Shown: in pieces, positions 1 to 64,000 of the stretch
How positions within the stretch are numbered: the stretch's first letter is position 1
Layout: each line of letters opens with the position of its first letter
Assembly: GCA_040755395.1 (NCBI GenBank)
Contig: JBFMAX010000001.1
Location: forward strand, 124,001 to 188,000
Reading direction: 5' to 3'
Length of the DNA stretch: 64,000 bases
From: Nitrospirota bacterium
GTDB taxonomy: Bacteria > Nitrospirota > Nitrospiria > Nitrospirales > Nitrospiraceae
The notes under the pieces: generated by a model
Database searches by the model: none
What the model was told of the DNA's origin: nothing
Seen by the model: only the letters and a program-made list of their open reading frames with translations
Made by a program: the position numbers and the translations under genes

Positions 1-296
1 ACAAGTACTGCTCCGATCTCTTCAAGGCCCTCATCGGCATTCCCTTCTCCCACTATCTGAAGCGTCTTCGCCTTGAGCGGGCCGTCGGCCTGCTCGCGGA
101 GTCGAATGCGACGCTGTCCTGCATCGCCGAGGCCCTCGGCTTCAGCGATCAGTTCGCCTTCAGTCATTTCTTCAAAAACGCCGTCGGCTGCTCCCCTCAA
201 CGGTTCAGATCGCAATGCCCCTCACGCCGACTTCGCCCGAACCTTTCGCGCTCCGCATGGGCGAGCCGCCGCTCCAAGCCGCATAGTAAAGGTTGA
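1..296 (+). CDS. AraC-family transcriptional regulator, C-terminal fragment
   Basis: The reading frame is open from the window edge (first full codon at 3) to a TGA at 294-296, giving 97 residues. It reads as the second half of an AraC/XylS DNA-binding domain: YLKRLRLERAVGLL, then IAEALGFSDQFAFSHFFK, then GCSPQRFR. This is the classic second helix-turn-helix followed by the family signature. The N-terminal effector domain and the first helix-turn-helix lie outside the window, so neither effector nor targets can be inferred. The Arg-rich tail after the signature is longer than usual. Assignment to the family is secure from the motif alone. Confidence 0.85.
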   Translation, partial: KYCSDLFKALIGIPFSHYLKRLRLERAVGLLAESNATLSCIAEALGFSDQFAFSHFFKNAVGCSPQRFRSQCPSRRLRPNLSRSAWASRRSKPHSKG

Positions 297-459
297 AGTT
301 CGGCTGAGCGCCCCCCGGCTGTACGGCCTCTCATGTGGCCGCCGGACGGCGCTTCCGGCAATCTGGAAAATGAACATGGTCAACGCTTCCGCGTCGAGAT
401 ATATTGATATTGAAATGCAATCTCAACAACTGCCTGAGCTACCGGAGTTGCCGGTGCGA

Positions 460-2199
460 ATGTGTCTCAGGAACAAGAGGATCACAGGATGGCCGGCGGC
501 GGCCCTACCAGCCCGGCTACTCGCCGTGCTTGCGGCGCTGCTCCTGTTCACATTCGCGCCGACACCCGAGCCGGCGGCGGCCGGATCGACGGTCGGCTTT
601 CTCGTCGTCGCCCCTGACCGAGGATTTTTAGGCAACCAGGAAATCCGCGCTGTGTTCGACGAGTTCGCGCAACACTATGCGCCGGCGGCGCTGGCCTGGG
701 TCGGGCGGGATTACAACGGGATGGGGAGCGAATACTCCGACTATCTCAGCCGGGCGCTGGCCGACCTTGAGCGCGGCGGCGCGACGGAGATCGTGGCGAT
801 TCCGCTCTTTGTCTCCGCCTCGGACCCCGTTTTGCAGAAGGTCGTGGCCCATCTGCCCGCCTATGCACGAACCGGAACCATTCGGTGGGCCGAGCCGATG
901 GTCTCGAGTCACCTCATCCGCCAAATCCTGTTGGATCGCGCGATGGCAGCGAGCCGTGACCCGGAGCATGAACGGCTCCTGCTGGTCGGATTCGGCGCGA
1001 CCGACGAAGCCGGAGAGGCGGCCATGCGCCGCGACCTGGAACGGTACCTGGCCTACATTACGCAGTACCTCCGTTTTCGAGAAACCAGGGCCGTCCTCTA
1101 CTACGACCGCTCCGCACCGGACGCCGAACGGAACAACAAGGCGGCGGATCAGGTGATTGTCGAAACCGCCGCCAAGAAGGGACGGACGCTGCTGGTCCTG
1201 GCTACGATCGGCCCGAAATTTGATCAGACGATGGCGCTGACGCACTGGTTCGGCGACAAGCTGCGCGACTGGAACATCGCCTATGTCGCGGAAGAACTCC
1301 TGCCCCACCCCAACGTGCTGCTGTGGCTGAAGAAGACCGCCAACGCCTTTCTGCCGGCGTCTCCGGCAGAAATCGGCGTCGTGATCATGCCGCACGGCGC
1401 CACCCAACCGTGGAACGACGCCGTGGAGCGCGCGATCGCGCCGCTGCGCCCCCGTTACCGGATCCAGATGGCCTATGGGATGGGCGATCCTGCCGTGATT
1501 CAGCAGGCCGTCGAGCGATTGGAGCGGCAAGGGAGCCGGCGCATCGTGTTCGTGCGCATGTACGCCCTCGCTCACCATCTGAAACACCGCATCGAATACC
1601 TGCTCGGCCTCTCCGATTCACCGGAGCCCGAGGGCCGACACAGTGGACACGATCGGGAAACGACCCCTCCGGCGCAAATTCGAAGCGCGGCGCTCTTCGC
1701 CACGTTCGGCGGATACGAGGAAGACCCGGGCATCGCCGAGGCGCTCCACGAGCGGATTCAGGAAGTCAGTCGCGACCCGTCGCAGGAGACCGTGATCCTC
1801 GTCGCGCACGGCGACAAGCGCGATGAGGACAACGCGCACTGGCTCTCGGTCATGCAGGCCAACATCGAGCGGCTGAAGCGCGATCCCCACTGCGCCAAGC
1901 TGAGAGCGATTGAGGCGGCCACGGTCCGCGAGGACTGGCCGGCGCTTCGGGAGCGCGCCGTCGGCGACATCAGGAGCCTGATCGAAGCCCACGCGAAAAC
2001 CGGACGGGTGCTCGTGATCGCCGACCGGCTCTATGGGGCGGGACCGTACCGGAAGCTGTTCGACGGGTTGGAGTACGTGCTGAACGACAAGGGGCTCGTG
2101 CATCCCGCGCTGACCCGCTGGCTCGAAGCCGGGATCAATCAGGCGATTTCGGTCCTGACCCGACCGGTTTCCGCCATCGATCGCGTTGCAAAGCCCTGA
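460..2199 (+). CDS. secreted multi-domain CbiX/sirohydrochlorin-chelatase-like protein
   Basis: About 579 residues. A basic N-terminus and hydrophobic stretch (residues 17-34) ending near PAAAG look like a signal peptide, so the protein is probably exported. The rest is made of repeated chelatase-type half-domains, with strands VGFLVVAP (45-52), LLLVGFGA (173-180), GVVIMPHG (306-313) and VILVAHG (445-451). Only the last two keep the His-Gly that in CbiX/CbiK enzymes marks the metal- and porphyrin-binding site, so the N-terminal pair looks degenerate. Known relatives insert Co, Ni or Fe into tetrapyrroles in the cytoplasm, so an exported version may instead bind metal or haem (inference). The ATG at 460 has GGAG 12-15 bases upstream. 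In-frame starts at 370 and 415 lack a ribosome site, and the start remains uncertain. Short Cys-rich genes follow closely. Confidence 0.7.
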   Translation: MCLRNKRITGWPAAALPARLLAVLAALLLFTFAPTPEPAAAGSTVGFLVVAPDRGFLGNQEIRAVFDEFAQHYAPAALAWVGRDYNGMGSEYSDYLSRALADLERGGATEIVAIPLFVSASDPVLQKVVAHLPAYARTGTIRWAEPMVSSHLIRQILLDRAMAASRDPEHERLLLVGFGATDEAGEAAMRRDLERYLAYITQYLRFRETRAVLYYDRSAPDAERNNKAADQVIVETAAKKGRTLLVLATIGPKFDQTMALTHWFGDKLRDWNIAYVAEELLPHPNVLLWLKKTANAFLPASPAEIGVVIMPHGATQPWNDAVERAIAPLRPRYRIQMAYGMGDPAVIQQAVERLERQGSRRIVFVRMYALAHHLKHRIEYLLGLSDSPEPEGRHSGHDRETTPPAQIRSAALFATFGGYEEDPGIAEALHERIQEVSRDPSQETVILVAHGDKRDEDNAHWLSVMQANIERLKRDPHCAKLRAIEAATVREDWPALRERAVGDIRSLIEAHAKTGRVLVIADRLYGAGPYRKLFDGLEYVLNDKGLVHPALTRWLEAGINQAISVLTRPVSAIDRVAKP

Positions 2200-2223
2200 G
2201 ACGGGAATACAGGAGGGATCGCG

Positions 2224-2451
2224 ATGACCTGTCCGAAATGCCGAGGCCTGCTGGTGATCGAACGGTCTTTAGACTTCTACGCGCGCACGGGCGCATGGCG
2301 ATGCATCAACTGCGGCGAGGCTCCGTCCGGTAGACCTTCGGTGTTGCCGGACTTGCGTACGCCGGTTCATCAGCGCCGTCGCGCTCCAACGATTCCGGTT
2401 CCCGCCGAATCGGGGGAGAGGCGCCGTGCGCGGCGCGACAACGTGGGATGA
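2224..2451 (+). CDS. small zinc-ribbon-like protein
   Basis: 75 residues with a strong ribosome site (AGGAGGGATCGCGATG). CPKC at residues 3-6 and CINCG at about 28-32 form a two-knuckle zinc ribbon. The remaining Arg/Pro-rich tail is low complexity and resembles no fold I recognise, so the true ancestral protein may be only about 45 residues, with the tail being read-through after an old frameshift. It sits 24 bp after the chelatase-like gene and just before a thioredoxin-fold gene, within a run of small same-strand genes. No specific function can be assigned. Confidence 0.6.
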   Translation: MTCPKCRGLLVIERSLDFYARTGAWRCINCGEAPSGRPSVLPDLRTPVHQRRRAPTIPVPAESGERRRARRDNVG

Positions 2452-2464
2452 GGGAGGACAGTCC

Positions 2465-2950
2465 ATGTTGCTCATCGGCCAACGCGCTCCTCGGTTCCGA
2501 GTGCCGGCGTTACGGGACGGAGCGTTGACGTATCTGGATTCCGCCGGAATGCACGGCCGCTGGGTGGTCCTGTGCTGCTTGCCGAGGCTGAGCCTGGTCG
2601 AGGCGACCATCGTGGACCGTCAAGGCGCCGCTTTCACCTGCTACGGGGCCGATTTTCTCGCCGTCGCGCCTGAAGATCGTGCATTGCGGCGGCCATGGCT
2701 CGGCAGGCTCGGCGCGTTGCGGGCGCCCCTCCTGGTCGACCCCTTGCGCCGCCTTCACCGCGCCTACGGCCTCGTCCAGGACCAGACTCTGACCCGGTGC
2801 CGGACTTTCTTGATTGATCCGGACGGTCTGCTCCGTTTCCATTTGGTACACGATCTGACCGGCCGAGGCCTGAGCGCGGTCACGGAAATCCTGCGCCTGT
2901 TCCAACACCGACAGGCGCCGGCTCTGAGGCATTCGTTTGGAAGGAGGTGA
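2465..2950 (+). CDS. peroxiredoxin-like (AhpC/TSA fold) protein, probably non-catalytic
   Basis: 161 residues from an ATG preceded by GGGAGGACAGTCC; an upstream in-frame GTG at 2426 has no better ribosome site. The N-terminus (IGQRAPRFRVPAL, then RWVVLCCLPRLSL) and the later TFLIDPDGLLRF follow the AhpC/TSA peroxiredoxin pattern. The region where active peroxiredoxins carry PxxxTxxC reads LPRLSLVEAT, with no Cys at the peroxidatic position. The nearby CC is in the preceding strand. It is therefore probably a structural relative or one using another thiol (inference). It lies 3 bp upstream of the next small Cys protein, suggesting co-translation. Confidence 0.65.
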   Translation: MLLIGQRAPRFRVPALRDGALTYLDSAGMHGRWVVLCCLPRLSLVEATIVDRQGAAFTCYGADFLAVAPEDRALRRPWLGRLGALRAPLLVDPLRRLHRAYGLVQDQTLTRCRTFLIDPDGLLRFHLVHDLTGRGLSAVTEILRLFQHRQAPALRHSFGRR

Positions 2951-2953
2951 ACG

Positions 2954-3169
2954 ATGCAGAAGGGTTTGAGAAGCACCGGGCGGGCGACGCTGAATGTCTG
3001 CGGATGCGGTCGGCTCCATGTGACCTACGGGCCGATCACTCTGCATTTCGAGCCGGAAGAGTTTCTCACGTTCGGGGAAGCCGTGACTCAGTTGGTCGAT
3101 CAATTTCGACGGATCCAACGCGATCAGCTCGTTCCGTCGCCGCCCGGACACGAGACGGTCTGCCATTAA
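2954..3169 (+). CDS. small conserved protein with CxC-G-x2-H motif
   Basis: 71 residues with a near-perfect ribosome site (AAGGAGGTGAACG before ATG). The motif CGCGRLHVTYGPITL (about residues 16-30) has two Cys and a His that could bind a metal. It is followed by an acidic FEPEEFLTFGEAV segment and a helix with QLVDQFRRIQRD. It resembles small proteins I associate with Nitrospira genomes, but I know of no characterised member. It begins 3 bp after the peroxiredoxin-like gene ends, so the two are probably translationally coupled. Function unknown. Confidence 0.6.
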   Translation: MQKGLRSTGRATLNVCGCGRLHVTYGPITLHFEPEEFLTFGEAVTQLVDQFRRIQRDQLVPSPPGHETVCH

Positions 3170-3183
3170 GGGAGGAACGTCTG

Positions 3184-3360
3184 ATGAACATTCGCGAATG
3201 CCCGCGTTGCCGCCAACACAGCCTGGTCCCCACCGGGGCGTTTTGGGCCTGTGCAAGCTGCGGCTACGCCATCACCGGTTTCGCGCTGGCGGTCGAATTG
3301 AGGGTCGCCTCAAGAAGAGAAGCCGCCGCGCGTATCACTGCGACGGAGAAAGGATTCTGA
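3184..3360 (+). CDS. small zinc-ribbon protein
   Basis: 58 residues starting at an ATG preceded by GGGAGGAACGTCTG. CPRC at residues 6-9 and CASCG at about 23-27 make a two-Cys-pair zinc ribbon, similar in layout to the protein encoded at 2224. The rest is a short hydrophobic strand and a basic tail. The longer frame from 2947 overlaps the preceding gene and has no ribosome site, so the short version is preferred. It is one of four tiny genes in a row, and the shared metal-ligand theme suggests a common redox or metal role (inference). Confidence 0.55.
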   Translation: MNIRECPRCRQHSLVPTGAFWACASCGYAITGFALAVELRVASRREAAARITATEKGF

Positions 3361-3376
3361 GGAAAGGCCGCAGGGA

Positions 3377-3553
3377 ATGTGGCGCATACTCAAAGACCGG
3401 CTTCCGCTGAGACCCGATGACCGGATGGTCCTGATCAGCCTGCTTGCCTCGCTGGGAATGGTGGTTATGGCGACCGCCGGTCTGTGGCTGTGGACGATCA
3501 TGTCCACGTCGCCTCTTCCTACGGCATCCGTGAGCCTTCCGCCGCTGCCCTAA
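3377..3553 (+). CDS. single-pass small membrane protein
   Basis: 58 codons plus stop, starting MWRILKDRLPLRPDDRMV and followed by a hydrophobic segment from about residue 18 to 43 (VLISLLASLGMVVMATAGLW). It has a charged N-terminus and a short Pro/Ser-rich tail. It starts 16 bp after the upstream zinc-ribbon gene and ends 9 bp before a strong hairpin, consistent with the last gene of this run. The ribosome site (CAGGGA) is weak. Topology suggests N-in with a short periplasmic tail. No family recognised. Confidence 0.5.
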   Translation: MWRILKDRLPLRPDDRMVLISLLASLGMVVMATAGLWLWTIMSTSPLPTASVSLPPLP

Positions 3554-3562
3554 AGAACAAAT

Positions 3563-3589
3563 GGGGGAGAGACGAACCGTCTCTCCCCC
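3563..3589 (-). terminator. intrinsic terminator between converging genes
   Basis: GGGGGAGAGACG, a 3-base AAC loop and CGTCTCTCCCCC form a perfect 12-bp stem. On the minus strand the stem is followed by ATTTGTTCTTT, a T-rich tract, so it best terminates the bacterioferritin transcript. It lies between converging genes and probably also blocks the plus-strand run. Confidence 0.75.
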
Positions 3590-3612
3590 GCCGGACGCGA
3601 CTCGAAATGGCT

Positions 3613-4092
3613 TTATGACCCTTCCTTCTTGATCTGTTCGGACAGGTAATTTTCGAGTCCAACCTGCTTGATGGCCCTGAGCTGGGTCTCGAACCAGTCA
3701 ACATGCTCCTCGGTCTCAACGACCATGTCCTCGAGCTTGTGCCTCGTGGTGAAGTCCCCGACCTTCGCGCAATGCGCGATGGCGTCGCGCAGGAGTTTCA
3801 CGTCGTCCTGTTCGAACCGCAAGTCCGCCTGAAACAGGTCCGGGACGCCGCGGCCGCTGCTGACGGTCCCCAGTTTCTGCATGTCCGGGGTGCCCTCGAG
3901 ATACAGGATATGATCGAGCACCTTGGACACATGGCTCATCTCTTCAGTGGCCAATTCGCGAAACTCATGCTGTAAGCGGTGATACCCCCAGTTCTCGCAC
4001 AGCGAGGCGTGCAGGAGGTATTGGTGGACCGCCGTCAGCTCCATGGTGACCACCTTGTTCAGGAAGTCGACAACACCTTCTTTCGCTTTCAT
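3613..4092 (-). CDS. bfr: bacterioferritin subunit with near-complete ferroxidase site
   Basis: 159 residues, aligning without gaps to E. coli Bfr until near the C-terminus. Ferroxidase ligands E18, E51, H54, E94 and H130 are present, as is haem ligand M52, but position 127 (Glu in E. coli) is Thr, flanked by E126 and E128. Bacterioferritins form 24-subunit shells that oxidise Fe(II) and store ferric mineral, with haem at subunit-pair interfaces. A good ribosome site (GGGAGG) precedes the ATG. It is the second gene of a pair, 40 bp downstream of a more degenerate paralogue; a mixed two-subunit shell is likely, as known for paired Bfr genes in other bacteria (inference). Confidence 0.92.
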   Translation of the reverse strand: MKAKEGVVDFLNKVVTMELTAVHQYLLHASLCENWGYHRLQHEFRELATEEMSHVSKVLDHILYLEGTPDMQKLGTVSSGRGVPDLFQADLRFEQDDVKLLRDAIAHCAKVGDFTTRHKLEDMVVETEEHVDWFETQLRAIKQVGLENYLSEQIKKEGS

Positions 4093-4132
4093 GGCTCGCC
4101 TCCCTGCCGAAGAAGTTGTACGGCTTTACGGC

Positions 4133-4609
4133 CTATTCCTCTTTGTGGATCTGCTCGCTCAAATAATTTTCCAAGCCGACTTGCTCGATCAACTCCTGCT
4201 GGGTCTCGATCCAATCGATATGCTCGTCAACGTCCTTCACCATGTCTTCCAGCATGTGGCGCGTGGTGAAGTCCCCGACCTTGGTGCAATGGATCACGCC
4301 TTCGCTCAAGATGGCCAACATCTCCTGCTCGGCCTTCAGATCCGCCTTGAACTGCTCGGGAACGGTTTCGCCGACGTGCACCGTGCCCAGCCGCTGCATG
4401 TTGGGCACGCCTTCCAGATACAGAATGTGCTCGATCAGCTCTTCCGCGTCCTTCATTTCGTCGAACGCCCGCTTGCGGACGTGATGATGGAGGCGCTCGT
4501 AGCCCCAGTTCTCGCACATCTTGGCATGGACAAAATACTGATTGATGGCCGTCAAGTCCGCGGTAAGGATCTTGTTGAGCAGATTGATGACGCCTTCCTT
4601 CGCTTTCAT
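4133..4609 (-). CDS. bfr: bacterioferritin paralogue with degenerate ferroxidase site
   Basis: 158 residues, clearly homologous to its neighbour (shared CENWGY, VGDFTTRH and VGLENYLSEQI). Haem ligand M52 is kept, and so are E51 and E94. Several iron-site residues differ from the canonical set: D18 for Glu, D54 for His and V127 for Glu; H130 is kept. It may therefore be mainly a haem-binding or structural partner of the catalytic subunit (inference). The ribosome site GGAGGAGGTTAGC precedes the ATG. It is first in the pair, transcribed from a sigma70-like promoter about 95 bp upstream that overlaps a Fur-like box. Confidence 0.9.
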   Translation of the reverse strand: MKAKEGVINLLNKILTADLTAINQYFVHAKMCENWGYERLHHHVRKRAFDEMKDAEELIEHILYLEGVPNMQRLGTVHVGETVPEQFKADLKAEQEMLAILSEGVIHCTKVGDFTTRHMLEDMVKDVDEHIDWIETQQELIEQVGLENYLSEQIHKEE

Positions 4610-4695
4610 GCTAACCTCCTCCGGTCCAGGGGGTTAAGGTAGATTGCCGAATGAATGCCTATGGAGTTCTGCGCGGCGGCGCACACGCCGTTCAT

Positions 4696-4710
4696 TACCA
4701 ATCATTATCC
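4696..4710 (-). promoter_or_regulatory. candidate Fur box overlapping the bfr -10 element
   Basis: The minus-strand sequence GGATAATGATTGGTA matches 10 of 14 defined positions of the 7-1-7 Fur consensus TGATAATnATTATCA. Its position over the -10 fits direct repression or iron-dependent control of iron storage. Confidence 0.4.
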
Positions 4711-4732
4711 TTCCTCTTCGCGTCTTCGTCAA
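4704..4732 (-). promoter_or_regulatory. sigma70-type promoter of the bacterioferritin pair
   Basis: On the minus strand TTGACG, 17 bases, then GATAAT gives a strong -35/-10 pair about 95 bp upstream of the first bfr start. A Fur-like sequence overlaps the -10 element. Confidence 0.6.
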
Positions 4733-4751
4733 CAGGAGATATACGTATAAT

Positions 4752-4766
4752 TGACTACCATTCTCA
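4752..4766 (-). promoter_or_regulatory. second candidate Fur box upstream of the bfr promoter
   Basis: The minus-strand sequence TGAGAATGGTAGTCA matches 10 of 14 positions of the 7-1-7 Fur consensus and lies about 20 bp upstream of the -35 hexamer. Two weak sites near one promoter are more convincing than either alone. Confidence 0.35.
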
Positions 4767-4892
4767 TCTTCGATGAAATCGCGTTTCATTCTCTTTTTGC
4801 GTTGCGCCGCCTCGGTAAGCCGGACGATGCAGACCGAAAAGAAAGTTGAAGAGAGAGATGCGGCGGAGAGGCGGCTGGGGGGCTTCTTATCG

Positions 4893-7229
4893 TTATCCGG
4901 CTTCCCGATAGCCGCAATCTTCATTGCGGCACTGGACGGTTCGGCCGGCCTGTTTGCTGACTTTCTCGACGAGGAAGGGCGCTTTGCAGGTCGGACAGGA
5001 TTTATTCACCGGGCGATCCCACAACGCGAATTCACACTGCGGATAGCGGCTGCAGGAGTAGAACGACCGGCCCTTTCGCGTCCGCTTCTGCACCAGATCG
5101 CCGCCGCAACCCGGCGTCGGGCACTTGACTCCCAACGCGATCGGCTTGGTGGTCTTGCAGGCCGGGTAGGCGGAGCAGGCGAGGAACTTCCCGAAGCGGC
5201 CGGTCTTGACCACCATCGGACTGCCGCACTTCTCGCAGGTTTCTCCGGTGGTGATCTCTTCTTTCGGCACGACTTTGATGGTGCCGTCGGACAACTTCTC
5301 GAAGTTCTGAGTGTTCTTGCAGGGCGGGTCCTCCTTGTACCCGGGACACGCCAGAAACTTTCCGTTCCGGCCCCACTTGATCTCCATCATGCGGCCGCAC
5401 TTTTCGCACGGGATGTCGGTCGGCGGATGAACGGTGTCCTTGGGGCCCGGAATGTGCCGCGCCTTTTCCATGTCCTTCGTAAAGGGCCCGTAAAAGTCCC
5501 TGACCGCGGCGACCCACGGCTTGTCGCCTTCCTCGACCTGATCCAACTCCTGCTCCATTTGCGACGTGAAGTCGACGTTGATGAGGTCGGGGAAGCCTTT
5601 GAGGAGAAACTCATTCACCGTTTTGCCCGTTTCCGTAGGGACGAATCGGCCGTCGACCTTTTCCACGTACTTCCGCTCCTGAATGGTGGAAATGATGCTC
5701 GCATACGTGGACGGGCGGCCGATGCCTTTCTCTTCCAGCTCGCGAATCAGCAGCGCCTCGTTGTAGCGCGGAGGCGGCTGGGTGAAATGCTGCTTCGGCG
5801 TAATCCCCGGCACGCTCTGCCCGTCTTGAGCGACCAGACGGAGGCGCTCCCCCTCGCTCAGAACCGGAAGTTGACGCTCGGCCTCATCCTCGGCGTCGGA
5901 CGCGGCCTTCTGATTCCCGTTGAGGGCGTCCGCGTCCTTGCCTTCCATGTAGACGGCCGTATGGCCCGGAAATTTGACGACCGTCCCGGTCGCCCGAAAG
6001 ATGTAGCGATCTCTTGTGCCGATCGGCGCGCAATCCACCCGTGTGACATCGAGTACGGCCGGCACCATCTGCGACGCGACGAACCGATTCCAGATGAGCT
6101 TGTACAAGTTGTAGAGATCGGGCTCCAGGTACGACCGGACGGATTCCGGATCGCGCGCGACCGAGGTCGGCCTGATCGCTTCGTGCGCCTCCTGCGCGGC
6201 CTTCTGGGTTTTGTAGACGTTGGGCGTCGCCGGCAGAAACTCCTCGCCGAACCGTTCCCGGATCAGGCGCCTGGCTTCTTCCATCGCTTCGTTGGAGATC
6301 CGGGTCGAGTCCGTCCGCATATAGGTGATCAATCCGGTCGGCCCTTCGTCGCCGATGTCCACGCCCTCGTACAGTTGTTGAGCCAGGGTCATGGTTTTCT
6401 TCGGCGTGAAGTGCAGCTTGCGGGCCGCTTCCTGCTGGAGCCGGCTGGTGATGAACGGTGCGACGGGATTGCGCCGCTTCTCCTTTCGCTCGATGGATCG
6501 GACGACGAACTCTTTCCCCTGCACGTCCTCCACGATCCGCCGGGCGTGTTCACCGGACGGGATGGAAGCTTCCTGCTCGTTGATGCTGTGCAGCTTGGCC
6601 TCGAACGGAGGAGGTTGGCTGCCGGCCAGCGTGGCCGTGATGGACCAATACTCCTCGGGACGGAACGCTTCCCGCTCCTTTTCCCGGTCGCAGATCAATT
6701 TCACCGCGACCGATTGGACCCGCCCCATGCTCAAGCCGCGGCGGACTTTCTTCCACAGCAACTGGCTGCCCTGATAGCCGACGATTCGATCCAGGACGCG
6801 CCGCGCTTGCTGCGCATGCACCAATTTCATGTCGATCTGCCCCGGCGACTGCAACGCGCGTTTGATGGCCGATTCCGTGATCTCATTGAAGAGGACCCGG
6901 TAGATTTTCCCGTTTTTCTTCTTCCCCTTGCCGTTGATTTCCTGGGCGATATGCCAGGCGATCGCCTCGCCTTCGCGGTCAGGGTCCGGCGCGAGAAACA
7001 CCTTGTCGGCCTCCTGCGCTTTCTTCTTGATCTCAGCGAGCACTTTGGCTTTGCCCTTGATCGTGACGTACTGAGGCTCGAAATCACGTTCGACGTCGAC
7101 GCCGAGTTTGCTGGTCGGAAGGTCTTTGACATGGCCGACGGAAGCCATGACGGTGTACCCGCGACCCAAGTACTTCGTGATCGTCCGGGCCTTCGCCGGC
7201 GACTCAACAATGATCAATGATTTCGCCAT
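4893..7229 (-). CDS. topA: DNA topoisomerase I
   Basis: 778 residues, type IA topoisomerase that relaxes negative supercoils. The TOPRIM domain is at the N-terminus (IIVESPAKA, PDPDREGEAIAWH at about 81-93), and the catalytic Tyr lies in GLITYMRTDSTR at residue 303. The C-terminus carries four Cys4 zinc ribbons, starting CEKCG, CEKCG, CPTPGCGG and CPTCK, typical of long bacterial TopA. It is the last gene of the dprA-topA end of a long minus-strand run. An 815-residue antisense frame over the same span is a composition artefact. Confidence 0.97.
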   Translation of the reverse strand: MAKSLIIVESPAKARTITKYLGRGYTVMASVGHVKDLPTSKLGVDVERDFEPQYVTIKGKAKVLAEIKKKAQEADKVFLAPDPDREGEAIAWHIAQEINGKGKKKNGKIYRVLFNEITESAIKRALQSPGQIDMKLVHAQQARRVLDRIVGYQGSQLLWKKVRRGLSMGRVQSVAVKLICDREKEREAFRPEEYWSITATLAGSQPPPFEAKLHSINEQEASIPSGEHARRIVEDVQGKEFVVRSIERKEKRRNPVAPFITSRLQQEAARKLHFTPKKTMTLAQQLYEGVDIGDEGPTGLITYMRTDSTRISNEAMEEARRLIRERFGEEFLPATPNVYKTQKAAQEAHEAIRPTSVARDPESVRSYLEPDLYNLYKLIWNRFVASQMVPAVLDVTRVDCAPIGTRDRYIFRATGTVVKFPGHTAVYMEGKDADALNGNQKAASDAEDEAERQLPVLSEGERLRLVAQDGQSVPGITPKQHFTQPPPRYNEALLIRELEEKGIGRPSTYASIISTIQERKYVEKVDGRFVPTETGKTVNEFLLKGFPDLINVDFTSQMEQELDQVEEGDKPWVAAVRDFYGPFTKDMEKARHIPGPKDTVHPPTDIPCEKCGRMMEIKWGRNGKFLACPGYKEDPPCKNTQNFEKLSDGTIKVVPKEEITTGETCEKCGSPMVVKTGRFGKFLACSAYPACKTTKPIALGVKCPTPGCGGDLVQKRTRKGRSFYSCSRYPQCEFALWDRPVNKSCPTCKAPFLVEKVSKQAGRTVQCRNEDCGYREAG

Positions 7230-7320
7230 CTACGCTCCCGCTCCTTAAAAAACGGTCATTCCGCGATCGTCTCCAACTATATCAGATCGTGACGGCATGC
7301 TCATCTCTCGACCGGTTCAA

Positions 7321-8472
7321 TTATAACCGAAGGTAGGAATGCCCGGGCAGTTGGCGGACGCGCTGCTTCAGCTCCAACGCCAGAAGGAGCGCGGCGACCT
7401 CCGAAGGGGAGAGACCGGTTTTCACGACCACGTCATCTAAGTGCCGCGGCTCATAGGAGAGCGCATCATAAACCTTCGCCTCGTCTCCGCTCAAGCGGGA
7501 CGATGGTTCGCGCGCCTCGGACGCCCGCGCGTTCACGCGCCGCTTGAAGGCGTCATCGACCTGCGGCAGGAGCTCGTCGATCACGTCCTGCGCGCATTCG
7601 ACCAGTTTGGCGCCTTGCTTGATCAGTCCGTTCGGCCCGCGGCTATTTTCCGCCTTCGCGAACCCGGGCACGGCGAACACCTCGCGGCCCTGATCGGCGG
7701 CCAACCTCGCCGTGATGAGCGATCCGCTCTCGATCGCCGCTTCCGCAACCACGACCCCCAAACACAACCCGCTGATGATCCGGTTGCGCCGGGGAAAGTG
7801 GTAGCTGTGCGGCGGCGAACCCGGCGGCAATTCGGACAGCACGGCGCCGTGGGCTTCGATCTGTTCGCGCAGCGTGTCGTGTTCGGGCGGATAGGTGCGG
7901 TCCACGCCGCACCCCAGTACCGCCACCGTCCGTCCGCCGGCGGCCAACGCACCCCGATGCGCAGCCGCATCGATCCCTCGCGCAAGCCCGCTGACGATCG
8001 TAAAGCCGGACGCCGCCAGGTCCCGGCTCAACTCCTCCGCCAAGACCCGCCCGGCGTGACTCGCGCGCCGCGCTCCGACGATCGCCACCGCATACTGGTC
8101 GGACGGCTCCAGTCGTCCGGCGACATACAGCACCGGCGGCGGATCCGGAATCATCCTGAGACGAACCGGATATGCCTCATCGAGGCACGTGACCACGGAC
8201 AGCTTCAGGCGAACGATCGCGTCCAACTCCCGGTCGATGCGTTCGCGGGCTTGCGCGTCGGGTCCCCGTTGAATGGCCTGCGCCAAGGCGGGACTGCACC
8301 CCGCTCCGGTCAATTCACCGGCCGACGCCGTCAAGACCGCTCGGGGCGAACCGAAGGTCTGCACGAGCCGGAACAGCGCCGCCTCGCCCAGCCCGTTGAC
8401 GGCCCGCAACGTGAGCCAGGCTTGCAACGCTTGCCGTTCGCGCGCGTCGTGTCGCTCCCGCGCCTTTGTCAT
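7321..8472 (-). CDS. dprA: DNA processing protein DprA
   Basis: 383 residues. DprA binds incoming single-stranded DNA during transformation and loads RecA. A SAM/helix-hairpin-like N-terminus (VNGLGEAALFRLVQTFG) is followed by the Rossmann-like core with VGARRASHAGR, SGLARGIDAAAHRGAL, GCGVDRTYPPEH and FPRRNRIISGL, and a winged-helix C-terminal domain (LDDVVVKTGLSPSEVAALL). Length and domain order match full-length DprA. It is followed by topA after about 90 bp, a pairing seen in many bacteria. No other competence genes are in the window. Confidence 0.96.
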   Translation of the reverse strand: MTKARERHDARERQALQAWLTLRAVNGLGEAALFRLVQTFGSPRAVLTASAGELTGAGCSPALAQAIQRGPDAQARERIDRELDAIVRLKLSVVTCLDEAYPVRLRMIPDPPPVLYVAGRLEPSDQYAVAIVGARRASHAGRVLAEELSRDLAASGFTIVSGLARGIDAAAHRGALAAGGRTVAVLGCGVDRTYPPEHDTLREQIEAHGAVLSELPPGSPPHSYHFPRRNRIISGLCLGVVVAEAAIESGSLITARLAADQGREVFAVPGFAKAENSRGPNGLIKQGAKLVECAQDVIDELLPQVDDAFKRRVNARASEAREPSSRLSGDEAKVYDALSYEPRHLDDVVVKTGLSPSEVAALLLALELKQRVRQLPGHSYLRL

Positions 8473-8527
8473 CGCGTCACCGGATTCAGGTGTGCAGCAG
8501 AGGGACGGACTGGCCCTGTCGGACAGA

Positions 8528-10036
8528 TCAGAGCACGACGATATCGTATTGCTCCAGGTGCAGCTTCTCGTCGGGCATCACGATGATCTTGGCCGAGAAG
8601 TGGCGTTCCAGTTCTTCGATGCCCTGCCGCTCCTCGTCCTGGAGCAGTTCCGCCACCGCGGGATGCGCGCCGACCACGACTTTCTGCCCATCGCCCAGGC
8701 TGCCGATCCGCCGGATCTCGCGGAAGATCTCGTAGGCGACGGTCATGGGCGATTTCGTATACCCCCGCCCCTCGCAGTACCGACAGGGCTCTGACATCGC
8801 CCGCAGAAGATCTTCTCGAACCCGTTCGCGCGACAGCTCGATGAGTCCCAGGTCCGAGATGCGGGAGATGCGCGTGCGCGCCTTGTCCGAAGCCATGGCG
8901 TCGACCAGGGCCTGGTAGACCTTCTCCCGGTTTTTCTCCCGCTCCATATCAATGAAGTCGATGATGATGATTCCGCCGATGCCCCGCAGCTTGATCTGGT
9001 ACGCGATCTCCTTGACGGCTTCCAAATTGTTTCGGAGGATGGTTTCTTCCTGATCGCGTTTGCCGACGAAGCGTCCCGTGTTGACATCGATGACCGTCAT
9101 GGCTTCCGTATGGTCGATGACGATATACCCGCCGGACTTGAGCCACACCTTCCGACTGAGCGCGCGGGCGATCTCCTGTTCGATGGCCAGGTAGTCGAAC
9201 AGTCGCTCTTCCTTGTCGTAGTAGTGGATCCGCGAAACCTGCTCCGGCGAGAATCGCTGCACGAAATCCCGGATGGCGTCATATTCCTCCTTCGAATCGA
9301 TGAGCAGCCGTTCGACTTTCTTCCCGAAGAGATCGCGCACCACCCTGAAGCTCAGGCTGAGGTCCGAGTGCAGCAAAGAAGGAGCCGGCTGTTGGTCCCG
9401 CTTCTTCAGGATGTCCTGCCACAGAACGTGCAAAAATTCGACGTCCGAGCGCAGGTCGTCTTCTTTCACCCCCTCGCTCACGGTCCGGACGATGTACCCG
9501 TAGCCGGGCCGCCGGAGCCGCTTCATGATCTCCTTCAGCCTCGCCCGCTCCTCGTCGCGGGGAATCCGCCGCGACACCCCGATGTGGTCGACGTTCGGCA
9601 TGAACACGAGATACCGACCCGGCAGGGACACGTAGGTGGTGACGCGCGGGCCCTTGGTGCCGATGGGGCCTTTGGAGATTTGGACCATCAGCTCCTGCCC
9701 CTCGCTCAGCAACTGTTCGATCGGCTTCAAGGTCTGGCGACGGGGCCGAGGCAGTTCCGCCCCCCTGTCGTCGTCCTCGCTGTCCATCAGGGTGTCGCCG
9801 GGCTCCGTATCGGTCGACAGGTCCGAGACATGCATGAAGGCCGCTTTTTCCAACCCGATGTCGACGAACGCCGCTTGCATGCCCGGCAAGACCTTGGCGA
9901 CGCGTCCCTTGTAGATGTTGCCGACAAAATCCTTGTCCTTGGCCCGATCGGTGTACAGATCGGTGACCAGCCCGTTATCGAGCACCGCCACGCGCGTTTC
10001 TTCGCGCGCGACGCTGATCGCGATCTCTTGTCCCAT
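8528..10036 (-). CDS. rng: ribonuclease G (RNase E/G family)
   Basis: 502 residues, the short RNase G form lacking the RNase E scaffold tail. An N-terminal S1 domain (NIYKGRVAKVLPGMQAAFVD) is interrupted by an acidic/basic insert at about 85-102. The catalytic DNase I-like part has VIDVNTGRFVG and IIIDFIDM, holding the Mg-binding Asp residues, and CRYCEGRG is the zinc-link. RNase G/E cleave single-stranded AU-rich RNA and mature rRNA 5' ends. It starts 10 bp after rodA, matching the mre-rng linkage seen in many proteobacteria. Confidence 0.95.
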   Translation of the reverse strand: MGQEIAISVAREETRVAVLDNGLVTDLYTDRAKDKDFVGNIYKGRVAKVLPGMQAAFVDIGLEKAAFMHVSDLSTDTEPGDTLMDSEDDDRGAELPRPRRQTLKPIEQLLSEGQELMVQISKGPIGTKGPRVTTYVSLPGRYLVFMPNVDHIGVSRRIPRDEERARLKEIMKRLRRPGYGYIVRTVSEGVKEDDLRSDVEFLHVLWQDILKKRDQQPAPSLLHSDLSLSFRVVRDLFGKKVERLLIDSKEEYDAIRDFVQRFSPEQVSRIHYYDKEERLFDYLAIEQEIARALSRKVWLKSGGYIVIDHTEAMTVIDVNTGRFVGKRDQEETILRNNLEAVKEIAYQIKLRGIGGIIIIDFIDMEREKNREKVYQALVDAMASDKARTRISRISDLGLIELSRERVREDLLRAMSEPCRYCEGRGYTKSPMTVAYEIFREIRRIGSLGDGQKVVVGAHPAVAELLQDEERQGIEELERHFSAKIIVMPDEKLHLEQYDIVVL

Positions 10037-10046
10037 ACGAACTCCT

Positions 10047-11165
10047 TCAATAAAACAACGTTAACCGACGACGCTTGATATTCAATAGAAGACCAAGGGC
10101 CGCCATCGTCGTTATTGTGACGCTTCCCCCGTAACTCATCAAGGGCAGGGGGATGCCGACGATCGGGAACATCCCGGCGGTCATGCCGATGTTGACGACG
10201 ACGCAAAAGCACAGCATCGCGATGACGCCGGCGGCCAGCAGCGCGCCGAGGACGTCCTTGGCGCGCGAGGCGATCTCCAGCGAGAGCCAGATCAGCCCGA
10301 CGAAGAGGGCCAGCAACAGCAGGACGCCGAGAAATCCCCATTCCTCCGCAAACACGGCGAACACGAAGTCCGTATGCCCCTCCGGCAGGAACTTGAGCTG
10401 GCTTTGCGTGCCTCCATACAGCCCCTTGCCCAGCAACTCCCCCGATCCGATCGCGATGCGGGACTGGAGCCCGTGATAGCCCTTGCCGCCCGGATCGTAC
10501 TCCGGGTCGACGAAGGCCATGATCCGGTGTCGCTGATACTCATGCAGCGAGCCCCACAACAGTTCCCAGGCGAAGGGGAAGAGCATGAGCGAAAACAACA
10601 GAATGATCCCGATCGCCTGCGACCGCATCCCGACCATCAGCAGCATCGCGGCGTAGACCGCCAGAAAACTCAGTCCGCTGCCCAAATCCGGCTGTTTCAA
10701 AATCAACAACAAGCCCGGAAGCATGATCAGTCCGGGCAGAACCACGCGTTGCAGCCATCCGATGCGCGGCGCGCTCGAATAGTAATGCGCGAGCACCAGG
10801 ATCAGCACCAACTTGGCGAACTCGGAGGGCTGAAACGCAAAGGGGCCGATCGGAATCCATCGCTGCGCGCCCCGGCTGGTCTTGCCTATGACCAACACGA
10901 CGGCCAGCAGCACCAGGATGATCGCGTAGAGGGGGTACGCCAGCCGTGCGATCTTGTGATAGTCCACCGTCAGCATCGCGACGAACGCCGCGCTGCCGAG
11001 CGCGATCCACATGAGTTGCTTCAGATAGAACGGCGTCCCGCCCTGCTGGGCGTGGGTCACGCTGTAAATCGACAGAACGCCCAGGAACAAAATAGCCAGG
11101 ACGAGCCCGATAAAACGCCAGTCGAAGCTGTCGAACCCGCGGTTGTCGATCACGCGGTCGATCAT
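10047..11165 (-). CDS. rodA: rod-shape peptidoglycan glycosyltransferase RodA
   Basis: 372 residues of SEDS family, with about ten membrane segments. Visible marks include WIPIGPFAFQPSEFAKL and HTDFVFAVFAEEWG, the conserved loop segments around the catalytic Asp, and the C-terminal PLMSYGGS. RodA polymerises lipid II glycan with its partner PBP2. The start ATG overlaps the stop of mrdA (ATGA), so a longer frame extending upstream to 12143 is ruled out. Translational coupling to mrdA fits their one-to-one complex in the elongasome. Confidence 0.96.
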   Translation of the reverse strand: MIDRVIDNRGFDSFDWRFIGLVLAILFLGVLSIYSVTHAQQGGTPFYLKQLMWIALGSAAFVAMLTVDYHKIARLAYPLYAIILVLLAVVLVIGKTSRGAQRWIPIGPFAFQPSEFAKLVLILVLAHYYSSAPRIGWLQRVVLPGLIMLPGLLLILKQPDLGSGLSFLAVYAAMLLMVGMRSQAIGIILLFSLMLFPFAWELLWGSLHEYQRHRIMAFVDPEYDPGGKGYHGLQSRIAIGSGELLGKGLYGGTQSQLKFLPEGHTDFVFAVFAEEWGFLGVLLLLALFVGLIWLSLEIASRAKDVLGALLAAGVIAMLCFCVVVNIGMTAGMFPIVGIPLPLMSYGGSVTITTMAALGLLLNIKRRRLTLFY

Positions 11166-13030
11166 CGCGTCTCCCTTGGCGCCGAAGCGGTCGGCACACC
11201 GGGCCCCTGCGCCACAACCGGGGCCTTTGGCGGCAATTTCACGAGCGCCTCGATGATTTCTTTGGCCAACGGCGCAGCCGCCGACCCTCCGTGCCCCATA
11301 TGCTCCACCAAGACGGCGACCGCGATGCGCGGCTTCTCGACCGGCGCGTAGGCCACGAACCAGGCGTGGTCGCGGAATTTCTTGGGAATATCCTTCTCCG
11401 GTCCCGTCCTGAGCGCGGCGGTCTGCGCGGTCCCGGTTTTGCCGGCGATGCTGATGAGCACGGACTTGGCGCGGGTCGCGGTCCCTTCCCGCACGACCCC
11501 GGCCAGCCCTTCCTGAATCAGCTTCAGCGTTTGCGGTTTCACCTCCACCTTGCCACGCGCGACGGCCGGCAACTCCTGCAGGCGTCCGGTGGCGCGGTCC
11601 ATGATCGCCTGGACGAGCCGCGGCCGGTAAGCCACGCCGTTGTTGGCGATCGTTCCGATCACGCTGGCCATCTGGAGCGGCGTGACCGTGACATAGCCCT
11701 GGCCGATGGAGGCCGAGATGGTTTCTCCCGGCAGCCACGGCTCTCCTTTCACTTTTTCCTTCCAACTGGTGGACGGGACGATCCCCACACGTTCGGACGG
11801 CAACTCGATGCCGGTGGGCTGTCCCAACCCAAATTGCTTGGCGTAGTCGGCGATGGTGTCGATGCCCATCCGCTGTCCGACCGTGTAGAAATACACGTCG
11901 CAGGAATGGACCAACGCCTGTTCCAGGTCGATGAAGCCGTGTCCCCCGGCTTTCCAGTCGCGATAGAGGCGCCTTCCGAACTGATAGCCGCCGGTGCATC
12001 GCACGGTGGTCGAGGGACTGACCGTCTTGGTCTCCAGCGCCGCCGCCGCCATGATCACCTTGAAGGTCGACCCGGGCGGATACTGGCCTTGCGTAGCCCG
12101 GTTGTTGAGCGGGTGCCCTTCGTCCTGGACGATCTCCACCCATTGTTTGGGAGTCAACTCCCGCGACAGGACATTCGGATCGAAGGCCGGCCGGCTCGCC
12201 ATGGCCAAGACGTCGCCGTTGGTCGGATCCAACGCCACGATGGCGCCGGCTTCTTCTCCCAGCAGGTCTTCGGCCAGCCTCTGCAACCGGACATCGATCG
12301 TGAGATACAGATCGTCGCCGGCCTCCGGCTTCTCCACGACGTCGCTGCGCTTCTCATGGCCCAGGGCATCGACTTCGACGCTCTTCTGCCCCGCTTTTCC
12401 TCTGAGGAAACGATCGAACGTCTTTTCAACGCCGTACTGCCCGATCATGCTTCCCTGGTGCAGTTCCTCGAATTCGGACCGCTCCAACTGTTCGGCCGAG
12501 ACCTCGCCCACGTATCCGAGGAGATGCGCAGCGACCGCGCCGCCCGGATAGTTGCGCTGCGATTCGACCTGAATCATGACGCCCGGCAGATCGAGACGAT
12601 GCGCTTCGATGACGGCCGCCTCGCGCAGGCTCAGGCGGTCCTTGATCTTGCGGGGAAGCAATTTCCCGCCCTTCGTCGCCAGTTTCCGGCGCACCATATC
12701 CGGATCGAGCCCGAGGAGCGAGGTGAGCTGCTGAATCAGCGCCTCGCGATCTTTCACATCCTCCAGCGTCACATAGAGCGTGAAACTCGGCACATTGTTC
12801 GCCAGCAGCACGCCGTTCCGGTCGTAGATCTGCCCGCGCACCGGCTCCAGAATCACCGAGCGGGTCCGGTTGTTTTCCGACAGGTCGCGATAATAGGATC
12901 CCTCGCGGATCTGCAAATGCCAGAGCCGAAAGGCCAGCAAGGCCACCACCAGCAGCAAGCCGATCCGTAAAACGGTCAGCCGACGCTGAAGCTCGCCCAG
13001 CTCGACATCTTGAAATCCGACGGACGCCAT
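11162..13030 (-). CDS. mrdA: penicillin-binding protein 2 (peptidoglycan transpeptidase)
   Basis: 622 residues. One N-terminal membrane helix (about 20-37) is followed by the dimerisation domain and the transpeptidase domain, with S321-T-F-K, S376-C-D and K531-T-G, the three active-site motifs of class B PBPs. VRGQIYDRNGVLLA near residue 64 is the usual N-terminal conserved stretch. It crosslinks glycan strands made by RodA during side-wall growth. It lies 15 bp after mreD and overlaps rodA by 4 bp. Length is normal. Confidence 0.97.
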   Translation of the reverse strand: MASVGFQDVELGELQRRLTVLRIGLLLVVALLAFRLWHLQIREGSYYRDLSENNRTRSVILEPVRGQIYDRNGVLLANNVPSFTLYVTLEDVKDREALIQQLTSLLGLDPDMVRRKLATKGGKLLPRKIKDRLSLREAAVIEAHRLDLPGVMIQVESQRNYPGGAVAAHLLGYVGEVSAEQLERSEFEELHQGSMIGQYGVEKTFDRFLRGKAGQKSVEVDALGHEKRSDVVEKPEAGDDLYLTIDVRLQRLAEDLLGEEAGAIVALDPTNGDVLAMASRPAFDPNVLSRELTPKQWVEIVQDEGHPLNNRATQGQYPPGSTFKVIMAAAALETKTVSPSTTVRCTGGYQFGRRLYRDWKAGGHGFIDLEQALVHSCDVYFYTVGQRMGIDTIADYAKQFGLGQPTGIELPSERVGIVPSTSWKEKVKGEPWLPGETISASIGQGYVTVTPLQMASVIGTIANNGVAYRPRLVQAIMDRATGRLQELPAVARGKVEVKPQTLKLIQEGLAGVVREGTATRAKSVLISIAGKTGTAQTAALRTGPEKDIPKKFRDHAWFVAYAPVEKPRIAVAVLVEHMGHGGSAAAPLAKEIIEALVKLPPKAPVVAQGPGVPTASAPRETR

Positions 13031-13045
13031 GCTCTCGTTTCGGGG

Positions 13046-13537
13046 TTACTCGGCCAGCACCCACCGGTCTCGAACCCGCTCTTCCAGCACCCAATACACT
13101 CCCGCGCCGAGCAGCGCATCGAAGACGGCCTGCGGAACAAGGACGGAGCGAACCGCCAGTCCCACACCGGCCCAGCCGCCGGTCTGCGCCAGAAGCAGAA
13201 AGAGCACACCCGAGCAGCAGGAGATGATAAAAAGACCGGCCAGCATCACGACGGTCGTGACATGCGCGACCTGACGCCCGGCCAATCCGGCCAGCAGACC
13301 GATTGCGCTTTTTGTCGCCAGGTTGAACCACCAGTCCCCGGCGGAGAGCAGATCCTGCGCGAACCCCAACAACAGACCCGCCAGGAACCCTTCCAGCTCT
13401 CCGCGAAAGAACCCGATTAAACAGACCGAGACGAGCACCAGGTCTGGCCGAACCCCGCCCGGGCCGAGGTAATGCAGAATCGTCGCCTGCATCGGCACAA
13501 GCGCCAGCAGAAACGCTCCGTACAGCGCCGCTTTCAT
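13046..13537 (-). CDS. mreD: rod shape-determining protein MreD
   Basis: 163 residues, almost entirely hydrophobic with about five predicted membrane segments; the start MKAALYGAFLLALVPMQATIL and the GFFRGELEGFLAGLLLGFAQ segment resemble MreD. It is the membrane member of the MreBCD complex. Its start overlaps the stop of mreC by 4 bp. Sequence conservation of MreD is low, so the call rests equally on position between mreC and mrdA. Confidence 0.88.
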   Translation of the reverse strand: MKAALYGAFLLALVPMQATILHYLGPGGVRPDLVLVSVCLIGFFRGELEGFLAGLLLGFAQDLLSAGDWWFNLATKSAIGLLAGLAGRQVAHVTTVVMLAGLFIISCCSGVLFLLLAQTGGWAGVGLAVRSVLVPQAVFDALLGAGVYWVLEERVRDRWVLAE

Positions 13538-14424
13538 GGTGTTCCCTTTGCGGCGGGCCGAGACGGCAGCAGGCCTTCCGCGCTCGCATCGTTGTCGCCG
13601 TACGGTGCCATGATGACCAAGACTTCCTCCAGCTTCGAGACATCCACCTCGGGAAGAATCTCGGCGGACTGGAAGAGCGCCCCTTCCTCTTTTTCAATGC
13701 TCGTGACGGCGCCGATCATGAGGCCGCGCGGAAAGCCCCCCGTCAACCCCGACGTCACGACGCGATCCCCGGCCCGCACGGTCGAGAGCAACGGAATGTA
13801 CTTCAGTCTGGCGCCGCCTTCGGCGGTGCCTTCCACAATGCCTTCGTCCCTGGTGCGCTGAATAAGGCCGGGGATGGCGTTGTTCGGATCGGTGATGAGC
13901 AGCACGACCGAGGAGGAGTTCGTCGTCTTGACCACCCGCCCCACCACTCCGGCCGGCGTGATCACCCCCATCTCCGGCCTGACGCCGTCGGCCTCCCCCT
14001 TGTTCAGCAACACCGCGCGATACCAGTTGGTCGCATCGCGGCCGATTACCTGGGCGGCCAGCGTATGCGGCGCGCCCTTCCGTTTGAATTCCAGCAACGC
14101 AGCCAGGCGCTGCGTCGCAGCCGCGGCTTCCCGAAGCTGACTGTTCTGCCCCCTCAACTCCTCGATCTCTTTCCGCAGCGCCTCGTTCTCCTCGCGCACA
14201 TGCTGCAACGCCACGTAGCCGTCCCACAGTTCGGTAAGGCCCCGATCCACCGCCGAAAAAGCCGCAAGCGGCACGCCGAGCACCTGCCCGACCGGTCCGC
14301 CGAGGTATTGCAACAGCATGTGAATCTGGCCGGGGAGCAAAAAAAGAATGGAGAGCAGGAGGGCGAACAGAACGATGGCCAGCCGTCTCGTGCCGTATGT
14401 CGAACGAAAAATGGCCATCCACAT
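13534..14424 (-). CDS. mreC: rod shape-determining protein MreC
   Basis: 296 residues: one N-terminal membrane anchor (about 14-38), a short coiled coil (about 70-105, EENEALRKEIEELRGQNSQL), then the two beta-domains typical of periplasmic MreC, with GVVGRVVKTTNSSSVVLLITDPN and GDRVVTSGLTGGFPRGLMIG. MreC links cytoplasmic MreB to PBP2 in the periplasm. The start is 13 bp downstream of mreB. The C-terminal tail beyond about residue 275 is low complexity. Confidence 0.95.
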   Translation of the reverse strand: MWMAIFRSTYGTRRLAIVLFALLLSILFLLPGQIHMLLQYLGGPVGQVLGVPLAAFSAVDRGLTELWDGYVALQHVREENEALRKEIEELRGQNSQLREAAAATQRLAALLEFKRKGAPHTLAAQVIGRDATNWYRAVLLNKGEADGVRPEMGVITPAGVVGRVVKTTNSSSVVLLITDPNNAIPGLIQRTRDEGIVEGTAEGGARLKYIPLLSTVRAGDRVVTSGLTGGFPRGLMIGAVTSIEKEEGALFQSAEILPEVDVSKLEEVLVIMAPYGDNDASAEGLLPSRPAAKGTP

Positions 14425-14437
14425 CAGGGATGGAACC

Positions 14438-15505
<1,068 letters not shown>

Positions 15506-15545
15506 TCAATCCTGTGCGTTCCGCACGGTTACGCCGCCGTTCCGT

Positions 15546-16004
15546 TCATTCGGGCAGATCCAGCCGACCGGCGTCCAGCACCTGGGTATGGGCCACTTCG
15601 TCTCCGAGGCGAAGTCCCCGGTCGTTGCCGATCACGAGCAGCGCTTCGAAGGACACAACGGCGAGCGAACCCACCCATCCCACATAGGGGATCTGAAACA
15701 GCAATAGAGCCGCGGCGAAGGGCAGGTTGCGGATAATGGATTCCTTGAAGCCGGCCGCTTCACGCGTGTGCGGGACAATCGTTTCGAGACCGATCAACCG
15801 CTTGCCGACACTACGACCGCCGGCGAACCCATCGGCAACCAAGGCATAGGCGAGCCCAGCGAGGAAACCGACCGGAGGAACGACCTTGTCCGCAGCGGCG
15901 ACGATGAGAAGATCGATCAGCTTCGCAATGAACCGGTTGAGGACGTGCGCCTTGGGATAGACACCGACATTCGACGGACTGACCCCGGCGACTTCCTCCG
16001 CCAA
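15546..16004 (-). CDS. RDD-family membrane protein
   Basis: About 152 residues. The N-terminal part carries the RDD pattern (FIAKLIDLLIV with the Arg-Asp pair replaced by a KLID arrangement), followed by GRSVGKRLIGLETI, the second conserved block, and three to four hydrophobic segments. RDD proteins are small integral membrane proteins, some of them ion antiporters, but most have no known role. The TTG at 16004 follows GAGGAGGTCAG closely; a TTG five codons upstream (16019) is an alternative start. A plausible promoter lies just upstream, so it may head the mre operon. Confidence 0.75.
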   Translation of the reverse strand: MAEEVAGVSPSNVGVYPKAHVLNRFIAKLIDLLIVAAADKVVPPVGFLAGLAYALVADGFAGGRSVGKRLIGLETIVPHTREAAGFKESIIRNLPFAAALLLFQIPYVGWVGSLAVVSFEALLVIGNDRGLRLGDEVAHTQVLDAGRLDLPE

Positions 16005-16029
16005 CTGACCTCCTCGCAATTAGTGGACA

Positions 16030-16058
16030 AGTATAACAAATTGGGTCATGCAGCACAA
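16030..16058 (-). promoter_or_regulatory. candidate promoter for the RDD-mre run
   Basis: On the minus strand TTGTGC, 17 bases, TATACT. The -10 is strong and the -35 moderate. Start of transcription would fall almost at the RDD start region, giving a very short leader. Confidence 0.4.
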
Positions 16059-16165
16059 ACAAACAGACGATCCACACGCATGCCCACCGACGGACGACGG
16101 AGGCGGTCCATAGGCAAGTCGCGGCCGAATCGCATGTCCTCGCGCGGCCTCCGCGCTCCCGTCGC

Positions 16166-16195
16166 TTGCCTTTGCGCGTGACGGCTGAGTAGAAT
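16166..16195 (+). promoter_or_regulatory. candidate promoter of the SurA-like gene
   Basis: TTGCCT, 18 bases, TAGAAT, about 30 bp upstream of the ATG at 16224, which itself has a GAGGAGACCGGAT ribosome site. Confidence 0.45.
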
Positions 16196-16223
16196 CCGCG
16201 CAGAGTCAACGAGGAGACCGGAT

Positions 16224-16922
16224 ATGATCAAATTGATGCGAGACGCCGCCCACAATTATCCCTGGTTGCTGAAATCGATCATGGGCATCCTGGCGGTCGC
16301 ATTCATCATCACGATGGGCTGGTGGGGATTCGGCGAGTCGCAGGGCAATATCGTCGCCTCGGTCGGCGATCTGACGATCACCCGCGACGAGTACCGGCGC
16401 GCCTATGAAAACACCTATCGCTTCTACAAGGACAAAGTGCAGGGCGACTTCAAAGAAGAGACGCTCAAGCAGTTCGTGCTGGAGCAATTGATCGAAAACC
16501 GGCTCTGGTTGGTCGCGGCGAACGAAATGGGGCTGGCCGTGACCCCCGAGGATTTACGGGAGGACATTCTGCAGCGTCCGGAGTTTCAGCGGAACGGCGT
16601 GTTCGATCCGGACCTCTACCGCCGGCTCCTGGCCGCGAACCGCTTGACGCCGTCGATTTTCGAAGCGGCGCAGACGAAAGAGATTCTCGGCGAGAAAGCC
16701 AGAATGATCATCAGGGACGCGGTCGCCCTGACGCCCGCGGAGATCTCGGAAGCCCAAGCCCTCGTCGCGCGGCAAACGGCTGCGGACGCGGGCAAGAATC
16801 CAACAGCCACCCAGCGTATTTACCAGGACTTTTTGTTTCAGAAACAGCAGCGCGCGCTGATGGCCTATGCCGAAGCGCTCAAGACCCGGGTTCCGATCAA
16901 GATTCACAAAGAACTGCTCTAA
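16224..16922 (+). CDS. membrane-anchored SurA/PpiD-like protein lacking the isomerase domain
   Basis: 232 residues. An N-terminal membrane anchor (about 15-37, IMGILAVAFIITMGWW) is followed by NIVASVGDLTITRDEYRRAY, the start of the SurA/PpiD chaperone domain, and helices to about 190. The parvulin isomerase domain that follows in PpiD is absent; the protein ends in a short helical tail. It is probably a periplasmic chaperone-like anchor protein for envelope protein folding (inference from the family). It is an isolated plus-strand gene converging on queA. Confidence 0.8.
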   Translation: MIKLMRDAAHNYPWLLKSIMGILAVAFIITMGWWGFGESQGNIVASVGDLTITRDEYRRAYENTYRFYKDKVQGDFKEETLKQFVLEQLIENRLWLVAANEMGLAVTPEDLREDILQRPEFQRNGVFDPDLYRRLLAANRLTPSIFEAAQTKEILGEKARMIIRDAVALTPAEISEAQALVARQTAADAGKNPTATQRIYQDFLFQKQQRALMAYAEALKTRVPIKIHKELL

Positions 16923-16929
16923 CAGCAGG

Positions 16930-16985
16930 TAGCAAGGAGCGAGCAGCTTACAGCTACCAGCTATTCGCTATCAGCTATCCGCTCA
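16930..16985. repeat. family A intergenic repeat (GCTATTCGC/GCGAGCAGC units)
   Basis: Repeated units such as GAGCGAGCAGCTTACAGCTA and AGCTATTCGCTATCAGC form an imperfect self-complementary sequence between converging genes. Similar stretches lie near 23364, 25005, 28482 and 43228. Confidence 0.6.
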
Positions 16986-18002
16986 GAGTATCAGCATCGC
17001 ATCTCCGTAGCTATACAACCGATACCGTTCATTGATCGCCTCCTGATAGGCGGCCCGCATGCGTTCGTGTCCGCCGAAGGCGGACACCAGCATGAGCAGG
17101 GTCGTCCGAGGAAGATGAAAGTTGGTCATCAGGACGTCGACGGCTCGGAAGCGATAGCCGGGGACGATATACAACTCGGTTTCGCCTCGAAAGGGCCGGA
17201 TGTTCCCGTTCGGATCGGTGGCCGATTCCAACGCGCGCACGACGGTGGTCCCCACCGCCACCACTCGACCGCCGGCCGCTTTCATCCGGCGAACCAATTC
17301 CGCCGTTTCTACCGACACCTCGATCCATTCGGCGCCCATGCGATGTTCCTCAATACGGTCGACGGTCACGGGTTTGAACGTGGCCGGCCCGACATGCAAG
17401 GTGACGCACGCGAGCGTCACGCCGCGATCGCGAAGAGACGCGAGCAGCCGCTCGGTAAAATGCAGCCCGGCGGTCGGCGCGGCAATGGCGCCCTCCTCAC
17501 GAGCGAACACGGTCTGATACCAAGCCCGGTCCGCGTCCGTCGGCGCGCGCTTGATATAGGGGGGGAGAGGCATGCACCCGATCTCCCGCATGACTTCCTG
17601 AAACGGCTGGGGTGATTCGACGCGCACGGTCGTTCGAGACTCGCTGCGATCCACGACGACTGCGCGGGCCTGTGAGGCCAACTCGATCGCATCCCCCGGC
17701 CGAAATCTCCCCTTCAGCAGGACCTCCCAGATGCCTCCTCCCAGCTCCTTGACGAACAGCACGTCCACCCGTCTGCCGCCCGGTTGCTTGCGGCCGCTCA
17801 GACGCGCCGCCATCACTTTGGTATCGTTGACGACGACGAGGTCTCCGGACCTCAGCAAGGAAGGCAGATCCAGGACCCGTCGATGGAAGAAACGACCGGC
17901 CCCTCGGTCCACAATCAGGAGGCGAGCCTGGTCGCGAGGTTCGACGGGTTTCGACGCGATGAGACTCGAATCGAAGGGGAAGTCGAATTCGGAAAGCAAC
18001 AT
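16983..18002 (-). CDS. queA: tRNA preQ1(34) S-adenosylmethionine ribosyltransferase-isomerase
   Basis: About 339 residues. QueA transfers and rearranges the ribose of SAM onto preQ1 in tRNA to give epoxyqueuosine. Characteristic blocks are FDFPFDSSLIASKPVEPRD, GDLVVVNDTKVMAARL, PLPPYIKR, FAREEGAIAAPTAGLHF, VTLHVGPATFKPV, and FHLPRTTLLMLVSAFGG near the C-terminus. Length matches the family. The ATG at 18002 overlaps the stop of the upstream SpoIID-like gene (GTGATG); a GTG one codon earlier is possible. Confidence 0.96.
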   Translation of the reverse strand: MLLSEFDFPFDSSLIASKPVEPRDQARLLIVDRGAGRFFHRRVLDLPSLLRSGDLVVVNDTKVMAARLSGRKQPGGRRVDVLFVKELGGGIWEVLLKGRFRPGDAIELASQARAVVVDRSESRTTVRVESPQPFQEVMREIGCMPLPPYIKRAPTDADRAWYQTVFAREEGAIAAPTAGLHFTERLLASLRDRGVTLACVTLHVGPATFKPVTVDRIEEHRMGAEWIEVSVETAELVRRMKAAGGRVVAVGTTVVRALESATDPNGNIRPFRGETELYIVPGYRFRAVDVLMTNFHLPRTTLLMLVSAFGGHERMRAAYQEAINERYRLYSYGDAMLIL

Positions 18003-19228
18003 CACGGGCCGGGAACGGATGGCGGCCTCACCAACGAAGCGGACTGGAGTTCAGTCCCCGGATAGTAATAGCCCAGGATCGTCGCAAAGGAATAGCCGAG
18101 CTCGGCCAGTTCCTTCGCGCCCCATTGGCACAGCCCGACGGCATGGCCTGCCCCATACCCGGACACGACCACGTCCGGGCCTATAACGTCCAGATCGAAC
18201 TGCGTGCTGGGAATCGCCGCGTACCCGATGACGCGGCGCAGGTCCTCGCCGCGCAGATACAGTTCTCCCCCGGAGTGCAGGACCCGGAGTTTCGTCACCC
18301 GACCGGCCCGGCTGTAGGAGGCGGGCGCCAGCGTCACGATCGTGCCGACCGCAATCCCCTGTTGCCGGAGATTCCGCTCCAGGGTTTCCAGCTTGAACGA
18401 GGCCCGCCACCGATAGTAGGGCGAGTTGACGTCGAACGGACACTCCACGCCTTTTAAATAAGGCAAATCCTTCGACCAGACGTTGAGCGCATCCTCGGTG
18501 AGTCCCGCGGCGGTGGAGGAAAAAGCCGCATAGATCGGCGCCTGCTGATACGTCACGACGAGCCCGCGCGTCTCTTCGACCGCCTGCTCGATCCGGCCAT
18601 CGATGCCGTGCCGTCCCCGATACACCTGATCCTGGGTGCCGGCGACCAGATCATAATCACGGCCGGCGCTCACCATCCGTTGGTAGAGCGCGTACGTGCG
18701 CGCAGCGACCGCCTGCGCCTTCAGCACCTCCGGATGCCAGGCCGCGTTGACTTCCGAAGGAACGACTCCTTTGACATATTCTTCCAGATCCAGCTCGTTG
18801 ACGATCATGAGCCCTTTGCCCCGGCGCAACACGGACACCTGCCCGGCGACCTCCAGCGTCGTCGTCATGTCCGATCCAGGTGGGACGCCGTTCGCGTTGA
18901 CCGACAGTCCGCTCGAGGGCCCCGCGGCGATCACGAGGGCAAGGTGCCCGCTCGACGCCCGGACAACGAGCCCATCGGCGGGCGTTTTCTCTCCGTTCAG
19001 CGCGATCGAGCCGCCGACCGCCGTGAACGAAATCGGCGGCCGCACCGCTCGTTGTTCTCCGTTCGAGAGCAGGAGGGTCAGGCGGTCGCCGGCCCGCAGG
19101 TCAATCCGCTGGGCGTCCTGCGAGAGCAGCACGCGGACGGAGTCCGCCGCGGCAGCCGGCACGCCGCACGGCGGTCCCGCCCACTGCCAGGCGCACAATC
19201 CCGCCAACATCGCTGTCACGAGTTTCAT
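18002..19228 (-). CDS. exported SpoIID/LytB-domain protein
   Basis: About 408 residues. A signal peptide (MKLVTAMLAGLCAWQW, cleavage near PAAAA) precedes the SpoIID domain: LEEYVKGVVPSEVNAAWHPEVLKAQA is its hallmark, followed by YQRMVSAGRDYDL, QDQVYRG, TAAGLTEDALNVW and VSGYGAGHAVGLCQWGAKELA. SpoIID proteins are lytic transglycosylases on denuded peptidoglycan; in non-sporulating bacteria they are taken to remodel the wall. The ATG at 19228 gives the better signal peptide than the GTG at 19243. The gene overlaps the DUF2905 gene by 4 bp and is coupled to queA. Confidence 0.9.
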   Translation of the reverse strand: MKLVTAMLAGLCAWQWAGPPCGVPAAAADSVRVLLSQDAQRIDLRAGDRLTLLLSNGEQRAVRPPISFTAVGGSIALNGEKTPADGLVVRASSGHLALVIAAGPSSGLSVNANGVPPGSDMTTTLEVAGQVSVLRRGKGLMIVNELDLEEYVKGVVPSEVNAAWHPEVLKAQAVAARTYALYQRMVSAGRDYDLVAGTQDQVYRGRHGIDGRIEQAVEETRGLVVTYQQAPIYAAFSSTAAGLTEDALNVWSKDLPYLKGVECPFDVNSPYYRWRASFKLETLERNLRQQGIAVGTIVTLAPASYSRAGRVTKLRVLHSGGELYLRGEDLRRVIGYAAIPSTQFDLDVIGPDVVVSGYGAGHAVGLCQWGAKELAELGYSFATILGYYYPGTELQSASLVRPPSVPGP

Positions 19229-19479
19229 CGCCTGAACAGCCACGAGAGGAGAGTCAAGAGCAGACTCAAAACGACGCTGAGGAGAATGCTGGTCGCAATC
19301 GGAAAGTAGAAACTGAAGCGGTCGCGCCTGATCGCGATATCGCCGGGCAGCTTACCGAACCAACCGAACGTTTCGCCTAAACCGGGCAGCTTGTCCAACA
19401 GGGTGAGCAACAGGCCGATGAGCGCGATGCCCAGCCCCAGCGCGATCAAGAGCTTGCCTATCGGACTCCAGTCGGGCAT
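19225..19479 (-). CDS. DUF2905-family small membrane protein
   Basis: 84 residues: a first membrane helix (about 8-26, IALGLGIALIGLLLTLLD), a loop with KLPGLGETFGWFGKLPGDIAIRRDRFSFYFPI, and a second helix (about 61-80). The loop GDI-RR-FSFYFP is the DUF2905 signature. The function is unknown. In many genomes it sits beside queuosine or Holliday-junction genes, and here it lies two genes upstream of queA. It starts 6 bp after asd and overlaps the next gene. Confidence 0.9.
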   Translation of the reverse strand: MPDWSPIGKLLIALGLGIALIGLLLTLLDKLPGLGETFGWFGKLPGDIAIRRDRFSFYFPIATSILLSVVLSLLLTLLSWLFRR

Positions 19480-19485
19480 GGCTTA

Positions 19486-20499
19486 TTATTGTATCAGACA
19501 TTCGGCGATCTGGACCGCGTTCAGCGCGGCGCCCTTTCTCAGATTATCGGCCACCACCCAGAGGTTCAGGCCGTTGGGGATCGATTCGTCCTCGCGGATC
19601 CGGCCGACGTAGACCTCGTCCTTGCCGGCCACATCCAGCGGCATAGGGTAAATCTTCCGCTGCGGATCGTCGTACAGTTGCACGCCCGGCGCGGTGGACA
19701 GAATCGCCCGCGCTTCGTTGGCGGTCAGCTTCCGCTCCGTCTCGATGTTGACGGCCTCCGAATGTCCGACATAGACCGGCACGCGCACGGTCGTCGCCGT
19801 CACCCGGATCGACGGATCACCCATGATCTTCCGCGTCTCGTTCAGCAGCTTCACCTCTTCCTTCGTGTACCCGGAAGGAAGGAACTCGTCGATGTGCGGC
19901 AGGCAGTTGAACGCGATCTGATAGGGATAGACCTTGGGACGCGCTTCCTTGAAGCTGAGCAGGTCTCGCGTTTCCTCTATCAGTTCGTCCATCGCCTCCT
20001 TCCCCGTGCCGGACACGGATTGGAAGGTGGTGACCACGATCCGTCTGATCCGCGCGCAGTCGTGGAGCGGCTTCAGGGCGACGACCATTTGGATCGTCGA
20101 GCAGTTCGGATTGGCAATGATGCCCTTGTGACCGAACACATCGGACCGATTGACTTCCGGGACCACCAAAGGCACGTCCGGCTCCATCCGCCAGGCCGCG
20201 CTGTTATCGATCACCACCGCGCCGGCTTGTGCGGCGAGCGGGGCGAACTCCCGGCTCACGTCACTCCCGGCCGAGAACAGCGCGATGTCGACGCCTTCGA
20301 AGGAGTCCTTGCTCAGCACGTTGACGGGAATCTCTTCGCCGCGGAACGACACGGTTCCGCCGGCCGACCGGGCTGAGGCCAGGGGCAAGAGACTCTCGAC
20401 CGGAAACTTGCGCGCTTCCAGCACCTCGATCATCTCGGCCCCGACCGCGCCGGTCGCCCCGACCACGGCCACGCGATACGCTGCTTTCTTCGTCAGCAT
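19486..20499 (-). CDS. asd: aspartate-semialdehyde dehydrogenase
   Basis: 337 residues. It reduces beta-aspartyl phosphate to the semialdehyde for lysine/diaminopimelate, threonine and methionine synthesis. The N-terminal Rossmann motif is VVGATGAVG; the catalytic Cys133 is in NPNCSTIQM and the active-site His246 in VGHSEAV. IDNSAAWRMEPDVPLVVPEVN is the conserved substrate-side block. Length is normal. It precedes the DUF2905 gene by 6 bp, and a short GC-rich spacer with TGCGTCACATGTCACGC separates it from the NHL gene. Confidence 0.98.
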   Translation of the reverse strand: MLTKKAAYRVAVVGATGAVGAEMIEVLEARKFPVESLLPLASARSAGGTVSFRGEEIPVNVLSKDSFEGVDIALFSAGSDVSREFAPLAAQAGAVVIDNSAAWRMEPDVPLVVPEVNRSDVFGHKGIIANPNCSTIQMVVALKPLHDCARIRRIVVTTFQSVSGTGKEAMDELIEETRDLLSFKEARPKVYPYQIAFNCLPHIDEFLPSGYTKEEVKLLNETRKIMGDPSIRVTATTVRVPVYVGHSEAVNIETERKLTANEARAILSTAPGVQLYDDPQRKIYPMPLDVAGKDEVYVGRIREDESIPNGLNLWVVADNLRKGAALNAVQIAECLIQ

Positions 20500-20534
20500 C
20501 CTCTCCGCTCCTCTGGCCCGTTATGCGTCACATG

Positions 20535-21755
20535 TCACGCCTGTTTTGCCACAACCGCACGAATCCGGTGGTTGAACGTGTCCGCGACGAAGATCGTCCC
20601 CCAGCCGTCGACAGCGACCCCAAAGGGATAATTCAGGCAGGCCTCCTCAGCCGGCCCCCCGTCTCCTGAAAAGCGGGCGACTCCCGTGCCGGCGATTCGC
20701 GTCACGATGCTTCTCCCCCGATCCCATCTTCGGATCAGGTGGCTGTCGGAATCGGTCACCAGAATGTTACCCTGTCGATCGACGGCAATGCCATAGGGAC
20801 GGGACAGGCTCATCGAAGGCGCGTCCGTCTCACCCTGATATCGATACTGGCCGCCGTCGCCGAGGACGGTGCCGATCAGACCCGTGACCGGGTCGATCTT
20901 TCGAATCCGCCCGTTAAAGGTATCGGCGACATAGAGTTCCTCTTCCGGACCCAAGGCCAGCCCGCTCGGACCCGCCAAGCAGGCGTGAATCCCCCTTTCC
21001 CCGTCTCCGTCGTAGGCGGCAGTTCCCGTGCCTGCGATGGTTCGAATGATTCCCGTTTCCAGATCGACGACGCGGACCCGATGGTTGCTTTGGTCGGCGA
21101 TGTACAAGCGCCCTTTGCGGTCCACGACCACGGCGGAGGGTTCGTTCAACGCCGCGGCGACGGCAGGCCCGCCGTCGCCGGAGAACCGAGGTTGTCCCGT
21201 GCCGGCGACGGTGGTGATCACCCCGGTCATCCCATCCACACGGCGAATCCGGTGATTCATCGTGTCCGCGATGTAGAGATTGCCTTGCCCATCCACCGCG
21301 ACGGCCGAAGGGAAATTCAAGAGCGCCTCGGTCGCCGGGCCGCCGTCGCCCGCGAATCGCCCCTTGCCGGACGCGACGCCGGTGACAAACCGCACTGTCC
21401 CGCTGAGATCCGCCAGTTGCGCGAACCGCTCGGGATCGGATCGATCCGGAGTCCCCAAGGGATCGTCGTCGGCTGCGGACGGATGCGCCGGAGAGAGACT
21501 TCGTCGATCACCCGCGGTGGAAGTCGGTCCCTCCCGCCTTCCCGCAACGGTCGTGATGATGCCGGTGGCGAGATCCACTTTCCGGATGATGTGGTTCTCC
21601 GAATCGGCGATATACACATGCCCGCGCCCGTCCACCGCGACGCTCTTGGGCTCGTTGAGGCACGCCGCCGTCGCCTGCGTCCCGTCTCCGAAGTAGTCAG
21701 GTTCGCCCGTGCCGGCGATCGTGTGAATCGTTCCCGGTTTCGCTGAAACCAACAC
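20535..21755 (-). CDS. NHL-repeat beta-propeller protein
   Basis: 406 residues built from repeats of the form LNEPxxVAVDxxGxxYIADxxNHxIRxVD followed by TIAGTG and FSGDGGPA, about six units. They fold into an NHL beta-propeller, a ligand- or protein-binding platform. No signal peptide or catalytic domain is visible. An insert of about 45 residues between the first and second repeat is low complexity. It lies between leuB and asd on the same strand, with no evident link to their pathways. Confidence 0.9.
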   Translation of the reverse strand: MLVSAKPGTIHTIAGTGEPDYFGDGTQATAACLNEPKSVAVDGRGHVYIADSENHIIRKVDLATGIITTVAGRREGPTSTAGDRRSLSPAHPSAADDDPLGTPDRSDPERFAQLADLSGTVRFVTGVASGKGRFAGDGGPATEALLNFPSAVAVDGQGNLYIADTMNHRIRRVDGMTGVITTVAGTGQPRFSGDGGPAVAAALNEPSAVVVDRKGRLYIADQSNHRVRVVDLETGIIRTIAGTGTAAYDGDGERGIHACLAGPSGLALGPEEELYVADTFNGRIRKIDPVTGLIGTVLGDGGQYRYQGETDAPSMSLSRPYGIAVDRQGNILVTDSDSHLIRRWDRGRSIVTRIAGTGVARFSGDGGPAEEACLNYPFGVAVDGWGTIFVADTFNHRIRAVVAKQA

Positions 21756-21772
21756 GACCCTATCCTCGAACG

Positions 21773-22843
21773 CTACACGAGATTGCGCGCAATCGCGTCC
21801 CCCATTTCAGCCGTTCCCACGATCCTGGCCCCCGGACCGGCGATGTCCTTGGTCCGATAGCCCAGATCCAGCGTCTTGACGATGGCCTGCTCGATCGCTT
21901 CCGCTTCCTTGTCCAGATTGAACGTGTAGGAGAGCATCATCGCCGCCGACGCGATGGTCGCGATGGGATTGGCGATGTTCTTCCCGGCGATATCCGGCGC
22001 GCTGCCGTGAATGGGCTCATAGAGGCCGGCATGGGCGCCGAGGCTGGCCGACGGAAGCATGCCGATGGAGCCGGTCAGCATGGCCGCCTCGTCGCTCAGG
22101 ATATCGCCGAACATGTTGTTGCAGAGCAGCACGTCGAACTGCTTCGGGTTCCGGATCAACTGCATGGCGCAGTTGTCGACGTACATGTGCGTCAGCTCCA
22201 CATCCGGATAGGCTTGGTGAACCTCCGTGACCACGCGCCGCCACAACTCGGACGACTCCAATACGTTCGCCTTGTCCACCGACGTGACCTTCTTACGCCG
22301 TTTGCGCGCCGCGGCGAACGCGATCCTGGCGATGCGTGCGATCTCTTCCGTCGTATAGACCTCGGTGTTGACGCCCCGCTCGCCGCCGGGAATTTTTTCG
22401 ATGCCTTTCGGTTTGCCGAAATAAATCCCTCCGGTCAACTCCCGAACAACGAGCAGGTCGATGCCCTCGATGACCTCCCGCTTCAGCGTCGACGCGTCGG
22501 CCAGCATCGGATAGAGTTTTGCCGGACGCAGATTGGCGAACAGGCCGAGCTGCTCCCGCAGCCCCAACAGCGCTCGTTCCGGACGGAGACTGTACTCGAG
22601 CCCTTCCCACTTGGGACCGCCCACCGCCCCGAGCAGCACGGCATCGCTGTGCTTCGCCAATGCCAGGCTCTCTTGCGGCAGCGGGACGCCGACTTTGTCG
22701 ATCGCCTGCCCGCCGATGTCCCCGGCGACGAATTCGAACGTATGTCCGTACCGTTCCGCGACGGCTTTGAGCACTTTGACCGCTTCGGGCACGATCTCCC
22801 GGCCGACGCCGTCGCCGGCCAACACCGCAATCCTCGCTCTCAA
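21773..22843 (-). CDS. leuB: 3-isopropylmalate dehydrogenase
   Basis: 356 residues. NAD-dependent oxidative decarboxylation of 3-isopropylmalate, third step of leucine synthesis. It starts with [20 protein letters not shown] and contains [41 protein letters not shown] and [19 protein letters not shown], all LeuB signatures. The start is TTG at 22843, supported by GAGGAGGAATCG immediately upstream; the longer frame reaching 23227 overlaps the cupin gene out of frame. leuC and leuD are not in the window. Confidence 0.97.
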
Positions 22844-22907
22844 CGATTCCTCCTCTTTTTGAGCCCCTTCCTCATCGCCGCGTGCCCCTTCGCCTCTCGC
22901 CCAGCTA

Positions 22908-23270
22908 TTATTCCAGCACTTCCTCGTCCTGCGGACGCCAGGCCGGGTCCACGAGACACAGGAACTCGATGGGCACGGCGCCGTCATTCTGCAGCGACTG
23001 TTTGCCCCCGGGCGGCACGTACACGACCGACCCGGGCTCCACCGGCACCGATCGGTCGCCGACCGTGAAGACGCCCCGGCCGGCGAGAAAGTAATACACC
23101 TCCGACGACGCCAGCCGGTGCCACTTCGACCGTTTGCCCGGCTCCAGTTTGCCGTGCGCCAGGCTGTACCGGAGGGCCAGCGGCGTCTTGGCCGGATGCA
23201 GCAGTTCCCGCAGCCAGGTCTGATCACCGGCCAGAAACTCCGGGCATTCGTTCAGGCTCGTCTTCAGCAC
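22908..23270 (-). CDS. single-domain cupin protein
   Basis: 120 residues, a small beta-barrel cupin. Motif 1 is degenerate ([22 protein letters not shown]: one His and one Glu where typical metal cupins have HxH and E). Motif 2 is [19 protein letters not shown], with Lys/Gln replacing the usual His. Metal binding may thus be weak. It starts at GTG in GAGGGCGCGCGTG. Lying between leuA and leuB on the same strand it is likely co-transcribed, but no role in leucine synthesis is known to me. Confidence 0.8.
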
Positions 23271-23363
23271 GCGCGCCCTCGTTGGCCCATCCCCGTCGCA
23301 GTCCTCATGAGCGCAAGGCGCTCCCCGTGCGATTGGCTCCTCGCCTTCGATGGTAGTGAATGT

Positions 23364-23400
23364 GCGGCTGATGGCTGTTCGCTGCAGGCTACTCGCTATT
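23364..23400. repeat. family A intergenic repeat
   Basis: GCGGCTGATGGCTGTTCGCTG and GGCTACTCGCTATT units, in the gap between leuA and the cupin gene. Confidence 0.45.
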
Positions 23401-23438
23401 GTTAATCAAGGGCGGTCACTCTATCCCGTGCCGCCCGC

Positions 23439-24986
23439 TCAAATCAAGCTCACCTTCTGCGCGCCATCGGCCTGTTTGGACGCCCAGAACGCGAGCTTGT
23501 TCAAGGCATTCAGGTACGCCCGTGCGGACGCCACGATGATATCCGTGTCGGCCCCATGCCCCGACACGGTGCGCCCTCCTTCTTCGAGCCGCACCGAGAC
23601 TTCGCCCTGCGCGTCCGTCCCGCCGGTGATGGCCTTGACCGCATACATCAGCAGTCGGCTCTTGGTCTGCGTCATCGCCGCGATGGTCCGATAGACGGCA
23701 TCGACCGGCCCGTCCCCGGTGCCCGTTTGTTTGACCAGGCGGCCGTCGATTTCCAACTCGACCGTGGCGGTCGGAATCTTGTCGGTGCCGCTCTCGACGT
23801 GCAGCCATTTGAGCGCCACCCGCTCCCAGATCTTCGCGATCTCCTCGGAGACGATCACTTCGAGGTCTTCCTCGTAAATCTCTTTCTTCTGATCGGCCAG
23901 ACGCTTGAACCGATCGAAGGCGCGGTTGATCTCCTCCTCCGTCAACGTGTACCCGAGTTCCTCCAGCCGTTGCCGGAAGGCATGCCGGCCCGACAACTTG
24001 CCCATGACCAGTTTGCTGTCCACCAGACCGATGGATTCCGGCCGCATGATCTCGTAGGTGGTCTTCTCCTTCAGCAACCCGTCCTGATGAATGCCGGACG
24101 TGTGCGCGAAGGCATTGGCCCCAACGATCGCTTTGTTCGGCTGGACCACCATACCGGTGATTTTGCTGACCAGGCGGCTTGTCTTGGAGATCTCCTCTGT
24201 GTTGATCCCGGTGTCGGCGCCGTAGAAGTCCTTGCGCGTCCGCAAGCCCATGACGATCTCTTCCAGCGCGGTGTTGCCGGCCCGCTCGCCGATGCCGTTG
24301 ATGGTGCACTCGACTTGTCCGGCGCCCTCCAGCACGGCGGCCAAACTGTTGGCCACCGCCAACCCCAGATCGTTGTGGCAGTGGACGGAGATCACCGCCT
24401 TCGAGCTGTTCGGCACCTTTGCCCTGATCCCGCGAATGAGCTTGCCGAACTCCTGCGGGACCGCGTAGCCCACCGTGTCGGGAATGTTGATCGTGCCGGC
24501 CCCCGCCTCGATCACCGCTTCCAAGACTTCGTACAAATAGGACGGATCGGACCGGCTGGCGTCCATCGGCGAGAACTCCACGTCGTCCACGTAGCCCCGC
24601 GCGCGCCGGACCATTTCGACGGCCCGTTTTTTCGCTTCCTCCCGCGTCATCCTGAACTGGTATTTCAAATGGATGTCCGAGGTCGAGAGAAACGTATGGA
24701 TGCGGACCTTGGGCGCGCCTTTCAGGGCCTCCCACGCGCGGTCGATGTCCTCGGGCCTCGCCCGCGCGAGACTGCAGATGATGGGCCCTTCGACTTCCTG
24801 GGCGATCCGCCGCACCGCTTCGAAATCGCCGGGAGAACTGTACGCGAAGCCGGCTTCGATGATGTCCACCCCCAACCGGGCCAGTTGCTTGGCGATCATC
24901 ACTTTTTCTTCCACGTTCATGCTGGCTCCCGGCGACTGTTCGCCGTCCCGCAACGTCGTGTCGAAAATCCGAATCATCCGTGTCAT
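23439..24986 (-). CDS. leuA: 2-isopropylmalate synthase
   Basis: 515 residues. It condenses acetyl-CoA with 2-oxoisovalerate, the committed step of leucine synthesis. [16 protein letters not shown] at the N-terminus and [17 protein letters not shown] hold the metal- and substrate-binding residues of the HMGL-like TIM barrel. The C-terminal regulatory domain (from about 395, [16 protein letters not shown]) carries leucine feedback. Regulation is also by RNA: a leucine T-box with its terminator ends about 97 bp upstream. The ribosome site AAGGAGAGGGG precedes the ATG. Confidence 0.98.
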
Positions 24987-25004
24987 GTCGGCACCCCTCT
25001 CCTT

Positions 25005-25066
25005 GAGCGAGCAGCCGACAGCGAGCAGCCCATCGCTCCGGAGCTATTGGCTACGCGCTATCCGCC
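25005..25066. repeat. family A repeat between T-box terminator and leuA
   Basis: Contains two GCGAGCAGCC units followed by GAGCTATTGGCTACGCGCTAT, partly self-complementary. It lies within the leuA 5' untranslated region, downstream of the T-box terminator. Confidence 0.55.
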
Positions 25067-25082
25067 GGCGCGTTTCGCTCGG

Positions 25083-25124
25083 AAAAAACAAAAGCCTCCA
25101 TCCCGTTTTCAGGGACGAAGGCTT
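25083..25124 (-). terminator. T-box-controlled intrinsic terminator
   Basis: Minus strand AAGCCTTCGTCCC, TGAAAAC, GGGATGGAGGCTT, then TTGTTTTTT. The 5' arm lies directly after the T-box sequence, which competes for it in the antiterminated form. Confidence 0.9.
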
Positions 25125-25370
25125 CACGCGCTCCGTGGTACCACCCTGATTCAGCGACCGGCTCGAAGGTCACAGGTCGGTCGCCCTTCATTGCACCCGT
25201 CTCGTGGGTGAGGCGGGGTCCGCTACCCAGGACGCCTCTTGCGAGTCATGTGAACCGCAATGGGCGCCCGTTCACGGGCCCGGCTCGGAGGCGAGTTCGG
25301 CGAATCACGGGTTGGTTCGCACCGGCCACCAACTCTCTCGATTCCGTGCGGATCGCCTACTACTCCTCGT
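25083..25370 (-). promoter_or_regulatory. leucine T-box riboswitch controlling leuA
   Basis: Read on the minus strand, the leader shows every T-box landmark. The T-box itself, AGGGTGGTACCACGG, is at 25147-25133. The distal Stem I block GAGAGAGTTGGTGGCCGG is present. The specifier loop has AGTAGTA on one strand and GAACTC on the other, flanked by paired GAGG/CCTC and GGCGA/TCGCC. The specifier codon is CTC (25295-25293), leucine, matching the downstream leuA. Stem III is GCGACCG/CGGTCGC. The leader ends in an intrinsic terminator. Uncharged tRNA-Leu should stabilise the antiterminator and switch leuA on. Confidence 0.93.
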
Positions 25371-25378
25371 CGTCGCCG

Positions 25379-26185
25379 TTATTCTTTTCTGTCCAACAGC
25401 GCCAAATCGGCCTTGGCCTGGCCGCCGCGCTTTCCGAACGCCTTCGCCAGCCATCCGAAGCCGCGCTCGACCGGCCCCGACACCGCGTACGCGGCAAAGA
25501 TAACAAATAACATGACCTGAGGCCAAGCCATCACCAGCATGAGCCCGAGGATCACCCAGACCAGGTAATTGAAGTGGCGGCCGCCTCTGAACTTCAGATC
25601 CTTGAAGCTGCGATACTTGATCGTGCTGACCATGAGAAACGCCAGCGTCAGCGTGATGATCAGGATCAGCAATGGCTTGACCTCGGCGCCCATCCGGACG
25701 ATGTGATGGTCGAAGATGACCAGTGAGGCGACCACCCCGGCTGCGGCCGGAATGGCCAGACCCGTAAAGTATTTGCTGTCGGTGTTGGCGACGGTCGAGT
25801 TGAACCGAGCCAGGCGAACGGCCCCGAGGGCCACATAGGCGAACATCACCGCCGCCCCGAACATGCCCTGCCCGCTGAGCGCCCACGAATAGATCAACAG
25901 ACCCGGCGCCACCCCGAACGACACCACGTCGGCGAGCGAATCGTACTCCAGGCCGAACTGGCTCGTGCTGTTCGTCAACCGCGCCGACTTGCCGTCCAAG
26001 ACATCGAACACCATCGCCACCAGGATCGCGACCGCTGCCGCGATATAGTTGGCGTTAAAGACCGCGAGAATGGCAAACACGCCGCAACAGAGGTTCCCGG
26101 TCGTGAACAGGTTCGGGATCAAATTGACGGCGCGCCGCCGCTTGCCATACTTCGCGAGCGCCCCGCGGAATCCGGTTCCTTTCAT
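25379..26185 (-). CDS. pssA: CDP-diacylglycerol-serine O-phosphatidyltransferase
   Basis: 268 residues, integral membrane CDP-alcohol phosphatidyltransferase with several hydrophobic helices. The catalytic signature runs DVLDGKSARLTNSTSQFG followed by YDSLADVVSFGVAP, carrying the conserved Asp residues and DG-AR. It makes phosphatidylserine, the substrate of the Psd encoded just upstream. Its ATG at 26185 overlaps the psd stop (ATGA), which excludes the longer frame. Its stop lies about 10 bp before the T-box leader, so leuA begins a separate regulated unit. Confidence 0.94.
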   Translation of the reverse strand: MKGTGFRGALAKYGKRRRAVNLIPNLFTTGNLCCGVFAILAVFNANYIAAAVAILVAMVFDVLDGKSARLTNSTSQFGLEYDSLADVVSFGVAPGLLIYSWALSGQGMFGAAVMFAYVALGAVRLARFNSTVANTDSKYFTGLAIPAAAGVVASLVIFDHHIVRMGAEVKPLLILIITLTLAFLMVSTIKYRSFKDLKFRGGRHFNYLVWVILGLMLVMAWPQVMLFVIFAAYAVSGPVERGFGWLAKAFGKRGGQAKADLALLDRKE

Positions 26186-26832
26186 CGGAGTTCTCCCAAG
26201 ACGGTCTCGCCGCCTTTGACCCGGTCGCCCACAGCCACGCGCAGCGCGGTGCCCACCGGCAGAAACGTGTCCATCCGCGAGCCGAACCGGATCAATCCGA
26301 ACCGTTCCCCGCGCCGGACCACCTCGCCCGGAGACACCCAGCACACGATGCGGCGCGCGATCAAGCCCGCCACTTGCACGCAGAGCACCTTCGCGCCGCC
26401 GGCGGTCCTGAGCATGAGCGCGTTCTGTTCGTTCCTCAACCCGGCGTCCGGCCGGTTGGCGGCCACGAAGCGGCCCGGCTGATAGACCACGTCTTCGACC
26501 GTTCCCTCGCAGGGAATCCGGTTGACGTGGACATCGAAGATATTGAGAAAAATGCTCAGCCGGATGCTCCGTTCCTTGAGGAATCGCGGCTCGTACTCTT
26601 CGTCGATGGCGATGATCTTGCCGTCTCCCGGAGCGACGATCAGCCCCGGTTCTTGCGGGATCGTGCGCCGGGGGTTCCGGAAGAACCACGCGGTAAAGAG
26701 CGTGAGCGCGCTGAACACCGCCGCGCCGACCGGCCAACCCAGCCACCCACAGGCGAGTGTAAGACCGCCCGCCGTTCCCACAAAGGGAATTCCGTCTTGG
26801 ACTATCGGCATGCCGGCGGCGCGATCAGCCAT
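26182..26832 (-). CDS. psd: phosphatidylserine decarboxylase proenzyme, short form
   Basis: 216 residues, the compact Psd class. It cleaves itself at Gly-Ser in RFGSRMD (about residue 187-189) to make the pyruvoyl cofactor, then converts phosphatidylserine to phosphatidylethanolamine. Further marks are VVAPGDGKI-like IVAPGDGKIIAID and FLNIFDVHVNRIPCEG with the conserved His. Two hydrophobic segments near the N-terminus anchor it to the membrane. It is 7 bp downstream of ilvC and coupled to pssA. Confidence 0.94.
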   Translation of the reverse strand: MADRAAGMPIVQDGIPFVGTAGGLTLACGWLGWPVGAAVFSALTLFTAWFFRNPRRTIPQEPGLIVAPGDGKIIAIDEEYEPRFLKERSIRLSIFLNIFDVHVNRIPCEGTVEDVVYQPGRFVAANRPDAGLRNEQNALMLRTAGGAKVLCVQVAGLIARRIVCWVSPGEVVRRGERFGLIRFGSRMDTFLPVGTALRVAVGDRVKGGETVLGELR

Positions 26833-26839
26833 GGCGCAA

Positions 26840-27856
<1,017 letters not shown>

Positions 27857-27864
27857 TCACTCCT

Positions 27865-27954
27865 CGTAATCCGTGAAACGTGATGCGTAATCCGTGATGG
27901 GTGGCGAGACTACGGTCCGATCCTCCGGAACCGATCACGCATCACGGATCACGT
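27865..27954. repeat. family B palindromic intergenic repeat
   Basis: Units CGTAATCCGTGAAACGTGAT and GCGTAATCCGTGATGG face ATCACGCATCACGGATCACG, so the whole 90 bp can fold on itself around a central CGGTCCGATCCTCCGGAACCG. It fills the ilvN-ilvC gap. Confidence 0.6.
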
Positions 27955-27958
27955 GGCT

Positions 27959-28477
27959 TCATTCCTTTGCAACCCGTTTCGGCTGAGCGGCGGCCGGCCT
28001 GATGGGTTCTCGGGCGATGGCGACTCGCCCGGTCCTGATCAGTTCCTTGATGCCGAGCGGCTGGAGCAGGTTGATGATCGCTTCGATCTTCTTGGGATCG
28101 CCCGTCACTTCGATCGTGTAGGTCGTCGGCGTGGAATCGATGACGTTGGCGCGGAAGATGTCGGCGATCCGCAGGGCCTCGGCACGGTCCTCGGCCCTGG
28201 TATGGACCTTGATGAGCGCCGTTTCACGCGACACGAACTCGCTCTCGTTGAGGTCCACCACCTTGATGACGTCGATGAGCTTGTTGAGCTGCTTGACGAT
28301 CTGCTCGATGATCCGGTCGTCGCCCGAGGTGACGATCGTCATCATCGACATCGACGGGTCGAGAGTCGGCGCCACCGACAGGCTCTCGATGTTGAAGCCT
28401 CGTCCGCTGAACAGCCCGGCCACGCGAGAGAGCACGCCGAACTTGTTTTCCACCGTAACGGAGATGATGTGTTCCAT
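27959..28477 (-). CDS. ilvN: acetolactate synthase small (regulatory) subunit
   Basis: 172 residues: N-terminal ACT domain (HIISVTVENKFGVLSRVAGLFSGRGFNIESL, with typical ACT spacing) and a C-terminal ACT-like domain (about 80-160). It binds valine and confers feedback control on the IlvB catalytic subunit encoded upstream. Length is that of the common bacterial form. The last few residues (about 163-172) are Pro/Ala/Lys-rich and variable. Confidence 0.97.
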   Translation of the reverse strand: MEHIISVTVENKFGVLSRVAGLFSGRGFNIESLSVAPTLDPSMSMMTIVTSGDDRIIEQIVKQLNKLIDVIKVVDLNESEFVSRETALIKVHTRAEDRAEALRIADIFRANVIDSTPTTYTIEVTGDPKKIEAIINLLQPLGIKELIRTGRVAIAREPIRPAAAQPKRVAKE

Positions 28478-28481
28478 CTTG

Positions 28482-28555
28482 AGCGAATGGCGAACAGCGA
28501 GCAGCGAATAGCCGATAGCTCGGAGCTCCCGGCTATTCGCTATTCGCTGCTCGCT
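28482..28555. repeat. family A repeat forming a long hairpin in the ilvB-ilvN gap
   Basis: The arms GCGAGCAGCGAATAGC (28497-28512) and GCTATTCGCTGCTCGC (28539-28554) are perfectly complementary over 16 bp. Further units GCGAATGGCGAACA and GGCTATTC surround them. It occupies most of the 81-bp gap inside the operon. Confidence 0.7.
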
Positions 28556-28558
28556 TGA

Positions 28559-30334
28559 TCACGCAGTCAGCACCGTATCTTTATCTTCCGGCGTCACCGG
28601 CGACGGCGCCGCTTGCTTCTTCTTCAGCTCCGGCGGATCGGCCAGGATCATTTCATGGTTGCAGCCGCCGGCCGGAATCATCGGATAGCAGTTTTCGTAC
28701 GGGTCCACCGGCACATCGACGACCACCGGCCCGTTCACGGCAAGGGCTTCCTTGAGCACGCCGTCCAAGTCCGCGACCTTCTCCGCCCGCAGGCCGACCG
28801 CCCCATAGGCTTCCGCCAACTTGACGAAGTCCGGCACCACGTCCAGGTAGCTCGACGCGTATCGCCCTTCATAGAACAGGTCCTGCCACTGGCGCACCAT
28901 CCCGTGGAACCGGTTGTTAATGACGACCAGCTTCACCGGCAGCTTGTTGACGACGGCCGTCGCCATCTCCTGCATATTCATCTGCACGCTGCCGTCGCCG
29001 GCGATGCACAGAACCAGCCGGTCGGGAAAGGCCGCCTGGGCGCCCAACGCGGCGGGGAACCCGAACCCCATCGTGCCCAGTCCCCCCGAGGTCAGCCACC
29101 GGTTCGGCTTGGCCAGTTTGAAATATTGCGCCGTCCACATCTGATGCTGGCCCACATCAGTCGACACGATCGGATCGCGATCCTTGGTCAACTCGTAGAG
29201 CCGTTTGATCACATGCTGCGGCTTGATGGGCCCCTGCGGATCCTGTTCGTAGGTCAGAGGGTGGGCCTTCTGCCATTCGTGTATTTGATCCCACCACGGT
29301 TTCCGAAGCTCTTTCTGATCCCCGTTCACCGTCGCCCGCAGGATCTGAATCAGCTCCCGCAACACCCGTTGGCAATCGCCCACGATCGGGATGTCGACAT
29401 GAATGTTCTTCCGGATCGAGGTGGGATCGATATCGATGTGAATGATCTTGGCATAGGGACAGAACTCCGAGACTTTTCCGGTCACCCGGTCGTCAAAGCG
29501 CGCGCCGACCGCGATCACCAGATCGGAATAATGAACCGCCATGTTGGCCCAATAGGTGCCGTGCATCCCCATCATGCCCAGACAGAGGGGATGCTCGCCG
29601 GGAAACGCGCCCAGAGCCATCAGGGTCATATCGACCGGGATCTGGGTCAGTTCGGCCAACTCCAACAATTCCTTCGACGCGCCGGAGAAAATCACCCCGC
29701 CGCCGACGTACAGGACCGGCTTCTTGGCCTTCATGATCGCTTCAGCCGCCTGCTTGATCTGCCACTTGTTCCCGTCGTACGTCGGGTTGTAACCTCGGAT
29801 CGACACCGAGTTCGGGTAATGGAAGTCGGCCTTGTTCATCGACACATCCTTCGGAATGTCGACCAAGACCGGGCCCGGCCGTCCGGTGGTGGCGAGATAG
29901 AAGGCTTCCTTGATCGTGACCGCCAGGTCGTTCACATCCTTCACCAGGAAGTTGTACTTGGTGCAGGGCCGGCTGAGCCCGACGTTGTCCGCTTCCTGAA
30001 ACGCGTCGTTTCCGATCAGGCTGGTCGGCACCTGTCCGCTGAAGCAGACCAGCGGCACGGAGTCCATATAGGCGTCGGCCAGGGCGGTGATCACGTTGGT
30101 CATGCCCGGCCCGGACGTGACGAGCGCGACTCCGGCCTTGCCGGTGGCCTTGGCATAGCCTTCGGCCATGTGTCCGGCGCCCTGCTCATGCCTGGTCAGG
30201 ATGACCTGAACGTCCTTTTGCTGATGCAGGATATCGAAGATCTTCAAGACGACCCCGCCCGGCAACGCGAAGATGGTCTTGACCCCTTCGCGGCGGAGGC
30301 ATTCGACAAAGATCTCTGCACCGGTGAGCTTCAT
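28559..30334 (-). CDS. ilvB: acetolactate synthase large (catalytic) subunit
   Basis: 591 residues, thiamine diphosphate enzyme condensing two pyruvates (or pyruvate and 2-oxobutyrate). The N-terminal TPP domain has FALPGGVVLKIFD and the catalytic Glu in LTRHEQGAGHMAEGYA; the C-terminal TPP domain has GDGSVQMNMQEMATAV followed by VINN. The ATG at 30334 follows GGGGGGAGTT, so the seven-residue upstream extension is rejected. It starts the ilvBNC operon. An antisense frame of 594 residues is an artefact. Confidence 0.98.
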   Translation of the reverse strand: MKLTGAEIFVECLRREGVKTIFALPGGVVLKIFDILHQQKDVQVILTRHEQGAGHMAEGYAKATGKAGVALVTSGPGMTNVITALADAYMDSVPLVCFSGQVPTSLIGNDAFQEADNVGLSRPCTKYNFLVKDVNDLAVTIKEAFYLATTGRPGPVLVDIPKDVSMNKADFHYPNSVSIRGYNPTYDGNKWQIKQAAEAIMKAKKPVLYVGGGVIFSGASKELLELAELTQIPVDMTLMALGAFPGEHPLCLGMMGMHGTYWANMAVHYSDLVIAVGARFDDRVTGKVSEFCPYAKIIHIDIDPTSIRKNIHVDIPIVGDCQRVLRELIQILRATVNGDQKELRKPWWDQIHEWQKAHPLTYEQDPQGPIKPQHVIKRLYELTKDRDPIVSTDVGQHQMWTAQYFKLAKPNRWLTSGGLGTMGFGFPAALGAQAAFPDRLVLCIAGDGSVQMNMQEMATAVVNKLPVKLVVINNRFHGMVRQWQDLFYEGRYASSYLDVVPDFVKLAEAYGAVGLRAEKVADLDGVLKEALAVNGPVVVDVPVDPYENCYPMIPAGGCNHEMILADPPELKKKQAAPSPVTPEDKDTVLTA

Positions 30335-30603
30335 AACTCCCCCCTTGCTCCCCACCGCCTCAGACCTGAGACAAACAGGGCACCCGCCGGCGCGTAGCGA
30401 GAGATGACGCCCGGCAATCTCTCCGATCTTACTGAAAAATCAATGACTAAGATGGGCGATGGTACCATCGCCCACCGGCGGCGTCAATAGGAATGACGGC
30501 GAGCCGGAGAAAAACGGCTCGATGACAGTCTCTACCGCTTCGTGCTAGGCTCCGATCCCCGACCTGCCGGTCAGGCAAGGTTCGATTCAGACAGATACGC
30601 GCG
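30335..30603. other. ilvB upstream region, no gene
   Basis: The 269 bp between ilvB (minus) and the glutaredoxin-like gene (plus) must hold both promoters. I see a 20-bp perfect palindrome at 30454-30473 and an AT-rich patch beside it, but no convincing -35/-10 pair. Confidence 0.5.
30454..30473. promoter_or_regulatory. perfect 20-bp palindrome upstream of ilvB
   Basis: GGGCGATGGTACCATCGCCC is fully self-complementary and is followed on the minus strand by an AT-rich segment. It could be an operator for a dimeric regulator of the ilv genes or part of a hairpin. About 120 bp from the ilvB start. Confidence 0.4.
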
Positions 30604-30909
30604 ATGCCGGCGATCCACGTCACGGTCCTCTCGAGGCAAGACTGTCACTTGTGCCGGGTCGTTGACCGGATGGCGCAACGACTCCAGCGGGAGTTGGCGT
30701 TTGACCTGACCAAGGTGGATATCGACACCGCCCCGCACCTGGCCACCCGATACGGGAACCGTATTCCGGTCGTGTTGATCGATCAGGTGGAGAGCCTGTC
30801 GGGCAAGATGACGGAACGGGACCTGCGGCGGGCGATTCAAAGGGCGCGCTGGAGGAGACCTATAAGCCGGATTCTGTACCGCCTGAGAGAAGCTCTCACA
30901 CGGCGGTGA
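30604..30909 (+). CDS. glutaredoxin-like (DUF836-type) thiol protein overlapping rnpB
   Basis: 101 residues, thioredoxin fold. It begins IHVTVLSRQDCHLCRVVDRM with a CHLC active site, followed by LTKVDIDTAPHLATRYGNRIPVVLID, where the cis-Pro follows Ile. The C-terminal residues from about 81 onward, reading PISRILYRLREALTRR, are encoded by the strand opposite the 3' end of RNase P RNA. The family usually ends near residue 80, so this tail is probably an accident of a lost stop codon and may be dispensable. Likely cytoplasmic dithiol/disulfide protein; substrate unknown. Confidence 0.75.
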   Translation: MPAIHVTVLSRQDCHLCRVVDRMAQRLQRELAFDLTKVDIDTAPHLATRYGNRIPVVLIDQVESLSGKMTERDLRRAIQRARWRRPISRILYRLREALTRR

Positions 30910-31288
30910 TCATTTCTCTGGGACCCGGATCGCTCCGGGCCTCAAGCGACCTACCCGAGGACCTCGGCCGGGCCGGCCTTTCCGAATCCGGTCGACACGC
31001 CGACCGCTCCGGTCGTCCTCCTATTTGGTCTTGCTCCGGGCGACGCTTACCGTGCCGTTTGTGTCGCCACAAACGCGGTGGGCTCTTACCCCGCCGTTTC
31101 ACCCTTGCCTGATCCGAAGGCGACCGATATGGGGTCCATGTCGCCCCGGCCATCGGCGGTCTGTTCTCTGTGGTGCCGGTGTCGGATCGCTCCGCCTGGG
31201 AATTACCCAGCGCCCCGCCCTCGGAGTCCGGACTTTCCTCCCACCGGGGAAACCCCGATGAGCGATCACCCGATCTCCTCCAACGCGC
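30844..31288 (-). ncRNA. rnpB: RNase P RNA component (class A)
   Basis: On the minus strand the canonical 5' core GAGGAAAGTCCGGACTCC and the 3' core ACAGAATCCGGCTTATAGGTC are both present, with the central ATGCCCAG-equivalent region and GGTGAAAC-like loops between. Helix P1 pairs GCGCGTTGGAGGAGA at the 5' end with TCTCCTCCAGCGCGC at the 3' end, which fixes the ends at about 31288 and 30844. This catalytic RNA matures tRNA 5' ends. The 5' end lies 7 nt after a TATACT -10 box. The last 66 nt overlap an oppositely oriented coding sequence. Confidence 0.95.
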
Positions 31289-31304
31289 AGGGTCAGTATA
31301 GTCA
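31258..31304. repeat. direct repeat copy 1 (rnpB 5' end and -10 region)
   Basis: These 47 bp recur at 33253-33299 with only a few mismatches and two single-base indels. This copy is the functional rnpB 5' end. Confidence 0.75.
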
Positions 31305-31324
31305 TCGGGTCGTGATCGTTGCAA
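31295..31324 (-). promoter_or_regulatory. rnpB promoter
   Basis: Minus strand TTGCAA, 18 bases, TATACT. The predicted start, about 7 nt downstream, coincides with the first base of the P1 helix of RNase P RNA. Confidence 0.65.
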
Positions 31325-31428
31325 GCATCGTGACGCGAAGTGAAACGGCGATGACTTCGCCGGATCGCTGAAGGAGATGGAACCGGATGGCCCAAGGCCT
31401 TGATAAAAGGGCGGCAGAAGAGACCGAT

Positions 31429-32181
31429 CTACTCGGCCGGCTGATGAGCCGCGGCGGCCGGAGCGTCAACAGCGCTGAGGTTCACCGGGCCGGATCGCAA
31501 AGGAGGCACGTCGGCGCGGTAAAACTCTGCGTCCTTCAGGAGTTGATCCTTCAGCGAGAGCAAACAACGCTCGGTGACTTGTCCTTGCAGTTCTTCAACG
31601 GCCAAGGGAGTGGCGCCGAACAAGTGATAATAGGCCGTGCCCTTGGATGCCGCCTGATACTGCCTGATCTGCCCGTCCCACCGTTGCAGGTCCAACGTCA
31701 TCTGCGCTTCATAGTCGTATTCCAGGGGAAGGAGCGGGGTGGCCAAGAACATCGACGCGCCGATGAGGAACCCCTTGAAGGCCGCTTGCCCGGCATGGGA
31801 ATCCACGGTCTGGCGCATCGAAAGGCGAGCGACCACGTGCTTTCGATCACCCAGCGGCGGCTGGGCGTGGGCCGGAAAGAGGAGCTGCGAAAAGACGCCG
31901 GTGTCGTACAGGGCGCTCACCAGGCGGCGGTCCAGGTCGGCGTTCGGATTGAGCGGCGCCCCGTTCTGCTCGACGGCGGTGATGTGCAGCACAGCCGGGA
32001 CTCGCGCTTCGGCCGGAATGACGGCGATCGTGGTCGGCGCAGCGGGCGGAGCAGTCTCTGCCAACTGCGTCCATCGCGCGCACCCGCCGCAAAAGACCGC
32101 CAGGGCCGCGCAAGCGGTGACGACCGCCGCCGAGGGCCCCAGACGCGTTCGATCACGTCGAGATGCCGGCTGTAGGCTCAT
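31429..32181 (-). CDS. putative lipoprotein of unknown function
   Basis: 250 residues. After an Arg-rich N-terminus, a hydrophobic stretch (AAVVTACAALAVFCGGC) ends in a lipobox-like Cys, so it is probably membrane-anchored in the periplasm or outer membrane. The mature part has TTIAVIPAEARVPAVLHIT, an extended region with VSALYDTGVFSQLL resembling the opening strands of penicillin-binding activator-like lipoproteins, and a hydrophobic GFLIGASMFLATPLLPL segment. The ATG at 32181 is downstream of AAGGAGGGCG; a TTG two codons earlier has better spacing. Adjacent to a PagL-like gene, so an envelope role is likely (inference). Confidence 0.65.
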   Translation of the reverse strand: MSLQPASRRDRTRLGPSAAVVTACAALAVFCGGCARWTQLAETAPPAAPTTIAVIPAEARVPAVLHITAVEQNGAPLNPNADLDRRLVSALYDTGVFSQLLFPAHAQPPLGDRKHVVARLSMRQTVDSHAGQAAFKGFLIGASMFLATPLLPLEYDYEAQMTLDLQRWDGQIRQYQAASKGTAYYHLFGATPLAVEELQGQVTERCLLSLKDQLLKDAEFYRADVPPLRSGPVNLSAVDAPAAAAHQPAE

Positions 32182-32200
32182 GCCCAAGGCGCCCTCCTTG

Positions 32201-32809
32201 CTAAAAGAAAAAAAACGAAAAGCCCGCGAACGGCAAACTGGAGTTGATGCCGAGGTTCGGCATGCGCGTGCCGGCATTGGAAATGTGATGGAAGCGATAC
32301 CCGACATTGAGCGCAGCTTGATTCGTCAGGAACCACGAGACGCCGAGCCCTGCCGTGACGATGAAGTTGAATCGGGACGACTCCTCGGGGATGCGTCCGC
32401 CCAAGTCGGTCCAGAACGGACCGCCGGCGAATTCGACATAAGGCCGCAGGCGATTGAGCGCGACGAACGTGTATTTGATCTTGGGCGTGAACCCGACGCC
32501 GTGCGTGAGAACCGGTTCGCGAAACTCGATGTAGACCACCTCGGCGCCGACCGTGGTCTGACCCCGATACCAGCCGTCCCCGACCGGCTCATGCAGCACC
32601 ATCCCCCACGACGGCATCAGCGCCGGGCCTTCCTGTTTGGTCACATGCTTTTTCGTCAGTCGGTGCGGAAGCAAATAGCCGGCGGTCAACCCGATCTCTT
32701 GCGTGCCGGCGGGGTAATGCGGCTTGATCTCCTCGGCCTGGCTGTTGACGGCTGAACTCACGAAACCGCTCGCCAGAATCATGACCAGAACAAGAACCCG
32801 TGCCGTCAT
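32201..32809 (-). CDS. PagL-like lipid A 3-O-deacylase (acyloxyacyl hydrolase)
   Basis: 202 residues. A signal peptide (about 1-25, ending near SQAEE) precedes an outer-membrane beta-barrel. The C-terminal GYRFHHISNAGTRMPNLGINS matches the PagL pattern, with His and Ser two residues apart in HIS and a conserved Asn-rich stretch; the protein ends in aromatic FSFFFF, a barrel C-terminus. PagL enzymes remove the 3-O acyl chain of lipid A in the outer membrane. A Glu is expected in the catalytic triad and I cannot place it with certainty. It precedes the lipoprotein gene by about 20 bp on the same strand. Confidence 0.8.
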   Translation of the reverse strand: MTARVLVLVMILASGFVSSAVNSQAEEIKPHYPAGTQEIGLTAGYLLPHRLTKKHVTKQEGPALMPSWGMVLHEPVGDGWYRGQTTVGAEVVYIEFREPVLTHGVGFTPKIKYTFVALNRLRPYVEFAGGPFWTDLGGRIPEESSRFNFIVTAGLGVSWFLTNQAALNVGYRFHHISNAGTRMPNLGINSSLPFAGFSFFFF

Positions 32810-33518
32810 GCGAGATGGCTGTTCGTCATCCTACCGGTTGAAGAAGCATGCGCCTGAACCGCCGACGCGAGTGTCTACACAAAGCTAGCAGAAGTTTGCG
32901 CGTTGTCCAGGAAGGGAAACCACGCAGGGGGAGCCGATCACGGCCCGAGCGCGTAGCGCGGTCCCCAGTCTAACGCTGCCCCCGATCTGGCGCCTTTCCT
33001 GGATCCCCTCATTGGCACGGAAAAGACCGCGCCGCCTTAGCGGCGAGCCGTGAGGTGACGCCGCAAGACGGAGGAAACGGAGCGCGTACACACCGGTTGA
33101 GAGAAGCGCGGCAAATGGAAGCCCTACTCCCACCGTGACCGGAGCTTCAGGAGGGACGATTCCTTTCCATATATACAGCTCTGACAGGGGTGAGGGCGGT
33201 CAGCGATCAGGGAGGTAGGCTACTGAGTGAAGCGTTGCCCAAGGTAGCGTTCATGAGCGATCACCGATTTCCTTCAACGCGCAGGGTCCTGTATAGTCAC
33301 ACCTGTTCACAGGCCTATGGCTCACGGAGCAACTTCGGATACAACGCCTCGATGGGTGACGCGCGCGGCGCGCCCTGCCGCCGCGGAGACACCAGCAGCC
33401 GCCGAAGAGGGGTGGATGTGGGGCCGACGGTCGATCGCCGCATAAAAGCCAAATGCGGAGGGCATGGTTCACGTCACATGCGGGGAGCAGCCAATTTCTA
33501 CAGGAATTGGGATGCAAC
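32810..33518. other. 709-bp region without a convincing gene
   Basis: The open frames here overlap each other and have no ribosome sites or recognisable folds. The stretch contains the partial copy of the rnpB 5' region (33253-33299). A minus-strand frame near 33310-33415 reading RRLLVSPRRQGAP and IEALYPKLLREP before a stop looks like the tail of a lost protein. Probably decayed accessory DNA. Confidence 0.55.
33253..33299 (-). repeat. partial duplicate of rnpB promoter and 5' end
   Basis: Starting ATGAGCGATCAC and ending GTATAGTCA, this sequence matches 31258-31304 over its whole length with about three mismatches and two single-base indels. It contains the -10 box (TATACA on the minus strand) but no matching -35, and the RNase P sequence stops after the P1/P2 region. 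Confidence 0.75.
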
Positions 33519-34229
33519 CTACGAGGAGCGTGCAAGCTCTCTCATCACAACACCATCCTTGCCCTTCCAGGCACATCGTCGCACGACAGTGATGGGCGTG
33601 TCAGGCTGCAAAATAAAACTCGCCAACGGCTCTGTCGGGGGCCGACGATCGACCTTAATGTAGGCGACAAAGCCCGCCAAGTAGAACCGAACATAGTTGA
33701 CGCCATCATAGCGATCCGGGTGCGGATCCAGCATGGCTGTGTAGCCCGGCGCATCGAATTTAGCAAGTACCACAGCAAACCTTGTAGGCTCCCCCGGGTC
33801 TTGGGCTGCAATCATGGTGCGAAGCTCTTCCTCGAAAGGTCCCGTTGCAACGCGCCGGTAGAAATCTTGCTTGGACACGGAAGCCCGCCACAGCAACGAT
33901 AGAAAGAAAAGCTTCATTTGGGGGTACTCGAAAGTTCTAATTCTCCACCCGACCACCGCACGCCCGTCGTAGATAGCTTCGTGGTGCAGAGAGTCTCGGA
34001 GGAGCACCTCTTGCGCGTGCTTGTCCCAGGGGGAATACATGTTGTCGCATGGACGGCAGAGAATCGACTTGTCGTACACGCCGACTGGTACACGCTTCGG
34101 ACGCGCTCCGTGCTTGTTGGTGTATATCTGCAGCGCCTCAGAACGATGGCCGATACTCCGGAAAAAGCCGGCCGGAATGATGTGCGCCTTGATCAAACGC
34201 TGCTCAGTTTGGCAGAACCGGCAGATCAT
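33519..34229 (-). CDS. HNH-like zinc-binding protein
   Basis: 236 residues. The N-terminus CRFC (3-6), then LIKAHIIPAGFF, and later CRPCDN form a treble-clef arrangement in which His of AHIIP and paired CxxC motifs bind zinc, as in a widespread uncharacterised HNH-like family. The rest is alpha/beta with FLSLLWRASVS, a segment typical of that family's C-terminal helical part. Some relatives occur near defence or mobile genes; direct evidence of nuclease activity is lacking. The ATG at 34229 lacks a ribosome site; the frame continues 53 codons upstream without family resemblance. The context is accessory DNA. Confidence 0.65.
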   Translation of the reverse strand: MICRFCQTEQRLIKAHIIPAGFFRSIGHRSEALQIYTNKHGARPKRVPVGVYDKSILCRPCDNMYSPWDKHAQEVLLRDSLHHEAIYDGRAVVGWRIRTFEYPQMKLFFLSLLWRASVSKQDFYRRVATGPFEEELRTMIAAQDPGEPTRFAVVLAKFDAPGYTAMLDPHPDRYDGVNYVRFYLAGFVAYIKVDRRPPTEPLASFILQPDTPITVVRRCAWKGKDGVVMRELARSS

Positions 34230-34297
34230 GACATGCGTTGTGCGGCCAACGCCGCTTGAACCGGGGTACCGAACGGACGCTACACTCTGCGCCGACG

Positions 34298-35473
34298 TTA
34301 CACCGCGCCCTGATGAAAGCACAGACACACGCAAAGGGGTCGGGAGTCGATTCTTGACAGGAGGCCTGCGATTCCCGTAGAAGCGCATCCGGTTTCTGTC
34401 GTCCCCGCGCGGCCGCTGGTACTCTCGCCCGTCATGTCATGCGTAACGAAATGACTCCAACCCCTTGTCCTTGTTCCGCGATGATCCAAATAAGACGCCC
34501 GATCCCTTTGTTCCCTTTCTTTGCCAAAATCCGGCTTGATGCGCAGCGCCTGCTGAAAGGCCTCGATCGCCTTGGTAAACTCTTTGGTTTGATCACAGGC
34601 GACGCCCAGATACGTCCACGCCATCGTCTCCTGTGGTTGCGCTTGCGCCCAGGCCTGCGCATGTTCCAGCAGGCCCGGCCAGTCTTTCTTGCGCTCGAGC
34701 ACAAGAGTTGTCATGAGCCACCCGACCACGCGCTGGGCGGCCGGCTTCGTCGTCGTGCTCCGTTGTGAGAGCGCGGTGACCCACTCGACCGGCACGGCGA
34801 AATTCACCTGTTGTCCGCCGCTGAGGGAGAAGGTCGGCAGCCCGATCAGCCGGCCTCGCTCACCAAAGAGCCCGCCGCCACTGGAACCCGGCGAGATCGG
34901 CGCACTGATTTGCAACACGCGCCCGTCCGGCACGTCGCGCAAGCCCGAGATGAGGCCTTCGGACAACGTGAGTTCCAGCCCGTACGGGGCACCGATGGCA
35001 AAGACCTTCTGCCCAATCTTGAGCGACTGCGTCTCACCCCGCTCGACCACAGGTGCATCGAACCCCGTCACGGTCAGGCTGCACACGTCGCGCTCGTAGT
35101 CGGCGTCCTTGAGCGTGGCCGGATAGTCCCGATTGCGGTGCGTGACCGACAGCGTCGCGGCATGCTCGATGACATGGCAGTTGGTGGCGACCTCGCCGCG
35201 TGCGATCACCACGCCGCTGCCGAGGCTCCGGCGCATGCCCTCGCCGTCCTTGCCATACACCACCACGATACTCGCGGACACGGCCTCGAACAGCGCTGTG
35301 GGCGACTGACTGAGGGTATCCGGCTGCTGGTGCGCCGTCGGGGTGGATACGGACTCGGACGGCTCTGTGGGCGACGTGGCACAACCGGCCACCGGGATGG
35401 ACAGGGCCGCAACGACGAGGACCGCGCAACGGCCGCGAATCACGGCGCGTCGCTCCCGGGCAGGGATTGGCAT
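34298..35473 (-). CDS. S1C-like serine protease lipoprotein, C-terminus altered by repeats
   Basis: 391 residues. A signal peptide ends at lipobox VAGC, so it is a lipoprotein. The trypsin-like domain has the triad His in ATNCHVIEH, Asp in YERDVCSL and Ser in SPGSSGGGLFG. There is no PDZ domain; instead there is a TPR-like segment (about 285-330, MAWTYLGVACDQTKEFTKAI). After ALRIKPDFGK the frame enters repeat family D (34509 downwards) and continues for about 65 residues of unrelated sequence to a chance stop, so the native C-terminus is probably lost. The ATG at 35473 is preferred to an upstream start on signal-peptide grounds. Confidence 0.75.
   Translation of the reverse strand: MPIPARERRAVIRGRCAVLVVAALSIPVAGCATSPTEPSESVSTPTAHQQPDTLSQSPTALFEAVSASIVVVYGKDGEGMRRSLGSGVVIARGEVATNCHVIEHAATLSVTHRNRDYPATLKDADYERDVCSLTVTGFDAPVVERGETQSLKIGQKVFAIGAPYGLELTLSEGLISGLRDVPDGRVLQISAPISPGSSGGGLFGERGRLIGLPTFSLSGGQQVNFAVPVEWVTALSQRSTTTKPAAQRVVGWLMTTLVLERKKDWPGLLEHAQAWAQAQPQETMAWTYLGVACDQTKEFTKAIEAFQQALRIKPDFGKEREQRDRASYLDHRGTRTRGWSHFVTHDMTGESTSGRAGTTETGCASTGIAGLLSRIDSRPLCVCLCFHQGAV
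34333..34354 (+). repeat. family D repeat, plus orientation
   Basis: AAAGGGGTCGGGAGTCGATT, in the opposite orientation to the copies at 34447-34509 and 35651-35704. Confidence 0.6.
34447..34509 (-). repeat. family D repeats, two copies inside the protease gene 3' end
   Basis: On the minus strand AAAGGGATCGGGCGTCTTAT (34509 downwards) and, about 40 bp on, a diverged copy CAAGGGGTTGGAGTCATTTC. They mark the point where the protease reading frame loses family resemblance. Confidence 0.6.
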
Positions 35474-35801
35474 GGCAGGCTCATCCGTGACGCCCCCCGA
35501 ACAACAGCGCACACAGCCACGGGGTCGCTCGTATTCTACCTGACTCCGTGTTCCGCTTGTCCACAAGCACAGGCAGACAGCAGGACTCGGGAGCCGCCGT
35601 TCGCCAACCTTGGGCGGGACGTATGCCGAAGCGAGGATGATCCTGTCACCAAAAGACTCCCGACCCCTTTTATCTCTTTCAAATAAGACTCCCGACCCCT
35701 TTTATCCGACCCCAGCGACTGGCGGATGGCGATCCACTGCTGCGTGCCCCAGACGGATAGCCCTACGGAGCCCTTCAGCAGAGCCCGGCATTCCTGGATT
35801 C
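35474..35801. other. gap between protease and M48 genes
   Basis: 328 bp with no supported gene. It contains the tandem family D repeats at 35651-35704 and otherwise sequence in which I see nothing recognisable. Confidence 0.5.
35651..35704 (-). repeat. family D tandem repeats
   Basis: On the minus strand two tandem copies of AAAAGGGGTCGGGAGTCTTA (the second ending TTTT), about 28 bp apart. Nearly identical to the unit at 34487-34509. Confidence 0.7.
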
Positions 35802-36674
35802 CTACCGCCCGCTGATCGGCGGCAGCTCGGCGCCGAGGCCGAGGCCGCCCGGCGGGTAGAGCGCTAGGGCTTCGGGCATCCATTGCTGGAGTTGCCGGAT
35901 GCGGGTGCCGTGGCCGGGATGCGTCGAGAGGAATTCCGACGGCGATTTTCCTCCGGAAAGCTGTTCCATGCGCTCCCACAGGCGCGGGGCTTCGCGCGGG
36001 TCGTAGCCGGCCTGCGCAGCGAGCAGCAGCCCGATGTAGTCGGCCTCGGATTCGTGCGCCCGGCTGAACGGAAGCAGCACGCCCACTTGCACCCCGGCGC
36101 CGAGCGCCGCCATCGCGCCTTGCGAGAGGAGCGGACTGCTCCCGCTCGCGCCTAACGCGATATTGGCCGCCTGCAATCCGACCTGCGCGACGATGTTCTG
36201 GCTCATGCGCTCGGCGCCGTGGCGCGCCAGCGCGTGCACGACTTCATGCCCCATGACGGCCGCCAGCCCGGCTTCGTTTTTCGCCACAGGGAAAATGCCG
36301 GTGTATACCGCGATCTTGCCCCCGGGGAGCGCGAAGGCGTTCATCGTCTTGTCGTCCTTGATGACCGTGACTTCCCACTGGAATTGTTTGGCCATCTCCG
36401 CGTACTTGGATTGCTTGGCCGCCTCGATGACCCGCTGCGCCACGCGCTTCACCGGCTCGACCTCGCGGGGGTCCTGGGAGATTTTCACCTTCGGGTCGTT
36501 CTTCACCTGCGCATAGGCCTGGGCGCCCAGTTGCAACTCCTCCGACACCGGCATCATCAGCAACTGGGATCGTCCGGTGTAAGGATTGGTTTCGCAGCCC
36601 GCGACGCTCAGCAACGCCGCCGCCAGGACCACCGCCGCGCCCATGCACCGACTGATCCAGCCCGCTGCTTCCAT
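35802..36674 (-). CDS. M48-family zinc metalloprotease lipoprotein
   Basis: 290 residues. Signal peptide with lipobox VAGC near residue 27, then NPYTGRSQLLMMPVSEELQLG, a block typical of BepA/LoiP-type periplasmic M48 proteases. The zinc motif HEVVH is in AAVMGHEVVHALARHGAERM and the third ligand Glu in HESEADYIGLLLAAQAGYDP. STHPGHGTRIRQLQQWMPEAL closes the domain. It probably degrades or assembles outer-membrane proteins. The ATG at 36674 follows GGGAGGACTGACA; the 17-residue upstream extension is rejected. Confidence 0.93.
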   Translation of the reverse strand: MEAAGWISRCMGAAVVLAAALLSVAGCETNPYTGRSQLLMMPVSEELQLGAQAYAQVKNDPKVKISQDPREVEPVKRVAQRVIEAAKQSKYAEMAKQFQWEVTVIKDDKTMNAFALPGGKIAVYTGIFPVAKNEAGLAAVMGHEVVHALARHGAERMSQNIVAQVGLQAANIALGASGSSPLLSQGAMAALGAGVQVGVLLPFSRAHESEADYIGLLLAAQAGYDPREAPRLWERMEQLSGGKSPSEFLSTHPGHGTRIRQLQQWMPEALALYPPGGLGLGAELPPISGR

Positions 36675-36767
36675 TGTCAGTCCTCCCAACACAGATTCTC
36701 GCCCGATTCGAAATTGACCGCTCAACCGAGGTCTGTTAGATTAGCGCCCCGCCGCAGCCATGTCCAC

Positions 36768-37439
36768 GTGGAGCCATTCCCGTTGACCCCCTCGCCCGCC
36801 CATTCGAGCGTCACCCGCATCGGCATCGACGAATCCGGCAAAGGCGATTATTTCGGCCCGCTGGTCGTCGCCGCGGTGTTTGTCGATGCGACGACCGAAT
36901 CCGAGCTTCGCCTGATGCAGGTCCGGGACAGCAAGAAAATTTCGGACGGCCGGATTCTCGAGCTGGCCCCGGACATCCGCACCATCTGCCCGCACAGCGT
37001 GGTGGCCATCGGGCCGCAGCGCTACAACGAACTGTATCGGAAGATCAAAAACCTGAACCGGCTGCTGGCCTGGGGGCATGCCCGGGCGCTGGAGAACCTG
37101 CTGGAGCGGGTCGATTGCGACTTGGCGATCGCGGATCAATTCGGGGACGAGCGGCTGATCCTCAACGCGTTGCAGGAGAAGGGCAAGCGGATCCGCCTCG
37201 AACAACGCCCCAAGGCCGAATCGGACCTGGCCGTGGCGGCCGCGTCCATCGTCGCGCGCGCCGAGTTTCTGCTTCGCTTGAAACGCCTGTCCGACGAGGT
37301 GGGGACGACGCTGCCCAAAGGCGCGTCACCGGCGGTGGAGCTGGCGGCCAGGATGATCGTGAAGAAGCACGGGCAGGAACGGCTCGGTGCGGTGGCCAAG
37401 CTGCATTTCAAAACCACCCAAGCGGTGCTGGCGGGTTAG
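36768..37439 (+). CDS. rnhC: ribonuclease HIII, without the N-terminal TBP-like domain
   Basis: 223 residues. TRIGIDESGKGDYFGPLVVAA is the type HIII catalytic signature (Asp-Glu-Ser-Gly-Lys-Gly-Asp). A second acidic residue lies in ADQFGDERL and RPKAESDLAVAAASIVARA is the conserved distal block. It cleaves RNA in RNA-DNA hybrids. Typical HIII proteins are about 300 residues with an extra N-terminal substrate-binding domain; here only about 17 residues precede the catalytic core. The start is taken as GTG at 36768; TTG at 36783 is also possible. It is divergent from the M48 gene. Confidence 0.88.
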   Translation: MEPFPLTPSPAHSSVTRIGIDESGKGDYFGPLVVAAVFVDATTESELRLMQVRDSKKISDGRILELAPDIRTICPHSVVAIGPQRYNELYRKIKNLNRLLAWGHARALENLLERVDCDLAIADQFGDERLILNALQEKGKRIRLEQRPKAESDLAVAAASIVARAEFLLRLKRLSDEVGTTLPKGASPAVELAARMIVKKHGQERLGAVAKLHFKTTQAVLAG

Positions 37440-37443
37440 CGCG

Positions 37444-38217
37444 CTAGACCGTCTCGCCCACCTCGTCGTCGGCCTTTTCCGCGCTCGGGCCGATTTTCAC
37501 GTCTTCCACCGGCCCGCCGTCCCAGTACAGCATCCGGTGGCAATAGGGGCAGGTCTGCAGCTCGTCGGACCGTTTGACCTCGGCGACGAGCTGGGGCGGC
37601 ACCTGCAGCCGGCATCCTTGGCAGATCCCGTCCCGCACCGGCGCCAGCGCCAGGTCTTTGCGCGTAGCCTTGAGTTTGGTGTAGCGGTCGAAGAGTCCCT
37701 TGTCGATTCCAGCGGCGAGCTCCCGCTGCTTGCGGTCCAACTCCGACAGCTCCGCTTCCAGTTTCGCGTCCAGATCCTCGAGCGTTTTTTTCTCCAGACC
37801 GAAGGCGCGCTCCGCCTCCGTCACCTTCGCCTGTGCGTCCTTGGCGGTCCGCTGCATCTGCTCGACCTTCTCCATCAGGATCAGGATCTGCTCCTCGATC
37901 TCGCCTTTCTTCTTGTTCGCCATCTCGATCTCGAAGAGATACGCCTGGTATTCCTTGTTGGTTTTGAGTTCGCTCATGCGGGCTTTCAACTTCTCCGTCT
38001 GCGCCTCGTGGGCTTCCAGGTCCCGCTCGCGCGCGCGGCGTTCCTTGACGTACGTCTCGACCGAATCGGCGGCTTCTTTGAGGAGCCGGGCGGCTTCTCG
38101 GAGGGGAGCTTCCGCGGCGGCCAGCCGCTCGGGGATTTTCCGTCGCTGTTCCTTGATCTCGGCGATCCGGAGATCCAGGGTTTGGAGCTCGATGAGAGAT
38201 GAGAGATGAGGATTCAA
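37444..38217 (-). CDS. coiled-coil protein with C-terminal zinc ribbon (DUF164/zf-RING_7 type)
   Basis: 257 residues. Residues about 1-195 are a long coiled coil rich in E/K/L, with LKTNKEYQAYLFEIEMANKKK, the family's conserved hairpin turn. The C-terminus has CQGCR and CPYCHRMLYWD, a Cys4 zinc ribbon. Members are thought to act in RNA or ribosome-related processes, and some have been linked to cell division; the exact function is unclear. It converges on rnhC with a 4-bp gap and follows a tRNA gene. Confidence 0.88.
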   Translation of the reverse strand: MNPHLSSLIELQTLDLRIAEIKEQRRKIPERLAAAEAPLREAARLLKEAADSVETYVKERRARERDLEAHEAQTEKLKARMSELKTNKEYQAYLFEIEMANKKKGEIEEQILILMEKVEQMQRTAKDAQAKVTEAERAFGLEKKTLEDLDAKLEAELSELDRKQRELAAGIDKGLFDRYTKLKATRKDLALAPVRDGICQGCRLQVPPQLVAEVKRSDELQTCPYCHRMLYWDGGPVEDVKIGPSAEKADDEVGETV

Positions 38218-38287
38218 TGGAGCCCTTGTTTCCCGCTATCCGTGACGCGCCGCCCGGACGTGTCGCCCGGCGTCCACCCGGCGGCAA

Positions 38288-38364
38288 TGGTGGGCCCACT
38301 AGGACTCGAACCTAGGACCAACTGATTATGAGTCAGCCGCTCTGACCACCTGAGCTATGGGCCC
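38288..38364 (-). tRNA. tRNA with CAU anticodon, probably tRNA-Ile2 (lysidine type)
   Basis: 77 nt including an encoded CCA. The acceptor GGGCCCA/TGGGCCC pairs; the D arm is AGCTCAGGTGGTCAGAGC; the anticodon loop is CTCATAA; the T arm is CCTAGGTTCGAGTCCTAG. CAU may be elongator Met or Ile2. The GGGCCC acceptor with discriminator A resembles Ile2, in which TilS modifies C34. Confidence 0.93.
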
Positions 38365-38412
38365 GTCTCAGCCGTGCGCCGACGCGCCCGATCCTTCACC
38401 ATGCACGGCATT

Positions 38413-40218
<1,806 letters not shown>

Positions 40219-40240
40219 AACGACTCCTTCGCAGACAACA

Positions 40241-42061
40241 TTACACGGCGGACGGCTGGGCCCCGGCTTTTCTGATCCGCAATTCGTTGACCTGCGCGTT
40301 CAAGACTCGAACGTCCTCGAGCCGCCCTTCGCGCTCCGCCGTTTTGAGTTGGGCGATCAGCTCCCGAAGCATCGTTTCGGATCGCTTGCGTTCCAGGGCG
40401 GCCAGGCAGTCCCGGATATACCCCTCGACATCGTCGCAGGGCCGGTCCGCCAGCGACAGCTCGGTGGCCAACGGCCCGCACTCGGCATCGCCGACGACCT
40501 CGTCCAGCACCTCCCGCAGCCGAACCCGCCCGTCCCGGTCGAGGTTCTTGAGCGCGCTTTCGACGATCCGGCGGCAGGCTGAGTCCGAAAACGCCTCGGT
40601 CCGCAGTCGCCGGATGTCGGCCGGAGACAACCGTCCCTGCAACAGAAAGTGTACAAGATCGCGCTCCTCGGGACTGATCTTGGGCCGCGCCGGCGACGGC
40701 TGTCGCTGAGCGTCCCGCCTGTTCCATTTCCTGGGTTCCCGAGCCAGCAGGGCGGGATACCGCTCGATCAGCCGTTGCTGACTGATCCCCAAACGTTCCG
40801 CCACGACGCGCAGGCGTTCTTCCTTCTCGATCGGGTGGGTGTTCTTTTGAAGCACCCGGAGCACGTCGTCCACGCTTCTGATCCGGTCTTCGATGGTTCC
40901 CGACTCCGCGCCCTTCAGGCAATGTTCCAGGGCGAAATCGAGCAGGCTCGGCGCCTGTTCCTGCAACGAGAGAAAGGCCTCCGCTCCGCGTGTTCGGACG
41001 AAGGTATCCGGGTCTTCGCCGTCGGGCAAGGACACGACCCGGACTCCAAGCCCGCTGTTCACGAACAGATCCAACGAGCGCAACGCAGCCCGGACCCCGG
41101 CCTGATCCGGATCGAACAACAGCACCACTTTCGAGACGAACGGACGGATCTTCTGGATATGGTCGGCGGTGAGCGCCGTGCCGAGCGTCGCGGCGACGTT
41201 GCCGATGCCGGCTTGATGCAGGGCGATCGCGTCGAAGTAGCCTTCGACGATAATGAGGCTGCCGGTCCTTCCGGCCGCGTCGCGCGCCAGGTCCAACCCG
41301 AACAGCGTCTGGCCTTTCTTAAAGAGCGGCGTGTCCGGAGAGTTCAAGTATTTCGGCGTCCCCTCCCCCAGCACCCGACCGCCGAATCCGACGATGCGCC
41401 GCCGCTGATCGCGGATCGGAAACATCACGCGGGCGCGGAACGTATCGTAGTATCCACCCGCGCCGGGGCTTCCCGACATCTGCCTGCGAGCCGCGACCAA
41501 CCCGGCCGCGGCCAGATCGGCGGGATTGAATCCCTCGCGGGTCAACGCTTTCACCAGCGCGTCCCACTCCGGCGGGGCAAAGCCGAGCCCGAACCGCTCA
41601 CTGATCTCCGGCTGAATGCCGCGCCCGAGCAGGTACGCCTGCGCCTCCTTGCCCAGCGTCGCATCCGACAGATTACGCCGGAACCATGCCGCGGCGGCCT
41701 GATTGACTTTCTCCAGGAGCGCTCGACTGGCCGCGTTGGGATCCAGTCCCTTGCCCGTCAGCTCCGGCACCTGAATCCCGACTTTTTGGCCGAGTTCGCG
41801 GACGACTTCGGGGAAGCTGGCGCCCGTCATTTTCATCAGGAACGAAAAGACGTTCCCGCCGACCTTGCAACCGAAGCAATGAAAAATCTGGCGTGACGGA
41901 CTGACGTTGAAGGAAGGCGTTTTTTCGTGATGGAAGGGGCAGAGCCCCCGGAAGTTTTGTCCGGCCTTGGAGAGGGCGACGTGCTGGCCGACCACCTCCA
42001 CAATATCGATCCGGTCCCTGATCTGGTTGATGATCTCGTCAGCAATCAGGCCCTGCCCCAC
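40241..42061 (-). CDS. dnaG: DNA primase
   Basis: 606 residues. The CHC2 zinc domain has C41, H44, C62 and C65; the RNA polymerase core follows ([33 protein letters not shown]), and the TOPRIM domain has [13 protein letters not shown] and [12 protein letters not shown]. The C-terminal helicase-binding part (about 440-600) is helical. It synthesises Okazaki primers. The start is GTG, giving the normal N-terminus [20 protein letters not shown]. rpoD begins 22 bp downstream. Confidence 0.97.
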
Positions 42062-42148
42062 AGCGGCACAGACTCCGTCTGGTTGAGTGGTCTCTCTGAC
42101 TGAACCCCGGACAGGTATCGGCCGGCGGACCGGAAAAATTGACCGGTC

Positions 42149-42178
42149 ACCCTAACAAACGAACCAGCGCGCTGTCAA
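42149..42178 (-). promoter_or_regulatory. candidate dnaG-rpoD promoter
   Basis: A perfect -35 TTGACA, 18 bases, and a weak -10 TAGGGT on the minus strand, about 90 bp upstream of dnaG and next to the end of the HIT gene. Confidence 0.35.
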
Positions 42179-42196
42179 TGCGATGGGGACCCGCCC

Positions 42197-42541
42197 TCAA
42201 CCCGGCGGCCAGGTCATGTGTCGGCCGCCAAGCAAATGAAAATGAAGGTGAAATACCGTCTGCCCGCCGTGAGATCCGACATTGGTGACGACCCGGTAGC
42301 CGGACTCCGCCAAACCCCGCTCTTTCGCGATCTCCTTGCAGGCGAGCATCAGATGGCCCAACAACCCGGCGTCTTTCTCGTCCAACTCCTGCACCGACCG
42401 GATATGCCGTTTGGGAATGACAAGAATATGCGTCGGCGCCTGGGGATTGATGTCCTCGAAGGCCAGGGAAAGTTCGTCCTGACGAACCAGCTTCGCGGGA
42501 ATGCTTCCTTCGACGATCCGGCAAAAGATACAGGTGCTCAC
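42197..42541 (-). CDS. HIT-family nucleotide hydrolase
   Basis: 114 residues. CIFCRIVEGSIPAKLV at the start and HLHFHLLGG near the C-terminus are the histidine-triad marks; CxxC at residues 4-7 suggests zinc binding as in Hint proteins. Such proteins hydrolyse purine nucleoside phosphoramidates. The start is GTG at 42541, supported by GAGGAGCCGCGC. It is 10 bp after hisIE and ends the his run; HIT genes next to hisI/hisE are common in other genomes. Confidence 0.94.
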   Translation of the reverse strand: MSTCIFCRIVEGSIPAKLVRQDELSLAFEDINPQAPTHILVIPKRHIRSVQELDEKDAGLLGHLMLACKEIAKERGLAESGYRVVTNVGSHGGQTVFHLHFHLLGGRHMTWPPG

Positions 42542-42551
42542 GCGCGGCTCC

Positions 42552-43217
42552 TCACGGTCGGGCGGGGCGCAGCCCCGACTTGCCGTAACGCTTGGCCAGT
42601 TCCTGATAGATCTCGTCAAGCGTGATCCGGTGATAGCCCAGAACCAGCAGGGTGTGGAACAGAAGATCGGCCACTTCGTAGACGATGTCCTCCCGCTTGC
42701 CGTTTTTGGCGGCCAGCAGGACTTCCCCCGCCTCCTCGGCGACTTTTTTGAGGATTCGATCGACTCCCCCTTCCAGCAAGGTGGAGACATAGGAGCCGGG
42801 TTTCGGCGACGCGCGTCGGTCCTGAATCGTCTGATAAATCCGCTCCAGAATCCCGCCGAAGGCCTCGGTCGTTTTCTCCGTTTCGGGCGTCCCCTGGTCG
42901 GTCACGCGGCTGAAAAAGCAGGACCGCTCGCCGGTATGGCATGTCGGGCCGACCGGCTCAGCCTTGACCAACACGGTATCCCGATCGCAATCGACGAAGA
43001 GATCCTTGACCAGGAGCCGATGGCCGGAGGTCTCCCCCTTTTCCCACAGCGTCTTGCGGGACCGGCTCCAAAAATGGACGGAGCGGGTTTCCAGCGTCTT
43101 GCTGATCGCCTCGCGGTTCATGTACCCCAACATCAGGACCGTGCCATCCCGCCAGTCCTGGACCACCGCGGGAATCAACCCCTGCTCATCGAAGGCCATG
43201 GAACTCTGGTCGTTCAT
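42552..43217 (-). CDS. hisIE: bifunctional phosphoribosyl-AMP cyclohydrolase / phosphoribosyl-ATP pyrophosphatase
   Basis: 221 residues, fusion of HisI and HisE, histidine steps 2 and 3. The HisI part has VLMLGYMNREAISKTLET, VHFWSRSRKTLWEKGETSGH and CDRDTVLVKAEPVGPTCHTG with zinc-binding Cys residues. The HisE part (about 115-210) has YVSTLLEGGVDRILKKVAEEAGEVLLAA and VYEVADLLFHTLLVL. The order matches enteric HisIE. The ATG at 43217 is chosen because the upstream extension overlaps hisF in another frame. A 71-bp gap containing a family A repeat separates it from hisF. Confidence 0.96.
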   Translation of the reverse strand: MNDQSSMAFDEQGLIPAVVQDWRDGTVLMLGYMNREAISKTLETRSVHFWSRSRKTLWEKGETSGHRLLVKDLFVDCDRDTVLVKAEPVGPTCHTGERSCFFSRVTDQGTPETEKTTEAFGGILERIYQTIQDRRASPKPGSYVSTLLEGGVDRILKKVAEEAGEVLLAAKNGKREDIVYEVADLLFHTLLVLGYHRITLDEIYQELAKRYGKSGLRPARP

Positions 43218-43227
43218 CCCCGTTTGC

Positions 43228-43277
43228 CTGCTATGCGTTACCGGCAATTCGCTGTTGGCTATTCGCCGTTCGCTATC
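43228..43277. repeat. family A repeat in the hisF-hisIE gap
   Basis: GCTATGCGTTACCGGC, AATTCGCTGTTGGCTATTCG and CGTTCGCTATC units in tandem. Same theme as the copy in the ilvB-ilvN gap. Confidence 0.55.
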
Positions 43278-43288
43278 TTCTTTTATAG

Positions 43289-44092
43289 TCACCCCGCCGT
43301 CATTTCGACCGGAACCATCCGCACCGCCACGCCTCGTTCGCGCAGATATTTCTTGGCCTGGGGAATCGTGTATGTCCGGTAATGGAAGATCGACGCCGCC
43401 AGGACCGCGTCGGCCTGACCGACCGCCAGTCCATCGTACAGATGCTCCAGCGTGCCCGCGCCGCCGGAGGCGATCACCGGAATGGACACGGCCTGGACGA
43501 CCGCCCGCACAAGCTCCAGATCGTACCCCGCTTGGGTCCCGTCCTGGTCCATGCTGGTCAACAGGATCTCTCCGGCTCCGTAACTTTCCACGCGGCGGGC
43601 CCAGTCGATCGCCGACAAGCCGGTCGGTTTCCGGCCGCCATGGGTATAGACCTCCCATTCCGGCGACGCGCCGGACGGTTCGCCGTTTCGGCGCCGCTTG
43701 GCGTCGATGGCCACCACCGTGCACTGCGTGCCGAACCGTTCGGCCGCCTGCCGCACGAATTCCGGATTCTGAACCGCCGCCGTATTGATGCTGACTTTGT
43801 CCGCCCCGGCTTTCAGCAACGCCCTGATGTCCTCCAAGGCCTTGACCCCGCCTCCGACCGTGAGGGGCATAAAGACCCGCTCGGCAGTTCGCTCCACGAC
43901 GTCCAGGATCGTCTTGCGGTTTTCGTACGACGCCGTGATGTCGAGGAAACACAGCTCATCGGCGCCTTCCCGGTCATAGGCCGTCGCCACTTCGACCGGA
44001 TCGCCGGCATCGCGCAGGTTGACGAACCCGACTCCCTTCACCACCCGTCCGTCCTTGACATCCAGACAGGGAATGATCCGTTTGGTCAGCAT
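43289..44092 (-). CDS. hisF: imidazole glycerol phosphate synthase cyclase subunit
   Basis: 267 residues, TIM barrel. It joins ammonia from HisH to PRFAR to give imidazole glycerol phosphate and AICAR. Catalytic Asp is in [15 protein letters not shown] and the second acid in [29 protein letters not shown] and GGGVKALED are phosphate-binding loops. There is a short insert (about 147-160, [14 protein letters not shown]), in a position where insertions are tolerated. It is 20 bp after hisA. Confidence 0.97.
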
Positions 44093-44112
44093 GGTGACTC
44101 GCTATGCTCGCT

Positions 44113-44847
44113 TCAGGCACGGGGCAAGGGGCCTGCGGCGGCGATCGCCGCCGCGAGGTCCAGCTTTCCGTCGTAGAGAGCCTTGCCCACGATCACGCCT
44201 TCCACGCGGGGTCCCAGCGCCTTGATCGCCAGCACATCCTCCACGCTCGCGATGCCTCCGGATGCGATGACCGGGACCGAGGATGCGTCGACGATTTCCT
44301 GCAACGCCACCAGGTTCGGTCCGCTCAGCATGCCGTCTTTGGCAATGTCCGTGTAAATCACGGCGCTCAGGGGATACCCGGCGAGGTTCTTGAGCAAATC
44401 CACCGCGCGGGTGTCCGAAACGCTGGTCCAGCCTCGCACGGCCACATTGCCGTCACGCGCGTCCAATCCGAGCACAATGCGAAGCGGAAACTCCCGGCAT
44501 GCCTGCTCCAGCAGGGCCCGGTCCCGCAAGGCCGCCGTCCCCAACACGACCCGGGACACGCCGGCGTGCAGATAGCGACGAACGGTCTCGATCGTCCGGA
44601 TTCCCCCTCCTACCTGCACCTTGATCGAGACCGATTTCACGATCGTGTCGATCCGGTCCAGGTTCTTCGGCTCTCCCGCGACCGCTCCGTCGAGGTCCAC
44701 CACGTGGATCAGCGCCGCGCCAAGCCGCTGCCAGCCCAACGCCACACCCGAGACGTCGTCCGAATAGACGGTCTCGGCGGCCAGGTCTCCCTGTCGTAGA
44801 CGAACGCACCGCCCGTCTTTCAGATCGATCGCCGGAATCACCAGCAT
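44113..44847 (-). CDS. hisA: ProFAR isomerase (HisA)
   Basis: 244 residues, TIM barrel paralogue of HisF. It converts ProFAR to PRFAR. The N-terminal IPAIDLKDGRCVRLRQGDL holds the catalytic Asp; VQVGGGIRTIETVRRYLHAG and YTDIAKDGMLSGPN hold phosphate- and substrate-binding residues. Length is standard. A MITE-like element separates it from the lipoprotein gene upstream. Confidence 0.97.
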   Translation of the reverse strand: MLVIPAIDLKDGRCVRLRQGDLAAETVYSDDVSGVALGWQRLGAALIHVVDLDGAVAGEPKNLDRIDTIVKSVSIKVQVGGGIRTIETVRRYLHAGVSRVVLGTAALRDRALLEQACREFPLRIVLGLDARDGNVAVRGWTSVSDTRAVDLLKNLAGYPLSAVIYTDIAKDGMLSGPNLVALQEIVDASSVPVIASGGIASVEDVLAIKALGPRVEGVIVGKALYDGKLDLAAAIAAAGPLPRA

Positions 44848-44862
44848 CGCCGATCACTTGCC

Positions 44863-45045
44863 TAACGCGCATTATTCATGAACGCTTCTGCTGCAAACGC
44901 GGATACGCTGTTCCGACGGGCGTGCTCGTCACTCAGTCGGTCAACATACTGTTGCAAGTATGCTTCCCTCCTTCGTGGCTGCGCTTGCCCGTCTCACAAC
45001 GCGTCTGCGCGTTTTCGCGACGAACCGTCATGAATAATGCGCGCT
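44863..45045. mobile_element. MITE-like element with 22-bp terminal inverted repeats
   Basis: The ends TAACGCGCATTATTCATGAACG (44863-44884) and, inverted, CGTCATGAATAATGCGCGCTA (45025-45045) match over about 20 positions with one substitution and one indel. The interior has no coding potential, and contains a CATACT...AGTATG hairpin and GC-rich stems. Outermost TA at both ends is compatible with TA target duplication of the IS630/Tc1-mariner type (inference). It sits in the his operon between the lipoprotein gene and hisA. Confidence 0.7.
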
Positions 45046-45071
45046 AAGCCGACGCAGAAACGCAAGATCTG

Positions 45072-45836
45072 CTACGATGTCGCGCCGAACGGAAAGTCTT
45101 GCAAGACCAGATCCGCCCCATAGGCGGCCAATTCGTCGGCCGTGACGAACGCGCCCTTACGCTGGATGAACCCGATCAGATCCTCGTTCATGGGACGCTG
45201 CTTTTCGTAATAGTTCCCTTCCCACAAGACCGTTCCGTCGCGCGCCACCAATTTCATTTCGAATCCGACCGCGGCGGGATCCGCCCCCAGCCGGCTCCCT
45301 TCCCGTTCTTTGTACACCAACACTCTCCCGACCAACGCCGCGTCCGCCGACATCCGTTCGGCAAGCCGTTGGGCCAGCGCCTCACGAGACAGATTCTCGT
45401 GTTTCCCGGACAACTCTTTCGCCGCCTTGTCCGCTTCATCCAGTGACAGAACCAGCAGCGCCTTCCTCGCCCGCAATCGATTCCAGATCATTCGGGTGAC
45501 TTTCTCCGCGGCGGACGGAGGCACGACCGATGTCGGGCGACTGGCGGTCTCACCGCTCGGGGGAACGGCCACCGAAATGTCCGAGCCCTTGGCGCCGGCC
45601 GGAACCTGAAACCGCGGCTCCAGCGGATCCACAACCTGCGGCGTGGTCAAGGCGTCGAACGGCACGACCGCGATTGTCTGCACTCGATACTTCTCCAGGT
45701 CCGGCGACGCCTTGACGCTGACCTTGGACGGCCCGCATCCGTCCAGCGCCGCACACGCCGCAGGCAGGGCCAGCCAGACCGTGAGCGCAGCGCGCATGGG
45801 TCCGCCGCACACGAGGCCCAGGCAGCGATCGTTCAT
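45072..45836 (-). CDS. putative lipoprotein inside the his operon
   Basis: 254 residues. A signal peptide (RAALTVWLALPAACAAL) ends in a LDGC lipobox-like site. The mature part begins with KYRVQTIAVVPFDALTTPQVVDP, like the CsgG/LpoB-type or GNA1162-type surface lipoproteins. A middle region of low complexity is followed by AEKVTRMIWNRLRARKALLVLSLD and a C-terminal RDGTVLWEGNYYEKQRP beta segment also typical of that group. The ATG overlaps the hisH stop (ATGA); an ATG 13 codons later is the alternative and fits a signal peptide better. Nothing ties it to histidine synthesis, so it is probably a passenger gene. Confidence 0.7.
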   Translation of the reverse strand: MNDRCLGLVCGGPMRAALTVWLALPAACAALDGCGPSKVSVKASPDLEKYRVQTIAVVPFDALTTPQVVDPLEPRFQVPAGAKGSDISVAVPPSGETASRPTSVVPPSAAEKVTRMIWNRLRARKALLVLSLDEADKAAKELSGKHENLSREALAQRLAERMSADAALVGRVLVYKEREGSRLGADPAAVGFEMKLVARDGTVLWEGNYYEKQRPMNEDLIGFIQRKGAFVTADELAAYGADLVLQDFPFGATS

Positions 45837-46477
45837 GTCCAGTCCCCGAAGTTCTTCACCATGCGGAGACCCACGGCCTGGCTTTTTTCCGGATGGAATT
45901 GGCAGGCGACGATGTTGTCGCGCCAGACACTCGACGCAAACCGCAGGCCGTAGTCGGTCACGCCGGCGACGACGGTCGGATCGCTCGGCTCCACATAATA
46001 GGAATGCACAAAATAGCAGAAGCTCCCGCTCTCGACGCCCCGAAAGAGCGGCGCGGGTTTCTGGATCACGACGGCGTTCCACCCCATGTGAGGAATCTTC
46101 AGCGCCGGCCCGTCGCCCGCCCCCTTCCACCCGTTCCGTTCCCGGTCGAACCGAAAACGTGTGACCCGGCCCGGGACGACATCCAGTCCTTTATGGACGC
46201 CGAACTCCTCGCTTTCGGTGAACAGGACCTGCAGGCCGAGACAGATGCCGAGAAACGGCTTCCCGGTCCCGATGGCTCGCCGGATCGGATCGATGAGCCC
46301 GTATCGGTCCAGATTCGCCATGCAATCGGCGAAGGCCCCGACACCCGGCAACACGACGTGCGTGGCGTCGCGGATCACACGCGGGTCGCGGGTCACGACC
46401 GCGCGATGCCCCACTGCTTCGAACGCCTTGTGGACGCTCCGCAGGTTTCCCATCCCGTAGTCGATTATGGCGATCAT
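45833..46477 (-). CDS. hisH: imidazole glycerol phosphate synthase glutaminase subunit
   Basis: 214 residues, class I glutamine amidotransferase. The nucleophile Cys is in GICLGLQVLFTESEE, and the His-Glu pair in VACQFHPEKSQAVGL. The oxyanion-strand PGVGAFADCM is normal. It delivers ammonia to HisF. Order here is hisB, a repeat-containing gap, hisH, lipoprotein. Confidence 0.97.
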   Translation of the reverse strand: MIAIIDYGMGNLRSVHKAFEAVGHRAVVTRDPRVIRDATHVVLPGVGAFADCMANLDRYGLIDPIRRAIGTGKPFLGICLGLQVLFTESEEFGVHKGLDVVPGRVTRFRFDRERNGWKGAGDGPALKIPHMGWNAVVIQKPAPLFRGVESGSFCYFVHSYYVEPSDPTVVAGVTDYGLRFASSVWRDNIVACQFHPEKSQAVGLRMVKNFGDWT

Positions 46478-46490
46478 AGTTCCAGGCTAA

Positions 46491-46574
46491 GGGCGATAGG
46501 CACGAGGCCAGGGGCTAGAGGCATGGTTTAAGAAAGTCTCTCCCCTGCCCATCGCCTCTCGCCTCTTGCCCCGC
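46491..46574. repeat. family C palindromic intergenic repeat
   Basis: Units GGGCGATAGGCACGAGGCCA and GGGGCTAGAGGC face GCCTCTTGCCCC and CCCATCGCCTCTCGCCTC, giving a stem with an internal loop around TTTAAGAAAG. It fills the hisB-hisH gap. Confidence 0.6.
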
Positions 46575-46580
46575 ACCCAG

Positions 46581-47183
46581 TTAGAGCTTTCCTTTTGTCG
46601 ACAGGACGCCGGAGAGCCGTTCCTCCAGCGAGGTGGCCTGGTCCAATGCCTTGGCCAGCGCCTTGAAGACGGCCTCCATGATGTGGTGGGGGTTGCGGCC
46701 GTAGAGCACGTTCACGTGCAGGTTGAGCGCGCCGTGCGCGACGAAGGCCTGGAAGAAGTCTTCGAACAAACCCAGGTCAAACGACTTGATCTTGCGTTCC
46801 GGCAGATCGACCCGATAGACGAGATAGGGCCGTCCGCTCAGATCGACCGTCACCTGCGCCAACGTTTCGTCCAACGGAACCGACGCCCAGCCGAACCTCC
46901 GGATGCCTTCCTTCGTTCCCAGCGCCTGCTTCAACGCGTCGCCCAGGACGATCCCGATGTCTTCGATCGTGTGATGGTCGTCGATGTCGACGTCGCCCTT
47001 GGCCTGGACCGTCAGGTCGAAAAACCCGTGCTTGGCGAGCAGCGCCAGCATGTGATCCAGGAAGGGGATCGTCGTGCTGATTTTGCCCTGCCCGGTTCCG
47101 TCAAGCTGGAACTCGACCTGGACCTGCGTCTCCGTCGTCACCCGCTGAATCGAAGCCCGTCTGGGCGGCCGCGTGCTCGTCAT
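46581..47183 (-). CDS. hisB: imidazoleglycerol-phosphate dehydratase
   Basis: 200 residues, the monofunctional dehydratase without the HisN-type phosphatase. The metal-binding His clusters are [39 protein letters not shown] and [19 protein letters not shown]. It dehydrates IGP to imidazole acetol phosphate. Its start overlaps hisD by 4 bp. Confidence 0.98.
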
Positions 47184-48463
47184 GAGAACCTGCTTTCCGC
47201 CGATTTGGCGTGCGCGTCGAACCCTTCGATATGGGCGAGGCGCGTCAGGTGGTCCTTCACCTTGACGAGCTCGTCCCGGGTGTAATGCACGATGTTGCTC
47301 ATCTTCACGTAATCGTTCACCGACAGCGCGGAGAAAAATTTCGCCGTCGCGCCGGTCGGCAACACGTGGTTCGGGCCCGCAACGTAGTCGGCCACGGCGG
47401 GAGGCGTGTAGCGGCCGAGAAACAGCGCGCCGGCATGGCGGACTTTCTCCAGGTAATCGAACGGCCGATCTACCGACAGCGTGAGATGTTCCGGCGCAAT
47501 GTGGTTGGCCAGATCGATCGCCTCGTCCAAGGTGGTCACGACAAAGGCCACCGAATGCCGCGCAATCGACTTGGCCGCGATCTTCTCCCTCCGCAATTTT
47601 TTCACCTGCGCCTCGACCAGACGGACGACCTCCTTGGCCAGCCGTTCGGACGTGGTCACGAGATACACTTGCGCATCCTCGTCATGCTCGGCTTCGCAGA
47701 GCAGGTCAGCCGCGACATGTGCGGGATTGGCATTGTCGTCCGCGATCACGAGCAGCTCGCTCGGCCCCGCCACCATGTCGAGCCCGACCGTGCCATACAG
47801 TATGCGTTTGGCAGTGGCGACATAGATATTGCCCGGACCCACGATTTTGTCGACACGGGCGATGGTCTTGGTCCCGTAGGCCAGTGCACCGATCGCCTGC
47901 ACCCCTCCGACACGATAAACCTCATCTACCCCGGCAATGTCGGCCGCCACCAGCAGATAGGGATTAATTCCGCCTTTCGGTGTCGGCGTGCACATCACTA
48001 CTCGTTTGACGCCGGCCACCTTCGCGGGGATGGCGCACATCAAGACCGAGGACGGATAGACGGCCTTGCCTCCCGGCACGTAGATGCCGACGGCGTCCAG
48101 CGGCGTCACAGCCTGGCCGAGCGTCGCACCGTTGTCCTGATACATCCAGGTCTTTGTCCGCTGCCGCTCGTGAAAGGCTGTAATGCGCTGCGCGGCGAAC
48201 CGCAACGCGTCCCCCTCATCCTTACGGATGTGATAGTAGGCTTCTTTGATGTCTTCGGGGGTGACTCGGATTTCCGCCGGTCCCAGCGAAACCCGATCGA
48301 ATTTCTTCGTATAACGGAGAAGCGCCCGGTCCCCGCCTCGCTCCACCGCCCGCAAGATGGTTTTCACGCTCTTCTCCACGGCTCCGCTCTGCAGGCGACC
48401 GCGGGACGTAATGCGTTTGAGCGCTGGAGCAAAGGCCCGATCCGTGGTGGCGATGATTTTCAT
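47180..48463 (-). CDS. hisD: histidinol dehydrogenase
   Basis: 427 residues, zinc and NAD-dependent last two oxidations of histidine synthesis. Signatures are [35 protein letters not shown] and [14 protein letters not shown] with the catalytic Glu and His in [11 protein letters not shown]. The ATG at 48463 is preferred over the six-codon upstream start because AGGAT precedes it and the N-terminus matches the family. hisG lies about 40 bp upstream. Confidence 0.97.
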
Positions 48464-48502
48464 CCTGGCGCTCCCGTCCAAGCCATAAAGGACACCCGTC
48501 GA

Positions 48503-49156
48503 TCAGCTCCTCCGCCGGCTGCGGCGGCGCGGGGCGGCCCCGTCCCGCAGCCGGGAAATGAATTCCGTCAGAGCCTCGTGCTTCATCTTCAAACTGGCCC
48601 GATTCACGATCAGCCGCGCCGTCGACCGTGCAATGACCTCGACCTCGGTCAAGTCATGGGCTTTCAGCGTATTTCCCGTCTCGACCAGATCGACGATGCG
48701 GTCCGCCAGACCCACCACCGGCGCCAGTTCGATTGAGCCGTACAGCTTAATGATTTCAACCGGGATCCCCATCCGGTTGAAATACCGCTCGGTGATGTTC
48801 GGATACTTGGTCGCGACCCTGATCTTGGACGAGAGCCGGTTCCGCGATTCCTGACCTCTCAGCGCGGCGACCGAGATTCTACACGCTCCGAAGCGTAAAT
48901 CCAACGGCTCATATACGTCACAATCCTGCTCCAAGAGCACATCTTTGCCCACGATCCCCGCGTCGGCGGCCCCATATTCCACGTAGGTCGGCACGTCGCT
49001 CGGCCGTACGATGAGCAGCTTCATGTCGTTGTCCGGGCAGGCGTAGACCAGCCGCCGGCTGTCCGCCGAAAGGCCCGGGCTGGCATAGCCCGCCCGCCGG
49101 AACAGCTCCAGGGTCGGCTCCAGCAGTTTTCCTTTCGACAAGGCGATCGTCAGCAT
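48503..49156 (-). CDS. hisG: ATP phosphoribosyltransferase, short form
   Basis: 217 residues. [23 protein letters not shown] at the start and [11 protein letters not shown] and [16 protein letters not shown] mark HisG, which starts histidine synthesis by linking PRPP to ATP. At about 210 residues, without the C-terminal regulatory domain of long HisG, it belongs to the short class, which normally needs the HisRS-like partner HisZ. No hisZ is visible in the window. The last residues ([13 protein letters not shown]) are basic. It overlaps murA by 7 bp. Confidence 0.96.
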
Positions 49157-50433
49157 GTCCGCTTTCCTGTGCCGCCGTCCGCGCCGGCTTTCTTCCGCTC
49201 GATGACGGCTCCCAGACGCCGCAATTTCTCTTCCATCCGTTCATAGCCGCGATCCAGATGATAGACCCGGGAGACTTCCGTGACGCCCTCCGCCGCCAGG
49301 CCGGCCAGGACCAGCCCGGCGCTGGCGCGCAGGTCCGAGGCCATCACCGGCGCTCCCGTCAGCCGCTCCCGACCCGTCACCACGGCCCGGTTGCCCTCCA
49401 CTTTGATATCGGCGCCCATGCGCCGCAGCTCCTCCACATGGATGAACCGGCTTTCGAACACCGTTTCCGTAATCACGCTGGTCCCCTGGGCCACGCTCAT
49501 CAACGCGACCATCTGAGCCTGCATATCGGTCGGGAATCCGGGATACGGACAGGTCCTGACGTCGATACCGCGCGGACGGCGTACGGCCTTCACGCAGACG
49601 CTCTCCTTGTCCTCGGCGATGTCCACCCCGCTCTCGCGCAATTTGATCAGCACGGCTTCCAGATGATCGGGACGGCAGCGCTCCACGCGCACCTCGCCCC
49701 CCGTAATGGCTCCGGCGACCAGGTAGGTGCCGGCCTCGATGCGATCGGGAATGACCTGATGATCGGCTCCGTGCAAGGCCGCCACCCCTTCGACCGTGAC
49801 GAGGTCGGTGCCGGCTCCCGCGATGCGCGCCCCCCGCCTGACGAGAAACTCGGCCAGGTCGACGATCTCGGGTTCCTTGGCGGCGTTTTCAATGACGGTG
49901 GTGCCCTCCGCGACACAGGCGGCCATCATCAGATTCTCGGTGCCGGTCACGGTCGGCGTGTCGCAGTAGATCCGCGTCCCTCTGAGCTTCCGGGCTTTCG
50001 CCTTGATGTACCCGTGTTCGATCGAAATGTCCGCGCCCAGTTTGGCCAAGCCGGCAAGATGGAGATTCACCGGCCGCGATCCGATCGCGCAGCCGCCCGG
50101 CAGCGACACGGTGGCCTCGCCCCAGCGGGCCACCAGCGGCCCCAGCACCAGCACGGATGCGCGCATGGTCTTGACCAGTTCGTACGGCGCCTCGGTCGAA
50201 TGCAGACGATCCGCGTTGATGGAGACATGATCCCCCTCGTGTTTGACCGAGGCGCCCAAGATCTCCAGCAATCTTTCCATCGTCCTCACGTCCACGACAT
50301 GGGGCACATTGGAGACCGTGCAGTCCCCCCCGAGGATCGCCGAAGCCAGGATCGGCAACGCGGCGTTCTTGGCGCCGCTGGCTCGGACTTCGCCGCAAAG
50401 CGGGTTCCCGCCGGTGATGACGATACTGTCCAT
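49150..50433 (-). CDS. murA: UDP-N-acetylglucosamine 1-carboxyvinyltransferase
   Basis: 427 residues, first committed step of peptidoglycan precursor synthesis. The catalytic Cys115 in [10 protein letters not shown] is the fosfomycin target. [25 protein letters not shown] and [18 protein letters not shown] are family marks. The ATG at 50433 gives the standard N-terminus, and upstream frame extension is rejected. It overlaps hisG downstream and follows prmC after 35 bp, so cell wall and histidine genes share a transcript unit. Confidence 0.98.
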
Positions 50434-50468
50434 GCTCTGCTCCGCTTTCCGGCCCCGCGACGCCAGCC

Positions 50469-51368
50469 TTAGCCTTTTTCCACGCAGACAAGCCGATCGA
50501 TCCCTGCCAGGTCCTGCCTGGTACTGATGGTCCCGTACCGGCCTTGGCGGCTGGCGATCTCGCAGACCGACGCGGCCTGGTCCCGGCCGACTTCCATGAT
50601 CAGCACCCCTCCGGGAGCGAGCCATTCCCATGCTTCGTTCACGATTCGGCGATAGAAATCCAGTCCGTCTTGACCGCCGGACAACGCGAGACGAGGCTCG
50701 AACAGCCGGACTTCAGGCTGAAGGCCGTCGATCTCCGGATCGGCGATGTAGGGAGGGTTCGAGAGGATCGCGGCGAACGCGCCCGTCATGCCTCGCGCGC
50801 GCAGCGGCCCAAACAGATCGCCGCGGAGGCAGGTCACCCGCACCTGGACGCCGTGCCGCACGACGTTCCTGCCGGCCACCACCAGCGCCGCCTCAGAGAG
50901 GTCGACGGCGTAGACGGAAGCGTGCCGGAACACGCGGGCGGCCGCCACCGCGATGCAACCGGATCCTGTTCCGATATCGGCGAGAAGCGCCGGTTCGTCC
51001 GCCCGCAGGCGGCGCGCGAGTTCGTCGATCAGGAGTTCGGTTTCCGGCCGGGGAATAAAGACGGAGGGATCGACTTCAAATTCCAACCCGCAGAAATCCT
51101 GCGTGCCGAGAAGATATTGAAGCGGCTCGCGGGCGGCTCGTCGCGCCAGCAACGCCCGCGCGGTGGCGAGTGTGTGCGGATCGACGAGGCGGGTTCGCTC
51201 GAGCGTGAGGGCGAGCCGGGACGTGTTCAGCGCCGCTTCCAGAATCCAGACGGCTTCCTGCTCCGCCCGTTCGACGCCGGCCTCCGCCAGCATCGCGCGC
51301 CCTTCCCGAAGCAGCGCCGCCAACGTGACGCCATGCGTGTTCGCGGCGGAAGAGGCGATCGACTCCAT
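50469..51368 (-). CDS. prmC: peptide chain release factor N5-glutamine methyltransferase
   Basis: 299 residues. It methylates the Gln of the GGQ motif of release factors. The N-terminal helical domain (about 10-75) is followed by a Rossmann methyltransferase with [24 protein letters not shown] and the NPPY motif in [13 protein letters not shown]. It overlaps prfA, its own substrate, via GTGATG; a GTG one codon earlier is an alternative start. Confidence 0.96.
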
Positions 51369-52474
51369 CACGTCTCCGCAGCCAGGGCATTGGCCTCGGC
51401 CGCGCGCAACCCTTTCACGATCTCGTCGAGGTCCCCGTCGAGCACCTGATCGAGCTTGTGCAGGGTGAGCCCGATCCGATGGTCCGTGACGCGATTCTGG
51501 GGGAAGTTGTAGGTCCGGATTTTCTCGCTCCGTTCGCCGGTCCCGACCTGCGCTTTCCGGTCCTGAGCGATCTCGGCCTCCTGCTTCGCGCGCTCGGCTT
51601 CCACGATCCGCGCCCGCAGAGTCCGCATGGCCTTGGCGCGATTCTTGAGCTGGGATCGCTCATCCTGGCAGGTGACCACCACGCCGGTCGGGATATGGGT
51701 GATGCGCACCGCCGAATAGGTCGTGTTGACGCTTTGCCCTCCTGCTCCCGAGGAACAAAACGTGTCGATCCGGAGGTCTTTAGGATCGATATGGACCTCG
51801 ACCTCGTCGACTTCGGGCATGACCGCGACGGTCACCGTGGACGTATGGATCCGTCCGCTCGCCTCGGTGACCGGCACCCGCTGCACCCGGTGGACTCCGG
51901 CTTCATGCTTGAAGTGTCCGTAGGCGCCCTTTCCTTCCACCAGGAGAACGGCTTCCTTATACCCGCCGATGCCGGTTTCCGACGCTTCCATCACTTCCAC
52001 ACGCAGGCCTTTGCGTTCCGCATATCTGACGTACATTCGGAGCAGGTCGCCGGCGAACAATGCCGCTTCGTCTCCTCCCGTTCCGGCCCGAATCTCCACG
52101 AAGGTGTTTTTGTCGTTGCGCGGATCTTTCGGCACCAGCAATCCGAAGGCCTGCTCTTCGATTTCCTTCCGCCGTTGCCGCAGCACCCGCGCCTCTTCCG
52201 CGGCCAACTGCTGCAGGTCCGTTTCGGCGTTGGGATCGTTGAGAATCTGATCGGCTTCTTCGAGTTGCCTGACGAGGTCGCGCCGGACGTTGAAAAGCTG
52301 GGCGAGTTCCTCGATTTCGGTGCGCTCTTTGTTGAGCTTGCGGATGAGGGCGGGCTGGTTGAGAACAGAGGGATCCTGGAGCTGATGGGTCAGTTCCTCA
52401 TATCTGACGGCGACCGCCTCCCACTTGGATAGCAGTCTCGTTTCCTTGGTCTCGGCGGTTGGCGTCTGGGCCAT
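51368..52474 (-). CDS. prfA: peptide chain release factor 1
   Basis: 368 residues. It releases peptides at UAA and UAG. The GGQ motif is in [21 protein letters not shown], and the methylated Gln is the PrmC target. Other marks are [16 protein letters not shown]-like [19 protein letters not shown] and the PxT-type specificity loop region [20 protein letters not shown]. Length is normal. Confidence 0.97.
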
Positions 52475-52539
52475 GACCTGCTCCGGTCCTCGAAGCGCTC
52501 TGTCCGATGGAGCAGCATAGGCTGCTTCTTTCGCGTGCC

Positions 52540-52746
52540 TTACTTCGCCTTCTTGGCGTACTTCTTCTTGAAGCGCTCCACGCGGCCTTCCGTATCCACG
52601 ATCTTCTGCGTCCCGGTGAAGAACGGGTGGCAGCTCGAACAGATATCGACGTTGATATTGCCGACGGTGGATCTGGTCTTGAACGTCGCCCCGCAGGCGC
52701 AGTGCACCGTCGCCTCTCGATAAGCCGGATGAATGCCTTTCTTCAT
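52540..52746 (-). CDS. rpmE: ribosomal protein bL31, zinc-binding form
   Basis: 68 residues. [34 protein letters not shown] and the basic tail are bL31 hallmarks. Cys16, Cys18, Cys36 and Cys39 make it the C+ (zinc-containing) form, which is replaced by a C- form in zinc limitation in some bacteria. It sits between rho and prfA, the usual neighbourhood. Confidence 0.98.
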
Positions 52747-52844
52747 TATTATGCGCTCCTGTCGGAAGCTTACAGTGGATAGCTATCAGCCATCGGCGTT
52801 GCCCTCAGGTTTTCACCGAAGGCTGAAAGCCGACGGCTTTCTTG

Positions 52845-54092
52845 TCATCGATTCATGGACATGAGGAATTCCTGATTCGTCTTGGTGCCCTGGATCTTGT
52901 CCATGAGGAATTCCATCGCCTCCATGGTTCCCAACGGGCTCAGCACTTTTCTGAGAATCCACATCTTGTTGAGCCGGTCCCGATCCACCAGCAACTCTTC
53001 CTTGCGGGTCCCGGACTGGCTGATATCGATCGCCGGGAAGATGCGCTTGTCCGCCAACCGCCGATCCAGGTGCACTTCCATATTGCCGGTGCCTTTGAAC
53101 TCTTCGAAGATCACGTCGTCCATGCGGCTGCCCGTGTCGACCAGGGCGGTCGCCATGATGGTGAGGCTTCCACCGTTCTCGATGTTCCGCGCCGCCCCGA
53201 AGAACCGCTTCGGGCGTTGCAGCGCGTTGGAATCGAGACCGCCGGAGAGCACCTTGCCGCTCGGCGGCGCGATGGTGTTGTAGGCGCGGGCCAACCTGGT
53301 GATGCTGTCGAGCAGAATCACCACGTCCCGCTTGTGTTCCACCAGCCGCTTGGCCTTCTCCAGCACCATTTCGGCCACTTGCGCGTGGCGCTGGGCCGGC
53401 TCATCGAACGTGGAGCTGATCACCTCGGCCTTGACCTGTCGCTGCCAATCGGTGACTTCCTCGGGACGCTCATCGATCAACAGCACGATCACGGTCATCT
53501 CCGGATGGTTCTTCAGAATCGCCCGGGCGATCGCCTGCAACAACATGGTCTTACCGGTTCTCGGCGCAGCGACGATCAATCCGCGCTGACCTTTGCCGAT
53601 CGGAGTGATCAGGTCCATGACCCGCGTGCAGTACTCCTCCGGATCGAACTCGAGGTTGATGCGTTCCTCGGGATAGAGCGGCGTGAGGTTGTCGAACAGA
53701 ATCTTGTCCCGTGCGACTTCCGGGTCTTCGTAATTGACCTTTTCGACTTTCAAGAGCGCGAAGTACCGCTCGCTTTCTTTGGGCGGGCGAATCTGCCCGG
53801 AGACGATGTCGCCGGTCCTGAGATTGAAGCGACGGATCTGCGAAGGGGAGATGTAGATGTCGTCAGGGCCCGGCAGGTAATTGGAGTCGGGCGCTCGCAG
53901 GAAGCCGAAGCCGTCGGGGAGCGTCTCCAACACACCTTCTCCGAACACCACTCCGTTTTTTTCTGTCTGTGCCTGCAGGATCGCGAAGATCAGTTCCTGC
54001 TTCCGGAGATTGGCCGCTCCCTCGATCTTGAGTTCTCGCGCCACCTCGTTCAGTTCGGCGATGGTTTTTTGCTTTAATTCGGCCAGATGCAT
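52845..54092 (-). CDS. rho: transcription termination factor Rho
   Basis: 415 residues, hexameric RNA helicase. The N-terminal domain has [23 protein letters not shown] and a cold-shock-like RNA site ([35 protein letters not shown]). The ATPase has Walker [13 protein letters not shown] and Walker B-like [16 protein letters not shown], plus the Q-loop/R-loop [13 protein letters not shown]. The ATG at 54092 follows GGGGGAGAAC. It is first in the long transcript down to the his genes and has a leader of about 340 nt. Confidence 0.98.
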
Positions 54093-54432
54093 GTTCTCCC
54101 CCTTACCATGTTGCGTTCCGAGGCTTACGGATTGCTCTGCCTCGCTGCAGCAACGAGCTGCGAGAAAATGTCCGTTCAGCGTCACACATGAACGAAGCTC
54201 ATGTCGTTGATGATGTCAGTTTGAACTGGAGAGGATGATCCGCGAAGGATGAACGTGTTCTCGGGTTATAGTGTCCGGACTTTCGCTCGCTGAAAGCCGA
54301 CTGTTCCCTCGGAGTTCGGGAACGTCCGACATCGAAATTTGCCTGGGCGACTACGATAAATCGGCTTGGTTCGAGACGGGCCCCGGAAAGTTAAACGGGG
54401 GAAGAGGTAACCTTCTATCGAACCGGAAAGCT
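54093..54432 (-). promoter_or_regulatory. long rho 5' leader (about 340 nt)
   Basis: Between the predicted start of transcription and the rho start codon there is no supported gene. E. coli rho is known to be autoregulated by Rho-dependent termination in its leader; a similar long leader here suggests the same (inference). Confidence 0.4.
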
Positions 54433-54438
54433 GGTCAA

Positions 54439-54467
54439 ATGATAACGCTCGCCTTCCACCTTGTCAA
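54439..54467 (-). promoter_or_regulatory. rho promoter
   Basis: Minus strand TTGACA, 17 bases, TATCAT: perfect -35, five of six at -10, ideal spacing. Confidence 0.7.
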
Positions 54468-54484
54468 TAGTCGTCTCGTCCTTC

Positions 54485-54516
54485 TGTGACACGGTCTCCC
54501 TGTGACACGGTCTCCC
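54485..54516. repeat. tandem 16-bp direct repeat
   Basis: TGTGACACGGTCTCCC occurs twice head to tail, upstream of the rho promoter and before a GC-rich CCCGGCTGCCCGGG stretch. Confidence 0.8.
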
Positions 54517-54656
54517 CCGGCTGCCCGGGCCACGGAGACCTGCCGGCTCAACAAATGGACTATCCGGCCGCCGTCATCCGTCTGCCACGTCGCGCTGACC
54601 CAACGCCGTTGAACCCCGATTCGACGTTGTGCTAAAGAAACCGCCGAGGCTTCATT

Positions 54657-55073
54657 ATGGCCGACCGCGGCGAAAGCGAGAACCAGGACCGCATTTTTAC
54701 CCTCTCGGAAGCCAATCGGCTGATCCCTCACTTGTGCCATCATTTGACGGCGATCAAGCAAGGGAAGGCCATCCTCATTCGTACGAAAGACGAGATCAAA
54801 AAAGCCAGCGCGAACGCGGAGTCGGGAGGCGGCAGCCCGCTCGGCGCTCTCTATATTATGGGCTTGCAGCAGATCGGGGAAAATCTCCACGCCATCCAGG
54901 ACATGGGCGTATTGGTCAAGGATATCGATATGGGGCTCTGCGATTTCCCCTATCTCTTGGACGGTCGAATCGTCTATCTCTGTTGGAAACTCGGAGAATC
55001 CGAGATCCGCTGGTGGCATGAGGTCACCCATGGCTATAAGGATCGCCATCCGCTCGAAGCCTTCGGTTCATAA
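54657..55073 (+). CDS. DUF2203-family protein
   Basis: 138 residues. It begins with RIFTLSEANRLIPHLCHHL, the start of the DUF2203 helical domain, and ends DFPYLLDGRIVYLCWKLGES then IRWWHEVTHGYKDRHPL, the strongly conserved C-terminal block. The family is small, cytoplasmic and of unknown function. A longer insert lies between the helices (about 50-63, ASANAESGGGSP). Antisense open frames over this gene are artefacts. No clear operon partners; the YCII gene follows 85 bp later. Confidence 0.85.
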   Translation: MADRGESENQDRIFTLSEANRLIPHLCHHLTAIKQGKAILIRTKDEIKKASANAESGGGSPLGALYIMGLQQIGENLHAIQDMGVLVKDIDMGLCDFPYLLDGRIVYLCWKLGESEIRWWHEVTHGYKDRHPLEAFGS

Positions 55074-55158
55074 AGGTTCACACCCGTTTTCCTGACGTTT
55101 CGCATAGGCTGATGCGTCCGGTATCTACCATGTTTCACGACATCCGTCGGAGAGCTGC

Positions 55159-55434
55159 ATGAAGTTCGTCATCATCGGTTTCGACGGCCCGGACGGCCAA
55201 GCCAAACGCAAGATCCACCGCTCAGCCCACCTGGCGAAGCTCGAGCCGCTGAATGCGCAAGGGCGAGTCATTCTGGCCGGCCCGCTGACCGATCAGACCG
55301 GCAGCCTCATCGTGATCGAGGCGAAGTCCCAGGAAGAAGCGGAACAGTTCGCACGGGAGGATCCCTATACTGTCCACGGCGTGTTCGAGCGGGTCGAAGT
55401 GCACCCGTTCCTGCAAATCTTCCCCAAGGTATGA
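55159..55434 (+). CDS. YCII-domain protein
   Basis: 91 residues, ferredoxin-like fold of the YciI family. Visible are the His of RSAHLAKLEPL, GRVILAGPLTDQTGSLIVIEAKSQEEAEQF and DPYTVHGVFERVEVHPF, all standard, including the conserved Asp-Pro-Tyr. YCII proteins are small possible enzymes with a His-Asp pair; the substrate is unknown. Start ATG at 55159, preceded by GGAGAGCTGC. Confidence 0.93.
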   Translation: MKFVIIGFDGPDGQAKRKIHRSAHLAKLEPLNAQGRVILAGPLTDQTGSLIVIEAKSQEEAEQFAREDPYTVHGVFERVEVHPFLQIFPKV

Positions 55435-55620
55435 TCGATATGAGCCCCGTTGTTCAAGCGTCAATTGCTTGACCCGGCGCACCACAGCCTACCCTCGCTG
55501 GGCCCCCTAGACAGGGGATCACGCTTTCCCCGTGTGTCATGTCGGGTAACCTGGTTATCCGGCAGCCGCTCCCCCCATTCGCATAGATTGTTCACCCGCC
55601 CCGCCGGCGGTATAGTTGAA

Positions 55621-56904
55621 ATGATGAAGATACGATGGGTGTTTTTCGCCAAGGACTGCGCGGTCGTCTGTGCGTGTGCGGTGTTTCTTTTCGGACCCCA
55701 CGCTCTAGCCGGTACCACGAAAGTCATCGTCGCCGAGGCGAGATATGTGATGGGCGATGGAGACACCCTGGCAGGTGCGGAGGCCAATGTCCTGTTGAGA
55801 GCGAAACGGAAGGCGGTCGAAGAAGCCGGCGTGTACCTCGAGTCCGCCTTTCTGGACATGGAAAAGACCTTCGGCGACAGAACTTTCCGAGCGAGTGCCC
55901 TCGAGGTACGGACGATCTCGGCGGCCATCATCGAAACGGAGATCCTCCAATCGCACCGGACGTTCGAGGGAGACCGGCCGGTCTTCCAGATCAAGATTCG
56001 CGCGGTCGTCAGCTTGGATAAGCTCGAAGAAGCCATCAAGCGCCTGCAGTCCGAACAGCGACTGGCTGCAAACTACCGTGAGCTTCAACGGGAGAATTCG
56101 CAACTCCGCTCGCAGTTGAAGGAGCTTCGGAAGGAGTCTCGGGGAGTACGCATGCTGCTGATCGAACCGACGCCGAAGTCGCAAAACCGGCAGCGGGCCA
56201 GCGAGTTGGTGCGATCGGCAATCGGCGCGCAGAACCTTTCTCAAAAGATCGACTTGGCCACGCAGGCCGTGATTGCGGATGATCAGTTCATCGACGGGTA
56301 CATTGTGAGGGGCCAGACGTACTTGCGCATCGCTTCCCTCGCCTTCTCGCGCAAACCGCGGCCCGACGAACTCGCGAATTATCTGGAGCGGGCGCGCGCT
56401 GATTTTGACTACGCGTTGGTGCTCGATCCGACCAACACGTGGGCCCTCTTGGGACGCGGAGACACCCTGACCTGGTACAAAAAAGCGGAAGAAGCTGCGA
56501 AAGACTACGAGCGGATCCTCGAGATTGACCCCCTCTTCGACCTCGCTCGACAACGGCTCATCACGCTGTATACGACGCTCGCGAGAAAGCAAGCTGCGGC
56601 CAAGCAGTGGCGTGAGGCGCTGGCGACGCTGGACAGGCTTCTGGGGACTCAGCTCAGCGACAGCTGGCTCGCTTACCAAAAGGAGGCGTACCTGCTGCGG
56701 AGCGAGATTTACGCCAGGCTCAAGCAACCCCAACGCGCCATCGAAGATCTCTCCGTCGTCGTGCGGGCGGATCCCACCGATAAAGAAGCCTTTCTACGTC
56801 GCGCTAAACTCTATCAGGGGCTTATGTTAGGGCGGTTGGCCAAGGACGACTTTGAGCGCGCCTGCGCATTAGGTTCTACGGTCGCTTGCGAGCGGCTGCC
56901 TTGA
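55621..56904 (+). CDS. exported tetratricopeptide-repeat protein
   Basis: 427 residues. A signal peptide (about 1-30, ending GPHALAG) precedes a domain (31-135) reading AEARYVMGDGDTLAGAEANVLLRAKRKAVEEAG and later SLDKLEEAIKRL, resembling a flagellar assembly/T-lipoprotein-like domain found before TPRs. A coiled-coil linker (about 140-175) and some six to seven TPR-like helix pairs follow, including LDPTNTWALLGRGDTLTWYKKAEEAAKDYERIL. It likely acts as a periplasmic scaffold. The ribosome site before 55621 is weak, but the signal peptide supports this start. Confidence 0.8.
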   Translation: MMKIRWVFFAKDCAVVCACAVFLFGPHALAGTTKVIVAEARYVMGDGDTLAGAEANVLLRAKRKAVEEAGVYLESAFLDMEKTFGDRTFRASALEVRTISAAIIETEILQSHRTFEGDRPVFQIKIRAVVSLDKLEEAIKRLQSEQRLAANYRELQRENSQLRSQLKELRKESRGVRMLLIEPTPKSQNRQRASELVRSAIGAQNLSQKIDLATQAVIADDQFIDGYIVRGQTYLRIASLAFSRKPRPDELANYLERARADFDYALVLDPTNTWALLGRGDTLTWYKKAEEAAKDYERILEIDPLFDLARQRLITLYTTLARKQAAAKQWREALATLDRLLGTQLSDSWLAYQKEAYLLRSEIYARLKQPQRAIEDLSVVVRADPTDKEAFLRRAKLYQGLMLGRLAKDDFERACALGSTVACERLP

Positions 56905-57245
56905 GCCACCCGGAAGGAAAACGAGGCCCCTCACAAGACCAGAAAGTGAGAATGGCTTGAGCACGGTCTTCCGCCACCCTTTTCGATGGAGCAAGGATTG
57001 TCCACACAATCGCGGCCCAATCTGCAGATTGACAGTTCGAAAGAACGCCAGCTATAATGCGGCCTTAGCTTATCAAGCTCCGGCGCGCGCTCTTAGTTCA
57101 AAAGACCTACTAAGGATCGGCCCCCATAGCCCAAAATTTCTTTTCGGTGGGCCTTCTGTTGTCTTGCGGTAGTGGCGGAAACGGCTTAGAGTGGCGGTAT
57201 GCCTTCAAGAATGCGCTCATTTTTGCCTGAGGAGAAGAACCTGGA
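56905..57245. other. promoter region and leader of the oxidoreductase operon
   Basis: 341 bp without a gene. It holds a full consensus promoter at 57029-57058. The downstream 180-nt leader has a possible stem GGCCCCC...GGTGGGCC around 57119-57154, but no recognised riboswitch. Confidence 0.55.
57029..57058 (+). promoter_or_regulatory. consensus sigma70 promoter of the oxidoreductase operon
   Basis: TTGACA, 18 bases, TATAAT: both hexamers are perfect. Transcription would start near 57066, about 180 nt before the first gene. Confidence 0.8.
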
Positions 57246-57884
57246 ATGAACCAACAATACCGCGTCCTTCCTGGACCAGAGCATTTTTTGCCGCCTGCCG
57301 CGGCAACCATGGGCATCCGGCTTCCGAATCCCGGAGAAGCCCATATCAACGGCGTCATTGTTCCCGAAGAACAGGCGATGGAGGAAGCTGCCCGACAGTT
57401 TCTGATGGCGAAGGTTCCGACGATCTTTCCGGGTCCTCTCGTGCTCTGGGCATGGAATGAAAAAGCGGCCAAGAAAGCGACCGCCATTCGCCATCTCTAT
57501 GAGACCATCAAGGAATGCGTGCAGCCCGGACAGAAGCCCATGTTGATCCCCATGCCCGACTACCGACCGAAATATCCCAAGATCAACCCGGAAATCGAGA
57601 TCAATCCGAACCATCCGAATCTCACGATTTGGCACAACAAGATCGACTGCTGCATGTTTGTCGGTGTTCATTGTCATCAGGCGAATCTGTCGTTGAAAAT
57701 CATCCGGGGCGGGACTTCCTGCTATACGATCGCCATGTGCGCCCAAGCCGGTCACGAAGACGCCATGCTGTCGTTTCGCGATGCGACGCCTGAGAAAATC
57801 ATGCGACTGGCCGAATGGGTGCGCAAATTGAAAGGAACGGTCCAACCACGTTTGACTTCGGTCAAGAGTACGGCCTCAAACTGA
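57246..57884 (+). CDS. 2-oxoacid:ferredoxin oxidoreductase, D (delta-like) subunit
   Basis: 212 residues, first gene of the five-gene operon. Its position and length match ForD/PorD of the five-subunit oxidoreductases of Hydrogenobacter and Nitrospira. It has no ferredoxin-type clusters; there are scattered Cys (IDCCMFVGVHCHQAN, SCYTIAMC). RGGTSCYTIAMCAQAGHED resembles an end segment of gamma-like domains. The role in the complex is not established. The ATG follows GAGGAGAAGAACCTGGA. Whether the complex uses pyruvate or 2-oxoglutarate cannot be told from this subunit. Confidence 0.8.
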   Translation: MNQQYRVLPGPEHFLPPAAATMGIRLPNPGEAHINGVIVPEEQAMEEAARQFLMAKVPTIFPGPLVLWAWNEKAAKKATAIRHLYETIKECVQPGQKPMLIPMPDYRPKYPKINPEIEINPNHPNLTIWHNKIDCCMFVGVHCHQANLSLKIIRGGTSCYTIAMCAQAGHEDAMLSFRDATPEKIMRLAEWVRKLKGTVQPRLTSVKSTASN

Positions 57885-57922
57885 TGTTTGAGCGCCCGCG
57901 GCAGAGAAAGGAGGCTGGGGCC

Positions 57923-59134
57923 ATGGCAGAAGGAAAGTCGGTCATCGGGACGCAGAACAAGAAGGGACAGACGTACACAGATCCCTGGTATATGCTCCAT
58001 GAGGCCCCGCGCACGCCTTCGTTTTTCACCGGAAGCGAGGTCATCAAGGAAGCGATTCGTCGGGCGAGCTGCGACGTCATGATCGCTTATCCGATCACGC
58101 CTCAGAGCGAAGCGGCGGCGTTGATCGGCGAGTTGTTCGCCGAAGGTTACGTGGGCGACTACTTCCGGGGCGAGAGCGAGTTCGCCGTCATGTCGGAATG
58201 TGCGGGCGCCGCATTCGGAGGGGCCAGAGTGTTCACGACGACGGCCGGTCCCGGCACGATGCGGGCCATGGAAAACTTTCCGATGTGGGCCGGCGCACGG
58301 CTGCCGATTCAGATGATCGTCACGTGCCGCGGCATCAATTCGCCGCTCTCGATTCAACCGGATACGTTGGAAATTTCCTATCTCCTGAATACGGGCATGT
58401 TGGTGTGGCATGCCGAGACGGCGCAGGACTTCTTCGATTGGATATTGAAGGGATACATGGTGGCTGAAGAACCGGATGTCCATTTGCCGCTCGCGCTCTG
58501 CTGCGACGGCTTCTTCGTCACGCACACCAAAGACGTGGTGCACTTGACGCCAGCCGACATGTGTCTACCGCCTTATGATCCTTATCGCTCGCCCGTGCCC
58601 TGCATGGATATGGAGTGCCCGCCCGTGCGGATGATGCGCGACCCGTTCGTGATGAAGAGCAACTATATCAGCTACGCGACGCACGCAAGTTGGCAACAGG
58701 AAGTGTGGGCGGCGGTGGAGCGGTCCCGCAAGCATACGATTCACTGGCTCAACGGATTGATCGACGCGGAGAACACGGACGCCGACATTTTGATCGTGAC
58801 GTCGGGGACCGCAGTGTCGCAGGGACGAGAAGCCATTCGCCTGTTGGAAGACGAAGGCGTACGCTGCGGCCTGGTGAAGGTCAAGACGTTGCGTCCTTGG
58901 CCAGGGGACGAAATCCGCGAGGCGACGAAACACGCGAAGCATATCTTCGTGCCGGAGTTCAATGTCACCGGATGGTTGGCCAAGGAGATTCGGGCCACGA
59001 TTCCCAACAGCGATCGCGTCCATGCCGGTCCCCATGTCTGCGGCGGCATGACCATGCCGCCGGAAATCATTGTTTCTGAAATCAAGACGGCACTGGGGAT
59101 GCGGGCCATGTCGCTGGCCGGCCGCGGGAGCTGA
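57923..59134 (+). CDS. 2-oxoacid:ferredoxin oxidoreductase, alpha subunit
   Basis: 403 residues. EVIKEAIRRASCDVMIAYPITPQSEA opens the pyrimidine-binding TPP domain; GESEFAVMSECAGAAFGGARVFTTTAGPG is the conserved core, and the C-terminal part has the transketolase-C-like domain LVKVKTLRPWPGDEIREA with VPEFNVTGWLAKEI. With beta it makes the thiamine-dependent catalytic core that carboxylates acyl-CoA in the reductive TCA cycle. The ATG at 57923 follows AAGGAGGCTGGGGCC; an upstream ATG at 57815 overlaps the D gene and is rejected. Confidence 0.93.
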   Translation: MAEGKSVIGTQNKKGQTYTDPWYMLHEAPRTPSFFTGSEVIKEAIRRASCDVMIAYPITPQSEAAALIGELFAEGYVGDYFRGESEFAVMSECAGAAFGGARVFTTTAGPGTMRAMENFPMWAGARLPIQMIVTCRGINSPLSIQPDTLEISYLLNTGMLVWHAETAQDFFDWILKGYMVAEEPDVHLPLALCCDGFFVTHTKDVVHLTPADMCLPPYDPYRSPVPCMDMECPPVRMMRDPFVMKSNYISYATHASWQQEVWAAVERSRKHTIHWLNGLIDAENTDADILIVTSGTAVSQGREAIRLLEDEGVRCGLVKVKTLRPWPGDEIREATKHAKHIFVPEFNVTGWLAKEIRATIPNSDRVHAGPHVCGGMTMPPEIIVSEIKTALGMRAMSLAGRGS

Positions 59135-59209
59135 CGAAAGGTGTTTTCTCCGAGCGCCTGGAACCATCAGATTGGCGCTCGGCTCAGCAAGCTAGGGAAG
59201 GAGGCATCC

Positions 59210-60115
59210 ATGAGCAAAGAGCGAATCAAAATCGCACCGGAATTCTTCGAGATCATGCCGCCCGAGTATCAGGATTTGGTCCAGCGGGCCACGTTCGGCA
59301 AGGAAGACCGGGGCTGGAAAGATATCGGAACCACCAAGGAACTGATCGAAGAGCATTCGCTTTGCGCCGGATGCCCCGAGTCGATGGCCTTCCGATACAT
59401 CCTGGCGTCCCTGCCGAACCCCGAGGACACGGTGATGGTGGGATCGACCGGCTGCACCAGCCTGGTGTTTCCCCACGTCGCCGTGCACAACATCCACTCC
59501 CTGTTCGGCAATCAAAATGCCATCGCGTCCGGTCTCAAGCGCGCGCTGACCGTCCGGTTCCCCGGACGGATCAAGGATGTCGTTGTGTTGGCCGGCGACG
59601 GCGCGACGGTGGACATCGGATTGGACATGACGCTCCAGGCTTGGTTCCGCCAGGAAAAATTCACCACGATCTGCTTCGACAACGAACTCTACGCCAACAC
59701 CGGAGGCCAAGAGAGCGGACTGATGCAGAAAGGTTTTGTCGCCAAGATGGCGCCGGTCGGCAAAACCTTCGAAAAGGTGCGGCTCCCGGAGATCGCTCGC
59801 GAGTCCGGCTGTCATTACGTGGTCCAATGCACGGTCAGCAAGCCGTCGCTGGTGGAAAAGGTCGTCCGGAACGCCGTGTTCGTGGCTCGCGAGATCGGTC
59901 CGACCTATCTCCAACTCTACACTCCGTGCATCTTGGAGATCGGCAAGAACAGTATGGAAGGGCTCCAAGAGATGCGGGATTCGGAGAAACCGACCGAGCG
60001 ATTCGCCTATAGGGAATATGTGAGCGACGCCGCGAAGCAGTTCCTGGCGGAACTGGCCGCCAAGGAGAAGGAAAAGAAAGCGGCGGCGAAACAGTTGGCC
60101 GCGCAGGAAGCCTAA
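59210..60115 (+). CDS. 2-oxoacid:ferredoxin oxidoreductase, beta subunit
   Basis: 301 residues. SLCAGCPESMAFR near residue 55 has the Cys pair of the beta-subunit 4Fe-4S site; VLAGDGATVDIGLDMTLQAW to CFDNELYANTGGQ is the TPP-pyrophosphate site with GDG and the DN-type metal ligand, and the TGGQ that follows. VVQCTVSKPSLVEKVV and a helical Lys/Ala-rich C-terminus complete it. The ATG at 59210 is preferred because GGGAAGGAGGCATCC precedes it. Confidence 0.94.
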   Translation: MSKERIKIAPEFFEIMPPEYQDLVQRATFGKEDRGWKDIGTTKELIEEHSLCAGCPESMAFRYILASLPNPEDTVMVGSTGCTSLVFPHVAVHNIHSLFGNQNAIASGLKRALTVRFPGRIKDVVVLAGDGATVDIGLDMTLQAWFRQEKFTTICFDNELYANTGGQESGLMQKGFVAKMAPVGKTFEKVRLPEIARESGCHYVVQCTVSKPSLVEKVVRNAVFVAREIGPTYLQLYTPCILEIGKNSMEGLQEMRDSEKPTERFAYREYVSDAAKQFLAELAAKEKEKKAAAKQLAAQEA

Positions 60116-60152
60116 TCCAACCGGACGAGACGCGAGTCGGGGAGGACGGATC

Positions 60153-60860
60153 ATGATCAAGAAGAGACTGAATATCCGGATGTCGGGATTGGGAGGACAG
60201 GGTGCCGTGACCGCGGCTCATGTGATGGCCATGGCGGCGAACCGGGATGGGAAGTACGCGATTTCCAATCCGTTCTTCGGCGCGGAAAAACGGATGGCTC
60301 CGGCCGAGAGTTACTGCCGCATCGGGGTCGAGCGTATCTATGACCGCGGCGAACTGGTGTTTCCCGATGTGATCGAAGTGTTCCACCCCCAGGTGATCAC
60401 GATGGGGAAGAGTTACACCATGCCGTTCTACTCCGGCATCAAAGAAAACGGGCTGGTGATCATCAACTCGGACGTACCGCTGTTGTCCGAGGAAGACATC
60501 CAACGGCTGAAAGATCTGAACGTGGCGGTGTTTTACATCAAGGGGACGCAGATCGCCCTGGAGATCGCGGGAACCGAGTTGTCCACGAACATGACCATGA
60601 TCGGATCGGTGGCCGGCATCACCCAATGCGTCTCGTTGGAGGCTCTGGATCAGGCGCTTCAGGAACGGTTCGGCAAAAAGTTCGTGGCATCCGGCGGCAC
60701 GGCATCGTTGGACGAAGCGATCAAGAAAAAGTTTGCCAAGAAAGAAATGTTGCTGCAGAAAAACCTCGCGACCGTGAAGCGCGCCTATGAGTTGGGCGCG
60801 GAATGGGCCGAGAAGAACAACTTCGAGCTCAAGGTCGGGATGCCGGCCGTGGCAGCCTAA
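60153..60860 (+). CDS. 2-oxoacid:ferredoxin oxidoreductase, gamma subunit
   Basis: 235 residues. The N-terminal MSGLGGQGAVTAAHVMA is the GxGGQG signature of gamma subunits; NPFFGAEKRMAPAESYCRI is the next conserved block, and a helical C-terminus (about 180-235) follows. It is the coenzyme A-side subunit that joins alpha-beta to electron-transfer partners. The gene lies 37 bp after beta, with a GGGGAGGACGGATC ribosome site. Confidence 0.93.
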   Translation: MIKKRLNIRMSGLGGQGAVTAAHVMAMAANRDGKYAISNPFFGAEKRMAPAESYCRIGVERIYDRGELVFPDVIEVFHPQVITMGKSYTMPFYSGIKENGLVIINSDVPLLSEEDIQRLKDLNVAVFYIKGTQIALEIAGTELSTNMTMIGSVAGITQCVSLEALDQALQERFGKKFVASGGTASLDEAIKKKFAKKEMLLQKNLATVKRAYELGAEWAEKNNFELKVGMPAVAA

Positions 60861-60880
60861 CGAAAAAGGAACCGTGACGC

Positions 60881-61159
60881 ATGTATAATGTCGCGCAAGT
60901 CATCGAAGAAAAATGCGTAGCCAAGAAGGGCTGCCGTCTGTGCATCATGTACTGTCCCGAGGCGAACTGCCTCGATCTCAACGTCGCGAAAATGGTCGCC
61001 GAAGTGAACATCACCCGCTGCAAAGGCTGCGAACTCTGCGTCGTGGTCTGCAACGCCGCCAAGCACCAGGCAATCGAGATGTGCGCAGTCAGCGCCAACG
61101 GGGAGTTGCTTTCGAGAAAAGGCGAATCCGCGGCCCTGGGCCAAGCCTACCAGGGCTGA
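60881..61159 (+). CDS. 2-oxoacid:ferredoxin oxidoreductase, E (ferredoxin-type) subunit
   Basis: 92 residues, two 4Fe-4S cluster sites. The first is unusual: C12, then CRLCIMYCPEANC, giving spacing Cx5Cx2Cx3CP rather than the usual Cx2Cx2Cx3C. The second, CKGCELCVVVCNAAKHQAIE, is normal but lacks the Pro after the last Cys. The gene ends the D-A-B-G-E operon and is followed by a strong terminator. It probably passes low-potential electrons from reduced ferredoxin to the catalytic core. Confidence 0.88.
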   Translation: MYNVAQVIEEKCVAKKGCRLCIMYCPEANCLDLNVAKMVAEVNITRCKGCELCVVVCNAAKHQAIEMCAVSANGELLSRKGESAALGQAYQG

Positions 61160-61183
61160 TCGCTGCACGGAGCCATGTCACGG

Positions 61184-61216
61184 AACCCCATGGCGCTCTC
61201 GCTATGGGGTTTTTTG
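61184..61216 (+). terminator. intrinsic terminator of the oxidoreductase operon
   Basis: AACCCCATGGCG, a CTCT loop, CGCTATGGGGTT then TTTTTG: a stem of about 12 bp with one mismatch and a clear T-run. Confidence 0.88.
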
Positions 61217-61242
61217 TTGGGTGAGTTTGCACGAGGCGCGCC

Positions 61243-61515
61243 ATGATGGAAAGCGAAGACAACGTCGTGAGGTCGTTGATCATGGAGATCTCGACCCTGC
61301 TGAAGCAATTTCCCGAAGCGTTGGAGCGCCGGGCGGCCGAAATCCAGGCTACGGGTAAGGATCCGGAGCTGGCCGGCAAGCTTGCGAAAGGCGCCGATGC
61401 GATGCGGGACAGCGGGAACATCTATCTGAGTTGGGCCCGCCATTATGCCGCGCTGGCCGAAGGCACTTCCGACGCAGCGGACGACGAAGACGAATCTGAG
61501 GACTTCAACGTGTAG
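61243..61515 (+). CDS. small acidic helical protein of unknown function
   Basis: 90 residues. It is helical throughout (VRSLIMEISTLLKQFPEALERRAAEIQATG, then KLAKGADAMRDSGNIYLSWARHYAALAEG), followed by a very acidic C-terminal tail (DAADDEDESEDFN). No known family. It has ATGATG at the start without a strong ribosome site and lies beyond the terminator of the oxidoreductase operon, 88 bp before tRNA-Asn. Codon use looks like that of its neighbours, which is why I accept it. Confidence 0.6.
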   Translation: MMESEDNVVRSLIMEISTLLKQFPEALERRAAEIQATGKDPELAGKLAKGADAMRDSGNIYLSWARHYAALAEGTSDAADDEDESEDFNV

Positions 61516-61602
61516 GTTGAGGGGCCTCATCGACCGTCCATCGCCTCTCCCCGGCCGTTACGGTTTGTGCTACAATACGCCCCGTTTGCCGTCGGATACG
61601 AT

Positions 61603-61678
61603 TCCCCGGTAGCTCAGTTGGTAGAGCGGTCGGCTGTTAACCGATTGGTCGCAGGTTCGAGTCCTGCCCGGGGAGCCA
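61603..61678 (+). tRNA. tRNA-Asn (GUU)
   Basis: 76 nt including an encoded CCA. Acceptor TCCCCGG/CCGGGGA pairs; D arm AGCTCAGTTGGTAGAGC; anticodon loop CTGTTAA with GTT; T arm GCAGGTTCGAGTCCTGC. Confidence 0.97.
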
Positions 61679-61738
61679 CTCTTCTCTCAGACCGCTCTGC
61701 ATCAGCTGGAAGCCGGCGTTCTGCGTTTCCAAGCCTCA

Positions 61739-62767
61739 ATGGATCCCTTGAGTAGCCTCCCTCGTTTCGATCCACACCCGTTACTTCGAGACCCCCACGC
61801 CATGACCATCGTACCGCGCCTGTGGCCTCGCCGAGATCTTTTGCGCGACGTGCCGGTAGAGGCGCGGCTATTTTCCGTCGCGAAGGACACCAAACTGCTC
61901 GGTTTCTGCCATTGGCACAAAGACAAGAAGGCCTGCCGGACCGCCGTGCTGGTGCACGGGTTGGAGGGCTGCAGCGAATCGCACTACATGCGCGGGATCG
62001 CTGCAAAGGCCTGGCGGGCAGGCCTGAACGTCGTGCGGTTGAACCAGCGTAACTGCGGAGGAACCGAGGCCCTGACTCCGACGTTGTACAACAGCGGGCT
62101 CAGTGCGGATTACAAGGCCGTGGTCGAGGAACTGGCGAATGTCGACGGGCTGTCGGACATCTGGCTGGTCGGGTATTCCATGGGCGGCAATCTTGTTTTG
62201 AAGACGGCAGGCGAGGCGGGAGCCGATTTGCCCGCGCTGCGAGGCGTGTTGGCCGTTTGCCCCAATATCGATCCGGCGGCCTGCGTCAACGCGCTGGAAC
62301 AGCCACGCAATCGTCTGTACCATTCCTACTTTCTGAAACGCCTGAAGGCCAGAATGCGACGCAAGGCGGCGCTGTTTCCCGGCAAGTTCGACCTGTCGGA
62401 CTTGCGGGCCATCGGCACGATGCGGGAATTTGACGACCGGTACACGGCGCCGGACGGCGGCTATCGCGATGCTGCCGACTATTACGAGCGCGCCGGCGCA
62501 CGGCATGTGCTTGCTCAGGTCCGCGTGCCGACCGTTATCATGACCGCTCAAGACGACCCCTTTATCCCCTACATCACGTTCCAGACGTCCTCCCTGCGCA
62601 ACAATCCCCGCATCAGGCTGATCGCGCCCGTGCACGGAGGGCACTGCGGTTTTTTCCAACGCCTCAAACCGTGTGAGGACCGCTATTGGGTAGAAAACCG
62701 ACTCGTGGAGGTCATGGCGAAGGACCTCCGGCAATCTGAAGCGGCTGGGCGTTGCTCCCGCCGATGA
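61739..62767 (+). CDS. alpha/beta hydrolase, YheT-like
   Basis: 342 residues. It begins FDPHPLLRDPHAMTIVPRLWPR, the typical YheT/COG0429 start, then VLVHGLEGCSESHYMRGIA, LNQRNCGGTE and the nucleophile elbow VGYSMGGNLVLK. The triad is completed by Asp in TAQDDPFIP and His in VHGGHCGFF. Relatives are esterases of unclear natural substrate. The C-terminus ends SEAAGRCSRR and is variable. Start uncertain; the first Met is 60 bp after tRNA-Asn. Confidence 0.9.
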   Translation: MDPLSSLPRFDPHPLLRDPHAMTIVPRLWPRRDLLRDVPVEARLFSVAKDTKLLGFCHWHKDKKACRTAVLVHGLEGCSESHYMRGIAAKAWRAGLNVVRLNQRNCGGTEALTPTLYNSGLSADYKAVVEELANVDGLSDIWLVGYSMGGNLVLKTAGEAGADLPALRGVLAVCPNIDPAACVNALEQPRNRLYHSYFLKRLKARMRRKAALFPGKFDLSDLRAIGTMREFDDRYTAPDGGYRDAADYYERAGARHVLAQVRVPTVIMTAQDDPFIPYITFQTSSLRNNPRIRLIAPVHGGHCGFFQRLKPCEDRYWVENRLVEVMAKDLRQSEAAGRCSRR

Positions 62768-62835
62768 AGCCGTGGCACGGAGTACGCGGGATTCACTGGA
62801 AGGCCGGTTCGATCCGATGCGATGCTCGCGGCAGG

Positions 62836-64000
62836 TCAGTTAGAAAGCATCTCTTGGACCTTGTCCGCCAGCGTCCGGGGCATGATGGGCTTGGGCAGGA
62901 AGACGCATTGCTCCCCGACCCCGTTGGCCGAGATCGTGTCGCCTGTGTACCCGGAAATGAAGAGCACTTTGAGATCGGGAATGAACGCCGCAAGGTGTTG
63001 CGCCAAGGCCGGCCCGTTCATCCGCGGCATGATGACGTCGGCGATCACCAACTGGCATGCGCCGGCGTGCGTTTGCATAAGTTTAAGCGCTTCGACGCCG
63101 TCGGACGCCTCGAGGACGTGGTAGCCCTGAGTTCTGAGGATCGTCGCGATAAACGACCGGACTCCGTTCTCGTCTTCGACCACGAGCACGGTTTTGTAAT
63201 GCTCCGCCAGGCGTTCCGGAACAGTGAATGCCTGCGCGTCTTGGATTTTGGTCTCTATCCGGGGCAGGAGCACTTTGAAAGTTGACCCCCGTCCCGCTTC
63301 GCTGGCGACCTCAATATAGCCGCCGCTTTGCTTGACGATTCCATAGACCGTCGCGAGACCGAGCCCGGTTCCTTTGCCGACTTCCTTCGTGCTGAAGAAC
63401 GGCTCGAACAGCCGGGCTCGCGTTTCAGCGTCCATGCCGCAACCGGTATCCCGCACAGACAGGGCGACATAGCGGCCCGGCTTGGCTCCCGGATGCCGGC
63501 GGAGATAATCGTCGCTCAAGTGGACATTAGAAGTCTCGATCGTCACGACTCCTCCTTGCGGCATGGCATCGCGCGCATTGATGACCAGATTGAGGATGAC
63601 TTGTTCCAACTGCACCGGGTCGGCCAGCACCTCTCCTGCCTCCGGATTCAGCAAGGTCACAATCTTGATTTGCTCGCCGATGAGGCAGCGCAGAATCTCT
63701 TCCATGTCCCGGATCAACGCATTGAGCTCCAGGGGCTTTTGATCCAGAACCTGGTGGCGACTGAAGGCCAGCAACTTCTTGGTCAGGGCCGCGGCGCGCG
63801 AGCCGGCCTGACGGATCATATCCAAATCTTTCCGACAGGGATGATGAGCCAACTCCTCGGCCACAAGCTGGCTGTAGCCGTTGATGATCGTCAGCAGGTT
63901 GTTGAAATCGTGCGCGATGCCGCCGGCCAGCCTGCCGATCGCCTCCATTTTCTGCGCCTGCTGCAGCGCCTTCTCGGTCCGTTTGCGTTCGGTGATATCC
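62836..64000 (-). CDS. hybrid sensor histidine kinase, 5' part outside the window
   Basis: At least 387 residues are visible. It enters from beyond 64000 in DITERKRTEKALQQAQKMEA, the usual end of a PAS domain. HisKA is GRLAGGIAHDFNNLLTIING with phosphoacceptor His; the HATPase has LEQVILNLVINARDAMP (N-box), VRDTGCGMD (G1) and FFSTKEVGKGTGLGLATVYG (F/G2). The receiver domain has VLVVEDENGVR, the Asp in VIADVIMPRMNG and Lys in VFLPKP. It is a hybrid kinase with C-terminal receiver; signal and output partner are unknown. An internal Met at 63948 is not the true start. Confidence 0.93.
   Translation of the reverse strand, partial: DITERKRTEKALQQAQKMEAIGRLAGGIAHDFNNLLTIINGYSQLVAEELAHHPCRKDLDMIRQAGSRAAALTKKLLAFSRHQVLDQKPLELNALIRDMEEILRCLIGEQIKIVTLLNPEAGEVLADPVQLEQVILNLVINARDAMPQGGVVTIETSNVHLSDDYLRRHPGAKPGRYVALSVRDTGCGMDAETRARLFEPFFSTKEVGKGTGLGLATVYGIVKQSGGYIEVASEAGRGSTFKVLLPRIETKIQDAQAFTVPERLAEHYKTVLVVEDENGVRSFIATILRTQGYHVLEASDGVEALKLMQTHAGACQLVIADVIMPRMNGPALAQHLAAFIPDLKVLFISGYTGDTISANGVGEQCVFLPKPIMPRTLADKVQEMLSN

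Follow-up and report, generated by a model that had tools for sequence, protein, structure and literature searches.

The window analysed here, a stretch of 64,000 nucleotides from a genome of the Nitrospirota, carries a gene for 2-isopropylmalate synthase (leuA) on its minus strand, before which a leucine T-box riboswitch had been proposed in a preliminary description. T-box leaders of this type are well known in Gram-positive bacteria. The questions raised by this locus are whether such a leader indeed stands before leuA, which tRNA it would sense and from which promoter it would be transcribed.

Structure of the leader upstream of leuA

According to sequence inspection and covariance-model search, positions 25377-25086 (minus strand) form a complete T-box leader whose true extent is about these coordinates. 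In a permissive scan of 24950-25500 (551 bases), the T-box model RF00230 was aligned end to end (model positions 1-219) at 25382-25108 on the minus strand, with a score of 78.9 bits and an E-value of 1.7e-17. The Rfam gathering score for RF00230 is 93 bits, which is an annotation threshold and corresponds to no mechanistic feature. The element is absent from the default Rfam scan of the window because its score sits under this cut-off. The covariance-model check proposed in the preliminary description was therefore passed on the E-value and failed on the Rfam cut-off. All structural domains of the class I leader were nonetheless aligned, and the window differs from the model by its sub-threshold score and by a long insertion in Stem II, which is a likely cause of that score. 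Genome-wide, RF00230 detected this T-box as the only one in 4.1 Mb. The regulated genes proposed and the parts of the leader are as follows.

23439..24986, minus strand: leuA, 2-isopropylmalate synthase, the proposed regulated gene (NF002086, 815.6 bits; TIGR00973, 751.8 bits)
21773..22897, minus strand: leuB, 3-isopropylmalate dehydrogenase, likely co-controlled (TIGR00169, 529 bits); found after leuA in most family members
25282..25377, minus strand: Stem I, with base GGC/GCC, GAGG/CCTC, specifier loop, middle and upper helices, AG bulge and distal loop (RF00230 alignment, helix check, covariation in helices 3-5)
25293..25295, minus strand: specifier triplet CUC (Leu), in GAA-CUC-G (25298-25292) opposite AGUAGUA (25358-25364); GAA-CTC kept in nearly all homologues
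25216..25281, minus strand: Stem II, with a long apical insertion specific to the window; 95.7% of cells paired and double-sided changes at six of seven pairs in 43 homologues
25154..25184, minus strand: Stem III, a 7-bp helix GCGACCG/CGGTCGC; double-sided changes at six of seven pairs
25111..25147, minus strand: antiterminator with T-box sequence and UGGU bulge, the partner of the tRNA ACCA end; AGGG/CCCT paired in 100% and ACGGAG/CTTCGT in 97.7% of cells
25086..25124, minus strand: intrinsic terminator, a 13-bp hairpin (25124-25092) followed by a T-tract; predicted at -21.3 kcal/mol, with 96.6% of cells paired among homologues, overlapping the antiterminator 3' strand

The long Stem I is recognized by the AGAGAG and GGTGCGAA motifs, which correspond to the AG bulge and the distal loop, and by the helix GTTGG/CCAAC. 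The T-box sequence AGGGTGGTACCACGG lies at 25147-25133 (minus strand), and the antiterminator with its UGGN bulge is paired in 97.7-100% of cells. All the landmarks that had been noticed from the sequence (T-box, Stem I features, AGTAGTA opposite GAA-CTC, Stem III and terminator) were thus recovered on the minus strand.

The structure was evaluated on 43 aligned Nitrospirota homologues, redundancy having been removed. The proposed partners pair in 94.0% of cells, against 82.7% in shuffles and 32-48% (maximum 48.2%) when the partners are slid. Double-sided changes occur at 27 of the 46 pairs and amount to 235 cells, against 70 in shuffles; they are the fairest part of the covariation test, given that the pairing scheme comes from the window itself and that the aligned rows are related.

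Specifier, predicted tRNA partner and proposed terminator switch

The specifier CUC at 25295-25293, confirmed as previously read, calls for the anticodon GAG. Five tRNA-Leu genes were found in the genome (UAG, CAA, UAA, CAG and GAG), including a single tRNA-Leu(GAG) gene whose 3' end, ACCA, is complementary to the UGGU bulge. The leader combines a codon for the amino acid of the pathway with a cognate tRNA encoded in the same genome. It lies upstream of a bona fide leuA, as the preliminary description had it. All homologues have GAA-CUC apart from three genomes, belonging to two genera (loci L017, L022 and L173), where GAA-CUG is found. A tRNA-Leu(CAG) gene is present in all three, located in one of them (G163) on a small contig, and these variants consequently stay within leucine. 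Three further rows flagged as non-CUC by pattern search turned out to be off-site matches, and their GAACTC was found.

A relic T-box that has lost its switching, leaving leuA under constitutive transcription, could account for the score under the Rfam cut-off and for the window-specific insertion and the single C-A mismatch in Stem II. This is very improbable in view of the compensatory changes across the helices and of the family-wide conservation of the specifier loop, the T-box and the terminator. The presence of the cognate tRNA and the CUG specifiers, confined to leucine and matched by tRNA-Leu(CAG), also argue against decay.

All but the last base of the antiterminator 3' strand (25120-25111) also belongs to the 5' arm of the terminator (25124-25112), and the two helices therefore exclude each other. 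The energies predicted without tRNA, in a calculation that ignores co-transcriptional folding, are -21.3 kcal/mol for the terminator and -6.8 to -12.8 kcal/mol for the antiterminator, and the terminator is accordingly favoured in the absence of tRNA. This arrangement points to transcription attenuation. Class II T-boxes, which act in translation, occur in Actinobacteria (PMC7778990), and a leader of this kind would operate on the leuA ribosome-binding site. Such a mode is very improbable here, since a strong terminator with its T-tract lies about 100 bases 5' of leuA and the leuA Shine-Dalgarno sequence is outside the switch. The terminator helix is moreover paired in 96.6% of cells across the aligned homologues.

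In the transcription attenuation reading, whose tRNA contacts are those of established T-box biochemistry, the anticodon of uncharged tRNA-Leu(GAG) would pair with the CUC specifier and the tRNA elbow would dock onto the distal loop of Stem I. The free ACCA end would then pair with UGGU in the antiterminator bulge. The antiterminator would thereby be stabilised and the polymerase would read into leuA-leuB. A charged tRNA would be unable to make the ACCA-UGGU contact, and the more stable terminator would form.

Position of the element relative to pssA and the putative ilvB promoter

Upstream of the leader, the minus strand carries the following features.

25379..26180, minus strand: pssA, start approximate (TIGR00473, 122.6 bits), stop codon at 25381-25379
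26182..30355, minus strand: ilvB, ilvN, ilvC and psd, which would head the proposed transcript; gene order conserved
30459..30487, minus strand: putative sigma-70 promoter for the ilvB operon (TTGACG-17-TACCAT); a score of 9/12 within 200 bases upstream of ilvB in 74 of the 76 genomes scanned in the family

Stem I begins one base past the pssA stop codon in the window, and in many members of the Nitrospiraceae, the window included, it starts at most about 15 bases from this stop codon. Promoters were searched for as matches to the sigma-70 consensus (out of 12) over 200 bases upstream of the T-box and, separately, of ilvB in 76 Nitrospiraceae genomes. The mean score was 6.9/12 before the T-box, against 6.6 for intragenic DNA, and 8.9/12 before ilvB. 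No promoter signal above the intragenic level was thus found before the T-box in these genomes with this consensus scan. Such a result is no proof that a promoter is absent, and Nitrospira promoters may deviate from consensus.

The same T-box could therefore be an ordinary promoter-proximal leader, transcribed from a leuA promoter of its own inside or just after pssA. Precedents exist: a near-consensus sigma-70 promoter (10-11 of 12) lies about 50 bases before the T-box in each of five loci from the LeuA clade of the Geobacteraceae and in each of four members of another Nitrospirota family. This arrangement is nevertheless unlikely in the family of the window: upstream of the T-box the scan gives scores at the intragenic level, while it finds the conserved site before ilvB, and in many members Stem I starts very close to the pssA stop codon. 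Because Stem I abuts this stop codon, and because a promoter signal is conserved before ilvB and lacking before the T-box, the Nitrospiraceae element is probably not a promoter-proximal leader and probably gates leuA-leuB inside an ilvBNC-psd-pssA-leuA transcript.

We consequently interpret the element, with a probability of roughly 90%, as a class I leucine T-box with a long Stem I, acting by transcription attenuation through uncharged tRNA-Leu(GAG) before leuA-leuB and apparently inside the ilvBNC-psd-pssA-leuA transcript. The structure, the specifier and its cognate tRNA, the mutual exclusion of terminator and antiterminator, the conservation and the lack of a consensus promoter are read from sequence and comparison; switching in this organism and the shared transcript are what we infer. 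With moderate confidence, the element can further be viewed as an operon-internal checkpoint: the transcript from the ilvB promoter would carry ilvBNC, psd and pssA, and the switch would decide whether the leucine-specific genes are transcribed too. When leucine is sufficient, the genes for valine/isoleucine and phospholipid synthesis would stay on and the leucine-specific genes would be cut off. Ribosomes terminating at the pssA stop codon could even influence the folding of Stem I, which starts one base later.

The preliminary description had the T-box driving leuA; the switch does precede the gene, while the promoter of its own that this wording implied gave no signal and the element apparently lies within the longer transcript. 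The ilvBNC genes were correctly described as lacking a similar leader, for neither the default Rfam scan nor the genome-wide RF00230 search yielded a T-box before ilvB in the window. The proposal that the pathway is controlled only at leuA does not follow, as the ilvB promoter may be regulated by a protein factor, and the statement that the T-box stands in place of a peptide attenuator had as its sole basis that none was seen. A perfect palindrome, GGCGATGGTACCATCGCC (30455-30472), covers the -10 region of this putative promoter. It was considered as an operator, but no such role is proposed, since the genome contains no other exact copy and the palindrome was not seen in the relatives examined.

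Distribution and comparison with known T-boxes

Among 396 Nitrospirota genomes searched with RF00230, 125 gave a match, which exceeded 93 bits in 58 genomes; about half of these elements fall under the Rfam cut-off and go unannotated. With family membership read from the kinship order of the genome list, 108 of the 110 genomes of the family of the window carry a T-box, one element each, and none was found in the sister family of the same order. Outside the family the distribution is patchy, matches being found in another two families within the class and in three within the phylum. Wherever the fetched locus reaches leuA, the match precedes it; in three loci (L020, L146 and L204) the contig ends downstream of pssA, short of leuA, and the element of genome G317 is divided between two contig ends (L205 and L206). 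Within the family of the window, two genomes are cut short of leuA in this way, and every contig long enough shows pssA-[T-box]-leuA. In most cases the order is ilvB-ilvN-ilvC-psd-pssA-[T-box]-leuA. The named relatives are Nitrospira genomes, and the nearest named LeuA loci are 85-92% identical, which bears out the description of the genome as Nitrospira-like. A tRNA-sensing T-box is therefore a near-universal, fixed trait of the family to which Nitrospira belongs, a group of Gram-negative nitrifiers.

Several variants were observed among these loci. A repeat that occurs at several intergenic sites of Nitrospiraceae loci is inserted in Stem I between specifier loop and AG bulge in L177, L178, L186, L190-L194, L196-L198, L202 and L205, and related copies lie between terminator and leuA in other loci. 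In L200, L203 and L204, Stem I has an additional hairpin in its distal loop region. In another family of the same class (L170, L181, L189 and L195, before leuA), Stem I measures merely 49-54 bases and lacks the AG bulge and distal loop; a terminator-like hairpin with a T-tract follows, and these loci have their own near-consensus promoter.

Outside the phylum, a leuA T-box was reported in Geobacter sulfurreducens and Pelobacter carbinolicus (PMC2494555), and that of Geobacter was predicted to sense tRNA-Leu(GAG) (PMC2700814). It resembles the element of the window in its gene, predicted partner and transcription attenuation, and Stem I, the specifier flank (GAACUCGCCU) and the T-box core are very similar. 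In contrast, the Geobacteraceae loci show a near-consensus promoter immediately upstream of the T-box, whereas none was seen in the window, where the element directly follows pssA. This provides a testable contrast between the same switch in a promoter-proximal (Geobacter) and an apparently operon-internal (Nitrospiraceae) position. In the LeuA tree, where row L066 is mislabelled as T-box-free (this locus is truncated on the upstream side, and a T-box is present in the genome), the trait is clustered, yet several gains or losses are needed, and the LeuA proteins of the Geobacteraceae carriers fall in a different clade from that of the window. The trait may have been inherited vertically and lost in places, or may have been passed between phyla (Bacillota, Geobacteraceae and Nitrospirota). 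A survey of 2013 listed T-boxes in Firmicutes, Actinobacteria, Chloroflexi and Thermus/Deinococcus, plus Geobacter, and did not list the nitrifier group (PMC3766115). No earlier report of a Nitrospirota T-box was found in the literature searched, whose coverage falls short of two main reviews and of the TBDB and Rfam alignments.

Leucine T-boxes of Bacillota, such as that before the leuS-like gene of Thermosyntropha (L305), share the CUC specifier and a similar Stem I core with the window. They differ by the regulated gene and by their number, several being present per genome (nine in G435) against one in the genome of the window. In Thermosyntropha lipolytica (L289, positions 245-320, and L305) and in a Syntrophomonadaceae genome (L288, positions 248-322), a complete tRNA-Ala(GGC) gene is located inside the Leu(CUC) T-box leader, between Stem II and the antiterminator. 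The gene following this leader in Thermosyntropha is a leuS-like open reading frame (leucyl-tRNA synthetase; L305, positions 855-3332).
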